A DNA stretch of 64,000 nucleotides, taken from NCBI GenBank assembly GCA_018417955.1, contig JACTVC010000021.1, positions 930,001 to 994,000 on the forward strand. The letters are read 5' to 3'. Each line of letters begins with the position of its first letter. Position 1 is the first letter of the stretch. Below the pieces are notes generated by a model, which saw only the letters and a program-made list of their open reading frames with translations, was not told the origin of the DNA and did no database searches. The translations under genes were made by a program, and so were the position numbers. Shown in pieces: positions 1-64,000 of the stretch. This stretch comes from Laccaria trichodermophora. Taxonomy: Eukaryota > Basidiomycota > Agaricomycetes > Agaricales > Hydnangiaceae.

Positions 1-1076
1 AAGCGACAACCACACAAGGTGTATCGACTGTCTGTTGGAGCAAACACATCCACCAATCATTGAAACCCCATTGTTCGGATGCATATGTTAACTGATAGAA
101 GGTGAGTGTCATTGCAGCTTACTTCTTAACAGTAAATTAAAGTTCTCTTCTCAGTCGTCGATCAGAAGAATGGCTCATCAGCATCTCAACCTTTCAAGGA
201 CCTTCATGGATCAACCAGAAAATATAATCAAAGTAGAACAAGAGGTACGATCCTTGCTCAATTTTCAACCTGTATCATGCATTTGCTTTTAGCTGTGGCC
301 GATGTATCCTGATCTGTTTTTGACCGGCGACGATAGAGCAAAGCGACGAAAGGCTTTAGCGAATGCTTATATGTCCAAGGTGTTCTGTGCCGATAGGTCT
401 AATGTGATGTCAGCTGTTGTGCCAATAAATGCACATTTCTGTTATTCTTATGCAACACACATGCTCACGTTGCTTGTTTCAAGAGAGCCAATAGACAATC
501 CACAGTGTGTATCTTTTCCGAACACGTATCGCATGTGATATATTCAAGTACAGGCTGAATTAAACGGGACATCTGTTGGCGTGTGGAGGAAACAACACCT
601 TCTATATACCAGAAATAATTGAACAGTCAGGACCCAATTCAAAGAGAAATTAATATCACTGAACATCTTTCAGGTTCATGACAAATGTGATCACAGAGTC
701 ACCATATAAAAAAAAGAAATAGGACATGAAGGGCAGACATGCATTATATACATGGTTTGTAGACATGTATTAGCTCAAAGCAGGCCATCATGTGCAAGAA
801 ATGTATGTTACATAAAAAGATGAGGTTTGGTCGTCTACCCCTTGTTCATCAATGGCTGTATTGAGTGTAGGGCATAGTAGCATATGACTGTGTGAAGAAA
901 CGTGATGTCTCAGTGGCACATGCAGCACATGAATCTTTTCCCACCCGACGACCCACCACAAGACCCACTACTAACATAGCGGGAAAAAGAATCAAAAATC
1001 AAAAACTCCATAAATTATATTAATCAAAAAAAGAGTGGCTTAGCTCAATGGAAACATCTGATTAGGACTGATAATA
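1..1076. other. AT-rich intergenic DNA, no gene seen
   Basis: No reading frame here looks like a real exon chain; the longest is 78 codons and does not resemble a protein family. The composition is AT-rich and similar to the repeat-filled DNA that follows. Confidence 0.5.
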
Positions 1077-2298
1077 GGGGAGCTCAGAGTTGAAAGGAGC
1101 GACACTTATGGAGGTCGATTGTCAGTGGTTGCTTGTTGTGTGTCACCGATATGTCACCGAAATAACACTTGTCACATCTCAGTGCACATTCACTCATTGA
1201 GGAATAATATTCCAACAGCAGCACTGACAATGTTTTAGACCACATTTTTTGAAAGCCCTTGTTTATGGCTTTGTTTTAGTATAAATTTCGACACTAAAAG
1301 CCATAAGATCATGCGAGGAGCCTCAAGATTATGCCAAATTCACTTGGCCTTGCAAACTGAAGTCTCCAGTGTAGATTACACCTAACAAAAATCATAATCT
1401 CACTCTGAAATTTTGTTGTTATATGTCTGCAGAGTTTCAGACAATGATTCAAAGTATTTGTGCTTGAAACCAATTTTGAATGCCATGCATATTTAAAAAA
1501 GGCAGTGGGAGCTCTGGAAACTCTCTCCAGTGTCATTGTAAAGATATGGGGACTGTCTAGCAAGACTACATAAATTAATTAAGCCTTCAGATTGTGTTTA
1601 AAGAGGCATACTACAGTCGAAACCCTCATAACCCATACCTTTCTGTGGACAGTCCAGCCTATGGGTTTTCAGAGGTTATGGGTTGGAGGGGGTGGGAAAA
1701 AAATAAGCACTCAATAAAACCATGCAACTTTTGAAAAAATCTAATTTTCTTTGTTACAATTAGTTTGCTGGACTGGACGGCAAACAATCAGTACCCGTTT
1801 GGGCAAGTCATCATAGATGTAGCTATTCAACAGCATTGACTTTGTGGTTAAGTGAAGCTTGATCTAGGGAGGAGGGGTGTTACAGGTTGATTTCAGAGAA
1901 TTTGGTGATTTGTAGGTCAATAAATTTGGTACTGTGGTAGGTTTTATCGAGTGGCACGAAAAAACAGTGGAAAATGCTGGGGTTTATGTCCATTTTTGGT
2001 AGGTATAACCCTAACTTAGGGTCCAAAACCTATGGGTTTTGCCCACCAAGGGCTATGGGTTATGGGTTATCACGGACTTATGGGTTATGGTGTGCAAATC
2101 CCCACCCACCAACTCGGTGGATCCAAAATGGCATGGGATTCCAGGGGTTATGGGTTATCAGAAGCATGGGTTATGAGGGTTTTGACTGTAAATGAAAGTC
2201 AAAGGCTGACCAAATATTACAGTAGTGCCACACACATTACAATCGACCAGCAACAATCAGAATCTATAAGTGTCGCTCCTTTCAACTCTGAGCTCCCC
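1077..2298. mobile_element. TIR element of 1222 bp with TA target duplication
   Basis: The two ends are perfect inverted repeats of 33 bp beginning GGGGAGCTCAGAGTTGAAAG. They are flanked on both sides by TA (1075-1076 and 2299-2300). It carries no convincing gene, so it is probably a non-autonomous DNA transposon. A second element is nested inside at 1614-2188. A TA duplication suggests the Tc1/mariner group, but the terminal sequence was not matched to a known family. Confidence 0.8.
1614..2188. mobile_element. Nested Tc1/mariner-like MITE, 575 bp
   Basis: The termini are inverted repeats of 23 bp (CAGTC, G or A, then AAACCCTCATAACCCAT) flanked by TA at 1612-1613 and 2189-2190. The interior repeats the motif ATGGGTTATGGGTTAT several times towards the right end. 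It lies wholly inside the 1077-2298 element, so it inserted later. No transposase is encoded. Confidence 0.8.
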
Positions 2299-2591
2299 TA
2301 ATGTGTGGCAAGATCTCCAATTCAATTACTGCAGGCTGCAATTTCTTTTCTCAAAAATATATTTGCTATGACTTCTTCTTACTCTCCTATTTGCATTTTT
2401 ATGCACCAAAAATCTCACACCACCACTTAAAAATTTATAAACACCAGAAAGTATGGATATAAGTAACTCAAATAGATTGGGAAAGACTTCATGAGAACTG
2501 ACATTTTCCCCTTCCACCTCTTCCTGCACATGCATACATCTGATCCTCTCTTGCAGAATCAATGCAGACCATGCATCTCCTTCCTTTTGAA

Positions 2592-2966
2592 CACTGCAAA
2601 CATTCCAAGATACTGAGGTGAGAATATTTTGAGAGTATTTTGATGGTACATAAATTTCTCCCAGAATACTATCCATTATGTATGTGTTTAGTATGAAAAA
2701 ATATATTTGGTTACTGATGTTGAAGTATCAGATTAGTATTTTGATGATATTCAATGTCTTTTCTCAATACTGAGTTGTATATTTACAATATTGTGAAAAA
2801 AGCTTCAATAATATCAGAATATTGACATGATACTCTTGCATAAGTAATAAAATATATTTTCCCATACTAAACACATACCTGGTGGATGATATTTTGGGAC
2901 AAATTTATGTACCATTAAGATACTCTCAAAATATTCCTATGTCAGTATCTTGGGATGTTTGCAGTG
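2592..2966. mobile_element. Fold-back MITE, CACTG...CAGTG ends, 375 bp
   Basis: The whole segment is an imperfect palindrome centred near 2780, with arms of over 100 bp. It begins CACTGCAAACATTCC and ends with the complement. A 3-bp direct repeat GAA flanks it at 2589-2591 and 2967-2969. The CACTG end and 3-bp duplication fit the CACTA group. No coding capacity. Confidence 0.7.
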
Positions 2967-3493
2967 GAAGTAGAACTGGATAATTCTAGTTGTGCTTTCT
3001 ACTGTAAAAGTTTACCTTGTGCATTTTGGCCAAAAGAAATAGGAGAAATTCTCTGCTGAAGGCTCCTCTGGGTGTAAGCTTGGAGGTTTCACCCAACATA
3101 TATAACCATGCCTGAGGACATGGATGCCAAGGAAACTGATGCACTACCTGTTGCTGAGAGTGCAGACATATTTACTTCAATCCAAATTTTCTCACCCCAG
3201 GGCTGTTAGTGATGTTGATTCCCCATGCTCTCATTATAAATGTATAAAAATGGTTCAATAACTCTGCAGCATAGCTTGGTGCTTGAATCCTCTGCTAGAT
3301 TTTCCTCCTTTTATCTATTCATTTTGCCACTTTTTTTAGTTGATTTATCATAAGAAATTCAAAGTGCTCATGCATTTTATTGCAAGTGAAGCAAGCAATC
3401 CTTCCCTAAACCCAAACAAACAAGAACAAATTCTGTATTCATGATCACAAAGGTGGGTCTGACTAGAGAACTCAGGCATTCCAGCTGTATTTT

Positions 3494-4657
3494 TGTGAAG
3501 CATTCACTCTGAACTTCTTGCATAGCTGAAGCCAAGAGGGAAGGAGGAGGCAAGAATGGGTGGATCTGGGATCAACACCCATAAGTGAGCAATGAGCAGT
3601 TACAAGATACTCAGCTGGCCCAACATGATTATGCATACTGTAGGAAGTACAGATATACAAAGCACTACATGTAGTGCAAGAGGATGGCAAGACTGCTGAC
3701 AAGATGGTGGTTCAAGACAAAAGATCAATATATTATGTAAGATATCCAAATAACCACTTAGCGCGCCTGCAGGCGCAAAACCCGATACCCAACTTTTCAT
3801 CACGTTGATCACAGTTGGTTTTTTCACTCACAGAGTTGGTAGTTTCGAGTCACCCTGCCATATAGTAAGTATTGTGTGGTGTACAAGGTCAATCACTGCA
3901 ACCTGTTCATTTCGTCAGCCACAGATTCAGTAGCTTCGAATCAGTGTGTTGTATAGTAACTGTTGGATGGTAAGTAACTCAGAGTGACCGTAGTTGCTAC
4001 TGAATCATGGCCACAACTAGTACTTAATCCTTTGGATGAATGTATAATTTTTCACTTCTACTTTGCTGCGATGTTCTTACCCACTCTTTGCACATCTATC
4101 TACTCTTTGGACCTCTATTTACTCATTGGACATCATTATATTGACTTCTACCAAACTTGTTTACTTAAAGAATATGATGGCATGCCACATATGCTGGCAC
4201 ACAACACCTCTTTCATGAGAAAAGGCCTCTGAATAAGGAAACTGTACACTGCCATCATCGTAAAAGCATTATTGTACATGCTGCCCAGAACGATCATTGT
4301 ACCAAAAGAACAAGGGCACAGAACAAAAGGTTATTGCCAGTGAACCCAAAGAGACGCCAAAGCCTGCTGAACAAACAAATGCAAAAGATCATCAAAAGTG
4401 CCAAAAATAGATGGGGAAATCGGGCAGAGCTGGGGGACAAACAACTGCAAAAGATCCTGAAAAGTGCTAAAAATAAGCAAACGACGACGGGAAGGGCTGA
4501 GATGGGTCACGAGAGGAACAAACAAGTACAACTTTGAAAATATTTTCTTTGAGTGAACCCAAGGGTGTAAGAACCCTCTACTAACGTATCGGGTATCTAG
4601 CTATATACCACTGTTTGACTATGGCCTCTGGGCATTCCCTTCCAATCCTATATCACA
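3494..4657. mobile_element. TG...CA repeat family, copy A (1164 bp)
   Basis: The segment starts TGTGAAGC and ends TATATCACA, with 5-bp direct repeats ATTTT on both sides (3489-3493 and 4658-4662). Its first ~254 bp and last ~62 bp match, in inverse orientation, the 319-bp copy at 41862-42180. The ~845 bp between them is present only here. TG...CA ends plus a 5-bp duplication fit a solo LTR of a retrotransposon; a TIR element (TGTGA/TCACA) is the alternative. The extra middle part is either an insertion here or a deletion in the other copy. Confidence 0.8.
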
Positions 4658-4662
4658 ATTTT

Positions 4663-5705
4663 GTACCATAAGATCCCCAGAACTTACTATACATTTGCAC
4701 CATTAGCTAAGGTCATGACGATTCCAAGAACCCACTAATTATGCCTTACAAAATGGTGTTCTGCAATACTGTGCTTGATACCATACACATGACATTGTTG
4801 TGACAGTGACTGGACATGCTGGCACATCTCGTACTCACAATGAGCAATACATGGAAATGTGGCCTCAGCGGCCAGCACATAATATATTGCATTGCGAAAA
4901 TGTGTGCTTGCCTCTACTTACTAACCTTGAGTGAAGTATTTTGAGTGCAGAGCAAGCCTTACCCATGAGACTCATGGACCTTTATAAAATTATCCTTACA
5001 ATTGGCCTTTCCTGATAACAGTGAGCCATAGTTTCAAAATTAGGATCCTGAGTAGGTGAGAACCAGATGTTTCTTCCATTTAATTTTTATTTGTGATCTG
5101 ACATCTCCTGCCCTGTGCTCTTCCTCAATATGAGTACCTCTGCAATGGTCTAATTCTTTAGTGCTACTTTGCATGTTCAACAATGGAAATTGGCACAGTA
5201 ACAAACAAGATACATGTTGAGCATCCAGAATTAGTATTAGTAATTGTGTGACCCAAGCAAGATGTCACATGTAAAAGATGCCTAATTTGTTCACAATAAG
5301 CCAGATATACATAGACATAAATTCTGAAATGGAAGGTAGGGTCTGATGGAACTACCGCTTTGAGAATTATGTCCAAATCGGGCATCTTTTTGGTTCCAGA
5401 CATGGCACCATGGCCTGTTTTGGAACCAGTTAGACCATGCTTCACTACATCAACAAATTGAAATTTGAAAGTGTAGTTGTAAGCTTAAAAATCTATCCTC
5501 TGGTTGTAAAATTCTCTATCTTGAATTTAAATGAGGTTGATCTATGGCCTTTTGCAGTGGAGATAGTACAAACCCACAGAAAGAAATAATATTTAATAAT
5601 GACACAAGGAAGTGTAATAAAACTTTATGAATTATTTTAGGATATCAACCATGGTCAAACTATTGGTTTGGCAGTACTAGTCATTAGGTCTGATTTTTCA
5701 TTTTA
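4663..5705. other. Intergenic DNA, nothing recognised
   Basis: A 93-codon minus-strand reading frame at 5164-5445 resembles nothing and has no supporting exon structure. Confidence 0.4.
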
Positions 5706-6196
5706 CACAGGGGAGAAACAGGATTTGTCCAATGAGTAAGTTACTGGGCATATGTTCATCAGAGGAATTATTGCACAATGATTTCCTTAACATTTGCACA
5801 GTGCATAAATTAAAAATATATTTGGAAATAAAGCTGAGATAAAAAGACACTATAGGTGGTAGTCACACATCAAATATGCCTATTGGTAGTTGCAATCTAA
5901 ATGATGCTGGTGAATTTTGTCTTGAAATCTTGGGCATACCCTGAAGACATACTATAATACCTGGGCACATCAACACCAAATGTTGAATGAGCTGCCAGAG
6001 AATATTTGATGCACATTTTATTAATAGTTCTCCTTTGGTCCTTTGTGCACATCCTAATTGCAGTTGATGTTTAATGTTGGGTGTATTTGAATTTACCCAC
6101 CTGACAAATGTGAAGTAAATCATTGAGCAATAACACCTCCAATTGACATATGCCCAGTAATTTACTCATTGGACAAATCACTGTTTCTCCCCTGTG
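5706..6196. mobile_element. MITE with CACAGGGG ends and TTA target duplication, 491 bp
   Basis: The inverted termini of ~50 bp begin CACAGGGGAGAAACAG, with few mismatches, and are flanked by TTA (5703-5705 and 6197-6199). A TTA duplication is the hallmark of PIF/Harbinger-type elements. No transposase is present. Confidence 0.75.
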
Positions 6197-6554
6197 TTAG
6201 TCAAAACCAGACTAAGTATAACCAGACCAAGCTGAATTGCAGCAACACACATGATATCATCAAACACAAAAAATGTCAAAATATCCCACTCAGGGATGGT
6301 TTCCCATATGGGCTTCAAGCTATGCTATGAAATGGTGAAGTACTTGTGTGATACATGTGATGCTAATTTTGAAGAGGTGATGAGCTGATTGGGTGCAAAG
6401 TGGAAAGATAAAAGCCAAAATATCAATTATATATATATGTACTGCACAAAAACCAGGCATACAAATGTGTGGGTAGATGATGTCTGTAGTAAGTATATGT
6501 AAGGGTATATCAAGAAGTTGGGTATATCACAATCAATCATTGCAGAAAATAAAC

Positions 6555-7110
6555 CTATGGTGGTGGACAGCATACTATGCCTTCCTCAAGTACCGTCCAA
6601 CATGACCGGCAAAGCCTAATGTCATTTGTAGAATATATCGGCTGTGGTCCCTCAGGCTCCATACTAGCAAGTAGTGGCTCAATATTTATCGGCCTCCTTC
6701 TTTGCAAAGAGTATATCATCGCTCGAAGGACAAAGAACGCGTCAACTTGCTGTCTCTCCTGGTGTATTCGATCATCGACGTAGATACGACAGAGGATGAC
6801 GTTTTCTGTTGAAATTCGGGGTTAGCTCATTAATGAGACATAATGAACCATGCTCACCCCGCGAAATCGACCAAACCAATCTCTGATGAACGGGAGGACC
6901 GTGAAATTGAAGAGATACGTCGCAGCCATTCCAGGTCCTATGATTTATTGGACTGAAACTCCAGGGAAACGCCGCCCCATCGCCCGGAAAAGCGGGGACC
7001 TGTAACTTAACATTTTCTAATGCGGGTTTCAGCCAGTCATCAATTAAATTGTCTCGGAGGATGTTCGTGAAGGGGGATAGTTCAAATATTTCAGGTGGAA
7101 TTATGTCCAT
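6555..7110 (-). CDS. Unknown protein, paralogue 1 of a tandem pair
   Basis: Two exons (7110-6858 and 6805-6555) joined by a 52-nt GT-AG intron encode about 167 residues. The start ATG at 7110 was chosen because the sequence from MDIIPPEIF aligns with the start of the neighbouring gene at 8316-9009. Shared features are an N-terminal LRD...W segment, an intron at the same place, NV(I/V)L..(I/V)Y.D.RI just after it, and a C-terminal Cys pair (RLCRSCW) like a small zinc-binding knuckle. The family is not recognised and no function is proposed. It lies just downstream of the repeat-rich block. Confidence 0.6.
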
Positions 7111-8315
7111 GACTTGAATGATGAGTTTTGGCGGCGTTGAAGTTGAAAACGGGGGCATAAATCAAGAAGACGAAAGGAAGCGAGTAATGTTGCTTTTCAG
7201 TACGGTGAAAAAGCTGTTGATGACACTGTTGTGGAAGTAGCCCAGCCACAAAGTTTAATTGACAATGCTGTGCACTGAGGGTCCGAAGGGACAAGCGTGC
7301 TGCGTGATGCACGACGAGGGCTTCAATTTTAAAGTGTATACATTGAGAGCGGGAGACTTCAGTTTCGTGTTGTGATCAAGAGCAAAGACGGCGAAACGAC
7401 GTTTGAAACCTGATGAATGAATCACATCTTTGGCAGAAGCAGTGAGGGGTCACCGGAATAGTTGATAAGGGCCAACAGCATGCAATGATGTCAAAACCCG
7501 AACAAATGCTCAGCGGTGTGCAATGTTTGACTTAAAACTGGTACTTAGGATGTGTTTGAAGAAGTCGGAGGTAATTTATATAATAATCTGGCGATCGTCA
7601 ATGGTCGCGGAGTTTGCCTTCCCAAACTCGCGGTAAATAAAAGTCGCTTGTAATGCATTGTGCATCCTACTTCAAAGAGAACACAGCACAACGATTCGAG
7701 CGATGTAGAAGTGCGAAACTAGGTTCCATAGCGATGCCTTGTTCTCTTCTCTTTTGTTCCTTTTGTGTTGACCTGTGCGAAATCATAGCTTGGGCTTTGT
7801 TCGGAAGCCTTGTTCCGCATTGGATGTAAAAGCCCCGAGTGGCGTTCATGTACAATAGTCACTTATGACCTGAGTCGTTAACCAACCCTTTGCCTCTCCC
7901 GCACTCAAGAACATCACAAGTCAGTCGCCGCCAATGCTAGCGACCATATAGATCGATAAGTTGGATAGTCAGATGAATTAGATTCACGTTTGTTGGATGT
8001 TGATGAATGTTGGCAGTGACCGTCATTGGAAACAGCAAGGCAAGTTAAGGGCTTCGCAACTTCTTGTGGAGGGGGTGTTGAGTGGGGAAGAGGCGAAGGG
8101 GAGGCTGAGGAAGTCGGAATTTCGGTGGGTGATTTAGTTTTCTTTATTAAGGTCGCAATAATCCGTACCAAAGGGAGATCTAGGGTAAAATGCACAGCGG
8201 GCAGAATGGCCCTAGAGTTTTTGCAGGAGTGTGTCTTGAGTGCGGAGATGGAAGGAAAAGGGAGGAATTCAGAGAATTCAGAAGTAAGTTCGGTAAGTTT
8301 ATTCCTTCGCACTAT
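7111..8315. other. Intergenic DNA between the tandem paralogues
   Basis: A minus-strand frame of 132 codons (7914-8312), rich in Ser/Thr/Pro, sits directly downstream of the second paralogue. It has no recognisable domain and overlaps a plus-strand frame. I do not call a gene here. Confidence 0.35.
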
Positions 8316-9009
8316 CTACGAGATCAGATGTTCATAGCAATAATCAGCACCAGAAGGAGGAATCCAGATATCACAGAGGGTACATCGACGAGCGGGAACT
8401 GGACGGCTTCCAAGTTGGAAGGAAAATGTTCCACAAACCGTGCGCCCAACAAACGTCTCGATGTTTGGTAAAACGTTCTGATCTGAGAATGGGGCAGCGA
8501 AGATGGTGCTCATAACGGCGACAGCATTGCGTCGGTTTAAAGAGCGCATCATCACAAGTAACACCAAGTCAATATTCGAACCGAAACCGCCTGGTAGTTC
8601 TTCGTAAATTCGACGATCGAAATAGACGTAGCCCAAGACGACATTCCCTACATAAATTGGAAATCAGGTCCAGTAGAAGAAGCAATAAACTCAGTTCCTC
8701 ACCTGAAGTTAAAGACCAGGCCACTGACGAGGAAAAGTCGCGAGGAGCGTGAAGCTCGAGACGCACATGGTAGCTCCGATTCACCTGAGCAAGATTGTCT
8801 TCCCTGACGTCGACCCAGCGGAAACGCTCGCGAAAGACAGTACCACAGAATGGAAATCCTTGCGGGAGTGGGTAATTGGGGTGTGGGACCTCTATGGTGG
8901 CAAACGCAGAAACGGTGTCTCTGAGGCTCTGCAGCCAACTGCAAGCGAGGTCTCGCAAGGTGTTGGCGACGGCGGATTGGTGGAAGTAGGGAGGACGTGG
9001 AATATTCAT
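8316..9009 (-). CDS. Unknown protein, paralogue 2 of a tandem pair
   Basis: Two exons (9009-8703 and 8647-8316) flank a 55-nt intron with a GTGAGG donor and TATGTAG acceptor. The product is about 212 residues. It aligns along its length with the gene at 6555-7110: MNIPRPPYF against MDIIPPEIF, the LRD...W motif, the intron position, and NVVLGYVYFDRRI after it. It also ends in a short Cys cluster (RRCTLCDIW...YC). Same orientation and about 1.2 kb apart, so the pair arose by tandem duplication and has diverged a good deal. Function unknown. Confidence 0.6.
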
Positions 9010-10187
9010 TGATCAATGCAGATAGATGGTATTCAGCGTGGTCCACGCGCCGGGATGCGTTTTGATCAGCGTACGGGGGGTGAACAATGCAGCGTATCGC
9101 AAGTAAGTCTGCTCGATACCTTGAGAAGTCTTGTACGCTGGGGCATTCCTCGAGAAGCGAGCCAGAAAGGAGGGTGGCAAGATCAAATGGCTTTGTGGAA
9201 GGAGACAGAACCGTCCCGACTTACATGCTGTACTTGGCTGACCCGAATTTCCATTTTGGGGATATCTGGCCGCCAGGGGCACGGGGCGGGGGACAAAGAT
9301 AGGACGGTACACATGAGGCGTGAGTTGAGCCCACAGAAGAAAAAAAAGTCGGCCTATGAGAGTCAGGGTGTTCTCTGCTTTAGGTCACCTAAGGTCAAGA
9401 GGCATTCAATTGTGAAAGCTGTTGAAACATTGAGCGGGTTTCGGAGCCTGTGAGAGGTGACCCACAGGGTTGACAGATAAACGCCTATTACCACCGAAAT
9501 CCGTTGAAACAGACGTTTCGATTGGATAGAACGTCGCCTGTCATCAGAAGTGGCTCTGCGCCTCGTTACATCTTCTTGTCAGGGTTCCTCCATTCTTGAA
9601 GCAAACGGCGACAAAGAAACTAGGCCACCAGAGCTTTGCGTCGGTGAAGGGTTTGACCCGCACGACGTAGATTTCTCCATAAGAACTAAAGAAATACTTC
9701 AGGGTATTTGCAGCGTAGGGTTGGAGACCGAGGATGAGGAGGCGCTTCACGGACAGGCGGATTTCGAGACAATTTTGAGAACTGTAACGTAAGATGGGGC
9801 GGGATTTTACAGCGGAAGTTGATAGCTTTTGGCACAAATCGCTGTGTTGGCGCAAATCGTTGTGATTGGCACAGCAGTCACTGAGACCCCTAATTAATGA
9901 ATATGTCAGGAAACCTCTCAGAGTTGAGGTGAGACAGACGCGGTTTTTTTTTTGATGTGCCTTTTACTCGGTCGGTGTACCGGTGAGTGCTTTGCAGCTT
10001 TAGGTGTAGCGCCCAAACCGTGTGTGTGCCAACTTGAACAGGGCACGCCCTAAAGTAACTCCACGTGACATTATCACCAGTTAGAAACTGAAGCGACGGA
10101 AACATATCGGCAAATATCAGCCTCCTCGGGCTTCAAGCTTCAAGCTTCAAACCTCAAGAGGAGCAGTCCTCGCCTGGTGACGCAAAC
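9010..10187. other. Intergenic DNA with a weak RRM-like frame
   Basis: A minus-strand frame at 9544-9855 contains LLILGLQPY...FFSSYGEIYVVRV, which has the look of an RNP2/RNP1-type RRM strand pattern. It is isolated, short and without flanking exons I could join, so it is noted rather than called. Confidence 0.25.
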
Positions 10188-11627
10188 ATGTTCAAGTTGT
10201 TTCGAAGTCGCAAACGCAAGGCTATTGCCCTGTATCCATCCATCCCACGGAAAGATACTGATTCCACCATGCTTACCAAAAGAGAGCCAGCTACAGTGCC
10301 GTCCTCTTCTAAAGAAAACTCTACACCACCGATTTGGATGATACCTCTTCCACCAGATATCATTTATTACATCGTCGAGGAGCATGTTGAATCCGACTTC
10401 CTTCTCACCATAAAATCCTTATCCCTCACCTGTCGGTCACTAGTACCATACTGCCGCACCCACCTCTTTCGAAAAATTACAATCGGCTATCCTCCCAAGC
10501 TGCCTCGACGTTGTCCATATCCTCCAGCAGAGAAATTCTCCAAACTCCTTGACGAGGCACCCGATATTCTTGACTGTATCTCAGAGCTTCACATCATTCA
10601 TATTGGTGAACGGAACACCAATGTTTTGGATGAACGCCCCATTACCAGAGAGGAGTCAAGCCTGTGCCGTATTCTTACTCGCAACATGCAAAAGCTTTCC
10701 TCACTTTATGTCATTCACAATGGTGATTGGGCATTACTCTGTCCAGCTGTGCGTGAGGCGTTTCACGTGGTCTTCCAGCTTCCCACGCTCGTCAACGTCT
10801 CCTTGGAAAACGTTAAACTCCCTGTGAACTTACTCGGTTTATTCAGGAACGCGAAGAGGCTGGAGTTTTGTGTTAGTCCAAGTGCACCGATCGCTTCGTC
10901 ACGGCAATTCGTCTCAGGCCATCTGGCTGAGCCCGAAACGCTTTGTATTCGTAACGAAAACGGATTCAATATGAAGAATGTTTTCCATGCTGAGGCTGCA
11001 ATATCCTTTGCGTGTCTTCGAATTTTGGAGTTTGAAGGGAGCGCTCGGGTAATTTCCCAACTGCAGGGTTTCTTTAACGCTTGCCCAAACATTCTGACGT
11101 CTTTGAACATTTGCCTTCGATTGTCAACGACGGGTGCGTTCACTTCGATATATCCCACTGAAAATTTCCACTCAACAAAATAAGCAGCACCGGATTCAAC
11201 ATTAGACCTGAGCGGCCTCCGTGCCCTGACTAATCTGCATTTTTCTATCGAATATCCGCTCTACCTCCCTGGCTCCGTTTTGGATACCGTTCCGCGGCGT
11301 AAATTGGAATGGTTCACCGCGGTGTTGAAAACGTTCAGAGAGACCAATGTTGTGGAATACATCTACATCACCGTTGACCTCAGCACCATGCTAAAATTCC
11401 ACGAGTTTAGTTGGTCCTCTCTGGATAACGTCTTCATACGACCACACGCCTGGCCGCGCCTCCATACGTTTGAGGTTCTTGCACGTGTAAATGTCAGCCA
11501 CTACTCCAATGATTCTACGCGGAGTTGCGACCTAGATGTTATGTTGGGTGAAGTGATGCCGATTACTTCTGGGAGAGGCATCCTCCGTGCACGTTTGACC
11601 CATGAGCGTCTGAATTTTGGGCTATAG
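10188..11627 (+). CDS. F-box / LRR-type protein
   Basis: The frame from ATG 10188 runs to a stop at 11181, but a clean intron (donor GTGCGT at 11134, acceptor CAG before 11188) removes that stop. It joins in frame to an exon ending at 11627, giving about 461 residues. Residues ~53-97 (PLPPDIIYYIVEEH...LSLTCRSLVPYCRTHLF) are a typical fungal F-box-like start: a Pro-Leu-Pro helix, then a Cys/Arg-rich helix. The rest is a leucine-rich fold of the kind used for substrate binding in SCF ubiquitin ligases. Such genes are strongly expanded in agaricomycetes; the specific substrate is unknown. The intron end could be 3 nt earlier. Confidence 0.7.
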
Positions 11628-12074
11628 TCATGCACTGCACCATATGAATCTTTCCGTTCTTATTGTTTTTTCGATTCCACTCTTAAAGGTGGCCGGTAAT
11701 GCGACCACTCCTCCTTTCTTTTGTAAACAAAATATGCTGCGCGCTCAAGTCACTGATCTTAAAACCTTCTTCAAGTCATTCCTTTGGCCATGTTGGGGTA
11801 TTCAATTTGTGGGTGCACCCCCTGCGCCATGTGGACTGGACTATAGATGATTTATTTGCACCAAGTTACGGCCACTCCTCGTTCGTAGCCTATGTTAGAC
11901 GTACCTCTCTGAATATTGTTTTAAATAGCGGTTTCGCCACGCACTGCGCGGCGAGGGTAAGCTCAGATGTGAGTTTGGACTGACTGCAGCTGGTGGCATT
12001 GCGCCGAACTTGTTTTTTTGAAAGTTATTCGGAGAAGAATCAAATATGTAAGATCATATATTCCAACGAGACAA

Positions 12075-12157
12075 GGGTCGATGGCGTAGTTGGTTATCGC
12101 ATCTGTCTAACACCCAAGTTGCACAGAAGGTCCTCAGTTCGAGCCTGGGTCGACTCA
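12075..12157 (+). tRNA. tRNA-Val (anticodon AAC) with 9-nt intron
   Basis: The acceptor stem is GGGTCGA/TCGACTC, the T arm CTCAG-TTCGAGC-CTGGG, and the D arm has GCG/CGC. The anticodon stem TCTGT/ACAGA encloses C-T-AAC-A, then the 9-nt intron CCCAAGTTG and a final C. The mature length is 74 nt. A T6 run right after the gene is a Pol III terminator. Confidence 0.85.
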
Positions 12158-12508
12158 TTTTTTACGAAATTCGCTGCCTGTGTTTTATCGCTTCACATTA
12201 TTAATATCATCGTTCCCTTCAGGCAGCTTCAGAAGTCGGAAAAATTCGTACTTTAAGAAGAAGCTTCGACGTAAATAGGTTACATGTAACATCGCTATGA
12301 ATCGTGAAATCCGGGCACCCCGACTTTCAGTCCTTCAACCCATATTCCCGCCGTTGCTTTTGATAGCTACTGGTCATTTCTTCTAAATTCGATCCCGACA
12401 CTGTCACCACATATAAGCCCACCCCACCGATAAATTAAGATGCCATCTACGGTTAATTCAGTCCGTGTCGTCCGAACCCTGACTGAAGATCCCAACCTCC
12501 AAGATCAA

Positions 12509-13550
12509 TCAGTCGTCTATCGTTTGCGGCAGTAGGTTCACACAAGCTCTTATCTGCCGGAGGGTCGTTACCCTATTGTAGTTAAGCCCGCCGCAGCCTT
12601 CCCTCTCACATCTTGCCTCCCAGCAGGCTATTGCCTCTGGCCACTCCGACATCCCTCCTGCCAACACGCCCAGGGTATCTCCTAGCGGATTTCGTTCTAT
12701 TTCTAAAATCATCGCGTTTTTCAAGTCCTGCCAGGGACGATTGTCTAGTTGCGCAACGCCGCAGCGAAGGCAGTGGTATGTTGATCTGAGACGACAAATG
12801 TTAACGGCGATTAGGACATTAGAGCACATGGCGGCAACATGGCGGACATACTTACCTATTTCCTGCCGTGAATCTTTCCGGGCTATTGATGAGCTCTCTA
12901 AAACGCTCACGGCGTTTTCGGCGAAGGTTAAATAAGGCAAACAGATCTTTTGAGGAAATCCTCCTTAGAATTGGTGTATGGATGGCGTCATGCAAATCCA
13001 GGGCTAGTGTGTGGGTGGAAGCAATTTTAGCTTCGCGCTTCCAATCAAAATGTTTAGCTAGGGCGTACACGCGGAGCGGATGCGCTCTGAGAAAATCGGG
13101 GGTGCCAATGGTAAGTCTGATCTGCGCTATTGGGCCGGGTGTATCCCACTTCTCAGCGACGCCAAGGACAAGCTCAATTTCATCTACCGACTCCCACTTG
13201 GGAAGCGGGAGCCCGGAGACTAGCCGTAAAATCCTGTCCAAAACAAAGTCGTTCTCGTAAACGTCGATTATCTCCGACTCCAGGGTTCCTTTGAGGTGGC
13301 GGTGGTTGCGTTCTGGCTGCACGCGATAATGGGTTTTTGGCTGTGGAAGGCTGAACATAGTCGCGAATAATCCAGATGATTGGTGTAGCGTTAAGGAATT
13401 GAGGCGATAGAGGGTTCCCTCCAATGAACGAATGATAACATCGGCTTCAGGTGACGCGAAGAGAGGGTGATAAATAGAGGGTTGATATTGTGAAGGGGCG
13501 AAATTAAACGCATTAGTTACTTGAATTTTGGGGTAGAGGGACGTAGCCAT
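12509..13550 (-). CDS. BTB/POZ domain protein
   Basis: Exon 1 (13550-12856) and exon 2 (12785-12509) are joined by an intron with a GTAAGT donor and TCTCAG acceptor; the product is about 323 residues. The N-terminal part contains FASPEADVIIRSLEGTLYRL followed by a hydrophobic helix with a 'SGLFATMF' element. That is the usual BTB pattern of agaricomycete proteins (HPLFSSPEAD...DGTLYRVHS...SG.F..MFSLPQ). The C-terminal part has scattered Cys (YHCLRCG, CEREGCGG). BTB proteins of this group probably act as dimerising adaptors, for example for Cul3 ligases. The start at 13550 is the first true ATG; the open frame upstream has only a TTG. Confidence 0.8.
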
Positions 13551-16500
13551 GAATAGAAATGTGAAGGGGGAATGGATGCTCAACGGAGCGGGTGTGCTTT
13601 GCTTAAGTACTCAACAAGGCACCAAGAACGCGAAGTTCAAAGTCCTCCCTAAGAGGAGAGTAAATTCTCGGAGATGCATATTTGCAGTGCGGGCGAGCGT
13701 TGATAGAAATCGGCGAGTAGCGATGCCAATGTTGCAAGATTTCCAGAATCTGTACGGCGGCGGACAGGGAGATGATTTTCGTACCACGCCACCAGGATCG
13801 GGCGAGGGTCATATCTGATGGGAGTCTGAATGAGGATGAAGAAGAGGGCACTATCACCTGCGCAATGCGGAGGAAACGCGGTCAGGTCCTCAGGAACGAC
13901 ACCCTCTTATTCTGAACACGTCATCGATCACCGATTTTTCTGAAGGAGGTGCTTGAAATAAACCTTCATTATGCGGCACTGCTGCGACTTTGGTCTACTC
14001 CAGTTCATGAATATTAGGAGCAAAACAGTCACCTCACATGATCAGAAAAAAGCCTGCGTGATCTCCGTTAACGGCGACCAGGGTTGCTGAAATTAGAGAA
14101 TGACGCACGGGTAACGCACGGAAGAGAATGCTTTAAATAACGTTGACAGGCGTAACAGCTATGTCCGACCAATCACCACCCCGAGGGAAGTGGCTGTTAC
14201 GGTACTGCATAAAAAAAATTGTGTGTTGAAAGGGTTCTTCTCTAGGTTCTTCGTTGAGTGTCATTTCCCGATAAATTCAACGTTTGAAGCTTGAAAAACT
14301 TCAAGAAGGACCCCAAACCTGACGAGAAAGACTGACTGTCCTGATAAACGCTATGGAACGAACAAAAAAAAGAATTTACAGTTGTGGTTGACCCAACTGT
14401 GTTGAACTACTCACCATGCCACCTGGAAATTCGCTAGGAATCAGGAGGGTACGTGGGGGTTTTTGACATTGTTTACCAGCTCCTTCCGCGGCGTTCGGTC
14501 ACCAGAAAGTTCGTCTTGGTCTGCTGATGGATTTAGAGTTTGTTGAGAGAAGGATATAACGACAGGATTCGGTAGATGGGGAGAAAGGTTTGGGGATTTC
14601 GATGATGCCAAGACCGAGCAAGCTCTGAAATGTTGAGGGAAGTGAATATCGCTGCAGCACATTTTCTACAAACTCCCTTTCCTGCAGGCTGCCATCCGCT
14701 TCTAGATACTCCACTCCGTTTTGTAGGCTTCGGTTCCCGTGACAAAATCAAGTCCAGTTTTATTTCGAGAGACTGATCCAGGAAAAGGATACCTGCAGCC
14801 CATCCGAGGAACTTGTGAACCATATGAAGCTTGCAAGCGTCGCGGAATCGGAGATACGACGGCGTGAGTGGGTGTGCTAGGAAGGTTGACTCCCCGAACC
14901 TTTCGTTCAGTAGAAAGATGTATCCCTTCAATCATCCAAGCTTACTGCAGGCAGGAGATCTCGAGTCACGCAGCGACGATCGCTGAACTAAGGCAGACAC
15001 TTTGAAACCTCAGGCGTGCGGAGGAATTATCCCAAGGGGGAGAACAGAGTTGAGTCAAACAATGAGCCTCAAGTGTAGCCCGCCCTCAGTGATCCCTTCG
15101 TTTACCGTGCCTTGCCTTTACTCAATATTGAAGCGATGTAACGGCATCCGACTTCTATTGAAGCGCTGTGGCAGTGGTGGGAAGCTGGGGCATTGGTTGG
15201 CCGTGATAACGACCACTAAGTTGCTCCAAACGGCCCAATCCGCCATTTTTGTAATGCCTGAATAACAGTAGATATCTCCTACCTAGGCTTTGAGCAACAT
15301 GATCGCCTTTTGTCAGAAATTCCAGTAAGGAAGAGCCTCCTCGAGCGGCGATAAGGGTGTCTTACCAGCTACGGTCAGAAGCTCATGTAAGTGAAGATCT
15401 CCGCCTCGTCGGACGAGAGTGGAGGAATGGTCACCAACGAGGGGCATGTTTGAGAGGGTCCCGACCAGCACGGAGTGAGCGGGGATATGAATCGCGATTG
15501 TCGGGGACCCATAGATCTCCTCTCGACAACAAGGAATATGGGTTTAGTCAACGACCAGGGCCCCGAGTGAGGCCAGGCGTTATGGGCGTTACATACTTGA
15601 CCAAGGCCGGCTAGCAAGGAATGAAGTCACTCGTCAGCTGAGAAGTTGGTTCATCGGATTTCAAACTCCACCTTGAGAGGCTTCAGGGAGCTACCGTCGA
15701 GGAACTCGAAATATTTTCTATAAAGCAACGGTTTTATCAAAGACCCAACTTGAATGACGTGGGATCACCACGACATTTCCCCTGTAGACCCTTCAGGCAG
15801 ACGAGAGCCGTCCAATATGACGTTGGGCATTTGCACATGCATGTGTAGCACCTTCAACTTTGGAAGCTAATATCCTCCGGCGCAGAGACAGGACGGTAAG
15901 GAGGACATGGTGGAGGAAATTCTTAATGTTAGAGCAAGAGAACAGTGAGCTGGGAACGCACCAACAAGAGTCACCCGGTGTGACCGAGACCAGAGTAGAT
16001 CGAGCGCGGGGGGATGATTCTAAACGCTAGAGTAAAATGTAACCGGTTGATGTGCTCCGAATTTGAGGTGAGTAAACTTTTCTGTCAGCGGAGGAACGGC
16101 AAAGCGCAGAACTGTTTTCCTTCAGGATGGAGGGCTGTCGGTAAAATACATCTCCCCGCCGCAACGGAACTATTCTGTAACGCGGCGGCCCGCGGGCTGA
16201 CTCATAAGAGATATTGATAGTCGTTGGCCTGGTTCAACAAGCCGAAGTGACCGCGACCTGTTGCATTGATAGATACTTATGAAGCCAGTGAACCTCAACG
16301 AAGGAAGCATTGTATAGCCGAAGTCCTGACCGAAAAGTGAGTCGGAAAAGTCTTCGAGGATACGGTCTTGACATATTGATGATGATGTGATCCGCCGGTC
16401 CCGCAATAAAATTTCTGTGATTCCAGTCCCAGAAATGCAAGGTACAAAAATATTGCGCTGGGGGTTGATGTTGAGAAGATTGAAGCAATCGTGTGATGTG

Positions 16501-17330
16501 ACGGAGGTGACTTCTGACGCCATATTTGGCTTTGCTTGTCAAGACAGGAGTCCATCATCATCATGACATTCGACATTTGGTTTCTGCCTTCATCTTCATG
16601 CCACGCTGCTATCCCGTCTCTAAACCAAGCTGCTTGACTAGCTTTCTTCCAGGAAATTTTTAGGCGAAAGGGATCTTTGTTATTCTCGGCAATTTCACCA
16701 AATTGGGATCGGAGGGACCAACCCACAAGTTGATGTAACGCCTGACAAGCTTGACCTCTCGTGGTATGGACACTATTTCCGCCATTTGGAGGATTCTTAC
16801 GATGCTCTCTACGCTTCCAGGCAGTGCCATATCTTAAGGTGTGAAGGATAATCGTAATAATCAAAAGGATCAAAGGTATTCAAATCAATCAAGAAGAGCA
16901 TAGAACTCAAGTGATGAAAACGCCTTTGCGAGAACAAGGTCGCGCTCATTCACCACATACGACCTTATTTACGAATTCCGCCAGTCTGATGACTTCTCTA
17001 GTGTGCTCTTTTCATCTTCTCAGCAAAAATATTCACGTAGACGACTTATAGAGGTATCGTTCGGATTCTTTCTCTCGATGCGATCAACTTTCTGACTCAA
17101 GGGCCTTGTAAAGCGTACAGGTTGTGACTGCTTCCTGACTAAACTGTGGATCAAATCTCACCACCGAAGCGTGCCACAAGCACATAATTACCTGCAGAAC
17201 CTAATTGATAAGTGGATCGATAAATTGCAGAAAATTAGTTCAACAGGCATCCTTCTGCGCGCCGAAGATTGACTCCCGACCGACGCATAAATACCGCCAG
17301 CAACTGTCGACAAACCCATTTTCCCCTACC
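13551..17330 (-). other. Unresolved minus-strand coding remnants, possibly F-box/LRR-like
   Basis: No complete gene could be built. Several short minus-strand stretches look protein-like: one at 14.5-14.9 kb (TPSYLRFRDACKLHMVHKF), one near 15.65 kb (SSLKPLKVEFEI) and one near 15.8 kb (LKVLHMHVQMPNV). The last two resemble the leucine-rich tail of fungal F-box proteins. The long frames at 16.17-16.87 kb overlap one another and lack a recognisable domain. The block may hold a decayed or many-exon F-box gene. 13.6-14.4 kb and 16.9-17.2 kb show nothing. Confidence 0.3.
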
Positions 17331-19575
17331 ATGTTGCCCGCATACTTCCCCTCTTTGGCTGTTTTAACCTTCTCCTTTGTTGGTCTTGTCGGTGCAGGTC
17401 TTCCCGGAACAATTTACGGGGTTAACCTGGGCTCGTGGTACGTTTCCTTCCTTACGTGTTTTTCCACCTTAACCTTTCTCCGTAAATCTGACAGGTTGGT
17501 ATTGGAATCGTGGATGCTTCCGCAAGGTAGGTTAAGTGAACCATTTCTTCGTGAATATTACTCACTCATTAACAGAATGGTTGAATATGGGCGGAGAACA
17601 GTGTCAAGACTGCTCTACATGTATCGCTTCGGAATTGTGGGTTTGCCTTCATTCTGTTTATCGGACACCCTTTCGACACTTTTACCTCTTAGCGCCTTCG
17701 CCCAGGCTAAGCCAGACATTGTGGACGAAGTGTTTAACACACACTGGTGCATGCTTTTCGTCACTTTTCCTGACTTGTGCCACTGACTTCTGCGGACAGG
17801 GAAACTTGGTTCAATCAAAGCGATGTCGATCAAATACAAGCAGCTGGCCTCAACGCCGTCCGCATTCCCGTCCGCATTCTGTTTTTCTTTGTTCGGCATC
17901 ACCTCATCGCCATTTTAGTTAGGATATTGGATAATTGAGCCTTTAGTTGACAGGACCACCGAGTTCTACCCCAGAGGAGGAATTCTACAGCTGGTTGGTG
18001 CCTTGTTTTCTTCTCTTACTTCGAGTGCGAAGTTTAGACGATGGGAAATATAGCAACGCGGCCTCCAGCAACTGGCAGCCGCTGGTATTGCTGTGATTCT
18101 CGATCACCATGCTCTTCCTGGCGTCGCGTCACCCAATCAAATGTTCGCTGGAAGGTACGTGGCTGGTCTCTTGCTTATTTAAGTTGTTTTAAAAATGCCC
18201 TCTCAAAATACTAGATGCACGACCGATGTTGAATTCTACGTAAGTTAATCACTTTGACTCGAACCTGAACATCCCGTTTATTATTGTCGTCTCCGCGTAG
18301 ACTCCACCTAACTACCATCGAGCGTTAATCTGGACAGCGATTATGACAGCATTATCCCACATTGATCCAGCGTTTAGCAGTGTTGCCGCTATCGAAGCCA
18401 TAAACGAACCTATCATGGACGCAAACCAAACGCCCGGCTACGGGGATTGTACGTCGTATTCCACACTTCAAGGTTCTCATTACGCTGATATACCTTCCAG
18501 TCCAAAAGAACTTTGTTCAAGTTGTTAGGGCAGTCGAACTTCTCTTAGGTATTCACGTCCCTGGTTACGCCGCCCCGGCCAGTTTCGCGGGCGCGTCGAG
18601 TGTGACAGCCGAATTTCAGACTAGTGCCACTACATTCGGGAATAGGTTCAATCCTGAAGTCGTGCAGGTCTTGAAAGATGCGACACCAATTTTCGCAGAG
18701 GTTGTGAAACAATTGGGTACGAACACCGTTTATTCGCAGGCCGGTTTGAGAGGTCGGTTGCAGAGACGAAACTCGTTGGTGACGACGTAAGTGGGAAATC
18801 ATATATCATTCTAGAGATTGATTATAGTTTCATTCCGAAGTTTCATGGACGTCAATTGGCAGTATAATAATCCTGCTAATCCTGCGGCGGCGAAAATCGG
18901 ACCACAGGTATATGATAATCACCTGTATTATGTGTGAGTATACAGTCCTTCCTATGTTTCTGGTCTCACTAAGTGGGTACGCTAGATTTGGGGTAAGTTC
19001 TATTCCGTTGCCTATAGACAATTATCTCAATGGAGATTCGATAGGGTGTCGCTGCTGCAAATGAGGAAGCATATCTAAACTCGATTTGCAGTGCGTTCTT
19101 CGACAGCCCTTCTCCTTGCAAGGACCTGATATCTTATATTTCACAGACCTAGGCCGCATCGCAGCTGATGCCGCTCTTCAAAACTCACCCCTCCTGTTTG
19201 GGGAGTGGGGTCTCCCGACTCAATTCAATGCTAGCGATGAGTTTTTACAAAAATGGGCCGACGCTCAGAAGATTGCCTATGGAAAAGGCGCTGGGTGGCT
19301 TGTAAGTCTACGTTACCGATTGTTTCCTACGAGTCGTAACTATGAGATTTCAGTACTGGAATTTCAAGATTGAGATATCGGCGCTAGCTGGCGATCTAGC
19401 TCGGGAGTGGTAAGTCCACGAGTTTTTACTTCATTTTGGCAGATGAACAACTGATGTGGATGTTTTGAGGTCGTACATGGAGGGGATCAAGCGAGGGTAT
19501 TTAACCCTAGACCCGACAACGTTCAACGACCCACATGTCTGCGATCCGTATATCAACACGACTCTGACGTCGTAG
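17331..19575 (+). CDS. Secreted GH5 exo-beta-1,3-glucanase (Exg1-like)
   Basis: A many-exon gene from ATG 17331 (MLPAYFPSLAVLTFSF..., a signal peptide cut near GLVGA) to TAG 19573-19575. Spliced exons give the GH5 subfamily 9 pattern: YGVNLGSWLVLESWMLPQ, EWLNMGGEQCQDCSTCIAS, EFAFAQAKPDIVDEVFNTHW, VRIP then LGYWIIEPLVD, ILDHHALPGVASPNQMF. The catalytic acid/base Glu is in IEAINEPIMD and the nucleophile Glu in LLFGEWGLPT, so both active-site residues are kept. Enzymes of this family cleave beta-1,3-glucan in the fungal wall during growth and remodelling. First exons: 17331-17437, 17495-17526, 17576-17636, 17693-17746, 17800 onward. No break seen. Confidence 0.85.
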
Positions 19576-19899
19576 ATACTTAAGTTGAAATGACCTTGTC
19601 GAGCGTCGGTCACGAAAAAAAGCAAAGATAGGTTATGATCTGTGTCGATAATGGTAGAAATGGTCATCCATTCTGATTTGAGATGGCTATTCGGACAGTC
19701 TCGTTTCTGTCATATTATCTATTCGCCCTCACCCAAATTCAAGGATAGAGACAATGTGGACTAACTAAGACCTGGCCCCCACCAACAGTAGAACTTGCCC
19801 ACTTGTGATCTAAAAATATCGAATGCTATTTTAAACTCCGATGACGGCTTTCAACTTGCACTCTTCCACGATGAAGCAGCAAGTCTCTCCCCATCAACC

Positions 19900-21382
19900 A
19901 TGCGAAAATCGAACGTTTTCTTTCTCTCTGTCGTACTCCTCTCATCCGCGAATGCGTCGCCCGACCCTCAGGTAACGCCTCCCCCGACACCTACCATAGC
20001 GAGGAGGCAAGTCGCGGGAGGCGCAGGGACACCCATCCTCTCCACGCTGCACTACGCGTACACCGAGCTTCCATACCAGGTGTACCCATACGCCGTCTTG
20101 CGTGGACCACAGTATGGGTTCAATCAGTGTAATGCGTCGACTTTGGGCTCGACGTCGAATTGTCAGACGTTGATCTTTAATGGGCCGGTGCGTTTCAAGT
20201 CTCTTCAGTTTTCGTTTCCTGAGGCTTATGCTATGGCGGCATATATGTATAGAACGATTTTTGTCTTTGGGGATCCCCAGATCCAGCTGGACTCATAGGC
20301 AACGAGGAAGCAAAGGTTGTTGCGTACTGCACCAAGCCGTATCACGGAACACGTGTGATTCCCCCTGGGGCTATTACCGGGCTTCAGGTACTCCTTTTCT
20401 CGTCTTCCTTTTTCCCAATCTCGTTGCTCACGGGACGCAATTACATAGTGGACCAAGACATCCGCATATATTCAGGTAGTCGGGTTCATCAATAATACTG
20501 GGCTGAACCTGGACCCGACCGACTCTGGCGGGGAGCTTGACCCGCATGGTGCTGATCTTCAGGGCAACCCGCTTGGGGGGGTCGTCTTTTCGAATGGGAC
20601 GACAGATTCGGATGGAAAGACGCTTACGCAGGTGTATAACTGGAATACGTGAGTCGTCTCCGTCCGTATATGCGCTTCTAAGACGCATATATCCACTCCA
20701 ACTCGGATATATGCGTCTTTCTATCGACCATCCCTCTACTTGCATAACGTTCCTGCCTGCTGACTCTTGCCCCTGAACACAGATTCGTGGGCAGCAACCA
20801 ATTCTGCTTCAAAGCTTGTTACAACACAATCACTTCCCCTGACTACTGCCAGAACACGTACGATCTTATTGGGTGCTCGTATAACATGCCCAGCGCCGCG
20901 CAGAACGGGCAGTTCACGTCGTGTGATGGTGACTTGCAGGATGTTGTAGGGGTCTATACCGTCAACGGGCAGAGTGCGTTTTTGACTTTTCTTGCTTGTT
21001 CCCAATGTAACCGATAATTCCCCCTTCGCAGCGGTAACGTGGTCGATGCCCGACCCACTCAACACGCCACCGCCATACCAGCCCCGCGTCCCGGCATCGT
21101 CAAATTGTCAAACGTACCACTCGACCGATCTACTCCTCGTGGCTAGCACGACGGTACGTTTCGTTTCTGGTTCCTTGTTGTCCACAATAATTCATTTCAT
21201 TCCTTTGGTAGTCGGCATCTGGGCTTTCTGCAACGGGTTCCGCTTCGAAATCTGGTTCTGCGGCAGCTTCGACCGTCTCTAAAACCAGCGGTTCGGTTCC
21301 ACGAGGTGGGAAGAGGAGTCCGTTCCTCGAATTTGGGTTGGTTGGTGCGGTGGTTTTGTTCGGCGTGGGAATGGTGCTATGA
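19900..21382 (+). CDS. Secreted cell-surface glycoprotein (macrophage-activating-glycoprotein type)
   Basis: ATG 19900 starts a signal peptide (MRKSNVFFLSVVLLSSANA). Joined exons read QYGFNQCNASTLGSTSNCQT, then NDFCLWGSPDPAGLIG, VVAYCTKPYHGTRVIPPGA, IQVVGFINNTGLN, GGELDPHGADLQGNPLGG, FVGSNQFCFKACYN and CDGDLQDVVGVYTVNG. This is the pattern of a basidiomycete family annotated as macrophage-activating glycoprotein: many conserved Cys, an extracellular wall-associated product and no proven enzymatic role. The tail is Ser/Ala/Gly-rich with a hydrophobic end (GLVGAVVLFGVGMVL), consistent with a GPI anchor. Stop TGA at 21380-21382. It follows the GH5 gene in the same direction, so two wall-related secreted genes sit together. 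Confidence 0.75.
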
Positions 21383-21644
21383 GCCTTATTGGAGTGGTCG
21401 GTAGGAGGGGGGAAATGATATTGATGACACCAGGTCAGGTTTGATTTTTGCGGTTGATGATTGGACTTCACGGACTTTGTTGTTTTGCTATGTACATTGG
21501 CTTTTTGCATCGTTTTGGACTTCTTCGCACCTATATATACATATCAGCACTTCTGTTATTTATCATTTCAAACTTTTCGTCGTTGCGCTTCCAGTAGGAC
21601 TCGATCTCCAGGGTCAAGCATTATTTATTTGCCATTCATTGCAA

Positions 21645-21727
21645 GCCCGCCTAGCTCAATCGGATAGAGCGTCAGACTTTTAAGGCGGGAGATCTGAAGG
21701 CTGCGAGTTCGACCCTCGCGGTGGGCT
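21645..21727 (+). tRNA. tRNA-Lys (anticodon UUU) with 9-nt intron
   Basis: The acceptor stem is GCCCGCC/GGTGGGC, the D arm TAGCTCAATCGGATAGAGC, and the T arm GCGAG-TTCGACC-CTCGC. The anticodon stem TCAGA/TCTGA encloses C-T-TTT-A, a 9-nt intron AGGCGGGAG, and A. Confidence 0.88.
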
Positions 21728-22322
21728 ATGTTGTACGACTTTTTACATCTGATCTCTGCCTTGTATGTACTCGAGTATCTGCATATTGAAGTTGTTGGTT
21801 GATTCTTGATTTTTTTTGTTTGTAGCCCCTTGATAGAGGTGCGAAAGAGAAAAAAAATCGGGAGGTTAGTGAGTGGTATTTGAGCTTTTATATAATGTTG
21901 GGGAGGATGTTTAGAGCCAAATATATATGGTTACACGAATAATTTCTGTTGACTCGAGAGTCTTTGATCACTGAGAGGTGACAGGTCACCTCTCAGAGTC
22001 ATTTAGGTAAACTTGGCAACGCTTCGATGCCAACCGTCAAGCTTCAAACGCCAATAGGACTACCAGCAAAGGAGAGCTGAGGGCGATGGTCCGCAGTGAA
22101 TAACATACCCTCGGAAAGCTTCAGACCAACACCTTGTGCAAACGGGGGTCGATGGTTGCTGGATGTTATTCTTCACTGCTTCAATGGAGATGATAAATCC
22201 AATAATCGTAGTGGTTGTATTTAAAGCAATTTAGAAACATACAAATATCTTTCTCCTTGTTGCCCACAGCAGAAACTGATCGCGCCAGTTGAGATCGTTC
22301 AAGAAACCGCAGCTCACCCCGA

Positions 22323-23529
22323 TTACACGACAGATCGATTTTCAAAACCTGCAGACTCATCTCCTTCCAGCCCTGCGCCGATCACCGTTGACTTCCGACG
22401 AGAAGCGAACCTCAGCGCAATGGATGGTAACGGCGATGTCGAGGTGCTCCAATCGTCTGCGGGCCTGGAAAAGCCCGCTTGGACTCGCAAATTGATCAGC
22501 AGGGGTGCCAATCCCTTCAATATACGCAAGATGAACAAACGTGGCTTGAAAGAAAGTACAACTGCTCACCGATATTTGGAGGTGAATATTCTGCACGCAA
22601 AGCATCGTCCCGAAAACTTGTGGGTGGAGCGGGTCGTCTTCACCATTTCCCCCATCAATAAAGGATATGACTGTAAAGGCAAGGAGCGAAATGGAATACA
22701 GTGCGGCTGACTCGACTATGATTTCAATCACCGAGTTGAATCTGCGCTTGTTGAGCCCGCCAAAGCGACCCGACGCTTTTTGGACCTGCACGATGCGACA
22801 TGTGGTGAGGATGGTCGTTAATATGACACTCCCGATTGGAAACATGGAATATGTTTTCAGACTGTTCATCGGCGTTCCTCCTATGAAGGTTGATTTCTCG
22901 TCCCAAGGCGTCATTTGGGCTGAGGCAATGACTGGCGGATATATTCATAGACTGTCATTTCCGAGAGGTTTGAAGCTTACTGGTTCCGATCAATGTAAGG
23001 GCAGCGGGCACAACTATCACCAGCCACTTGCGGCCCCATACAACCCAGCACCTCCATGTCTGGCCTATAATGAGCCAGGACTTGGGAGAAATTGTTGTTG
23101 CTCACGAAAACAGCTTCTGCAAGGATATTGTTGACAACGAAGAACACGTTATACGTCATTGGGAACCATGATTCACGGCTCATCGCTACAGTGCCGGTCA
23201 TTATTTTCAAAGAGACAGCCCAAGCGAGCGCTGCGTGTCCGCTAGCTACCAGGTAGGGCGCCACGTTGCAACTGATTAGGATAATTTTCTTCCGGCGGCT
23301 GTATTCCTTCTTGGAGACTGAATGTTGTTAGAGAAGTGGGGAGATCATTTCGCGTAAGAACATACCAATCAACCATATGGTCAGAAGGAGGAGAGCGGTG
23401 TAGATTCCTTGCAAACAAAAAATGAAAGATGTTATATGATATCGTACAACCAAACGCACCACTGATCCATATTTCTGTAAACGTTCCACTTTCGTAGATG
23501 ATAAGCTGCTGCGAAAAGGCCGACGCCAT
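22323..23529 (-). CDS. Multi-pass membrane protein of an expanded agaricomycete family
   Basis: ATG 23529 begins MASAFSQQLIIYESGTFTEI. Several short introns separate hydrophobic segments: YTALLLLTIWLIG, CNVAPYLVASGHAALAWAVS, SVILTTILTTCRIV, then ESAALYSISLLAFTVISFI and KGLAPLLINLRVQAG, ending in a polar Ser/Arg-rich tail. The order of segments and the ESAALYS and GLAP.LI..RV motifs match a large family of roughly seven-helix membrane proteins found in tens of copies per mushroom genome. Their function is unknown; some resemble receptors. Exon ends were not all fixed. Confidence 0.65.
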
Positions 23530-23969
23530 CTATGGGATACGGTGGGGACGCACAAGGCCTTGTCAAGCCCTTATATTAGATATTTGTATAATAGCCTCAC
23601 CGCTTCTGAGTCTTCTTATCCCTCGTATCAACCGGAGCACTCCAGTTATGGATATCCAAATACTTGTAGAACTTTGACATTAAGTACAAGTTCCTTAGTA
23701 TACGGATCTTCGAGCGTTGTCAGATAACGTTCGACAGGCAATCAAGGGGTAAACACCTCAGCGGTAACTTGAAGCAAAAGCCAAAACTTGTCGCACACAC
23801 CCCGCCTGATGCTATGTGGTCTGATAGAGTTGGAGGCACTGAAGCTGGGCTGTGAAACGGCGGTAGATAGGAGTCGAATGACACCCATTGGCATTGCCTC
23901 TGGCTGATCATATCAATTGCGTAGGAGTCAAAAAAACAAGCTTGAAGGCCAGTCAAGCGTAGTCCTGTT

Positions 23970-25394
23970 TTTACCGCGCCCCCAAAACCGCGTCAGAAAA
24001 TGTTTATGTAATCTTCGGACTTTGAATCCACGTCGCGTCAATATTCCCTCGTCTCCCCCGACTCTAGACGCGTTTATAGTTCCTCAACTCCTCTAAACAG
24101 TTCAAATCCAGTTTATTTCTCATTTAGAAGTTGATCTCCATGGAAGAGAGTCTTCGCGCCGTCCGATCATACAAGAAAACGCCCACCATCTACTAAGTTC
24201 CCGCAACACCTGACTTCATTTCAACCTTCCTATCGCAATCTGTAGCAAATTCTGGCGCAGCGCCACCTGTTATATCTTCTCCTGGATCCCCTCTATCCTC
24301 ATCACTTTTTGCCTCATTGTCACCTCTTGGCTCTCCCTTCAACACTCTTCGTGAATCCTCCAGTAAACCAAGGCTGATCCAAGCTCGACAAGATAAAACA
24401 CAAAAGCAAGAAGCAAAATTCAGACAAATGGAAGAGATTTTAGGAAGTTACCTTCGAAGAATCCAAGAATTTTGCAGACGGCAACCGTTGGAGACCCAGG
24501 CTCGAGAGTTGCAGTGAGACCAACAATCGATATCAAAGAGGGAAAGCGACCACATAGAAAAGATCCGATGGTCCCAAAGGCTAGACGAAAAGCGAGACCC
24601 CATTCGTTGATGAGATGGACTTCGTCGACGCATGCAAACAAGATGTTTGCTCGAAAAGCTGAATATTCAGTGATTTCTCTCCGCTCCCTGTCGCGCAGGT
24701 TCTCGGGATCCACGCAAATGACCTGCCATTCAATGCACTCACTGATTTCTCCTGACAAATGAATCCCAGCTATCCGCGCCGCGCTAAGAGTTTATTTTCA
24801 GTAGGAGAATGCAGAGATGTTTAGTCTTGAGCTTGAAAGTTCGTAAACCTAGGCCAAAAGTCATGAGCAGAACGAGGAAAACGACAAAGAAATGTACAAT
24901 GTTATCGGCCAGCCCCTTTGTTGGTGTGATTACAACCCCGATTGGCTGATTCCGAGTTGGAAGCCCAAATAGATATGCCCCCGGATGTTTGTTATGCTCC
25001 TTGAGCACGAGGATCGGGACTGAGAACGCCGCTGATTTTCCATCGCCAGTTGCAGTACAGCACGGCACACTCTTTCCACCCAAAAGGGCAGAAACGAGCT
25101 CCAGTTGGATCGCATGCAGTCCGTTCGTCCAATCCGGTATGAGTTTCTTCACAATGTTGTTGATCGTATTCCTTGAGGGTCCTGCCAGCGGGGTTGTCGA
25201 GCCATCATTGAGTCGTCATAACAGATCCTATGTCAGCCAAAATGTATAATATCAAGTTTCACATGTATTGGAATAGAAACGCATGAGCTATCGCGTCGAG
25301 AGCAAACGGCAAGGACGCGATATTGACGCGACGCGGTTTCAAAGTCCGAAGATTACATAAACTTTTTCTGACGCGGTTTTGGGGGCGTGGTAAA
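23970..25394. mobile_element. Element with ~75-bp inverted repeats around RecQ helicase debris
   Basis: The ends (23970-24044 and 25320-25394) are inverted repeats of about 75 bp, beginning TTTACC(G/A)CGCCCCCAAAACC, with about 4 mismatches. Between them lies a truncated RecQ-type helicase on the minus strand and a plus-strand Ser-rich frame (24317-24517). I could not define a target duplication, because weak similarity continues a few bases beyond the repeat. It may be a transposon that carries or captured a helicase fragment, or a palindromic duplication of a RecQ flank. Confidence 0.65.
24420..25210 (-). pseudogene. Truncated RecQ-like DEAD/DEAH helicase
   Basis: The first part (from ~25210 down to ~24880) reads IPDWTNGLHAIQLELVSALL, then the Walker A loop CCTATGDGKSAAF and motif Ia VVITPTKGLADNIV. 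After a degenerate gap comes VICVDPENLRDRERREIT, the motif II line ACVDEVHLINEWG (DEVH instead of DEAH) and motif III VGLTATLEPGSP. It stops at EGNF, so the whole second RecA-like domain is missing, and the two parts are not in one frame. Multi-copy RecQ-like genes of this type are common in agaricomycete genomes and often lie near repeats. Confidence 0.8.
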
Positions 25395-25801
25395 TAACAG
25401 ACTTCATATTATCGTGAACAAAGGTACGACTTCACATAATATCGAAGTCTGTCTAGGAGAGACTAAGTCAAGCGTAACTTATGAGGTTGTGCCCACCAAG
25501 ATGGTCGACGGTATTGGAAGATTTCTTGTGTATTTTCCCAGCCAAATGATCTCACCTAACACAAGAGATAGGCGGACCAATCTTCCACAGGCAATGTCCG
25601 TGAGCCATTTAAGAGTTTTAAGTGCATAGTTTAAAATAAAAAAAATCATCTGCACATGAGCACATGTTTGTCTTTATTTAGCGATCTCTTCCATCGGAGC
25701 TTGAAATGCAGCCCGCTTGCAATTGGTGATTAATTGATTGCTTGGTGACTCCCCGAACGCAAGCTGATAATCTCCAGCTCACACATACGCACCGGAGTGT
25801 T

Positions 25802-27436
25802 ATGCAAAATAGAGGATTTCCTTCAGAAGGCCCATCGTATGATGGTCTCCATCCTTCGCCCGAGGCCGACAACCACCAACACATCACTGTAAACGATACC
25901 CAGGAAGACGATGGTGGACTTGATGACAGTGGATTGCCGCGATCGCATGCCGAGCCAAAAGGAAACGACCTGCCTGAACTCCCTCATGACATTCTTTCAT
26001 TGATATTTTGGCATGCGTGCCAACCGGTCCTCAGTGCTCGTTCCGAGTATGGCCCTAGATGGGAGCGCACATTCTATCCACTCTGGCTCGGCAAAATATC
26101 CAGATCGTGGCGCGAGACTGCCTGGGCATCTTCGGAGTTATGGGAAATCATAGTACTTCGCATCAATTTCAAGAAAATTGGCATTCAAACCGACCTCTTA
26201 CGAGAGTGGTTTGGACGCGCAAAGGGACGATTGCTTGACGTTTACATTGAAGAACCACACCGCGCTCATAAACTCATCATTCCTATAATCCGCGATACTC
26301 GTTCTCGTGTTGAACTGGTGGATCTGATCTTCCAACACTCGGAGCAGTTTCAACGTATCGACTTGCACCTCCCTTTTCATCTATACCAATATTTTGCTGA
26401 CTCAACGTCAACACGGCCAGCCAGTGAAGGCCCCGCTTATCCTTTACTACGATACGCCTCATTAAATTTTCGAGAAAAAGAAGAGGTTCCCGAAATACCC
26501 GAACTTGGTTTTAAAGAAGCACCCTTTCTATGCACTCTATCCCTATCCTCTTACCGTATGAGGCCGAATGGCCTATCTTTCTGTCCTACGAAGCAAATCA
26601 CGCGCCTCGTTTTAGATTCATGCAGAAACTTGATTTTGAAGAATCTCCTCAGTGACTTCCCTCGACTCAATGAACTTACTTTGACGAAATGCAAATTTTC
26701 CCACAGCAGACCAATCCTTGGAGGGATCGTACACAATCACTTGCGAATCCTGAATGTTGAGTTCACAATGCAAGTCTTCGCAGTGCCCAGGTCCCACGTC
26801 ATGTCGAATTCTTTACCTGGCTTGGAGAGCATATCAATCTGTGTTGCCGAACCGTTGCGATCCGTTGACACTCAACACATTCCTCCGTTCTTGGAGCACT
26901 CCCGCAGCATCTTGACTTGCCTTACTCTCGAATTCCTAGTCACCGCAGAGTTGGAATACCAACTTATTGAATTCCTTTCTCTTCCTGCCATCTCCTCCCT
27001 TCGAGAATTGCACATTCGGGAGTATTCCATTCACGGCAACCTATTGAGACACTTATTGGGTGCGGGGCTGGGTCGAACCTTCTTCGACGTTTTTCACCCG
27101 GACGAAGACCCATACTACCTCCCACATCTAGAGGTTATTGAATACGAGGGCCTATTGGCGGTGCATGCTATTGATTTTATTGAACCGTTGATTGTTCGAT
27201 CACGTATACGCACAAGGTCAGATGATCCTCCCAGCTATGAGGACAGCAAGAATTTGGGTATATCAGAGGGAGTGGCGACGTTGAGAAAAGCGACGATTAA
27301 AGCCGACCAATACTCTGAGGTCGCATCTTTTTCGATTGCTGAGTACACAGACCCGCATTACGTTTGGGAAATAATTCAACTGATGGAAGAGGGGGCGTTG
27401 AGGCTGCTGAATATGGATGGATCTTTGTGGCAATAG
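25802..27436 (+). CDS. F-box protein with LRR-like tail
   Basis: A single exon of 544 codons from ATG 25802 to the stop at 27436; the open frame extends upstream only to a TTG. A polar N-terminus is followed at residues ~60-125 by LPELPHDILSLIFWHACQP...LGKISRSWRETAWASSELW, a canonical agaricomycete F-box. The remaining ~400 residues alternate leucine-rich strands and helices (for example LTLTKCKF and LRELHIREYS) typical of the substrate-binding part. It probably serves as an SCF adaptor. It lies just beyond the RecQ-containing element. No damage seen. Confidence 0.85.
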   Translation: MQNRGFPSEGPSYDGLHPSPEADNHQHITVNDTQEDDGGLDDSGLPRSHAEPKGNDLPELPHDILSLIFWHACQPVLSARSEYGPRWERTFYPLWLGKISRSWRETAWASSELWEIIVLRINFKKIGIQTDLLREWFGRAKGRLLDVYIEEPHRAHKLIIPIIRDTRSRVELVDLIFQHSEQFQRIDLHLPFHLYQYFADSTSTRPASEGPAYPLLRYASLNFREKEEVPEIPELGFKEAPFLCTLSLSSYRMRPNGLSFCPTKQITRLVLDSCRNLILKNLLSDFPRLNELTLTKCKFSHSRPILGGIVHNHLRILNVEFTMQVFAVPRSHVMSNSLPGLESISICVAEPLRSVDTQHIPPFLEHSRSILTCLTLEFLVTAELEYQLIEFLSLPAISSLRELHIREYSIHGNLLRHLLGAGLGRTFFDVFHPDEDPYYLPHLEVIEYEGLLAVHAIDFIEPLIVRSRIRTRSDDPPSYEDSKNLGISEGVATLRKATIKADQYSEVASFSIAEYTDPHYVWEIIQLMEEGALRLLNMDGSLWQ

Positions 27437-28235
27437 AGATCGATATTACGACGGTTATATGGTGGTGGTTCAACGGCATTTCGAACATCACGTACTATTG
27501 TTCCGAAATCTTTGGTTTGCAATTGGCATGAATATGAATCGATGGGCTAAATCTCCAGCGGGTTGAAGCTGAACTTAAATTTTTGAGTCCTCTTCGTTTC
27601 GTTACTGTCAAAAGTTGGCAACTTGGCGACCAAGGTGACGCGGATAAAATCGATGTCCCCGCTGCCCCATCCTCGGTCGCGTCTTCTTGGCGTCTTCCAG
27701 AATTTTTATTGCATTTGAAGAAGGGGAGAATAAAAGGTTTGAACCCTCGCTTCGAGTTGTCCCCAAGTCGCGAAAGTGAAAACCTTAAATTTGATGCGTG
27801 GGCGGTAGGCCAAACAGCTCAACACAAATTCTTCAAGTCGCCGGTTCCTCCCGCTGTGACCGGTTGACCACTCTAGTTCGGAGTTCCCCCACGAAGGTTT
27901 GTCAAGAGGCAAGGTGAATGAATGTGCTTGAGCTAGTGGTTAACATTCCTTTCTATGTGTCCCTTCACTCACCGTCTGGCTGACCTTTCGCCCTATTTAC
28001 AGGATTACAAGAAAATATACTCGCCAATGATCCCGGCCTGGGCGTCCTATTTTAGTCTTGCAAGCGAGGATTGGCGGTTATCGAGGACTTTCAGGCGCTC
28101 TACGGGTCATCGATTATCTAATATCCTGCTGCCGGAGCTTGTTCCACAATCAACGAGCGCTTTTTGGAGACTTATAAGGACAAGCGTGGGACAGGATGGC
28201 TGTCCTTATCGCACCATCTCTCACCTATCAGCATT
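27437..28235. other. Intergenic DNA
   Basis: Two plus-strand frames (27583-27867 and 27955-28308) have no family resemblance; the second overlaps the start of the next gene. Probably promoter DNA. Confidence 0.4.
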
Positions 28236-29188
28236 ATGCCTTTCTTTGAAGGTGCTCACGATTTTAACATCAAGGGTGGTTCCTTCAATGATGTTTCCGG
28301 GAATATGACCATTAACGATACAAGCCGCCGAACCACGAACTACGGATCGTATAACACTACGAATCGCAAGATTGACAACTCGAACACTGACCGCTCGATC
28401 AATGACTACAGCACCGGTGCGCTTTCTTCACCTTCAATTCTGTTTGAAGCTAATTCGTTCTTCAGGAATGACGCGGAACTTTCATCAGGGGACAGTGAAC
28501 AACTTTGGCAGCGCAAAAAATGTGAATACTGGGGATAATCACGGTGCGCAATGACATTCGCATTGTTTGAGCGATAACTAATAACGAACTAGGTTTTATC
28601 AACCAAGAAGATTATCGAGGGGCCTTTCCCTCACCACTTTACGACAAGTATGCACAAAGAGGTTATGATTATCTACGAAGCAGGGGCCAGGGTTATCGTC
28701 CACCCTACCCCCATGCTCAGTCTGTCCCCGCCGGAATGCCCCCGTACGGGCCTGAAGAACCACAGTATTACGGCCATCCACCACATCATCCGCCATATGC
28801 ACATGCTCCCAGAGGTTTCCCAAACCCCTATGGAGCTCCCCCTCAAGGTCACAATACGTATCCTCCTGGGATGCATGGGATGGATGCCGAGCACGCAGAT
28901 ATGTTAAGGGAAGGCATGGAGGAGCTACGCAATGAGGGTCGATATCACAGCGACTCGGATGGTGAAGATGACGACGATCTTAACCACCGCGTGGAGAGAA
29001 TGGAATTGGCCGAGCCCGTCCCCTTATCTCCTGCGGGCTTCCCAGCAACGTCGCCGCGAGTCAGGTCCGATTTGACGGCTTCAGCACCTCCCACTATTGC
29101 ATCCTCTTCCGCCAGTGTGCAGAGCGCCAGTCCGCCCATGAAATCGAAGAACCCTTTCAGGTCTGGCGCCTCGACGGACCGTTCGTAA
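28236..29188 (+). CDS. Asn/Gly-rich N-terminus, Pro/Tyr-rich middle; unknown function
   Basis: Exons 28236-28416, 28466-28543 and 28593-29188 join in frame through two ~50-nt introns (donors GTGCGC in both) and give 284 residues. The N-terminus (MPFFEGAHDFNIKGGSFNDV...) matches a widespread agaricomycete pattern, F(N/T)I.GG.F..V.GN, followed by Asn/Thr-rich repeats. The middle is Pro/Tyr/His-rich (GPEEPQYYGHPPHH) and low in complexity, and the C-terminus acidic then Ser/Pro-rich. No catalytic domain can be named; the composition suggests a disordered, possibly aggregation-prone protein. Confidence 0.7.
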
Positions 29189-31018
29189 CTTCTTTCTTTT
29201 CTCACTTCCCCACACACTATGCTTTTTATCGAGAGGAATTAGGATCCACAAAGAACAAATCCTTTCACAATGTTATAATAATCGCACATACATTCAAACT
29301 AAGTTGCATATTCACAATGTGTCAGGAATTCAAGATAGGGCGAAGGGCTCAATTGACGCCCACAGGCAAACTCTTCCTTAGTGACCAGTAGCGGGCGCCC
29401 AGGTAAAGCCGGTCCGACCCCGATTTGTTTTCTCCCGCTTTTGACAAGGAAGGGGTAGAAAATTCTGGAATTGGCATCAAAATATCATAGAAGAGATCCA
29501 CCACGCAGACACGCGCGCATGCAGTGACATGCTCTGTCAGTTTTCTTCCGACTCCTTATCCACACCAAACGTTCCGTGCTTGACGTTCGTCATAGATTCA
29601 AGAAGGCAATCATGGATTGAATCAGGTATGTATCTCCTTCACTTCCAATATCTAAATGGATTTATGAATGCTGAGCATGCTAAATCCCTCGTAAAAAATT
29701 CGAAGCGCCATCATCTATTGGCATATCGAATCGAGGTGTTATCGAATCTCTTGCCACCTTCAAGGACAATTCAAGGAACATCCGCAGTCCGTAGTATGTG
29801 CATTCAAAATCGACATTGTACCCGCCCTCTCCGTATGCAAGAAGGCCCAGAAAATCTCCACCCTATGATGGGATATCAAGCCATTGAAGAAGCTTTTAAT
29901 GCCAGTGATACCTGCTGCACAATGGCACACTTGCAATCAATGCGACCGCACCTTCCGAACAATCCGCGGCCTAGGTAGTAGTAGAAGCACCTCGACTCAC
30001 CAACCCACGACGAGAGATCATTCTTTTGGAAAGTGCGGATTGGAAGTCACTTTGGTATTTGGGCTTGTGCAGCACATTGAGAGCTGGCGGGACCATAGGA
30101 AGATAGAGGATCAAACCATAGGGAGCTTGGCTGAAATTTTCTCTAGCTCCGAAGGTTAGCGGTCGGATTATTATTTTTCTCCGTTCTCTTAATCACAATG
30201 GTGGTACAGCGTATTGGTTACCCCGCCTTTATTCTCGAAAAGCCTTGACATCGGAGACAAGGAATTAATTTTTTGTTATTTTCTGTTCCTCTCTTGACCG
30301 AATTATACTGACTCCATTTGGACGCCCTTCAAAGTTCGGTTGCCCCGCCGGTGACGCGCGTGCGTCGCGAAGTATCCACCATCCCCATTTGGCGTGAACC
30401 AAGTTTTACCGGGTTTCTCGCGCGATTTGACAGGATATTGGCAGCGGCGCTGGAAACCTTGCCGTAACCTGGAGATATTGAAATCTTTTTAATTTTAATT
30501 TTTTTGATACGGGATGTAAGGGCATCTCCGCCGTAGCGAATACTCTGACATATGTACATATCTAATAGTAACAGGGGAAAATCCGCAAGTAGGACAATCT
30601 AACATGGCCAGAGAATAACATGAGATATGTACATTTCCGAGGGTTAAATCAAGAAGAAGCGATAAATGTGAGAGGGATCGCATGTGCCCCCAGGACACCG
30701 GAGAGAGAAGAGGAGAATGAGAGCCAGCGAGGAGTGTGTGTGGTGAGCAATATCAATGAAATAAGCGTATAAGTGAAGGAAACGCACAGGCAGTCAAGGG
30801 CCTTGAGCTCGCAAATATGAATACATACATGGATGAATGGGGAGTCGTGGAGTTGAGGTGCGAGGAACCATTGGAGAAGTCATGAAGAACGAAGGCGCGC
30901 CTTGCCAGCGTGAATATTGTACACAAAGTCCAAAGATATGGTTGAGACATAGAGTTAAATATCCAAGAAGATCCAGGTCGAGTTTTGACGCCAGGGGGGG
31001 GAGATGTGACGAGAAGGC
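29189..31018. other. Intergenic DNA with a decayed C2H2-finger-like frame
   Basis: Plus-strand frames at 29884-30159 contain CNQCDRTFRTIRGL followed by a displaced His, like a broken C2H2 zinc finger of fungal type. No full gene could be assembled. The part from 30.2 kb on is probably the 3' flank of the convergent HMG-box gene. Confidence 0.3.
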
Positions 31019-32507
31019 TCAGGCATATTGAGGAAGTGAGGTCAACATGAAAGCCGAGAAGTCCATTTCGATATTTGAGAACTGAGTGCTGGGATGCTGG
31101 TCAACAAAACTGGAGAAATCGTCGGTGGGAGTGGTCAGGAACGTCTCGCCACCCATACCCATATTGGTTTGCTCGTACGATGGAAAGTTGAAGTCAGGGT
31201 ATACCTTCTCGTTGTAAGGCTGGGCACTGAAAGAGTCGAAGGGGGAACCGTAGGTGGGGGAGCAGGGACTCGTGACGTAGCTGGGGTCCGGGGACACTGG
31301 GGAGGAACATTGGGACCAGGTGTCCATGAAATCCGTGTCAATAGAGAGGGTGGGATTGTACTGCGCCTGATCGAAGGCATCCGTTGTGTGTTGAAGGGCC
31401 ATACCGTCTGACAGGGGGTCGCAGAAGAAGGACGGAAGGGGAGAGTTCAGATTGTCGAAGGAGAATGAATTGAAATCCTGATGTAACATTAGCCGTTTTT
31501 TAGTGGGGTGAGGCATTAAAACGGGCTTACCAGGGAAGACTCTCGCTTCAGTGCCATGGACTGTGCGCTCATAGCGGCGGCGGGGGTGGCGTCAGCAAGG
31601 AGATGTATTTCAGCCTGAGGCGGCGAAGCAGGAGTCGAGCATCGACTGGGCTTTGAACTGGATGAGCGAATCCTCCGAATTGGCGCCGAAACCGCGGATG
31701 GGAGGAAATTTTGAGTCGCGCGGGAATTTTCTGTCTCTAGAACGGGGGCAGATGACGAACGGCGATAAGCCCGAGCAGTGATGGGGGCCTCGAAGCGCGT
31801 AATTATCTCTGGAACGTGATGTTTGTCGAATTCTTGAATCTCGGCGTTGAGCTCCCGTCCTTTCTTGCCTTCGACTAGAAGTTGCGCTATCTTTGCACAC
31901 CGCTTGTGATCTTTCGGTTCTACCTCCCGCACCTTCCGTTTCTCCGTCGTTCCACCCTTGTTCTTGGTCTGAAGCGGTCTAAAGGCGTATTGAGGGAATT
32001 TACGCTTATGTTCGTCCTGGGCTTCCTTGGCTTTTGCATGCCAGACTTTACGCTCCTCCTCGGGGAGACCTTGCCAAGTCAAACCTATGATCTTTGAAAG
32101 AGTAGAGTGATTAGTCTCAACCGACGTCGAGACGTGCTGGGCTTTAATGAATGAGGAGCGGAAGAGGATGAAGGCGTTAGGTGGACGAGGGATGTGATTA
32201 TCGGGTTTTTTCTTGGAATGAGGCTGGCGCCGAGGAGGCGGGGTCTCCTCTGCCGGAGGGAACAGGATAAACTCGGCAGGTGGAGGCGGAGCATCAACCA
32301 GGGGAGGAAGGCCGTCCATGTCGATCGGGACATCGACTAAGTTCGGCATGATAGCATCATCAAATGTGGAAGTGGGTGCAACAGGTGTCGTCCAGACAAA
32401 GTTGTTTCCTAGACGCGCAATGGTGTCATGTAGGTATCTGTCCGTTGAATGGGATGAGGCTTACCAGATTCTGTACGCTTTACAGCTCTCGATCGTTCAG
32501 CAGGCAT
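31019..32507 (-). CDS. HMG-box (MATA_HMG-type) transcription factor
   Basis: Three exons (32507-32465, 32408-31531, 31477-31019) joined by GTAAGC/GTAAGC introns give 459 residues. The HMG box lies at residues ~86-155: HIPRPPNAFILFRSSFIKAQ, then TWQGLPEEERKVWHAKA and HKRKFPQYAFRP. This is the sequence-specific MATA/SOX-like class, not the non-specific HMGB class, so it should bind and bend DNA as a regulator. The N-terminus is Pro-rich and the C-terminus Ser/Pro/Phe/Asp-rich, resembling an activation domain (DFSSFVDQHPSTQFSNIEMD). Relatives control mating and fruiting in basidiomycetes, but the exact orthologue is not established. There is a long upstream region with no gene. Confidence 0.85.
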
Positions 32508-35049
32508 GGTGTAATATTGGAGGAGTCGAGTTAGATATCGCAGTGGGACAGGGGGAAGGTTGATGAGATGGTTCTGGGCGTTTACGGGGGAATGAAAAGG
32601 GGAGGTGTCGGGGTGTAAAGGTGTCGCGAGGTATAAGCACGAGGCCTTTTTGGTATCTTTATATGGGTTTGCAGGGACATGAGTTACTGACTTTCCTTGG
32701 AATCCCATCCGCAATCGAACCCTGATCGGAATGAGATCTGGGCAAACACTACAAGAAAGGCGATATTGAACCCACAACTTCCTAGATCACTCCTTCACAA
32801 CCGAGTGAGTGCAAGCGGTCTCGATCGGCTGTGAGCACGACTCTCGCTTGTGGGCGATGACTGCAACAGAACCTAGCATTGTCGAAGAACAAGAGAATGA
32901 ATTTCAATATTCTCGCCATTTGTTTCCGCTTTTATTTGTTGGTGTTTAATTGACACGTTTGACGTTCGATAAGGAAAAGGCAATCGATATCTCATTTAGT
33001 TCCGTTCATGCAGATGTAAAGTTCAACGACACCCAAGCACACCAAACGAAGTCTACATCGTGGCCATATACTACGCACGAGGTGTAAAGAAGAACAGTCT
33101 CTTTACAAAATGTGCCAACCCTTCACAACGACACAAACCTACTGACCCCCTTAACGTTATACCGAAAAGGTGCGTGTTGTCACTGTTGTGTCTAGAAAGA
33201 AGGCTAGAACTGTGCCCGGTGACCGAGTAGATGCAAACGCCACCTTCATATGCTACGCAATATTTCATACCCTCCCCCCATCTCTGCTTGTTAACTGAGA
33301 TCGCGCTTCATAGACTGAGGGTAACCTCCTCGTTGTTAAATAATGCTTTGCAGACGCCATAGCATGCTGATTTGACGCTTCTGAGCCTCACCCCCTTCCC
33401 ACTCAAGCCGATAGCCCCATTCAGGGGGCCAATTATCTCCATCAATCTGTTCCCCTTCCGGCGGTTCGCACCTTGCCGGACTCCGGATGACGCAACCCTA
33501 CGAAACACCCTGTCCAAAATGCGTTGTTTTGCAATAAGCTCGTCCAAAAAACAAGAAACACTGCTCTAGGAGGTCTCTATTCAATGGCAAGTCGTAAATT
33601 AACACCTGTGCTAAAACTGATTTTGTCAAATTTCTTGTTGAAGTAGATTTTCAATTGATTATGTAGCTGTAACGATCCTGCACTGTACCTGGACATCTGA
33701 TCCAACACTTATCCCAAGTTCGACTGACGTATCTGATACAGGGATGAAATAACTGGACATCCTGCTGAAGCCTGCTGATCATTCATGCCGTCAAGCTGAT
33801 CTTTACAGCCGGTGTTTCTCAAGTTTCAACTCAGCGAGCCAACCACGCTAGCCTCATTGCATTTGCCATTACCGAGATATTAACATAACACAAGTGCGCC
33901 GCCGAGCGGAATACTCCAGTCGAGAACGGGCAGCTTTCTATAGGTCCAACTAATTGCACTTCTCAGGCTCTTTCCTAAGTTCCCTTGACCTGGAACTTGG
34001 CCGCTAGTAAATTATAGCTTTGGTCCAGATGAAATTCTAAGACAGGTTAGGACTCATGAAGATCGAGTGACCTCGAGAGTCTCTCACGTACGCCTGACAT
34101 ACGCGCGCCCTGGTTCAGAACTCTGGTATATTTTTCGACTTTGCCCCTTGCCAACGACGAATGTGCAGACGTTATCTGAAACTGCTCCTGCATCTCTCGG
34201 TCCTACGGGGGAATATGCGAACTCACCCTCGCCTTCTCAAAAATCATCCAGATGGTTTCCTATAGCTAAGCCATGTGAGAGACGTCAAGAAGTTCGCCTC
34301 AATGCCCAATGACTCAGGGTGAGATCACCCTAATTTGCGCATTTCACCAAAGCTTGGATTAAGTATCAAGCACCCCCAGATCTCCAAATTTCATATGCTC
34401 ACCAACTCTTTTTCTCTAACCCAGATCGGGTTTGGCGTGCGGAAGAATGGGGTTGTCAAGGCTCGCCGTCAAAAGCTCAATCGCTGAACACTTTTATCGA
34501 CGTACTGAATAATATTGTTGTTCCTATGCCTTCCAATCTCCAATTTTTAATCTGAAGATTGGACGTTATGTGATTCAATCCGGAGCCGCTAACCAGTGAG
34601 CGCTACGAAATCAATTCTTTGGACATTACTTACCAAAATGATCAGGCACGCAATATCGAAGTTTGACTTGAGTTCGACATCGACAGTCTACACAATAAAT
34701 TTTGAATATTGATTACAAAAATCAGTGACTAGTATCTATCCCAGTTTAAACCCCCAAATTCCAACACCTCTTCGCCTGTGTCCCTCGACAGAGCATGAGG
34801 ACTAAGTTCAGAGACACATGCAGCGACTCAACTCGTGGGCGCCAAGATAACGCGTGTTTTGATTCCGCCTTGGCCGAATTCTCCATTGGATGAAGAGGTG
34901 AAATTCAAATCTGGGGTTCCGCCAGCATCAACCAAAGTTACCAAAATAGATTATCGCATGACACGTGACGAGGTTTCGACATCGGTGCTTATAATATCGA
35001 TGTTCAGCACCTTCTTCATCTCATCCCACCGTGCGTTACAATACGCAAT
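32508..35049. other. Long gene-free stretch upstream of the HMG-box gene
   Basis: About 2.5 kb without a supportable gene. Short frames at 33308-33547 (minus) and 34067-34312 (plus) resemble nothing. It may hold regulatory DNA of the HMG-box gene and decayed repeats. Confidence 0.4.
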
Positions 35050-37539
35050 CTATTGCTAAGGAATTTTCAATCTTCGGCAAAACAAACATCTGAAGCCGCG
35101 GGTCTCCATCTTCAGTGACCTCTGGTTTCGTGATACTATCGATGGTGGCGCCTTCATTTGCTTTTCACCTCATCAACGTTCAACCCTGGAGATTTTCTTT
35201 TTCACTAGAAAACACATGTCGCGATCTCGGTTTTCAGAACAAAGTCCACCGGTTTCTCACTCTGAGGCTACCCAAAGGCTACTTTGTCTGGATCCGTTGC
35301 TTTCGCGACGGTCGCACTGATGATTAGATCTGGGTCGGGCTGTCGGACCCTCTTATTTTCCCCGCGATTTACATGAATCTGTAAGGTAAAGTATTTTGTA
35401 GGCTTTACGGTCTCACTTGCTTTTTCGCTCTCGCTGGGCTCTACACCGGAATCACGTTTTCCTACGGATGGAGCTGTTTACTCTGGCCAATATCACCAGA
35501 ACTACAAAGTCTAACTCCTTCCGATCTACTCTTCGCACCGCTTTTATATACCCAGGACTACGATCTGCACGCCACCATTTCCTTATTCCAAGTTTGTGGG
35601 TATTAGTTGGGCGCTGCTTGGAGGTGACTACCACAAAATACAAAGACCTTGTTCTTTGTGGAGATGATGAAAGAAAGGCCAAGTCCCCTATTCTATGTGG
35701 TTATGTTCATGACTTTCTTTCGAAGAATCTCTTGCGACGAATTTTCCAAACTGTTCTCGTGACGCCCAACTCTGAAGCTTCCTGTCCTCAATCCTCTGCG
35801 TTCTTGCAGCCAATGTACAATTTGCAAGCAACGTGCGCGCTATTATCCCTAGTTTCGGTACTTCAAACTTTACCCTGACTCTGAAAGTGGATTAATTAGC
35901 TCACTCTTCGACCAGTTAGAGCCAGTTAGCCGTTGTCGTTCTAGATTTATGTGCGTTATCTTTCAGCCGTTAATTCGTCGGTCCCTCAGTCTAGCTACTC
36001 TTTTGAGTCTTTCATGTCAAATTTGCACTCTGGAAATCTTCGTCGTCCTCTTTTGTTCTTAATTTCTGAAACAACGACCAACCTGAAGCAGGAAATCCAA
36101 TCTGTACCTTGAGGCACTGAATGTTATCATTGAACTCGGAACGCTCTTCCGTGCTCCAACATTCTAATTCAGAATCAGTTCTCTCAAGCCTTGGAACCGG
36201 TTACTATACGGAGTATGTATCATGCTGAGACCAGATCCATAAATCATGGACCCACAAGTATTCATCCAACCTTCCATGCCCCCCTTCTTTATAGAATGAG
36301 ACCAGTACAAGGCAGTCTCGTAGCCTCGTGCGGAGATGGTTGTCCTACGCCCACACTGAATCTGGGACCCACAAACACCCACCGATCGTGATCGGTGTCC
36401 GCCCTTGCGATATCATTAGACTCCTCGCCTATGAACATGCAACCTGCAATTTACTAATATAGGGAAGACGTCGACTTAACATCATATTGAAGACGATCGA
36501 GGAGACTGGTAGTCCTCTCGCGTCAGCAAATCCACAGCGATCCCAGAGCGATCCATGCCATGATCTACTCGGAAATTCCAGAATCGCCGTTGCGGTCACA
36601 TATAATAACCCAAAACTTTGAAATCATTCAAGTGAGTCGGCTAACGTTATAATGGTGATTGGATGTATGCAGAAGTACACTTGCCTTAGACGCCTCTCGA
36701 AAATATTCGCAAACGCGCATCCCAGTGCACCGCAAAATCTGAAGCTGCTGATGTAGATCGTTCTAAGATGTCCTCCAATTTTCATAACCTCCGAAAACGC
36801 TCCTCCCTCAACCATCGCACGTCCCTAGTATACCTTTCTTCACCTCAGGCCTCAGTATGGACGATTCGCCCGACTTATTGCCGACTCGCGGAGTCAATAC
36901 ATAGATTTCTCGAAATTTATTGGAATTTTACAAGTACTTCTTTCATGACGACATTATCAAGTTGCACCGACGGGGTAACTTGAACTTCGAAGGGTCGAAG
37001 AAACTCATAGGTGCCCCCATGATCATAAGAAACTACGCAGCGGCTCGTTGACCCGTTCTTTCATCGATATCGCATGATCTGAACGTCAACGCTGCAGATT
37101 ACAATTCATCAATAAACAATACCTGAAGTTCCAGGCAGTCACATATACGACAACTATGAATTCTTGAAAGCGTGGCCCTGGTCCAAAACCGAGGGGCAGT
37201 GGCGGCTTCTGTGAATTGAATGTGGGAAGGCGAAAGAAAAATGACGCAACAAGAGGGCGTTAAAGCGGGGACGTGTACGTGATAGGGGGAACGGAGCGCT
37301 GGTAAAGAAAGACAAAGTGGGGGATGGGGTTCATGTCAAAAGCGTCATGACAACGAGAGAGACGAAATGAACAAGGAGTAAAGTGGTCCACGACACAGAC
37401 GACGTCGAGGTTCAACAAGTTGATAATGAAAAGTGGGGCCAACGCCTGGAGGGATCAATACTCGATATCGATAATAAAGCACTAGGCAAACAAAGGTAAG
37501 CTCCCACTCATAGTTCAATCAAAGCTTCTAAAGCTGCTC

Positions 37540-38068
37540 ATAGAACCGCCCAGGAACCTTCGCCACCGCCGCCGCAATCCCACTCATTCCCTCGACTTTA
37601 GATGGTACATCCCTTTTCCCGATGGAACAGGCGACACCCCTGCCTTTCGAACTAGCCGAATTGCGCTGATGAGAGCAGGGAAGGTGTACTGTTCCTATCC
37701 CTAGGTGACGCAGGCAAAACTACACGGCCAGGTGAGCTAACTCCACCATAACGGGTGATGCGACTCGAGCTGTCGCATAGGGATAATGATTTCGAGGGCG
37801 ACGCCATCACGAGAGGATAATTGAGGATTATAAGTCATTCCTTGGGCTTGATATGGCGCGCTGAGGCTGATAAGCTTGTCCTTGCTGTGCTGTGAATGGG
37901 TCGTATACTGAGGGCCATAGGTCATGACCTGCGCCTGGCAAGGTCCCTTGCGATGGGTAAGTCAAACCCTGAGGGTGGTAGGTCGCAGCCTGAGAATGAT
38001 ACGGCTGAGTGGAGTGAGTCAGCCCCTTCTGCAGATACACCCCACTCTGTGGACGATACCCAACAAGC
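37540..38068 (-). pseudogene. Decayed 3' end of a PH-domain gene (duplicate of 56435-57280)
   Basis: The minus strand retains Gln/Tyr/Pro-rich fragments (YHPQGLTYPSQGTLPG and related) matching the C-terminal exon of the gene at 56435-59543, but stops and frameshifts break the frame. It is cut at 38068 by the KDZ element and continues at 53818. Confidence 0.8.
38061..38068. repeat. 8-bp target-site duplication, left copy
   Basis: CAACAAGC here is repeated exactly at 53818-53825. With one copy and the sequence between them removed, the flanks rejoin into a sequence colinear with the intact gene near 57060. Confidence 0.7.
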
Positions 38069-38112
38069 AGGCAGTACTGTCATATACTTGCAAACACTGA
38101 CTGTAATCCTAG

Positions 38113-38195
38113 TCACATAGGTTGTGCACAACACACTGTAGTCTGTGTCACTGTGGGTTGTGCACAATGCTTGCACAACACACTACACGGGTTTC
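38113..38195. repeat. Left subterminal repeats of the large element
   Basis: Two copies of a GGTTGTGCACAA-type palindromic motif and one TGCTTGCACAACAC occur here. The same motifs lie in inverse order at 53.71-53.81 kb near the right end. Subterminal clusters like this often bind the transposase. Confidence 0.6.
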
Positions 38196-38442
38196 TGGTC
38201 CCCTTCCTTCCGCATTTGGGGCGCCTCGGGCCACTACGGCTTGGCTTTGACAGGGTACAGTCGCGGACAGACAAAGTCGACAATTTTGATAACTTGGCAA
38301 CCAATGAAAATTTCGGCAATTTGACTTCAGAATTGTGATCAACTCGACGAAATACGTCGAAAAACACATCTTAGAAGTTTTTCCCACGAGCCATTAAATT
38401 GGCCAAAATTTTGACCAAAACCAATGACATTCTATATACCTA

Positions 38443-39112
38443 CAGTCGCGGACAAACAAAGACAACAAATTTGATATCTCAGACCCAGCCAATATTTCGG
38501 CAATATTTTTTCAGAATCTTGATCAGCTCGTCGAAATACGTCGAAAAACACACCTTCGAAGTTTTTCCCACGAGCGGATGTGTTCCGCCAAATTTTTGGT
38601 CAAATATGTAGCCCCAATTCAGGGTCCTAGGTGACCAAATTTACCTCAAAGTGGCTCACGATGGAGTTGATTTTCTGAAAATGATTTGTGTGTCAGCAGC
38701 GGCGCCTTTGGCCACTGTAATTCCGGTAAACACTCTTCAACTAAGACTTAAGGGTCTCCGAAAGGCACCGAGCGGGCCCTGATTACCGATCAATTTCTAT
38801 TTTAGGTCATTCTTTTCGAATTTATTTAGCCAAAACGGCTCGACAGAACCTTCCAATATTACAGGATCATTTGCCTCTCATCAAAAGCAGTCGATTGCAC
38901 TATTTTTCATGATTTTTAGACCAATTCTCACGGTCCTGCCAAATTTTGAGGGCCTAAAAACCTTATTTGGAAGTTTATGAGGGAACGGCTCGATAAAATT
39001 TGATAAAATTGGTATTGTTGGAATCGTCTCATCAATCCGCGTCGATTAAGACTATTTTCGAAGAATTTGGTAAACTTTGATATTTTTTGTTGACTTTGTT
39101 TGTCCGCGACTG
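38443..39112. mobile_element. Tc1/mariner-like MITE with a duplicated left end, 670 bp
   Basis: The ends are inverted repeats CAGTCGCGGACAAACAAAG, flanked by TA at 38441-38442 and 39113-39114. A second left end (CAGTCGCGGACAGACAAAG) with ~180 bp of similar sequence lies just outside at 38258-38440, also preceded by TA. So the left end is tandemly duplicated or a second truncated copy is nested. No transposase. Confidence 0.75.
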
Positions 39113-39148
39113 TAGGCCTCAGCACCTTCCCAAAAATAGGTTACTTCC

Positions 39149-39410
39149 CCCTTTGGGTAGATCAGCAGCATTGGTAATAGATGGCGGCATGGCAGGCACA
39201 CCTCCTCTTGGATTGGCAGGATCAGATGGCGGGCTATTCATTTAAAATTCCCCCTTTGGGTAGAATAGCGGCATTGGTAACAGATGTCGGCATGGCGGGC
39301 TATTCATTTAAAATCCCCCCTTTGGGTAGAATAGCGGCATTGGTAACAGATGGCGGCATGGCGGGCACACCTCCTCTTGGATTGGCAGGATCAGATGGCG
39401 GGCTTTTGGC
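39149..39410. repeat. Tandem repeat with alternating units
   Basis: Units beginning CCCCCTTTGGGTAGA and running into GGTAACAGATGGCGGCATGG recur three times. They end either in a CACACCTCCTCTTGGATTGG block or in GGGCTATTCATTTAAAAT. Confidence 0.8.
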
Positions 39411-39599
39411 AGCTATTTATTTGACATACATTTTTTTTTGTTAGGGTTAGCGTGTTTGAAGGTATTTTTTGACTAATTGAGCTGGCACTGAATTATATAT
39501 CAATCAATGAGAGAAGACTTCGAAAAAAGCAAAGGACTTTGAATGAAAAGTCTCAAGGAGGACTGGTGCTGGTATATTCTTAATATTTCTATTCTTATA

Positions 39600-39691
39600 T
39601 CAGTCATATGGTTGAGTGGATTGTTTGGCATTGTCAGTCTTATGTGTATGAGAATGCTCTGGGTTCGATTCTTGACTGTTGAGTTTTTTTT
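39600..39691 (+). other. tRNA-like Pol III unit (SINE or tRNA relic)
   Basis: TGGTTGAGTGG resembles an A box, GGGTTCGATTC a B box, and a T8 run follows at 39684. A CAGTCA/TGACTG stem could pair, but the T stem is poor, so a working tRNA is unlikely. Confidence 0.35.
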
Positions 39692-39824
39692 AAAATGATA
39701 TTTCTTTATGTGCCTCAACCATTCGAGACCAAGGGCTCTCTCAGAAATCCAGACTAGCTCCAAATTTTATGAACACAGGCTATATATATTTTATGGTGCA
39801 AATACAATAGCGGTACTCATAAAT

Positions 39825-42800
39825 TCATCCCTCTGGTACCCAATAATTTGGCTTCCTAACTTCACGGCCACTTCGAGACTTACGACTGCCCTCTGGCTCC
39901 TTACCGCCCTCTGGCTCCTTTCGCTTCTTTCCTGACCCCTTAGACCCCTTCTCACTGACCCCCTTTCCGTTACCTAGTGCTTCTTCCGCCTCGCGTTTTT
40001 TGCGAGCCCTAGTAAGAGCTGCTTTCTCATAGCGGGTCAGCTCAGTCAAAGGTGCGTGATTTTCCTTATCGCTTGGGCCATCACCCAGGGGAGGTGCGGG
40101 GGTCATATTGTTGGAAGGTGTCGCATCGGTGCTACTGGAAGGAGCAGTGTTAGCACTGGCAGATATAGGTGTGTGAGTGGTTGTGCCGGGAGCAGATTCT
40201 GTATCGCCATTGCAAGCATCACCACCACCGGAGAGAAGAGAGGCATTGACGCCAGGCTTCTTGATGGGTCGTGGTCGTGGTCGTGGTCGAATCTGACGAT
40301 GTTCTTGGGTTGCACTGTCTGAGGATGCCAAATCGGCGTTGATGGCTGCACCATGGATGGTGTAGTTAACCGTAGTGGAAGCCTCTAAATTGAGTGGTGC
40401 TGAAGAAGGGGGGGATGAAGGAGGTGGAGTAGGGGTAAGTGCGGAGGCTGGCGCTGAAGGTAAAGGGGTTTTGGGAGGTGATGCGCTAGATGGATTGACA
40501 GTGCGACCCAATGTGAACGGATTGATTGGGGCACGGCCAAAAACACGGGGATCGGATGCGAGGGTTGCAAATGGGTTGTTGAGGTCGCTCCTCTCCTGTG
40601 TCGTGACAGCTAAAGGCTCGCGTCGGGGAGGTGTTCTCTGAAACACAAACCCAGGTGCTGATGCTAATAAAATCCCAGCAGTTGATGCTGGTTTCCCCAT
40701 ATTCTCCATATAAAGGAGAGGATCGATGAAGGGATCACGAAGGGGAGAAGGTGAGGAAGCAGGAGGAGGAGGAGTTCGCCTTTGAGCGAAGAGTGATTGA
40801 TCCATTCGGGCGAAGGCATGCGAGATAGGCGATGATGGCGCACCTGGAGCCAATGGTAAGCCGTTCACCTCCACTGATGACCCACCTGACATTGGAAATC
40901 TCTTCTCACTCCCTTCAATAGAATCAGTCGAGACTGTTCCTCCAAAAGCAGCATCCAACCCTCCATCTTGATTGTCGTTCCAGGCACTGCCAGTGCTGAG
41001 GGAAATATCATCGCCAGGAGCTTCGAGAGTCTGGCCTGAGCAGTATCGATCGAGGGCTTGTTTTCGTGGAGAATGAGCAGGAGTGGCCAGAGATGAGCTG
41101 TCAAGAACCGGGGGAGCGTCCAGCGGCAGTGCGCTCGACGTTGGTAATAGTGACGAGTCAGGTTCCAAAGAAGGCCCAGAACTTTCACGGAGGTCAGGCC
41201 CGATTGATGGCATCATTTCAATGGAAGGCGATTCAGATCTTGGCATGGCGATCAGGGTTTTGGCTACGTCACTATCAAGGATAGGTTGGGTTTTGGCTAT
41301 GTCATTATCGAGGATAGGACGTCCCGCTCCCGCGAAGCTGAAAGCTCTTTCCTGACAGACTTCTGGTGCTGAAACAGTTTTGAGTCAAACATACACAAAG
41401 AAATTCTAACGGTACTTACGAAAAGCATTTCGAACAAATTGCGAAAATGGCAGGGCGAAGCCTTTTTTAAATCCTGTGTAAGCTTCATGGAAGTCTCTGC
41501 CGCCATCACTCTTTGGCCCAAAGTAGTAGCTATGAAAGGGGTGATTAATAAAATAACGTTGAAGAAAACAAGAGAATGACAGACTCGTGTTGATATACTG
41601 TCCCTCCAGCTTTTGGAAGTGGACCAGCGCATCCAATAAAAAATGCCCAGCCAGTCGATGCGCACAAGCAGTTAAAAATCTTGTCGAGGACATCGGGCAG
41701 TTCATCTATTGCCCTAAGAGGATGCAACAGCGTCAAATTAAAATACTCGCAATTACAGTGCGCTAAATCGCCTACTTTTGGAAATCCTCAGGATTTTTCT
41801 CTACCTCACAACTGTCGTCCACGCCGTCACCTTCTTTACCATCCTCAGAGTCCTGACCGCCTGTGATATAGGATTGGAAGGGAATGCCCAGAGGCCATAG
41901 TCAAACAGTGGTATATAGCTAGATTTGGATATCTTACATAATAGATTGATCTTTTGTCTTGAACCACCACCTTGTCAGCAGTCTTGCCATCCTCTTGCAC
42001 TACATGTAGTGCTTTGTATAACTGTACTTCCTACAGTATGCATAATCATGTTGGGCCAGCTGAGTATCTTGTAACTGCTCATTGCTCACTCATGGGTGTT
42101 GATCCCAGATCCACCCATTCTTGCCTCCTCCTTCCCTCTTGGCTTCAGCTATGTGAGAAGTTCAGAGTGAACGCTTCACACCGCCCTTCTGCTTGAGACA
42201 CTCAGCAGCTACTTCAGCCTTCACCTCTTCCGACTCAGCACTAAATAGAGTAGCCCTTACACTCTTGAAGAGAATAAGGTGCTCTCCTGGTAATGCTGAT
42301 CAGACCATTTGTTAATTAAACATTGCAATAAAATACTCACCTTGAGAAAGTTTCCCTCCAGATTGGTCAGCCTTGGCTGCACTGACCGCCTCTCGAACCT
42401 TCTCCGCATACAACTTGCCATAAATTTCGGCCGCGTTCAAATTCCGGGAGCGCTTGTTCTTCACTAAGCTCTGCATCAACATATTTGAAAATACAGAGCT
42501 ATCAGAGGAGCGCTTGTATCCCCGAGCGTTCCAGTTGAACCAATTTCTGAGTTGCTAAAAGGGGCGTAAGTTAAGTGAATTCTAGTACCGCAATGAAATT
42601 TTACTTACTTTCTTTCTAGCCTTTATGGCATCACGAAGTTCATCCTCCTGTGGTGGGGTAAGAACTGCTGACGGCTCACCGGCCGCTGTTGGAAAGAGAG
42701 CATTGCGTTCAGGATATTTCTCAAACCAGCCTTCAGCGATGTGTGAGTGAAAGCGCGCGACCATTGATTTCTTCTGCGCTTCAGTGAACGCTGGAATATG

Positions 42801-42848
42801 GGATTCGAGCCATTTCTTTTGCTCATTGGTTATAGAAGATTTTCCCAT
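39825..42848 (-). CDS. 813-aa protein of a transposon-associated agaricomycete family; one intron is a mobile repeat
   Basis: Seven exons (42848-42609, 42554-42341, 42286-42182, 41860-41776, 41713-41570, 41529-41420, 41368-39825) join in frame to 813 residues. The start MGKSSITNEQKKWLESHIPA opens a family motif (EQKKWLE...F...WFEKYPER), followed by RNWFNWNARGYKRSSDSSVF and GEHLILFKSVRATLF; such proteins are numerous in mushrooms and of unknown function. The last ~470 residues are Ser/Pro-rich and disordered, with a basic end (KREAEEALGNGKG, GREVRKPNYWVPEG). Intron 3 (41861-42181) coincides with a mobile repeat. Intron 5 is only 40 nt with a weak GTTTTC donor, so that join is the least sure. 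Confidence 0.65.
41862..42180 (-). mobile_element. TG...CA repeat family, copy B (319 bp), serving as an intron
   Basis: Bounded by TGTGA and TCACA and by perfect 5-bp direct repeats CCGCC (41857-41861 and 42181-42185). It is homologous over its full length to the outer parts of the copy at 3494-4657. On the gene strand, the donor GT is made of the last base of one target copy plus the first base of the repeat. The acceptor AG is made of the last base of the repeat plus the first base of the other target copy. Splicing restores the frame with one extra Gly codon. Confidence 0.85.
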
Positions 42849-43547
42849 GATGGACGGCAAAGAATTCAATGACGAGGTGAAGTGACAGAGGTCGAACTGA
42901 CGGATATAATTCAAGGCGGGTGATTTCTCTCCTTCCACCATGCTGATTATTTTCAGTACATCAGACAAATATCTTTCCATATTTTCGTTTTGATCTCCAG
43001 TAAGCCCTTTCGTATACAATTTCAAATCTCCTCTTATCTTTCCCCATTCTTCACATCTCCATTTCTTCAACTCTTCCAGATACCAATTATCACTCTAGAT
43101 CTATTGCATAGATATTCTACACCACAAACTTCCACCTCAGTATAAACTTCCGTCCCGGTGGTTTGACTCTCCAGCAAACACTAAGATAAATTTGGAAACC
43201 GATCATATTCTATTTTAGGCACACCGTCTCCTCGCTACCTATTGCATGCATCTCAATTTCTTATGTATCTTAAGGGCACTGCACATGTGGATAAATCATG
43301 TGTGAACTACGCATTTGGATAAATTGTATCCTTGGCATTTCTATCTGAGGTTCGGTTACATTCTATATGCGTGCATCCCAATTTCTTATGTACCTTGAGT
43401 GCACTGCACATGCGGATAAACCATGTGTGCACTGCGCATTTGGATAAATTGTAGATCACGTCCTTGGCAATTCTGCCAAACTAATGTCAATAACAAGCGA
43501 TGTATAGAATTTATTCCTCTTCGTCACTTTTCATTCCCAACCCTTCC
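42849..43547. promoter_or_regulatory. Divergent promoter region with an 84-bp direct repeat
   Basis: About 700 bp separates the divergent starts at 42848 and 43548. Two similar direct units (43250-43333 and 43374-43457) share ATTTCTTATGTA, GGGCACTGCACATG or a close variant, and GCATTTGGATAAATTGTA. They may be duplicated control elements shared by both genes; this is inference. Confidence 0.4.
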
Positions 43548-44369
43548 ATGTCTGACATCCCCCTGCAGCAAGCGGCCCAGAACGAGCCTTGCCGCTCCTG
43601 CTTGACCGCTTTAGAAGCTGCAGCGTCAATGGCTAGACTGGTTGTACGTTTTGAGAGAGGTTAGTATTCTGGTTTGCCTTTTTGATGCTTATAATCTCAT
43701 TCATCTATTCAGCTACAAGGCGTATGGCGCATTTTCTGTTTCATTGTGGATATTCAGATACTCATCGAAGCTAGATATGATACCCGACCCCCTTACTCAA
43801 GAAGGACTCAACACAATCGCAGAGGTCACACAGGGTTCGTTGTTATTTTATCTGACATGCTATCTCTAATTTCTATGTAAAAGCCCTTGCTACCTTACCG
43901 GACGATTCTCTTTCTGATTATCAGGTCATTGGAGCTAATGGTATGGTTGCCGCCTTCAATGCTCTCATTTCAATTTAACGCTTCACTTTCAGAATCCATT
44001 GAGAACGCAGCTGGTGGCACTTCCACAGCAGGAGAAAGTGCAACCCCTTTGATTGCTGATCCTGCTACTGAGGACCACCGCTGGTATGCAGTTACTGTGG
44101 GCCGGGCACCAGGTGTCTATCGCGGCGCGTGCGTAATATTTCTATTTTCCACATATTCTTTGATATCTAATATAAATATTGGTAGGTATCACCTTAGTGG
44201 AAACTCTACTGGCACCCCAGGTGGAACAGTGCAGCGATTTTCAGATATGCATCGTGCCCTAGCAGCATACCAGGCTGCCGTCCTAGCCGGAAGTGTTGTT
44301 GAAGTCACGGTAGCTACCACTCGTCGTGTAATCACTCCCAACGATCCTGTCAATATTGTGGACCACTAG
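43548..44369 (+). CDS. 182-aa protein with viroplasmin/RNase H1 N-terminal-like domain
   Basis: Five exons (43548-43659, 43775-43834, 43884-43940, 43993-44128, 44186-44369) join in frame. The C-terminal part reads HRWYAVTVGRAPGVYRGAYH, then GTPGGTVQRFSDMHRALAAY. This is the (W/F)YAV..GR.PG(V/I)Y......V.G.PG...+RF....EA pattern of the small domain at the N-terminus of RNase H1 (also in viroplasmins), which binds RNA-DNA hybrids or dsRNA. No RNase H catalytic domain is present. The N-terminus has a CRSC pair. As part of the large element it might bind nucleic acid; it starts divergently from the 813-aa gene. Confidence 0.65.
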
Positions 44370-44462
44370 CGTATTAACAATTCATCAATTTTATCTTTCG
44401 AAGTTTGTCAAATTGAATTTTGCATGCTCTCAACCTTGATTCCAGATGTTGCGTATAATGAT

Positions 44463-45322
44463 CTATCTACTCTCATTCCCGTCCTCAAAGCCCTCACCTT
44501 CACCCTCATCCTGGTTGTCCTCGCCCTCCTCCCCCTCATCCTGGCTGTCCTCTCCCTGGCCCTCATCTTCCTCCTTTCTGCGTAACCATTGATAATCTGA
44601 CAAGAGGCCATGCACCGTGCCGCCCAATAAATTTATGCGCACCTCAAGAGCTGCCAAACCCTGTGTGATAATGCGAAGCAATTCTACTTCAATTCTCCAC
44701 AATTCCCTTATTTGCCAATCAGAATTTGGGAGATGGCCTTCCATGCTTGAGAGGTCCTCCATTAATTCCCAACCGATGTCAGCGTGGTTTAGCATCTCTC
44801 CAACCCAATGCTCAAGCCTATCTTCCTTGGTAGCTTTTTGATATTCGGAATCGAGTTTGTGGTGCCAGGCCCAACTTCCACCCCAGGGCAAGGCCCAAGC
44901 ACGTACGCGATCACGGATTTCGCAGAATCGAGAAAATTCCGTTATATCAAACTCCTCTGAAGAGAGTTCCTGGTTACGGTTGACCGGTGGTAGAACAACG
45001 TCCTTGACAGTGTGTGTGGTGGACAGATTTAAATTAAGTAACTTGTTCGCCTTTCTAATTTCAGGTCAGTACATGGCATTGATTGAAGGACCAAATTAAA
45101 TGTACTCCTTCTCTCGCTTCTCTCTCATTCGGAGTTTTGATTTCTCCCTCAGCTCTGGGTGACTGTGAAAAAAGAAAGTGTGAACCGTCAGCAATTGTAA
45201 GAATGTTTGAACAACCTTCTGTAATAACGTTGGTCTCTCGTTAGTTTATCATTTCCTGCTACACTGGAAGCAGTCTTGTTTCTTTTGCTTTTAGTTTCAG
45301 ATGAGGTTCGGGTGCGACCCAT
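44463..45322 (-). CDS. 251-aa protein, basic N-terminus and acidic tail, unknown function
   Basis: Exons 45322-45216, 45162-45106 and 45054-44463 join in frame through introns with GTTGTT and GTACAT donors. The N-terminus (MGRTRTSSETKSKRNK) is basic, followed by YYRSHPELREKSKLRMREKR. That YR..(H/N)PE.REK.(R/K)LRM pattern, likely a DNA-binding or coiled helix, recurs in agaricomycete transposon-associated proteins. The middle is helical with Trp and Leu. The C-terminal 35 residues are repeats of (E/D)EGQGED and DNQDEGE type. It is convergent with the 182-aa gene. No enzyme motif. Confidence 0.6.
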
Positions 45323-45374
45323 GGAGAATGAAATGTAATGCGGAGATAATGGGTTGAAAATAGTTGGAAGTCGA

Positions 45375-45690
45375 AGCGAAACGTGAACAAATAGCGTTGA
45401 CATGTGTCTCTCACACTTGCAAACTTCAAGGAAGGTATATAATATAAGTATTTACGGTATCTCAATAGGTTTATTGTATCGAGAGTGGCAAGAAGTTCTT
45501 ACCTTGAACAAGTAATGCTCCCTGGTTAGAGGCGATGTTTCTAATAAGTTTGCGCATCAAGTTCATGCGAAATGTGAACAAACAGTGTTGGCATCTGCCT
45601 CGCACACTTGCAAATTTTGAGGAAGGTTTATAATGTAAGTATTCATGGTATATCAGTAGCTTTATTGTAACTAGAATAGCAACTTCTTAA
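45375..45690. repeat. Two direct repeat units, ~130 bp each
   Basis: 45375-45508 and 45565-45692 share TGTGAACAAA, CACACTTGCAAA, AAGGAAGGT(A/T)TATAAT and a GTAAC/GTATC end, at about 85% similarity. Each unit has a TATATAAT-like stretch. Confidence 0.6.
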
Positions 45691-45716
45691 CTCGATTGAC
45701 AAATTCAAGAAGTTTG

Positions 45717-46060
45717 TGCAACGTTCACGTCGAGTTCACGTCACGTTCACATCAAATTCATGCGAAGTTCACGATAGCCGCAGTTAAGATGTTCACACAT
45801 TCACACGGGAGGTTCAAAATTGTTTTACAATGGCGCTTCTGACCCCGTTTAACGTTTACAGGCTCAACGGGGTGTTTCTCAGAGGTTTGCGCGATGTTCA
45901 CGTTGGATTCACGTCAGGTTCACGTCAGGTTCACGTTGGGTTCACGTCGAATTCACGCGAAGTTCACGATATCCGCGGCCCACATGTTCACGCATTCACG
46001 CGCGAAGTTCACGATCACCGCGGGGATGATGTTCACGCGTTCACGCCGATCCGATCAAGA
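45717..46060. repeat. Degenerate GTTCACGTC minisatellite
   Basis: The motif (G)GTTCACGTC/GTTCACGCG recurs about 18 times at ~10-bp or longer spacing, with two higher-order units ending AAGTTCACGAT..CCGC. It is non-coding: the overlapping plus-strand frame merely repeats HVGFTSGSRQVHVGF-like residues. Confidence 0.7.
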
Positions 46061-46214
46061 CACCCGCATCGTTCATCTTTTCTCATTCTCAACTTCTCGC
46101 CCACCTGCCATATAGTCTCTCCAGCATTTAAAGCACGATGAGGCCCCCTTTCTTTCCTCCTGCCTACCACCAAATACTTCGCAAAAGGTACGTCGCCCCA
46201 TCCAAACCCTTTCA

Positions 46215-47090
46215 GATTGTCTGTGCAGGCGAGCGTCACCCAAGCGCACACTGGCAGATCATTCCCCTCTTTTGTGGCTGCGAGTTTCATGCAGTGGAGC
46301 GCCACCCATGCGCACCCTGGTGACTTCACCACACCCGGGTACACGCGCGTGGACGTCTTCGCTGGTTTGCGCCCCCATTCCTCTGCTGTCCGTCGCCTTC
46401 GTCGTCATGCAGTGGAGCGTCACCCATGCGCACCCTGGTGACTTCGCTCCACCCATGTGGATGCCTTTACTGCTCGTTTTGGCCCCCGTTAATCTGTTCT
46501 ACCCCCCCCTTACTCATTTCTGTCCCTTTTCCAAGCTTTCGAGTCATTGTCATTCACCTTCACCCATTCTCTGCCCCCTTGACGCGTTTTCATGCCCATC
46601 CCTTCCTTTTCTTCCACATTCGCCATCCCTATCCCCCCTTCACTCGTTGTCACGCCCATTAACGACTTTTTGCACTCACTGGAACGTTTTGGCGGAGCCC
46701 GCGGATCCGTTCCCTCTCTCCCTTCACTCGTTTTCGATCCGATACAGCCCACGTATTTGTTCCTACGCCCATACGACGCCTTCGTGCTTGTTTATGAGCC
46801 CGCGTATACGTTTTCTTTCGCCCATACAACGTTTTTGGGCTTCTTTGCGAGCCCATGTATCCGTTCCCTCCCCCGTTCGCTTGTTTTCGATCTCGTTTGC
46901 TCATGCAAACATTTTTGCGCCCATTTCGAACGCCGTTGCGCCCATTTCGTCCATTCTCTCTCCCCTTTGCTTGTCCGTTGCTCGTTTTCGATCCCGCGCA
47001 TCCATTCTCTGAGCCCTTTGTTTTTTGTTGCTCATTCTCGCTTGTTCCCGACCCCGCTCCTCCGTTCTCTCCCCGCTTCGCTCATTTATA
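46215..47090. repeat. CACCCATGCGCACCC repeats and a pyrimidine-rich tract upstream of the dioxygenase gene
   Basis: The unit CATGCAGTGGAGCG(C/T)CACC... followed by GCGCACCCTGGTGACTTC occurs at 46284-46326 and 46407-46446, with a weaker copy at 46217. From 46.45 to 47.09 kb the top strand is strongly C/T-rich, with recurring CTCGTTTTCGATCC and CGCCCAT motifs. The long frames here (up to 246 codons) are by-products of this composition. Confidence 0.55.
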
Positions 47091-47131
47091 GTATCTCGAG
47101 CTTCACTAACATCTGTTTAGTTATTGTTCAA

Positions 47132-48954
47132 ATGAAACCAAGCACCTTCAAGGGCTTCGACCCCTCCATTGTAAGTTTTCTTTGCATGCTCTTTCGTCAC
47201 TAAATACTTATGACACTGTTTACAGAGTTTCGAACCCTGCACTGTAAGTATATGCAGCGTCACCCCTGTATCTACATGCTAACATCATTTACTTAGACGC
47301 GATCCGGCCGGAAATTCTCTTGCCTCCTGGATGCCGTGTCAAGTGGCATGGAGATGGCGAAACTCTTCTTCCGCGCTTTCAAGAGGGACGATGTCCGCGG
47401 CGACAACGGAGACAGCGACGTTGAGGACGACGACGACGACGACGTCACAACTTTCCTCACACACACTCCACCTCCACCCATCACACCTCCACCCACAACA
47501 CCCATCAACTCTCGATATCAAACACGTCTCACCACACGTCGCACACCTCCACCCATCACACCTCTACCCACAGCACCCCTCAATGCTCGATATCAAACAC
47601 GTCTCACTACACGTCGCACTACTGCCGCCCCTCTTGGCAAGATCGAAAAAGTTCGCAGGAAGGATCGTAGCCGACTGCGCCGCTCGGAATCCAAAGCCAA
47701 GCAGAAGCTGCTCCACCCCAATCGCATTGCCTTTCGACCTCGTTTTGCCGCCGCTGAACGTCTCATCATCACTGGGATGAAGATGAAGTTTGATACCGCA
47801 AGGCTACGTGTCTCAAACAATTGTTGGATTGCGCTACGCAAGAAGCCAACCAAAAAGTCTCAGTGGATGGTCAATGAGTTGAAAGGGAGGGGATTTGACG
47901 TACTCACGTGGGATGCGAGGTAAATTTCACATTTCGTCCTGCATGACACCCGCTAACTGATTGTCAACAGTAACCCGAAGGTTGTGCTTGATGTTGCCAA
48001 CCGTATCATCGTCCCACTCGCAGGCAGGCCGCAGGGCGAAGACTGGGACCAGGTCATTCGCGATGCCACCGCTGCCATGAATGCGATCCGCGTTCGTGGT
48101 GAGCAGCTTGGCATCTTTACCGAGGGAGACAAGGAACATCGACGCGGTGACTTCACACCTGTGACCTCTGGTGTATCATATGGTGGTGGGCAGACAGTAA
48201 GTCAAATTTTTGACTTGAAACACATCGATACTAACCATGCGTTATAGAGACCTGGAAATCTTCGCCTTACTAAAGCGAAACAAGGACTTGTTGATGAACT
48301 CCGGGATAATCCTGCCATTCAGCGCGTCGCTGGATGGCAATCATGTAAGTTCCATGATCTACAATGCTAATGCTTCATCTGATCGTCCCCTCCTTAGGCG
48401 CTTTCGCCATTTACGCTCCAAAACTCTTTGACGAATATCGCAATTTATTAAGCGAACTATTCGACCACGACCCAACTTTCATCCACAACTTCGAAAAGTC
48501 CATATTCACTGCATCAACGTTCAACTTGGGCCCCAATACAATCACCCTCGATCATACCGATTCCGCCAACGTCGCTCACGGTCTTTGCGCGATCACGGCG
48601 CTTGGCAACTATGACTACACGCTTGGTGGTCATATGATTCTCTTCGATCTCAAACTTATCATTGAATTCCCTCCCGGCTCCACTATTCTCATTCCTTCGG
48701 CAGTTCTTCGGCACGGTAGCACGCCTATCCAGCCAGGTGAAACTCGAATGTCATTCACTCAGTTTGTTGCTGGCGGCTTGTTCCGCTGGGTGAGGTACGG
48801 TTTCAGGACAGAGGATCAACTTATCCTTGCTGAGGGTGAAGAACGCTTGTTGGAGATTAATGGTAACTATGCTGAACGTTGCGAGAGGGCGCTCAATCTC
48901 TTTTCGAAGCTGTCTGAGTTAAATGAGGATCGTCGACGTGTATTTGCCAAGTAG
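47132..48954 (+). CDS. TET/JBP-type 2-oxoglutarate/Fe(II) dioxygenase
   Basis: Six exons (47132-47170, 47226-47243, 47297-47919, 47971-48196, 48248-48344, 48398-48954) give 519 residues. The last exon has the double-stranded beta-helix of this superfamily: metal ligands H387 and D389 (TLDHTDSAN), H440 (AVLRHGSTPI), 2-oxoglutarate Arg R451 (GETRMSFTQF), plus FNLGPNT and FPPGSTILIPSA. Upstream, VSYGGGQTRPGNL and YAPKLFDEYRNLL are family hallmarks. TET/JBP enzymes oxidise 5-methylcytosine or thymine in DNA; the call rests on motif order, so another 2OG branch is possible. The N-terminus is acidic and contains two ~27-residue repeats (RYQTRLTTRRT). It sits upstream of, and co-oriented with, the KDZ transposase. 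Confidence 0.7.
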
Positions 48955-49021
48955 TTAGGATTAGAATTTCATATCTTGATCTCATGTGCATGAATTGATG
49001 TTTTCCGCTTCCTCAACACCC

Positions 49022-49405
49022 CTAAGTACTCTGTCTCATCTTTTGCATGCGCACCATGTATGTTGCATCAAGGTACAACCGCTCCGCCCCATCGTCTTTG
49101 TAGAAGTAGTAAGGCTTTCCACACTTTGAGCTGTGCAGAGTATCCATGAAAAAAACTTTGTAGTTCAAATCAATAGACTGACCAATAAACCTCCCAGATC
49201 CCCGGAAAATCTGATTTCCGTGTCAGCATGTGGTCGCTAATAGCCACAAAGATAGTCATCCCCATTCAAATAAAATAAAAATAAAAACACTCACAATAGG
49301 ATAGGCCTTGAATCTTCGTATGCTTGGTACAATCCACAGACACTTTCCATGTTTGGGATATCTTGTAGACCATCCAACGATTTGCAGTTGCTCTTCATTT
49401 TGTTA
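49022..49405 (-). CDS. Fragment of a small unknown gene (two exons)
   Basis: Exon 49405-49295 (QLQIVGWSTRYPKHGKCLWI) and exon 49210-49022 (IFRGSGRFIGQSIDLNYKVF, ending ERLYLDATYMVRM) join in frame through an 84-nt GTGAGT...TCAG intron and end at TAG 49022-49024. The balanced composition looks like real protein, but I found no start ATG: a stop lies just upstream and any first exon would be beyond 49.4 kb. It may be a remnant or a short gene of the element. Family not recognised. Confidence 0.4.
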
Positions 49406-49603
49406 AAGATAAAGGGGAGCTTAAGCTCCTATTTATGAAAACATTAGAACCGATCTTGATTGATTTCTACCATTGATCGGTTGACGTTGATTGCCCTGAT
49501 CAGATCACATGGTAGTTGTCAGGTGCAGCGAAAACACCTTCACAGAGTCAGGGGCTTCACCAACCCAAGTCATTCTTGCCAGCCCCATTGCTACTCCAAT
49601 CCA

Positions 49604-52600
49604 ATGCCTCCCAAACGGAAATGCTCCGAGCCACGCCCTGCAGAGCTTTCGGATGACGAGGATCCTGACACTCAGCCCACCACCACAATTATCACTCCCG
49701 TCCTTCAATTCACCCAACGCGTTAATCGACATGGTCACCACGCACTCTCAGTAAATACCAAGCATGTACAATTTGAAGTAGAACAACAAGAAACTTGTAT
49801 GCCTTCAGTCGACTTTCCTACCAGCTATCCCAATATCAGTGATGATTCCACAACCCTCCCAAATCTCTCTTCTACAATGGACGATGCTTTCGCAGAGCTT
49901 GCAGCCATAGACCCTGCCTATTTTGATGCATTGAGTGACGACCTCATTTCTGTAGGGCCGCGAAAAAAGAGACCTTCAGTACGCCATTGTATTTCATTCT
50001 ATTTCAAGGCTAATTTCAATTTAATTAAAGGATTACCCATTGAAAGAATGGATCAAGGATAGCGATGTGTTTCTGGAGGAAGATATTCGGTGGGAAGGGA
50101 GGGGGGAGTACATGATGGAAAACTGTTGTCAGTGCTTGAGCTCTGAGACACTGTATAGGTGCCAGGATTGCGAAGGGGGGGAGTTAATTTGTCAAACATG
50201 CATGGTTGATTACCACCGAGCCAACCCACTGCATCGCATCCAGGTGTGTTCTTATCTTTATACCTCCTTCTACAGTTAATCAATCATCATAGGAGTGGAC
50301 GGGTTCTTTCTTCAAACCAACAACACTTAAAAAACTGGGGCTACGAATTCAACTAGGTCACCGACTCAGAGAACGTTGTCATGTACCACAACCCGCATGG
50401 AATAATGACTTCGTTGTTCTTGATACTACAGGCATTCATGAAGTAGGATTGGACTTCTGTAATTGTGAACGCGCACAAGATCATTTTATCCAACTTCTCC
50501 GATTCCGATGGTTTCCGGCCAGTGTCAAAAGTCCCAAGACTGCAGTGACTTTTCGCTTGCTCAAACACTTTCAAATCCTCAGCTTCGAATCGAAGGTTTC
50601 AGCGTTTGAATTCTACACAGCTCTGGCACGTGAAACGGAAAATATAGGTATATCACCTTTGAAGGTGAGTCTTTGGTCAACTAAAAAATAATTCGTTCAT
50701 TGAGTTTCTACAGGATCGTTACCGACCTTTTATGCGAGTTGTACGCCAGTTCAGATATATTAAGATGCTAAAGCGCGCTGCTCGAGGGCATGATCCTGGT
50801 GGCATTACTGCCACACGTCCTGGGGAATGTGGGGTCTTGTGTCCAGCATGTCCCCAGCCAGGTAAGAATCTTCCGGAAGGATGGCAGGATGCGCCTCCCG
50901 AATTACGGTAAAGGTTTCATCAACAACTCGCATAATAAATAAAACTTACTTTGCGAGAACAGATTCCTCTACTGCTTGTTTCTCGCTATTGATGCCAACT
51001 TTCGATTGAAGCGGAAAGCGGTGTCAAGCGATGAAGCAGACCCCAGCCTTCTGGATGGAAAAGCTTACTTCGTCGCAGAGAAAGACTTCAAGAACTACCT
51101 GAAGGAGTTTGGAGATCTCATCATCCAGGAGGCGAGTACTTGATGATTTCGTCCTCCCCCTTCTGAATTCTTATTTTTCTGACATAGCCCAGTACATGTT
51201 CGAATCACAATGCAGTTAATGCTGAGCGATCGTCAACTGGACTCGCTGCAACTGGTGTCGGCACCATTGATTGCTCAAGACATGACATCAAGCGACCAAC
51301 TTCAGTTGGAGATTTACAGAAGGGTGAACGGCATGTATTGGATTCTACTCCTATTATATCATATTTGACTCATTCCTGATCAATAGATACGTCAACATGG
51401 ATTACCTTTTTTTCAGTAGTCTCAAACACAGTGATGTCATGGAGATCGTCGTCTCATATGATATTGCATGTCAATGGAGCAAGAACTTGTGGAACCGAAT
51501 GTCATCTTACCCTCACTGGATGCACGTCGACCATGACGGTGAGAAGCAATTTCACTTCCTCGTCCCTAAGTTCCACCTTCCCGCACACATCATGGCCTGT
51601 CAAACCATATTCTCATTCAACTACAACCGCAATGTGGGCCGCACTGATGGTGAGGCGCCTGAACGAGGGTGGTCACATATCAACCCCATCGCAACAAGTA
51701 CGCGTGAAATGGGCCCAGGCTCACGTCGAGACACCCTTGATGATCACTTCGGGGCATGGAATTGGAAAAAAACCAAATTAATGGGTGCTCTCTTTATCTC
51801 TTTATTATGGTTCGCTAAACTAACACGTCAATCTATTAGGCCCAACCCTGCTTCGAAAAATTAAACTGGCCGTCGTTGGCATGAATGACCATGTCTTTCT
51901 TCATAATCAATTTGTTATCGGCATTGCGGACGACGATCTTGTTCAAAAATGGGAGAAGGAACTCACAGATTGGGAAGAAGATCATAAAAAACCCAACCCG
52001 TTTGAGGCATCGTTTAAAAGTATGTCCACTCAGTAAGCATCCGAGTTGTGATCTCATCTGCTCCCTCAGAGGTTACCCTGGATTCAGTGAAGCACCAACT
52101 TGCCCTCACAGAGGCTGCGGAGCTGGCATCAGGAGTGGCCTACATACTCCATGAGGACATCTCAGCGAGCATGATGCTCACAATGGGCATGGATTTTGAG
52201 ATTCAAAAGTGCGTTCATCTTAACCCTTTCACTACATGGTATTATTTGTACTTACTTCCCTTCTCATTAGACGTCGCCTGAAGGTAGACATAGATGCGTT
52301 GGGCCTTCATGCTACAGATGACCAGAAAAGGAAGATACAGATTCGCGCCACTACTCTGCAGCGCAAAATCTTTTCTTGGATGGACGTTCAGCAGCTGTAC
52401 ATGCCTAGCGCTCGCATTGCCCGATTGGAGGCCCAGGAGCACAGTGATCATGATGCAGAGGAGAAGGTTGAGGATATCGAGCTCTGGCTACCATCTGTAC
52501 TGCCGAAGAAACACTCATGCGACATTCGACTACGACAGATGGAATGGAGACTGCGACAGGCTCAAGCAAATGACGCCCTTGATGAACTCCGGAATTCCTT

Positions 52601-53397
52601 ACGACTACGGTCACACCTCTACATCGATAAGGACCGATTTCAGCGTGGACAGCGTGCAAACACGCGTTCCAGGACTGTCATTCACCGTGTTCAAGCAAGA
52701 GTCGATTTCGCCGCAGTCACATACCAGAACGCGCATGTATTACTCCACAGATTATCAAAGCTTCCTGGCGTCGACGACGTGGGGTGGGAACCGAATTTTC
52801 CTGTATTGAAGCCATCGGATATCCGAGCTCTCTCCGATCCAGATGACACCGTTCCAATGCGCAAGAAGTCTGGTGATGCAGCAAGTGCGCCTGCAACCAT
52901 AGCTTCCGAGGGACATCGAACGCTCTCGTGGATTTGGAGGCGGCTTGGTGAAAGGGTGCTTGAGTCTGAAGGCGAGCATCTGGTCGAGGGTGCGTACACA
53001 CTCAAACTTGGATTCCCCATTCTTACTGCCATGGCTAGATCTCCGGATTGAATTTTGCAAAAGCAAAGCACGGGCGGCTCAGTGGACCGAGGAGGTCCAG
53101 CTACTCATTGAAGAGATGCGACGGGTGCTCGACTTTTTTGCCAGCCGCGCTCGCGATTGGGATGAGAACGCGGTTGAGAAGAGGTGGTCGGCAACAAGGG
53201 GTACACATGGCGCTGATAAAGCATTGATAGAGGGGCGCATAGCATATGCGAAAGAGCAAGCAGCACAGTTCCACGCTATGCGAGCGTATTGCAAACACAT
53301 TTGGCGGTTCGTCCCAGCCTACATACAGTGGGAGGATAAGAGTGTCATTCCCCCAGAAGTAGCAGAGGCTGACGACAACGACAACGACGATGTATAG
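49604..53397 (+). CDS. KDZ (Kyakuja-Dileera-Zisupton) transposase with CxC2 cluster, apparently intact
   Basis: Eleven exons (49604-49978, 50031-50243, 50293-50664, 50714-50907, 50963-51131, 51188-51330, 51387-51784, 51840-52019, 52070-52208, 52271-52989, 53039-53397) join without a stop to 1086 residues. The CxC2 zinc cluster is at ~150-188 (CCQC...YRCQDC...CQTC...H). Then come EWTGSFFKPTTLKKLGL, GVLCPACPQPGKNLPEGW, FLYCLFLAIDANFRLKRKA, CSRHDIKRPTSVGDLQKGER. The RNase H-like core follows: VVSYDIACQW (~512), LVPKFHLPAH, NVGRTDGEAPERGW (~575), EMGPGSRRDTLDDHFG. The Asp in YDIACQW and the D/E in TDGEAPERGW are the expected acidic site. The C-terminus is helical with an acidic end. Introns 5 and 6 use GC donors (GCGAGT, GCATGT). 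Confidence 0.9.
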
Positions 53398-53712
53398 ATT
53401 TTTTTTACAATTTATTCAGATTTTATTTTATTTTTTGTCTTACCCTCTCGACGTTGTCTGGGACAGCGACAAAAATATGTAGATAATGTTCTTGATAATG
53501 TGCGGAAAATCTATGCTTACATAAGTAGTGACACGCGGTCCCTCAGGACCATAAATAGGAGTTGCCACGTTAAATTTAGATCGTGTCTGAAAAGGGAAAT
53601 AGTCGGGTGCATGCCAAGGTGAACTGTGGCACCTCACGGCCTCACGTCTCCCTGTGGACGGAGGCTCGGTGTGTAGAGGCTAAATGAGGTAAAGGGACAA
53701 CTACAGTAAAGT

Positions 53713-53806
53713 TGTGCAAGCGTTGTGCAAGCACCATCTAGGGATTAGAGTCAATTGTGCACAACACAAGTGACTCTAATCATAGTGTTGCTTGCACAAC
53801 ACTGCC
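53713..53806. repeat. Right subterminal repeats of the large element
   Basis: Contains GTTGTGCAAGC twice, a TTGTGCACAA palindrome and GCTTGCACAACACTGCC. These mirror the left-end motifs at 38070-38195. Direct/inverted pairs such as GATTAGAGTCA/TGACTCTAATC are also present. Confidence 0.6.
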
Positions 53807-53817
53807 AACTACAGGTG

Positions 53818-54150
53818 CAACAAGCGAAGGCCACATAATCGGCACCGCATCCCGCCCTCAGTAAAACTTGCGGTGACTCTCAGTTGATTCTCCTCGTAGC
53901 ATGCGTCGCCTAGAACTCCTCGTTTGCGCCTGCCAACCGTGCGTAATGCTGCCTCTCCTCTTGCTCAGTCGTGTAAATCCCACTATGAAAAGAAAACACA
54001 CCTAAGAAGACACCGGTCAACCACCCTCATAAACCGCCGCCTCAGGGTCTTGTGGATCCCCAATCGAACTACGGACCTTGTTCTTCATAGTCTAGGCGGA
54101 CCTGGAAGACAAGAGAAGAGAGATGAGTGATGGTAGGATCGGAATAAACC
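53818..54150. repeat. Direct duplication, copy 1 (right part), with right target duplication at its start
   Basis: It begins with CAACAAGC (53818-53825). From there it continues the alignment with the PH-domain gene that broke off at 38068: CACATAATCGGCACC against CCCATAATCAGCACC at ~57.08 kb, then TGCCAACCGTGC and ATGCTGCCTCTCCTCTT (53.93 against 57.17 kb), and finally ACACACCTAAGAAGACACCGG (first 20 bases match the region at ~57.47 kb with changes). Confidence 0.8.
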
Positions 54151-54279
54151 TTTTTCTTACGTAATACCTGCCAGCCTTCGGACGGCTCTTCTCCTGAAAC
54201 CACCTAAAATCCAAACTGTCCTCCACTCCTCCACACGCCTCCACACGCTCGGGACGACTCTCCAGTACATATTTGTTGA

Positions 54280-57110
54280 TAAGGGGTTTTCAATCCTCGG
54301 AAAAATCTACATTTGTCTCTGCGGGTCTTGATCTCTCTGGTTTCGTAATATCACTATCGATGGTGGCTTCATTTGCTTTTCAATCTATCAGCGCATCAGC
54401 CCTGGAGACTGACTATCTTGTCTTCTTCACATGTCGCGATCTTAGTTTTCAGACAAAATCCACCTGTTTTTCACTTTGAGGCTGCCTTGTAAGTTGTCTA
54501 GATTCATTGCTTTTGCGAGGGTCAGCTACTGATTAGATCTGGGTCGTTCTCTGTCTGGCCGCTTAATTTCGTAGGTTCTAATCACACCCATTTCTTTGCT
54601 CTCGGTAGGTTCAAACTGGAATCAGGTATTCCATCGGTCTGGAGCTGATTACTCTGGCCAGTATGTCACAGGACTAGTACAAACTCTAACTCCTTCCGAA
54701 TCACTCTTCGCGCCGCTTTTCCTCTGCGCACCACCGTTTCCTTATTTCGTTGTGCGCTGCTTGAAGGTGACTATTGCCAACCTAAAGCCCTTTTTCTGGA
54801 GATGAGAGATGAAGGAAGAAAGGCTAGGTCTCTGCCCCTCCGAATAGGTGTTCTACACTTTGCCGAATTAATTATGATAATTCATCGCCTTCTTCCAAAG
54901 AATCTCTTGCGAACAATTTGCCAAACTGTTCTCGTGACTCCCAACCCTGAAGCCTCTTGCCATCATCCTCTCCGTTCCTTGATCAGGCTGCAGCTAATCT
55001 GCAATTTGCGACCAACGTGCGCGCTACCATCCCTCTTCGACCAGTAGCCGTCTGTAGTCGTTCTAAAGGTACGTGCGTAATCTTTTAGCCGTTATTTTGT
55101 CAGTCAAAATGACTTCATTATCTAGTTTTTGAAAGAAATGATCAACCTAAAGCAAGAATCACAATCTGTACCTTGAAGCACTGAATGTCATCATTGCGCA
55201 GGACTCGGAACTCTCTTCCGTGTTCCAACATGGCAATTCCAGAATTTTTTTACTCAAGCTTTGGAATCAGTTACTATACGGGGTATGTATGCCTTATCTA
55301 TTTTGTCATGTGGGCTGACACCATTTTCTATAAACCCATAAATCATGGACCCACAATCCGCCCCCTTCCACGATCCCCTTCTGCATGTAACAGGAGACTC
55401 ATACAGCGGTTCAGATGTTTCTCGAATTACCACTGTATCAGAACTCGTAGCTTCGTGCACTGACGGTAGACCCACATGCTGAATCTGGGACCCACAGACA
55501 CCCACATGATTGTGATCAGCATCCGACAACTGCTCGCCCACGAATACGACTTGTTACCGCAAAGCAAAGTCCTTTAAAGTCGGACGAATCAAAGTTCAGT
55601 TTGATATAATAATAATTCAAGTAATATCCAGCGAAGCTCGAAAACATTCACAAACGCACCCCTGGCGCACCGCAGAATCCGAAGCAGCTATGCAGATCGT
55701 TTTACGATGTCCTACAATTTTTTACAACCTCCGAAAACCCTCCTCTCGCAACCATCGCACGACCCTACTAGTAGCATACGCTTCTCCAACTTGTCTTGCG
55801 ATGAGTTCAGGGTAGAGGATTCGCCCGACTCATGCCGATTCGCGGGGTCAGTACATGTAATATATGTGGTACATCTCTCGTAATTTGCGCTTCTTTATGG
55901 ATGACTCATTATCAAGTTGACAGCGCACCGGCTCTTCGTCCCGTACTTTCAACGATATCGCATCTGATCTGAACTCTAACGCTTCAAATGAGCATTCAAT
56001 ATTCATTAGCTAAAGTACAAGGTAGAGCCCATTAATATAGAAACGGGGGGCTAAAATACAAGGTAAGAGGCGGCAGCGCTCACGTTTTGAAAGCGAGTGG
56101 CGGCTGATGTGAATTGAATACGGGAAGGCAGGAAGAAGAATGACGCAACGAAAACGGCGTTAAAGCGGGGAAAGTGTACATGATAAGGAGGAAACGGAGC
56201 GCTGGTGGAGCCTGGTGCTCGAATTAAGAGGGGAAGGTGGGAAAGGATCGGGTTAATGTCAAAAGCGTTATGACAACGAGAGAGACAACGTAAAGTAGGT
56301 CCACGACACGGAAGACATCGAGGTTCCACGAAAAGTACTTAAGGGGGAACACCTGAAGAGATCGATCAACGTCAATAACGGGCCACTAGGCAAACGAAGG
56401 AAAGCCCACCGCTCAGATGTTCAATCAGAAACGTCTAAAACTGCTCATGGAACCTTCCAGGAACCTCCGCCCTCGCCGCCGCCGCCGCACCTCCATTCCC
56501 GGTTTTAGACGGTACAGGCGACGCCGCCCCCCTCCCAGCCGACGGAACGGGCGACGACACACCACCCTGTCTCCCCACTCCCGAACTCACCGAATGCGCA
56601 GGGGAGGAGAGCGGCGCAGGAGCGCCGTTCCTTCCCCTAGATGGCGCAGGCGAAACGACACGGCCTGGTGAGCCAGGTCCAACTGTGCTAACATGGTAGG
56701 GCGATACGGCTCGAGCGGGAGAACCATGGTAGGGTGATGCGGCTCGAGCGGGGGATCCGGTGGGATAAGGAGAATGACCTCGAGGGGGAGAAGCAACGCC
56801 TTCACGAGAGGCTGCTGCGTGAGGGTAGGTTGTCCCTTGAGCTTGGTACGGCGCGCTTTGAGACGGATAAGTTTGTCCTTGAGTCGTATACTGAGGCTGA
56901 TAAGGCGCCTGGTGAGTCGTCGTCCCCTGCGATGGGTAAGTCGAACCCTGAGGATGATACGGCTGAGCGGGATAAGTCGACCCCTGTTGCTGATGCTGAT
57001 ACTGCGGCTGGTACGTCGCACCCTGTTGTTGGTACGCCCCACTCTGCGGACGATATCCAACAGGTGGAGGAGCCCCATAATCAGCACCGCCGCCTCCCCC
57101 GCCCCCAGTA
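54280..57110. repeat. Direct duplication, copy 2 (parental side)
   Basis: Counterpart of 35050-38068 in the same orientation. It comprises ~2.1 kb of non-coding 3' flank and the last exon of the PH-domain gene. Short frames in 54.3-55.5 kb occur at matching positions in both copies but are not conserved as protein. Confidence 0.8.
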
Positions 57111-59543
57111 ACATTCGTGGTGACTCTACCCGTATCGTGCGTCACCACACCCCCATTACCCGTCGTCCCTGTCCCTGCCAACCGTGCATAATGCTGCCTC
57201 TCCTCTTCCTCAGTCGCGTAGATCCCGTTATCACCATCGTCTACACCGGGTTCAGCACTGATGGCATGTTCTTCGTGGGGCTATGGTGAAAAAAAGGCGT
57301 TAGTTGTGTTTGTGGCGTTTATGGAACTGAGATGGAATGCGGACGAAGGGGTGGCGGAGAATGGAGGAACCATAGCGAGGAATAGAAGGTGGAAATGGAC
57401 GTCAACCCAAATCCAACACCCAACAACCGCCAAAAAAAACGCCATCCACAACCCAAGAAAACAAAAGACACACCTGATAAGAAACCGGCCTCGCACCCTC
57501 CTGCGCCTGCGCCTGTACTGGGGGCTGATACGACCCCCGATCAATCGTCGGGCCCTGTTCCTGTTCTTGCTCTTGATATTGCCTCGCCCCCACATCGCGT
57601 GAAGTCCTAGCTTCAGCCTCACGAGGTCCTCGGCCCTCTGGTGCTTTTTCTTGACGTCTGCTTAGTCTTCGGGAGATGGATGTCTTTTTGTCGAGCTATG
57701 ATGGATTAGGAGGATGTGTGGCATGAAGGAAAGAGAAACGTACAGGATACCCATGAGGCCCCATCTCCATCGCACCTACTCCTCCCTGAGCGTAACCCGG
57801 AGGCGGAGCCCTCTGCTCCTCCTGCGCATCCTGATACTCATCAACACCCTCCCCCTCCTCCTCCTCAACACTACTCCCCTCCCTCTCTCCCTCCTCTTCC
57901 TCCTCCTCTTCCTCCTCACCACCACTAATGTACCCCGCACTCCTAACAGCAGCCTCAACAGGCCCACTCCTCTCAAGCTGCTCACTAGCAACAAGATACC
58001 TTGCACACAACATCCTTATATCATTCCACCACTCCATCATCTCATCCCGACTCCTAGCACGGAAACTCCACGCCTTGTTACTCTCCCCCTCCTTATTCGC
58101 TACCCCAATCATACTGCGCAACCCACCGCCTTTAGTCGTCCCCGTGCCTTCCTTCCGTCCCTCGATATGGAACTTGTGGCTCTTGCTCTTGATGGTGCTA
58201 GGGGGGCCTAACGTGCACGACGACAGGAACAAAGAGAAGGAGGGGATTTGACCCGCGGGGGTGGTAGGATCGGACGAAGCAAACTCGTGCAAGAACCCAG
58301 CGGGGGTGAGGACAAAGTAATTCTCATGATAAGCCCTTGTGAACCGTTTCTTCCGCTCCAAATGGCCCGTGTGCACGGAAACGACGCACGGGTCGTCTTT
58401 CAATGGCCATGTGACGCTTTGCGTTGTCCGCATGGGAGTTTCGGGGTCCAAGAGGTGGTCGGAGCGCGCGGCGAAGGCGATCCATTCTCTGTCGGGCGTA
58501 AGGGAGGCCATGTGTGCGGAGAGGGATTGGAAGAGGGCTTGGGATTGGACCGAGGCGCGGGATTGCCATTCTTCGAAGGTGTTCCAGGCGGATTGGATGG
58601 AGCGGACGATGCCGAGTTCGAAGGCTGCGCTGTTTTGTTGGGTCATGACGAGGGATTTTTGGAGCAGGTTTTCTTCGAGGACTTGGCGCTGCATTTGGCG
58701 GGCTACAGCTGCGTTGGTTAGGTACCTATTATGGATGAGTAAAAGCTTTGAGGATGAAACAGAACGTACGGGTCTTGACGAGCTTGAACCATCCCCGGGG
58801 TGTTCTTGAACGTCGAGATGTGGTTGGCGAGATCACCAAGGAGCTTCTCGGAGACTTCGCGTTCTTTGGCCACGTTCTGTGCCAGCTTGGCTGTGTCATT
58901 TTGCACATTCTGTTGTGGAGTAGGTGAGTATTAGTCAGGCAAGTGAAACGTCTGAGTCTGAACCTTTATATGGGCTTTGATCTCCGTGGTGAGTTTCTGA
59001 AGATGAAGGACGATTGTACCCTGGATCGTGCGGCCGAGGTCGGCATGGTGGTCAGCAACGATGCGTGATTTGTCTCGGATGGTGTAGAACACGTCCTGCG
59101 GATTGAATAGTGAATATGACGAATTGAATAGATGGTTAGAACGTACCTGCAGTCCTCCTTCACCAAGGAACTGATTTCCAGCTCGGAAAGGGACTTGAAT
59201 GACGCCAGCGAGCTTCATCATGTCCCTTGCCGTGTTATTCTCGATTTCAGCAATACCCTGCGCAGCAACGTGAGATGGCCATTCAATCCACAGCGAATAA
59301 AACAAAGCGTACCTCAAACCAAGCAGTAAGCTGCCTAACGATAGCCTTCCAAGCCGTGAACCGTTCAATGAGGACATCGGCAGGCTTGAGGTCATGCATC
59401 TCAATGCTCCTCTTGATGAGGCTCTGGTGACGAGAAAGCGTCGACGTGCGCGAGGTGCGCGACGTCGCGCGGGACAGCGGGGCCCCCTCTGTCTGTTGCA
59501 CGGCGTTTTGGTTGTTGTTCATTCTTATTGGGGAGTGATACAT
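56435..59543 (-). CDS. PH-domain protein of the Slm1/Slm2 type
   Basis: Seven exons (59543-59313, 59257-59147, 59095-58964, 58909-58770, 58725-57744, 57695-57474, 57280-56435) join in frame to 887 residues. Residues ~50-350 are long helices (DLKPADVLIERFTAWKAIVR, GTIVLHLQKLTTEIKAHI, NVQNDTAKLAQNVAKEREVS) like an F-BAR-type dimer. A PH domain follows (GHLERKKRFTRAYHENYFVL...LGPPSTIKSKSHKFHIEG...EMMEWWNDIRML). Yeast Slm1/2 bind PtdIns(4,5)P2 at the plasma membrane and relay TORC2 signalling; the same role is inferred here. A Glu-rich stretch and a long Gln/Pro/Tyr/Ser tail complete the protein. The ATG at 59522 is an alternative start. Its 3' end is duplicated at 37.5-38.07 kb. Confidence 0.85.
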
Positions 59544-59684
59544 GGTGTGAGCCAAGTTTATATATCCAGACTGAGATATTGACGTCAGCTTAACCCTAAC
59601 CACAGAAAAATGAGACAAAGACAAACCTCAACACGTCATCACGACGCTCATGATCATTACTAATTAACATTTCTTCTCAACATC

Positions 59685-59758
59685 GGCCGACTAGCTCAGT
59701 TGGTTAGAGCGTCGTGCTAATAACGCGAAGGTCTTGGGTTCGATCCCCACGTTGGCCA
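59685..59758 (+). tRNA. tRNA-Ile (anticodon AAU)
   Basis: Acceptor stem GGCCGAC/GTTGGCC, D arm TAGCTCAGTTGGTTAGAGC, anticodon loop CT-AAT-AA, T loop GGTTCGATCCC, discriminator A. No intron. 74 nt, divergent from the PH-domain gene. Confidence 0.92.
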
Positions 59759-61388
59759 ATCACACTTTGATCATAAAATCTTTTTTTTTGCTTTGGTGAG
59801 GTCAAATGTCGTAGTCCAATCGCTGACATAGCTGAATATGTTTCTGGATATGCGCATTACAATTTTAACCTTAAGCCATGAGGACTGCCTGCCACTGGGT
59901 CACTCTGCACCAAACGAAACGCACTTCCGTCACTGAGGTGGTTATGCCTCGACGCCAATTTACTCCCGCAAAAGGGTTTGTGGGAGATAGGCAGCTTTCC
60001 CTTCCGTTGTCCGCTTTGAATTGGTCTTTTCTCGTCATACCAACGTCGAAGTCTACATAGACAATGCTCGTGCGCCAGTGTTTCAGCACGCCGCGTCTGA
60101 GTGCTTCTTTCCCTCGTCGCATCTTCACGATCCCTCTTCACGGCCACAACACAGGGACTTTTCCAGATGAGTGATGGCTCCATTTCTCTTGGGTGCATCT
60201 CCTTTTTTTGGCTTCACGCTAAGTATCCCCTTGCCTTCTACCCCACATATTCCTATGTCTCCCCCTTTTCGGGCAACCTCCAATCATCCGTATGAATCTC
60301 TCTCCTCCTTCACCTCTGTTGAACACTAGTTGACTCCCTCCCTCAGCATCAGAGCCCACGACCACCTGGAAGTCAAACCTCTTCGCCGCCCGCTCGAAGT
60401 CGCTCTGCAACGTTTGAGGAAAGGATCCGGCAGGCAGGCGATAGATTCTCAGGCCTCAAGCACAACGCCTTCCCTAACGTTTGATGTCGAGTGACGTGGC
60501 AGTTGACGCGTCGAACTCGACGAAGGTCCACCTCTTCGCCATCTAAAATGCTGCACCCCCACATCCTCCTCTGCTTTACGTCGGTAGGGACAAGTTGACA
60601 GCAAAACGAGCTGGAAAAATTTGGATCCGTGATGTACCCTCTTTTCGCCCTGGTAAGTTTCCCTCGTACCAATGCTACGCGCCCCCTTATAGACGCCCTT
60701 TCTCACAATATTCCTGCGTTCTACTTAGATCCCTCATTCGTCCTCTATGATATAGGCACGGTGGCACTAGACACCACCATTGGTCCACTGCGAAGAATTG
60801 CGATGTTTTGTTTCACTAGATCTATTGCCCGCTCCATGATCTCATCTTTCGTTCCACAGCTGCCGCAAGCACCCCCATGTTCGTTCGCACTCATCACTCA
60901 TCGTCAAGAAGTCCGGACGTGGGGTTTGAAACCATGAGTGACAGTAGAACTGCTGTGACGTTCTGATCCCATAACACCCCACTTCGATCCCATTTGGTCT
61001 TCAGTGGTCAACGTCGCGCTCGAATCCATCTACGTGTCGCGCTCCCCAGAAAACAGCTTTACCCCTTGCGATTGGAAAATGAAAAAAAGGGCACGCTTTG
61101 AGGTTCAAATCCACAAGCGTTAGTTTCGGCTATCGGTAAGCGTTTTCTTCAGTTTTTGCGACCTCCTGTAGAGCGCTAAGTTAGTTTATTATGGAGCCTC
61201 TTCGCCAGATATCTTTGACTGCTGTAGTGACTGAACTGTAGGGAAGAGCCCCATACCAATCTCGTTTCAGTTGGACTGGACGACGGCAACTCAATACTGA
61301 CTAGGTCGTCCACTCTGGACCAACTCTAGACATGTATCGTTGAGGTCCACTTCTCCAGAATTAAATTCAAATATACATAAGGTAAGTA
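59759..61388. other. Gene-poor stretch
   Basis: Minus-strand frames at 59857-60198 and 60373-60672 and a plus-strand frame at 60629-60937 show no domain and no joinable exons. Nothing else recognised. Confidence 0.4.
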
Positions 61389-61744
61389 CTGTGCCATTTC
61401 GATCAATTCGGCAGTAACGCGTAACGGCCCCTCCCAAATCGCCGAAATGTAACGGAGGTAACTGTCGTTTTGGCCAAGTGCCGAATCCTTTAAAAAAATG
61501 TAAAAAAAGCTTTGAAAATCACCAAAAAATCGTAAAAAAAATCTCCTGATCTCTAACTATTATGTAGCGCTTTGAGTTAAAAAAAATTGTAAACCTTGCG
61601 ATTTGGATCAGGTTACCTATAAAGTTCTCCTCTATCTGCCGAAAAAAATCTATGTAACGGTCGTCTCCCCCATCTGCCGAAATAAAAATTTCGGCAGGCA
61701 TGTAATGCGTAACATGGCCTGCCGAATTGATCGAAATGGCACAG
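61389..61744. mobile_element. Tc1/mariner-like MITE, 356 bp
   Basis: The ends are perfect inverted repeats of ~26 bp beginning CTGTGCCATTTCGATCAATT, flanked by TA at 61387-61388 and 61745-61746. An inner palindrome around TTCGGCAGGCATGTAATGCG lies near the right end. Non-coding. Confidence 0.85.
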
Positions 61745-61931
61745 TATGTTTGGGAGTTCATTTTCCCCAGAATGGTTCTTCATCATGTGACGTTGGACCG
61801 ACGATTGGAGGATGGGCGCCACACAGGCTTATCACTGTCAGATCATATCAACCTCTTAAGTCCTTCATCTACAGATTTTGGGATGACTGCAGAGTAAGCC
61901 CTCATTTCACATTCGGCCGAGCTTAACGACA

Positions 61932-62487
61932 GTGGGATCGACTATCTCCTCTAGGGATCTCACTATCGCAAAGAATGTTGTGGCGTGGATCACGGCGAAC
62001 CAAACCAATCTCTCAACTCCCTCTCCGTCGGATGTCAAAGCTGGAGAGATTTTCCTATTTGAAAAGAGCTCTCAAGAACCGGGCAGTCGTTGGGTCGATA
62101 GACGTAGCTGGGAGCAGGTGTCGCGTCGACAATTTCAAAATATGGGGTGCGAGATCTCCGAGGAGAAGCGCGCTTCAGACTCCCTACTCACGGGACCTCG
62201 TGCGTCGTTGACTGTTACTCTTTCCAAGAATTAGATTGGTGATTTTATCATCAGTATTGAGGAAGATAAACTGGAGGAACGCCAAAATCGATTCTAAAAC
62301 GTATCAACTTGTGGTTTATGAAGAAGCCAAACCCCCCGATCGACGAGGAGAGAAATTTGAGCAAAGCGACTTGCCCAAGGATATACAGGAGAAGTACCCC
62401 GAGGAAGACGAATCTCATGATCGGCACGGAGATGAAGAGATCCGTTCGCGATCTTCGCACTTTTTTGAAGTTATTCTGAACAAGTAA
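61932..62487 (+). CDS. Possible small gene, unknown
   Basis: Two adjacent plus-strand frames (61932-62234 and 62236-62487) are hydrophilic and protein-like (SRDLTIAKNVVAWITANQ; KIDSKTYQLVVYEEAKPPDR), but a stop separates them and no clear intron joins them. It may be one broken gene or two exons. No family recognised. Confidence 0.3.
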
Positions 62488-63098
62488 TGGATCGGAGTTG
62501 GTTTCTTGTTGGAATATACCTGGGGGGTAAAAGTTGTCGACAAAAGGAAACCTCTGCAGTGAAGAATGCGAGGATCCAATGGCGCTGCATCTGTGTTTGT
62601 GTGGGCAGGAAACGGGAATTGTCTGGCCCCGGTTACCAACTGATGTACTTTAATTATTCCAAATGAAAGGCTATGATTTTACTGCATATAACTGCTTCAC
62701 TTTGAGGACTCGTGTATACTAGGCGAAGGCTCTTGGAAAAGTATGGCCAAGTTTCCGACACTGTGATGTCACCCAAGCTCTCCACGAGGCCTCTGCAGCA
62801 CAAAACCTTTGCTATGGCGTCTTGAATTCGGAGCTACATGTTTTTGAAAGTAACTTTCTACTAGGCGTTCCTTTTCAGTCACTCAGGCGACATTAAACCA
62901 TCAAATTCCCACCACGCCTGGATTCGGACCTATAAATTACATATAAAATGAATTGTCGTGTTTTAGGCGATTGGAAGGATCGAACGCATGAGGGGAGGAA
63001 GAAACTTTAAACAAATCCCCCGTCAATAATCCCTTTGAAAAGTCCGCTACATATTAAGCTCACAGAGGTAGAACGGAACGGGACACAAAAACATACCT

Positions 63099-63302
63099 CT
63101 ACGATTGAGGGTCACCCCCTGGGACGCCGCAGGTGTAGCAAAACCTATTTTTGTCAGGGTTCGGAGGGATGATGACTTCGCCTGGGTTGCACTTGAGCAC
63201 GATCCCTGGACACTGGACACGAGAGGGTAGCGTCGCTGCGTTCGCGATCGAGGTGAAGGTGACGAGGCATGCGAATAGTGATAAGGCAAAGGTAGGCTTC
63301 AT
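63099..63302 (-). CDS. Small secreted cysteine-containing protein, 67 aa
   Basis: ATG 63302 starts a clear signal peptide (MKPTFALSLFACLVTFTSIANA). The mature ~45 residues contain four Cys (VQCPG, LKCNPG, FCYTC) and many Pro/Gly, and end VPGGDPQS before the stop at 63099. Small Cys-rich secreted proteins of this kind are common in basidiomycetes and include candidate effectors; no specific role can be assigned. Single exon. Confidence 0.65.
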   Translation of the reverse strand: MKPTFALSLFACLVTFTSIANAATLPSRVQCPGIVLKCNPGEVIIPPNPDKNRFCYTCGVPGGDPQS

Positions 63303-64000
63303 GGTGGCGAGTGAGATGTGGTGTGTTGGCCGTTATGTGGCTGACAGGTACGAACGACATGAACATTGAGACCCAGACGATAAGAAGAACGATGCTTACT
63401 TATTGACGACAACACGCAAGAAGAATGAACGGATGGTTAGAACGGAGGCGAAGAATGAAAAGCTGGCGAGGGGTTAACGTTCTAAGAGGCTCCCTTTTAA
63501 TTACTGTGCGCGGGATCGAAGCATAGACCGCTTCTATTCGAACGGGTGCGGTGGCTGACAGAGCTACAAATAGGCAATACTACATAGTTAGAACAAGAGT
63601 TGCAATTAGAACGGTGGGTTTGACTCCTTGACTGTGAACAGCTGTGAACTAGATACGCCGTCGCTCCGCTAGTGGTACGTTCGATGTTGACGGAGTGTTT
63701 GAGCCGTAGAACCACGTTCGTTTGCCAAAAATTCTGATCGCGCCACCACACTCCGCGAAAAAAGGCAAGCAACCGCAAACGGGGTGATGTGTAGCAACAA
63801 AAAGTTGGGTACCGAGATGTCTGGCAGATAAAACCAGACGATGGGATGGTTTGTGTGCGTGGAAGAATGTGGTGTGAGGGAAACGCTGCCATCGGAGAAA
63901 GGGCGGAGTATTGCAATTTGAAGACGACGGTAATAATGTCTGGATATTCTCCTGCATTTTCGTGCGCCACAACTCGTAATCCGAACGCCAAACCGATCAG
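63303..64000. other. Right edge of the window, no gene called
   Basis: A minus-strand frame of 164 codons (63497-63991) runs to near the window edge and could be the end of a gene beginning outside. Its composition (many Ser, Thr, Arg, Cys) and lack of motifs argue against it. Confidence 0.3.

What the first reader, a model, noticed from the sequence alone, without database searches (positions are those of the whole stretch)
41857..42185. A mobile repeat that became a spliceosomal intron (introner-like event)
Seen: a 319-bp repeat with TGTGA/TCACA ends and a perfect 5-bp target duplication (CCGCC) lies inside an otherwise open gene. On the gene strand, the donor is the last G of one target copy plus the repeat's T, and the acceptor is the repeat's A plus the first G of the other copy. 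Splicing removes 321 nt, keeps the frame and adds one Gly codon. The gene's other introns are about 40-62 nt. A longer copy with its own 5-bp duplication at 3.49-4.66 kb shows the repeat is independently mobile. Known: introner elements use target duplications to build splice sites. Inferred: this family can insert as ready-made introns. The ends also fit a solo LTR, which would make this an LTR-derived intron and less usual.
Basis: partly seen in the sequence, partly recalled or inferred. Interest (0 to 1): 0.92.

Follow-up and report, generated by a model that had tools for sequence, protein, structure and literature searches.

The report
Solo LTR posing as an intron
In what is likely a Laccaria mushroom genome, a leftover end of one jumping element sits in a protein-coding stretch of a second jumping element, and its ends plus the copied target bases spell the letters of intron borders, so the cell would be able to cut it out of the RNA as an accidental intron; no RNA was examined.

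Summary
Window 41862-42180 is a 319-nt LTR (TGTGA...TCACA) with a perfect CCGCC duplication, inside an exon of a minus-strand gene. Five of five close paralogues have the empty site with a single GGCGG. Removing GT...AG (321 nt) keeps the frame and adds one Gly.

Three things change the reading. (1) The repeat is a solo LTR of a young retrotransposon, about 3.9 kb, with no gag-pol found in the one copy searched; 8 of 8 full-length copies examined have 5-bp duplications. The "longer copy" at 3.49-4.66 kb is the same LTR with a nested insertion of about 843 nt. (2) The host gene is cargo of a 15.75-kb Kyakuja (KDZ) transposon. (3) Keeping the frame is arithmetic: TG...CA ends plus a 5-bp G...G target always add 3 nt.

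G...G or C...C borders occur in 17 of 49 copies counted as solos, and other copies break ORFs with no such option on the coding strand. So this is likely one accidental, intron-shaped insertion, not an introner family. Splicing is untested; length and branch site are poor, and an internal GTAAGA donor competes.

The parts
41862..42180 (+). solo LTR, 319 nt, LTR-sense on + (antisense to the host gene)
   Evidence: sense inferred from the PPT-like tract before the 3' LTR of full-length copies
41857..41861 (+). target duplication copy 1 (CCGCC; GGCGG on the gene strand)
   Evidence: single copy in 5 of 5 close paralogues
42181..42185 (+). target duplication copy 2 (CCGCC)
41861..42181 (-). predicted 321-nt intron, GTGTGA...TCACAG
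   Evidence: splicing not tested
39825..42848 (-). host gene: 808-aa frame if the LTR is spliced out; other introns 42555-42608, 42287-42340, 41714-41775, 41530-41584, 41369-41419
   Evidence: intron choice follows annotated L. bicolor protein P0001
38068..53817 (+). Kyakuja (KDZ) DNA transposon, 15,750 bp, CA...TG ends; no inverted copy of the left end found at the right end
   Evidence: KDZ, CxC2 and weak Tet_JBP matches
38061..38067 (+). 7-bp target duplication CAACAAG of the Kyakuja element, left
53818..53824 (+). 7-bp target duplication CAACAAG, right
48358..48954 (+). Tet_JBP-like oxygenase exon (weak: E 0.0017, 18 bits against a cut-off of 34.9)
50293..50691 (+). CxC2 cysteine cluster exon (E 1.6e-45)
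51328..51864 (+). KDZ transposase exon (E 8.6e-44)
3494..4657 (-). second LTR copy in the window, split by a nested insertion; ATTTT 5-bp duplication

Best explanation
A solo LTR of a young LTR retrotransposon sits in an exon of a cargo gene of a Kyakuja DNA transposon, its TG...CA ends and the flanking G...G target copies spell GT...AG, and the spliceosome would likely remove it from at least some transcripts as an accidental intron. Steps: a full-length element of about 3.9 kb inserted at GGCGG (inferred from family anatomy); LTR-LTR recombination left one 319-nt LTR (inferred; solo state shown). The last G of one target copy and the LTR's T make the donor GTGTGA; the LTR's A and the first G of the other copy make the acceptor CACAG (shown as letters). 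With a 5-bp duplication, splicing there repeats the three middle target bases, so the frame is always kept and one codon is added, here Gly (arithmetic, shown). Actual splicing is predicted, not shown; I read it as an accident of geometry, not an adaptation of the family.
For: Exact empty site in 5 of 5 close paralogues. 8 of 8 full-length copies examined have 5-bp duplications, LTRs differing at 0-1 sites, and near-constant PBS-like and PPT-like flanks. 305 matches to the LTR's first 39 nt genome-wide, up to 3 mismatches. Donor GTGTGA keeps GTRNG; the acceptor has a pyrimidine-rich lead CATTCCCTTCCAATCCTATATCACAG. Read on through the LTR, the frame meets TGA six codons in (sequence). The gene is under constraint between the more distant copies: in 310 codons, 17 synonymous against 5 non-synonymous differences for C14 versus C45. 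Precedent: at least one exonic insertion of the LTR element ONSEN removed as an intron in Arabidopsis; the other intronised cases named in the passages lay in existing introns (PMC12112155, passages).
Against: No RNA. 321 nt against 51-62 nt for the gene's other introns. The nearest YTNAY branch match lies 40 nt from the acceptor. A GTAAGA donor at position 244 of the predicted intron with the same acceptor makes a 77-nt intron of ordinary size that would leave 244 nt with a stop in the mRNA. The LTR is identical to other copies, so it is young and selection has had little time to show that the gene still works. Between the two closest copies, C14 and C24, differences are 4 synonymous and 4 non-synonymous, no sign of constraint; C24, without the LTR, has a shortened frame (706 aa), so an open frame here says little.
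Confidence: 0.5

Rival explanations
1. The solo LTR simply breaks this copy of the cargo gene. GT...AG borders are a coincidence and the transcript retains the LTR, or is cut at internal sites, giving a protein truncated soon after KGG.
For: G..G or C..C borders are common in this family: 17 of 49 copies counted as solos, 4 of 17 (the focal one included) in a sample not chosen by flanks. Long predicted intron, distant branch match, competing GTAAGA donor. Other copies break ORFs outright. A broken cargo gene in one of six related element copies would probably cost the host little.
Against: The borders meet GTRNG and YAG with a pyrimidine-rich lead; the rest of the 808-aa frame is undamaged in this copy, though the insertion is young.
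Confidence: 0.42
2. Introner family: the LTR element has evolved to spread as ready-made introns in many genes.
For: Symmetrical ends TGTGA/TCACA give donor GTGTGA and acceptor CACAG in either orientation; at least 19 copies in the genome have G..G or C..C borders; 17 of the 18 other such copies show 5-bp duplications.
Against: No second copy shown in a coding exon on the compatible strand; of 6 sites with ORFs of 140 aa or more among 24 solo sites tested, 5 have no GT-AG option on the ORF strand and the sixth (L066) is open in all six frames. By a rough estimate no clear excess of compatible borders once the G/C preference at the duplication's end is allowed for (letters shown for 27 of 49 rows). 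Many copies are ordinary paired LTRs (8 pairs examined). The ORF test would miss genes with short exons.
Confidence: 0.05
3. An old spliceosomal intron that was later filled or replaced by the LTR.
For: None found.
Against: 5 of 5 close paralogues and the annotated L. bicolor protein read straight through this point as exon.
Confidence: 0.02
4. Assembly error that placed a repeat into this gene copy.
For: The LTR is a high-copy, near-identical repeat.
Against: Perfect 5-bp duplication at the join, matching the family's rule; the LTR is present once and whole.
Confidence: 0.01

Closest known systems
Solo LTR of a non-autonomous (LARD-like) LTR retrotransposon
   Same: TG..CA ends, 5-bp duplications, paired LTRs with PBS-like and PPT-like tracts, no gag-pol found in the copy searched; three LARD families, one with recent near-identical copies, are reported in Laccaria bicolor (PMC3411680, passages)
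   Different: Whole element about 3.9 kb; not matched by sequence to a named family
Introners (intron-generating transposons)
   Same: Target duplication contributes to the splice sites; sharing sites partly with the duplication and adding codons are both described (PMC9860276, section 7)
   Different: Described there with TSD/TIR signs of DNA transposons or, in ascomycetes, without them, and with many intron copies per genome; here one candidate, an LTR, and no RNA proof
Intronised LTR retrotransposon insertions (ONSEN in Arabidopsis; retrotransposon alleles of maize waxy are recalled, not read)
   Same: LTR element in an exon removed by splicing (PMC12112155, passages)
   Different: ONSEN is full-length; here a solo LTR whose exact termini plus the target duplication would make the borders
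TET-bearing Kyakuja transposons of Laccaria bicolor (host of the insertion)
   Same: CA..TG ends, 7-bp duplication, KDZ transposase, a weak TET/JBP match (definition from PMC12730594, passages)
   Different: Carries the 808-aa cargo gene, which the passages seen do not describe

Membership tests
LTR retrotransposon (solo LTR) | TG..CA ends | tested here: met
LTR retrotransposon (solo LTR) | constant short target duplication | tested here: met
   5 bp in 8 of 8 full-length copies and in 18 of 19 G..G/C..C copies; L070 lacks it
LTR retrotransposon (solo LTR) | same repeat as direct pairs around an internal region with PBS and PPT | tested here: met
   8 pairs, internal 2,925-3,245 nt, ATGGTGGGGGCAC after the first LTR in all 8 and GGACATTGGGGGGCTT (one G fewer in L052) before the second; the primer tRNA was not identified
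LTR retrotransposon, autonomous | gag-pol coding capacity | tested here: not met
   one copy (L053): longest ORF 183 aa; 4 of its 8 listed ORFs searched, no Pfam match above cut-off
Introner family | many near-identical copies that are introns of different genes | tested here: inconclusive
   1 candidate; no gene shown on the compatible strand for the other compatible copies, but most flanks were about 350 nt and genes are intron-rich
Introner family | splice sites made by element plus target duplication | tested here: met
   letters only
Introner family | removal shown in mRNA | not testable with these tools
   no RNA data held
Kyakuja (KDZ) transposon (host of the insertion) | CA..TG ends, 7-bp duplication, KDZ transposase | tested here: met
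   definition from PMC12730594; Kyakuja against Dileera or Zisupton was not tested by a tree
Kyakuja (KDZ) transposon (host of the insertion) | TET/JBP gene | tested here: inconclusive
   Tet_JBP E 0.0017, below the Pfam cut-off, single exon

The most novel reading that the evidence does not exclude
LTR elements with TG...CA ends and 5-bp duplications carry a built-in frame-safe intron rule: wherever they land in GNNNG on the coding strand of an exon, element plus duplication form a complete GT-AG intron whose removal adds exactly one codon (a copy of NNN), whether full-length or solo, in either orientation. This solo LTR would be a live case in a basidiomycete, caught while still identical to LTRs of its full-length relatives.
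Probability: 0.3. Interest if true: 0.68.

Novelty: new member of a known kind. Interest (0 to 1): 0.36.

Why it matters
If the exact 321-nt junction exists, it shows a retrotransposon LTR making a complete spliceosomal intron, with the empty site preserved in five sister copies. It also gives a simple rule (TG...CA, 5-bp duplication, GNNNG target) that predicts which LTR insertions in exons stay harmless; this can be tested in any genome with RNA-seq. If it does not exist, the case is a caution: intron-shaped borders and a kept frame come free with this geometry.

Tried and rejected
Rejected: the longer copy as a parent form (it is the same LTR with a nested insertion); an old intron at this place; an ordinary cell gene as host; my first gene models with introns of 38, 69 or 88 nt, replaced after the annotated L. 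bicolor protein P0001 was seen.

Led nowhere: script attempts at exon borders of several paralogues failed on regular expressions or a donor one base off; paralogue C8 never parsed and is left out of the codon counts (C14 and 4 paralogues used). Pfam on pieces of the host gene gave nothing above cut-off. Ten literature searches showed no Laccaria LTR intron in the listings or in the passages I opened; the library lacks most journals. Gozashti 2025 on functionally diverse transposons as intron sources was not held; only its title was seen, in a reference list, so LTR introners may already be described there.

Rows dropped: L070 from the empty-site test (no duplication); L027 and L028 show the same two sites, counted once. 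L071, L072 and L074 are one insertion copied within a larger repeat but stand as three in the counts of 19, 24 and 49.

Not done: a splice-site weight matrix from this genome, for lack of a set of proven introns; a fold of the cargo protein, as it does not bear on the question.

Full report
What is there. The 319-nt repeat at 41862-42180 lies between two perfect CCGCC copies, in an exon of a minus-strand gene. On the gene strand the borders read GTGTGA...TCACAG over 321 nt.

It is an insertion. Searches of the window's own genome (59.0 Mb, 77 contigs) with the two flanks found five close paralogues, on C24, C56, C45, C15 and C8, plus one distant copy on C15. In the alignment all five close ones run through the site with a single GGCGG and no insert. 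An annotated Laccaria bicolor protein, P0001, also reads straight through (KGGQ). It is 94.6% identical to the spliced reading of this copy, so the genome is likely a Laccaria; the best match of P0001 in this genome is 96%, so it is not evidently the same strain.

The repeat is an LTR. A DNA search scored 40 of 335 candidates, these 40 being 99-100% identical; a pattern for its first 39 nt has 305 matches with up to 3 mismatches. Eight pairs examined are direct repeats around 2,925-3,245 nt, each with a 5-bp duplication outside, 0-1 differences between the two LTRs, a PBS-like start one base after the first LTR and a PPT-like GGACATTGGGGGGCTT (one G fewer in L052) before the second. That gives the likely sense strand: the LTR lies antisense to the host gene. 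One copy's internal region (L053) has no ORF above 183 aa, and 4 of its 8 listed ORFs have no Pfam match above cut-off: apparently non-autonomous, LARD-like. The focal LTR is identical to one LTR of each of two full-length copies on C16, and 1-12 differences from the other 21 distinct LTR sequences collected. So it is young.

The second copy in the window (3494-4657) has its own ATTTT duplication, but it is the same LTR with about 843 nt inserted between two T's; the insert starts ACCCGATAC and has GTATCGGGT and a GCGCCTGCAGGCGC hairpin near its other end. This looks like a short Helitron2/Helentron-type element (features recalled, not tested).

The host gene is mobile cargo. Homology among copies starts at the same place on the left (38068; six other copies) and ends on the right at 53817-53818 in most copies, 53824 in C45. 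The piece between starts CA, ends TG and is flanked by CAACAAG, 7 bp, on both sides. It encodes CxC2 (E 1.6e-45), a KDZ transposase (E 8.6e-44) and a weak Tet_JBP match (E 0.0017, below cut-off). CA..TG ends without TIRs and 7-bp duplications are what PMC12730594 gives for TET-bearing Kyakuja of L. bicolor (passages). The cargo gene changes slowly in protein between the more distant copies: over 310 codons C14 and C45 differ at 17 synonymous and 5 non-synonymous sites; C14 and C24, the closest pair, at 4 and 4.

Why the frame is kept. If a 5-bp target G1N2N3N4G5 is duplicated around TG...CA, the donor takes G5 of the first copy and the acceptor takes G1 of the second. What remains is G1N2N3N4N2N3N4G5, three bases more than the empty site, always. 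Here GGCGG becomes GGCGGCGG and adds Gly. So the kept frame follows from the class of element and does not argue for selection.

How often by chance. Genome-wide, 6 copies have G..G and 13 have C..C borders by exact pattern. Of these 19, 18 show a 5-bp duplication and L070 does not. A pattern for 319-nt copies that excludes the outer bases of paired LTRs (T before, A after) finds 49, taken here as solos without checking each; 17 of them are G..G or C..C (the two of other length left out; three of the 17 are one insertion copied in a larger repeat). The pattern also leaves out real solos with those outer bases, so 17 of 49 overstates the share among all solos. In the 27 rows whose letters were shown, the base before the LTR is C in 15, G in 10 and A in 2. 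With such a preference about a third or more of the 49 is expected without any link to splicing (my estimate by symmetry). In a sample not chosen by flanks, 9 solos and 8 full-length copies, 4 of 17 are G..G or C..C, the focal one included; about half would suit a given coding strand. One compatible insertion in a gene is therefore no surprise.

Are other copies introns? I tested the open frame across the empty site at 24 solo sites (18 of them have G..G or C..C borders, 14 having been fetched for that). Six have 140 aa or more: L006 (438 aa, no Pfam match), L018 (855 aa, Chromo E 2.2e-10 and a sub-threshold Tf2-like SH3, a Ty3-like pol), L069 (235 aa, Integrase_H2C2 E 1e-17), L073 (170 aa, no Pfam match in the piece searched), L065 (149 aa) and L066, open in all six frames. 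In the first five the ORF strand has no G..G, so those insertions break the frame; L066 is G..G on the LTR-sense strand but its open frames look like low complexity. This test would miss genes with short exons, as the focal one shows (67 aa on the gene strand), so it does not exclude other cases.

Is it spliced? For: GTRNG donor, CACAG acceptor, pyrimidine-rich lead. Against: 321 nt versus 51-62 nt for the five other introns of the gene; branch match TTGAC 40 nt upstream; a GTAAGA donor at 244 that makes a 77-nt intron with the same acceptor. I put exact removal in at least some transcripts at about even odds, and as the main form lower.

Known ground. Introners that take splice sites wholly or partly from their target duplication, and some that add codons, are described (PMC9860276, section 7). 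In Arabidopsis new ONSEN LTR elements were removed as introns, in the passages seen mostly where they lay in existing introns and at least once from an exon (PMC12112155, passages). A solo LTR using its exact ends would be a small variation on these, and is worth more if RNA shows it.

Noticed in passing
window 3752-4594: Insertion of about 843 nt nested in the second LTR copy, between two T's, with ACCCGATAC near one end and GTATCGGGT plus a GC hairpin near the other: Helitron2/Helentron-like by recalled features, non-autonomous.
   Followed up: partly
window 38258-39112: About 854 nt present in this Kyakuja copy and absent from the five close copies; ACAGTCGCGGACA and TGTCCGCGACTGT at its ends look like the terminal inverted repeats of a small DNA transposon.
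   Followed up: partly
window 39825-42848: 808-aa cargo gene of a Kyakuja transposon, no Pfam match above cut-off in the pieces searched, constrained in protein between the more distant copies: function unknown.
   Followed up: partly
L050 (C15:506500-516400): The distant Kyakuja copy has about 4.3 kb between its matches to residues 80-154 and 148-216 of P0001, so another insertion lies in or near intron 2.
   Followed up: no
window 35706-38036 and 54881-56994: Diverged duplicates (76-85%) lie on both sides of the Kyakuja element, close to a PH/BAR-domain gene at 57696-58832; the element may have landed in one copy of a tandem pair.
   Followed up: no
C6:30505, C19:249878, C49:63858 (L071, L072, L074): Three solo LTRs share the same duplication and flanks: they were likely copied with a larger repeat, so copies are not all independent insertions.
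   Followed up: no
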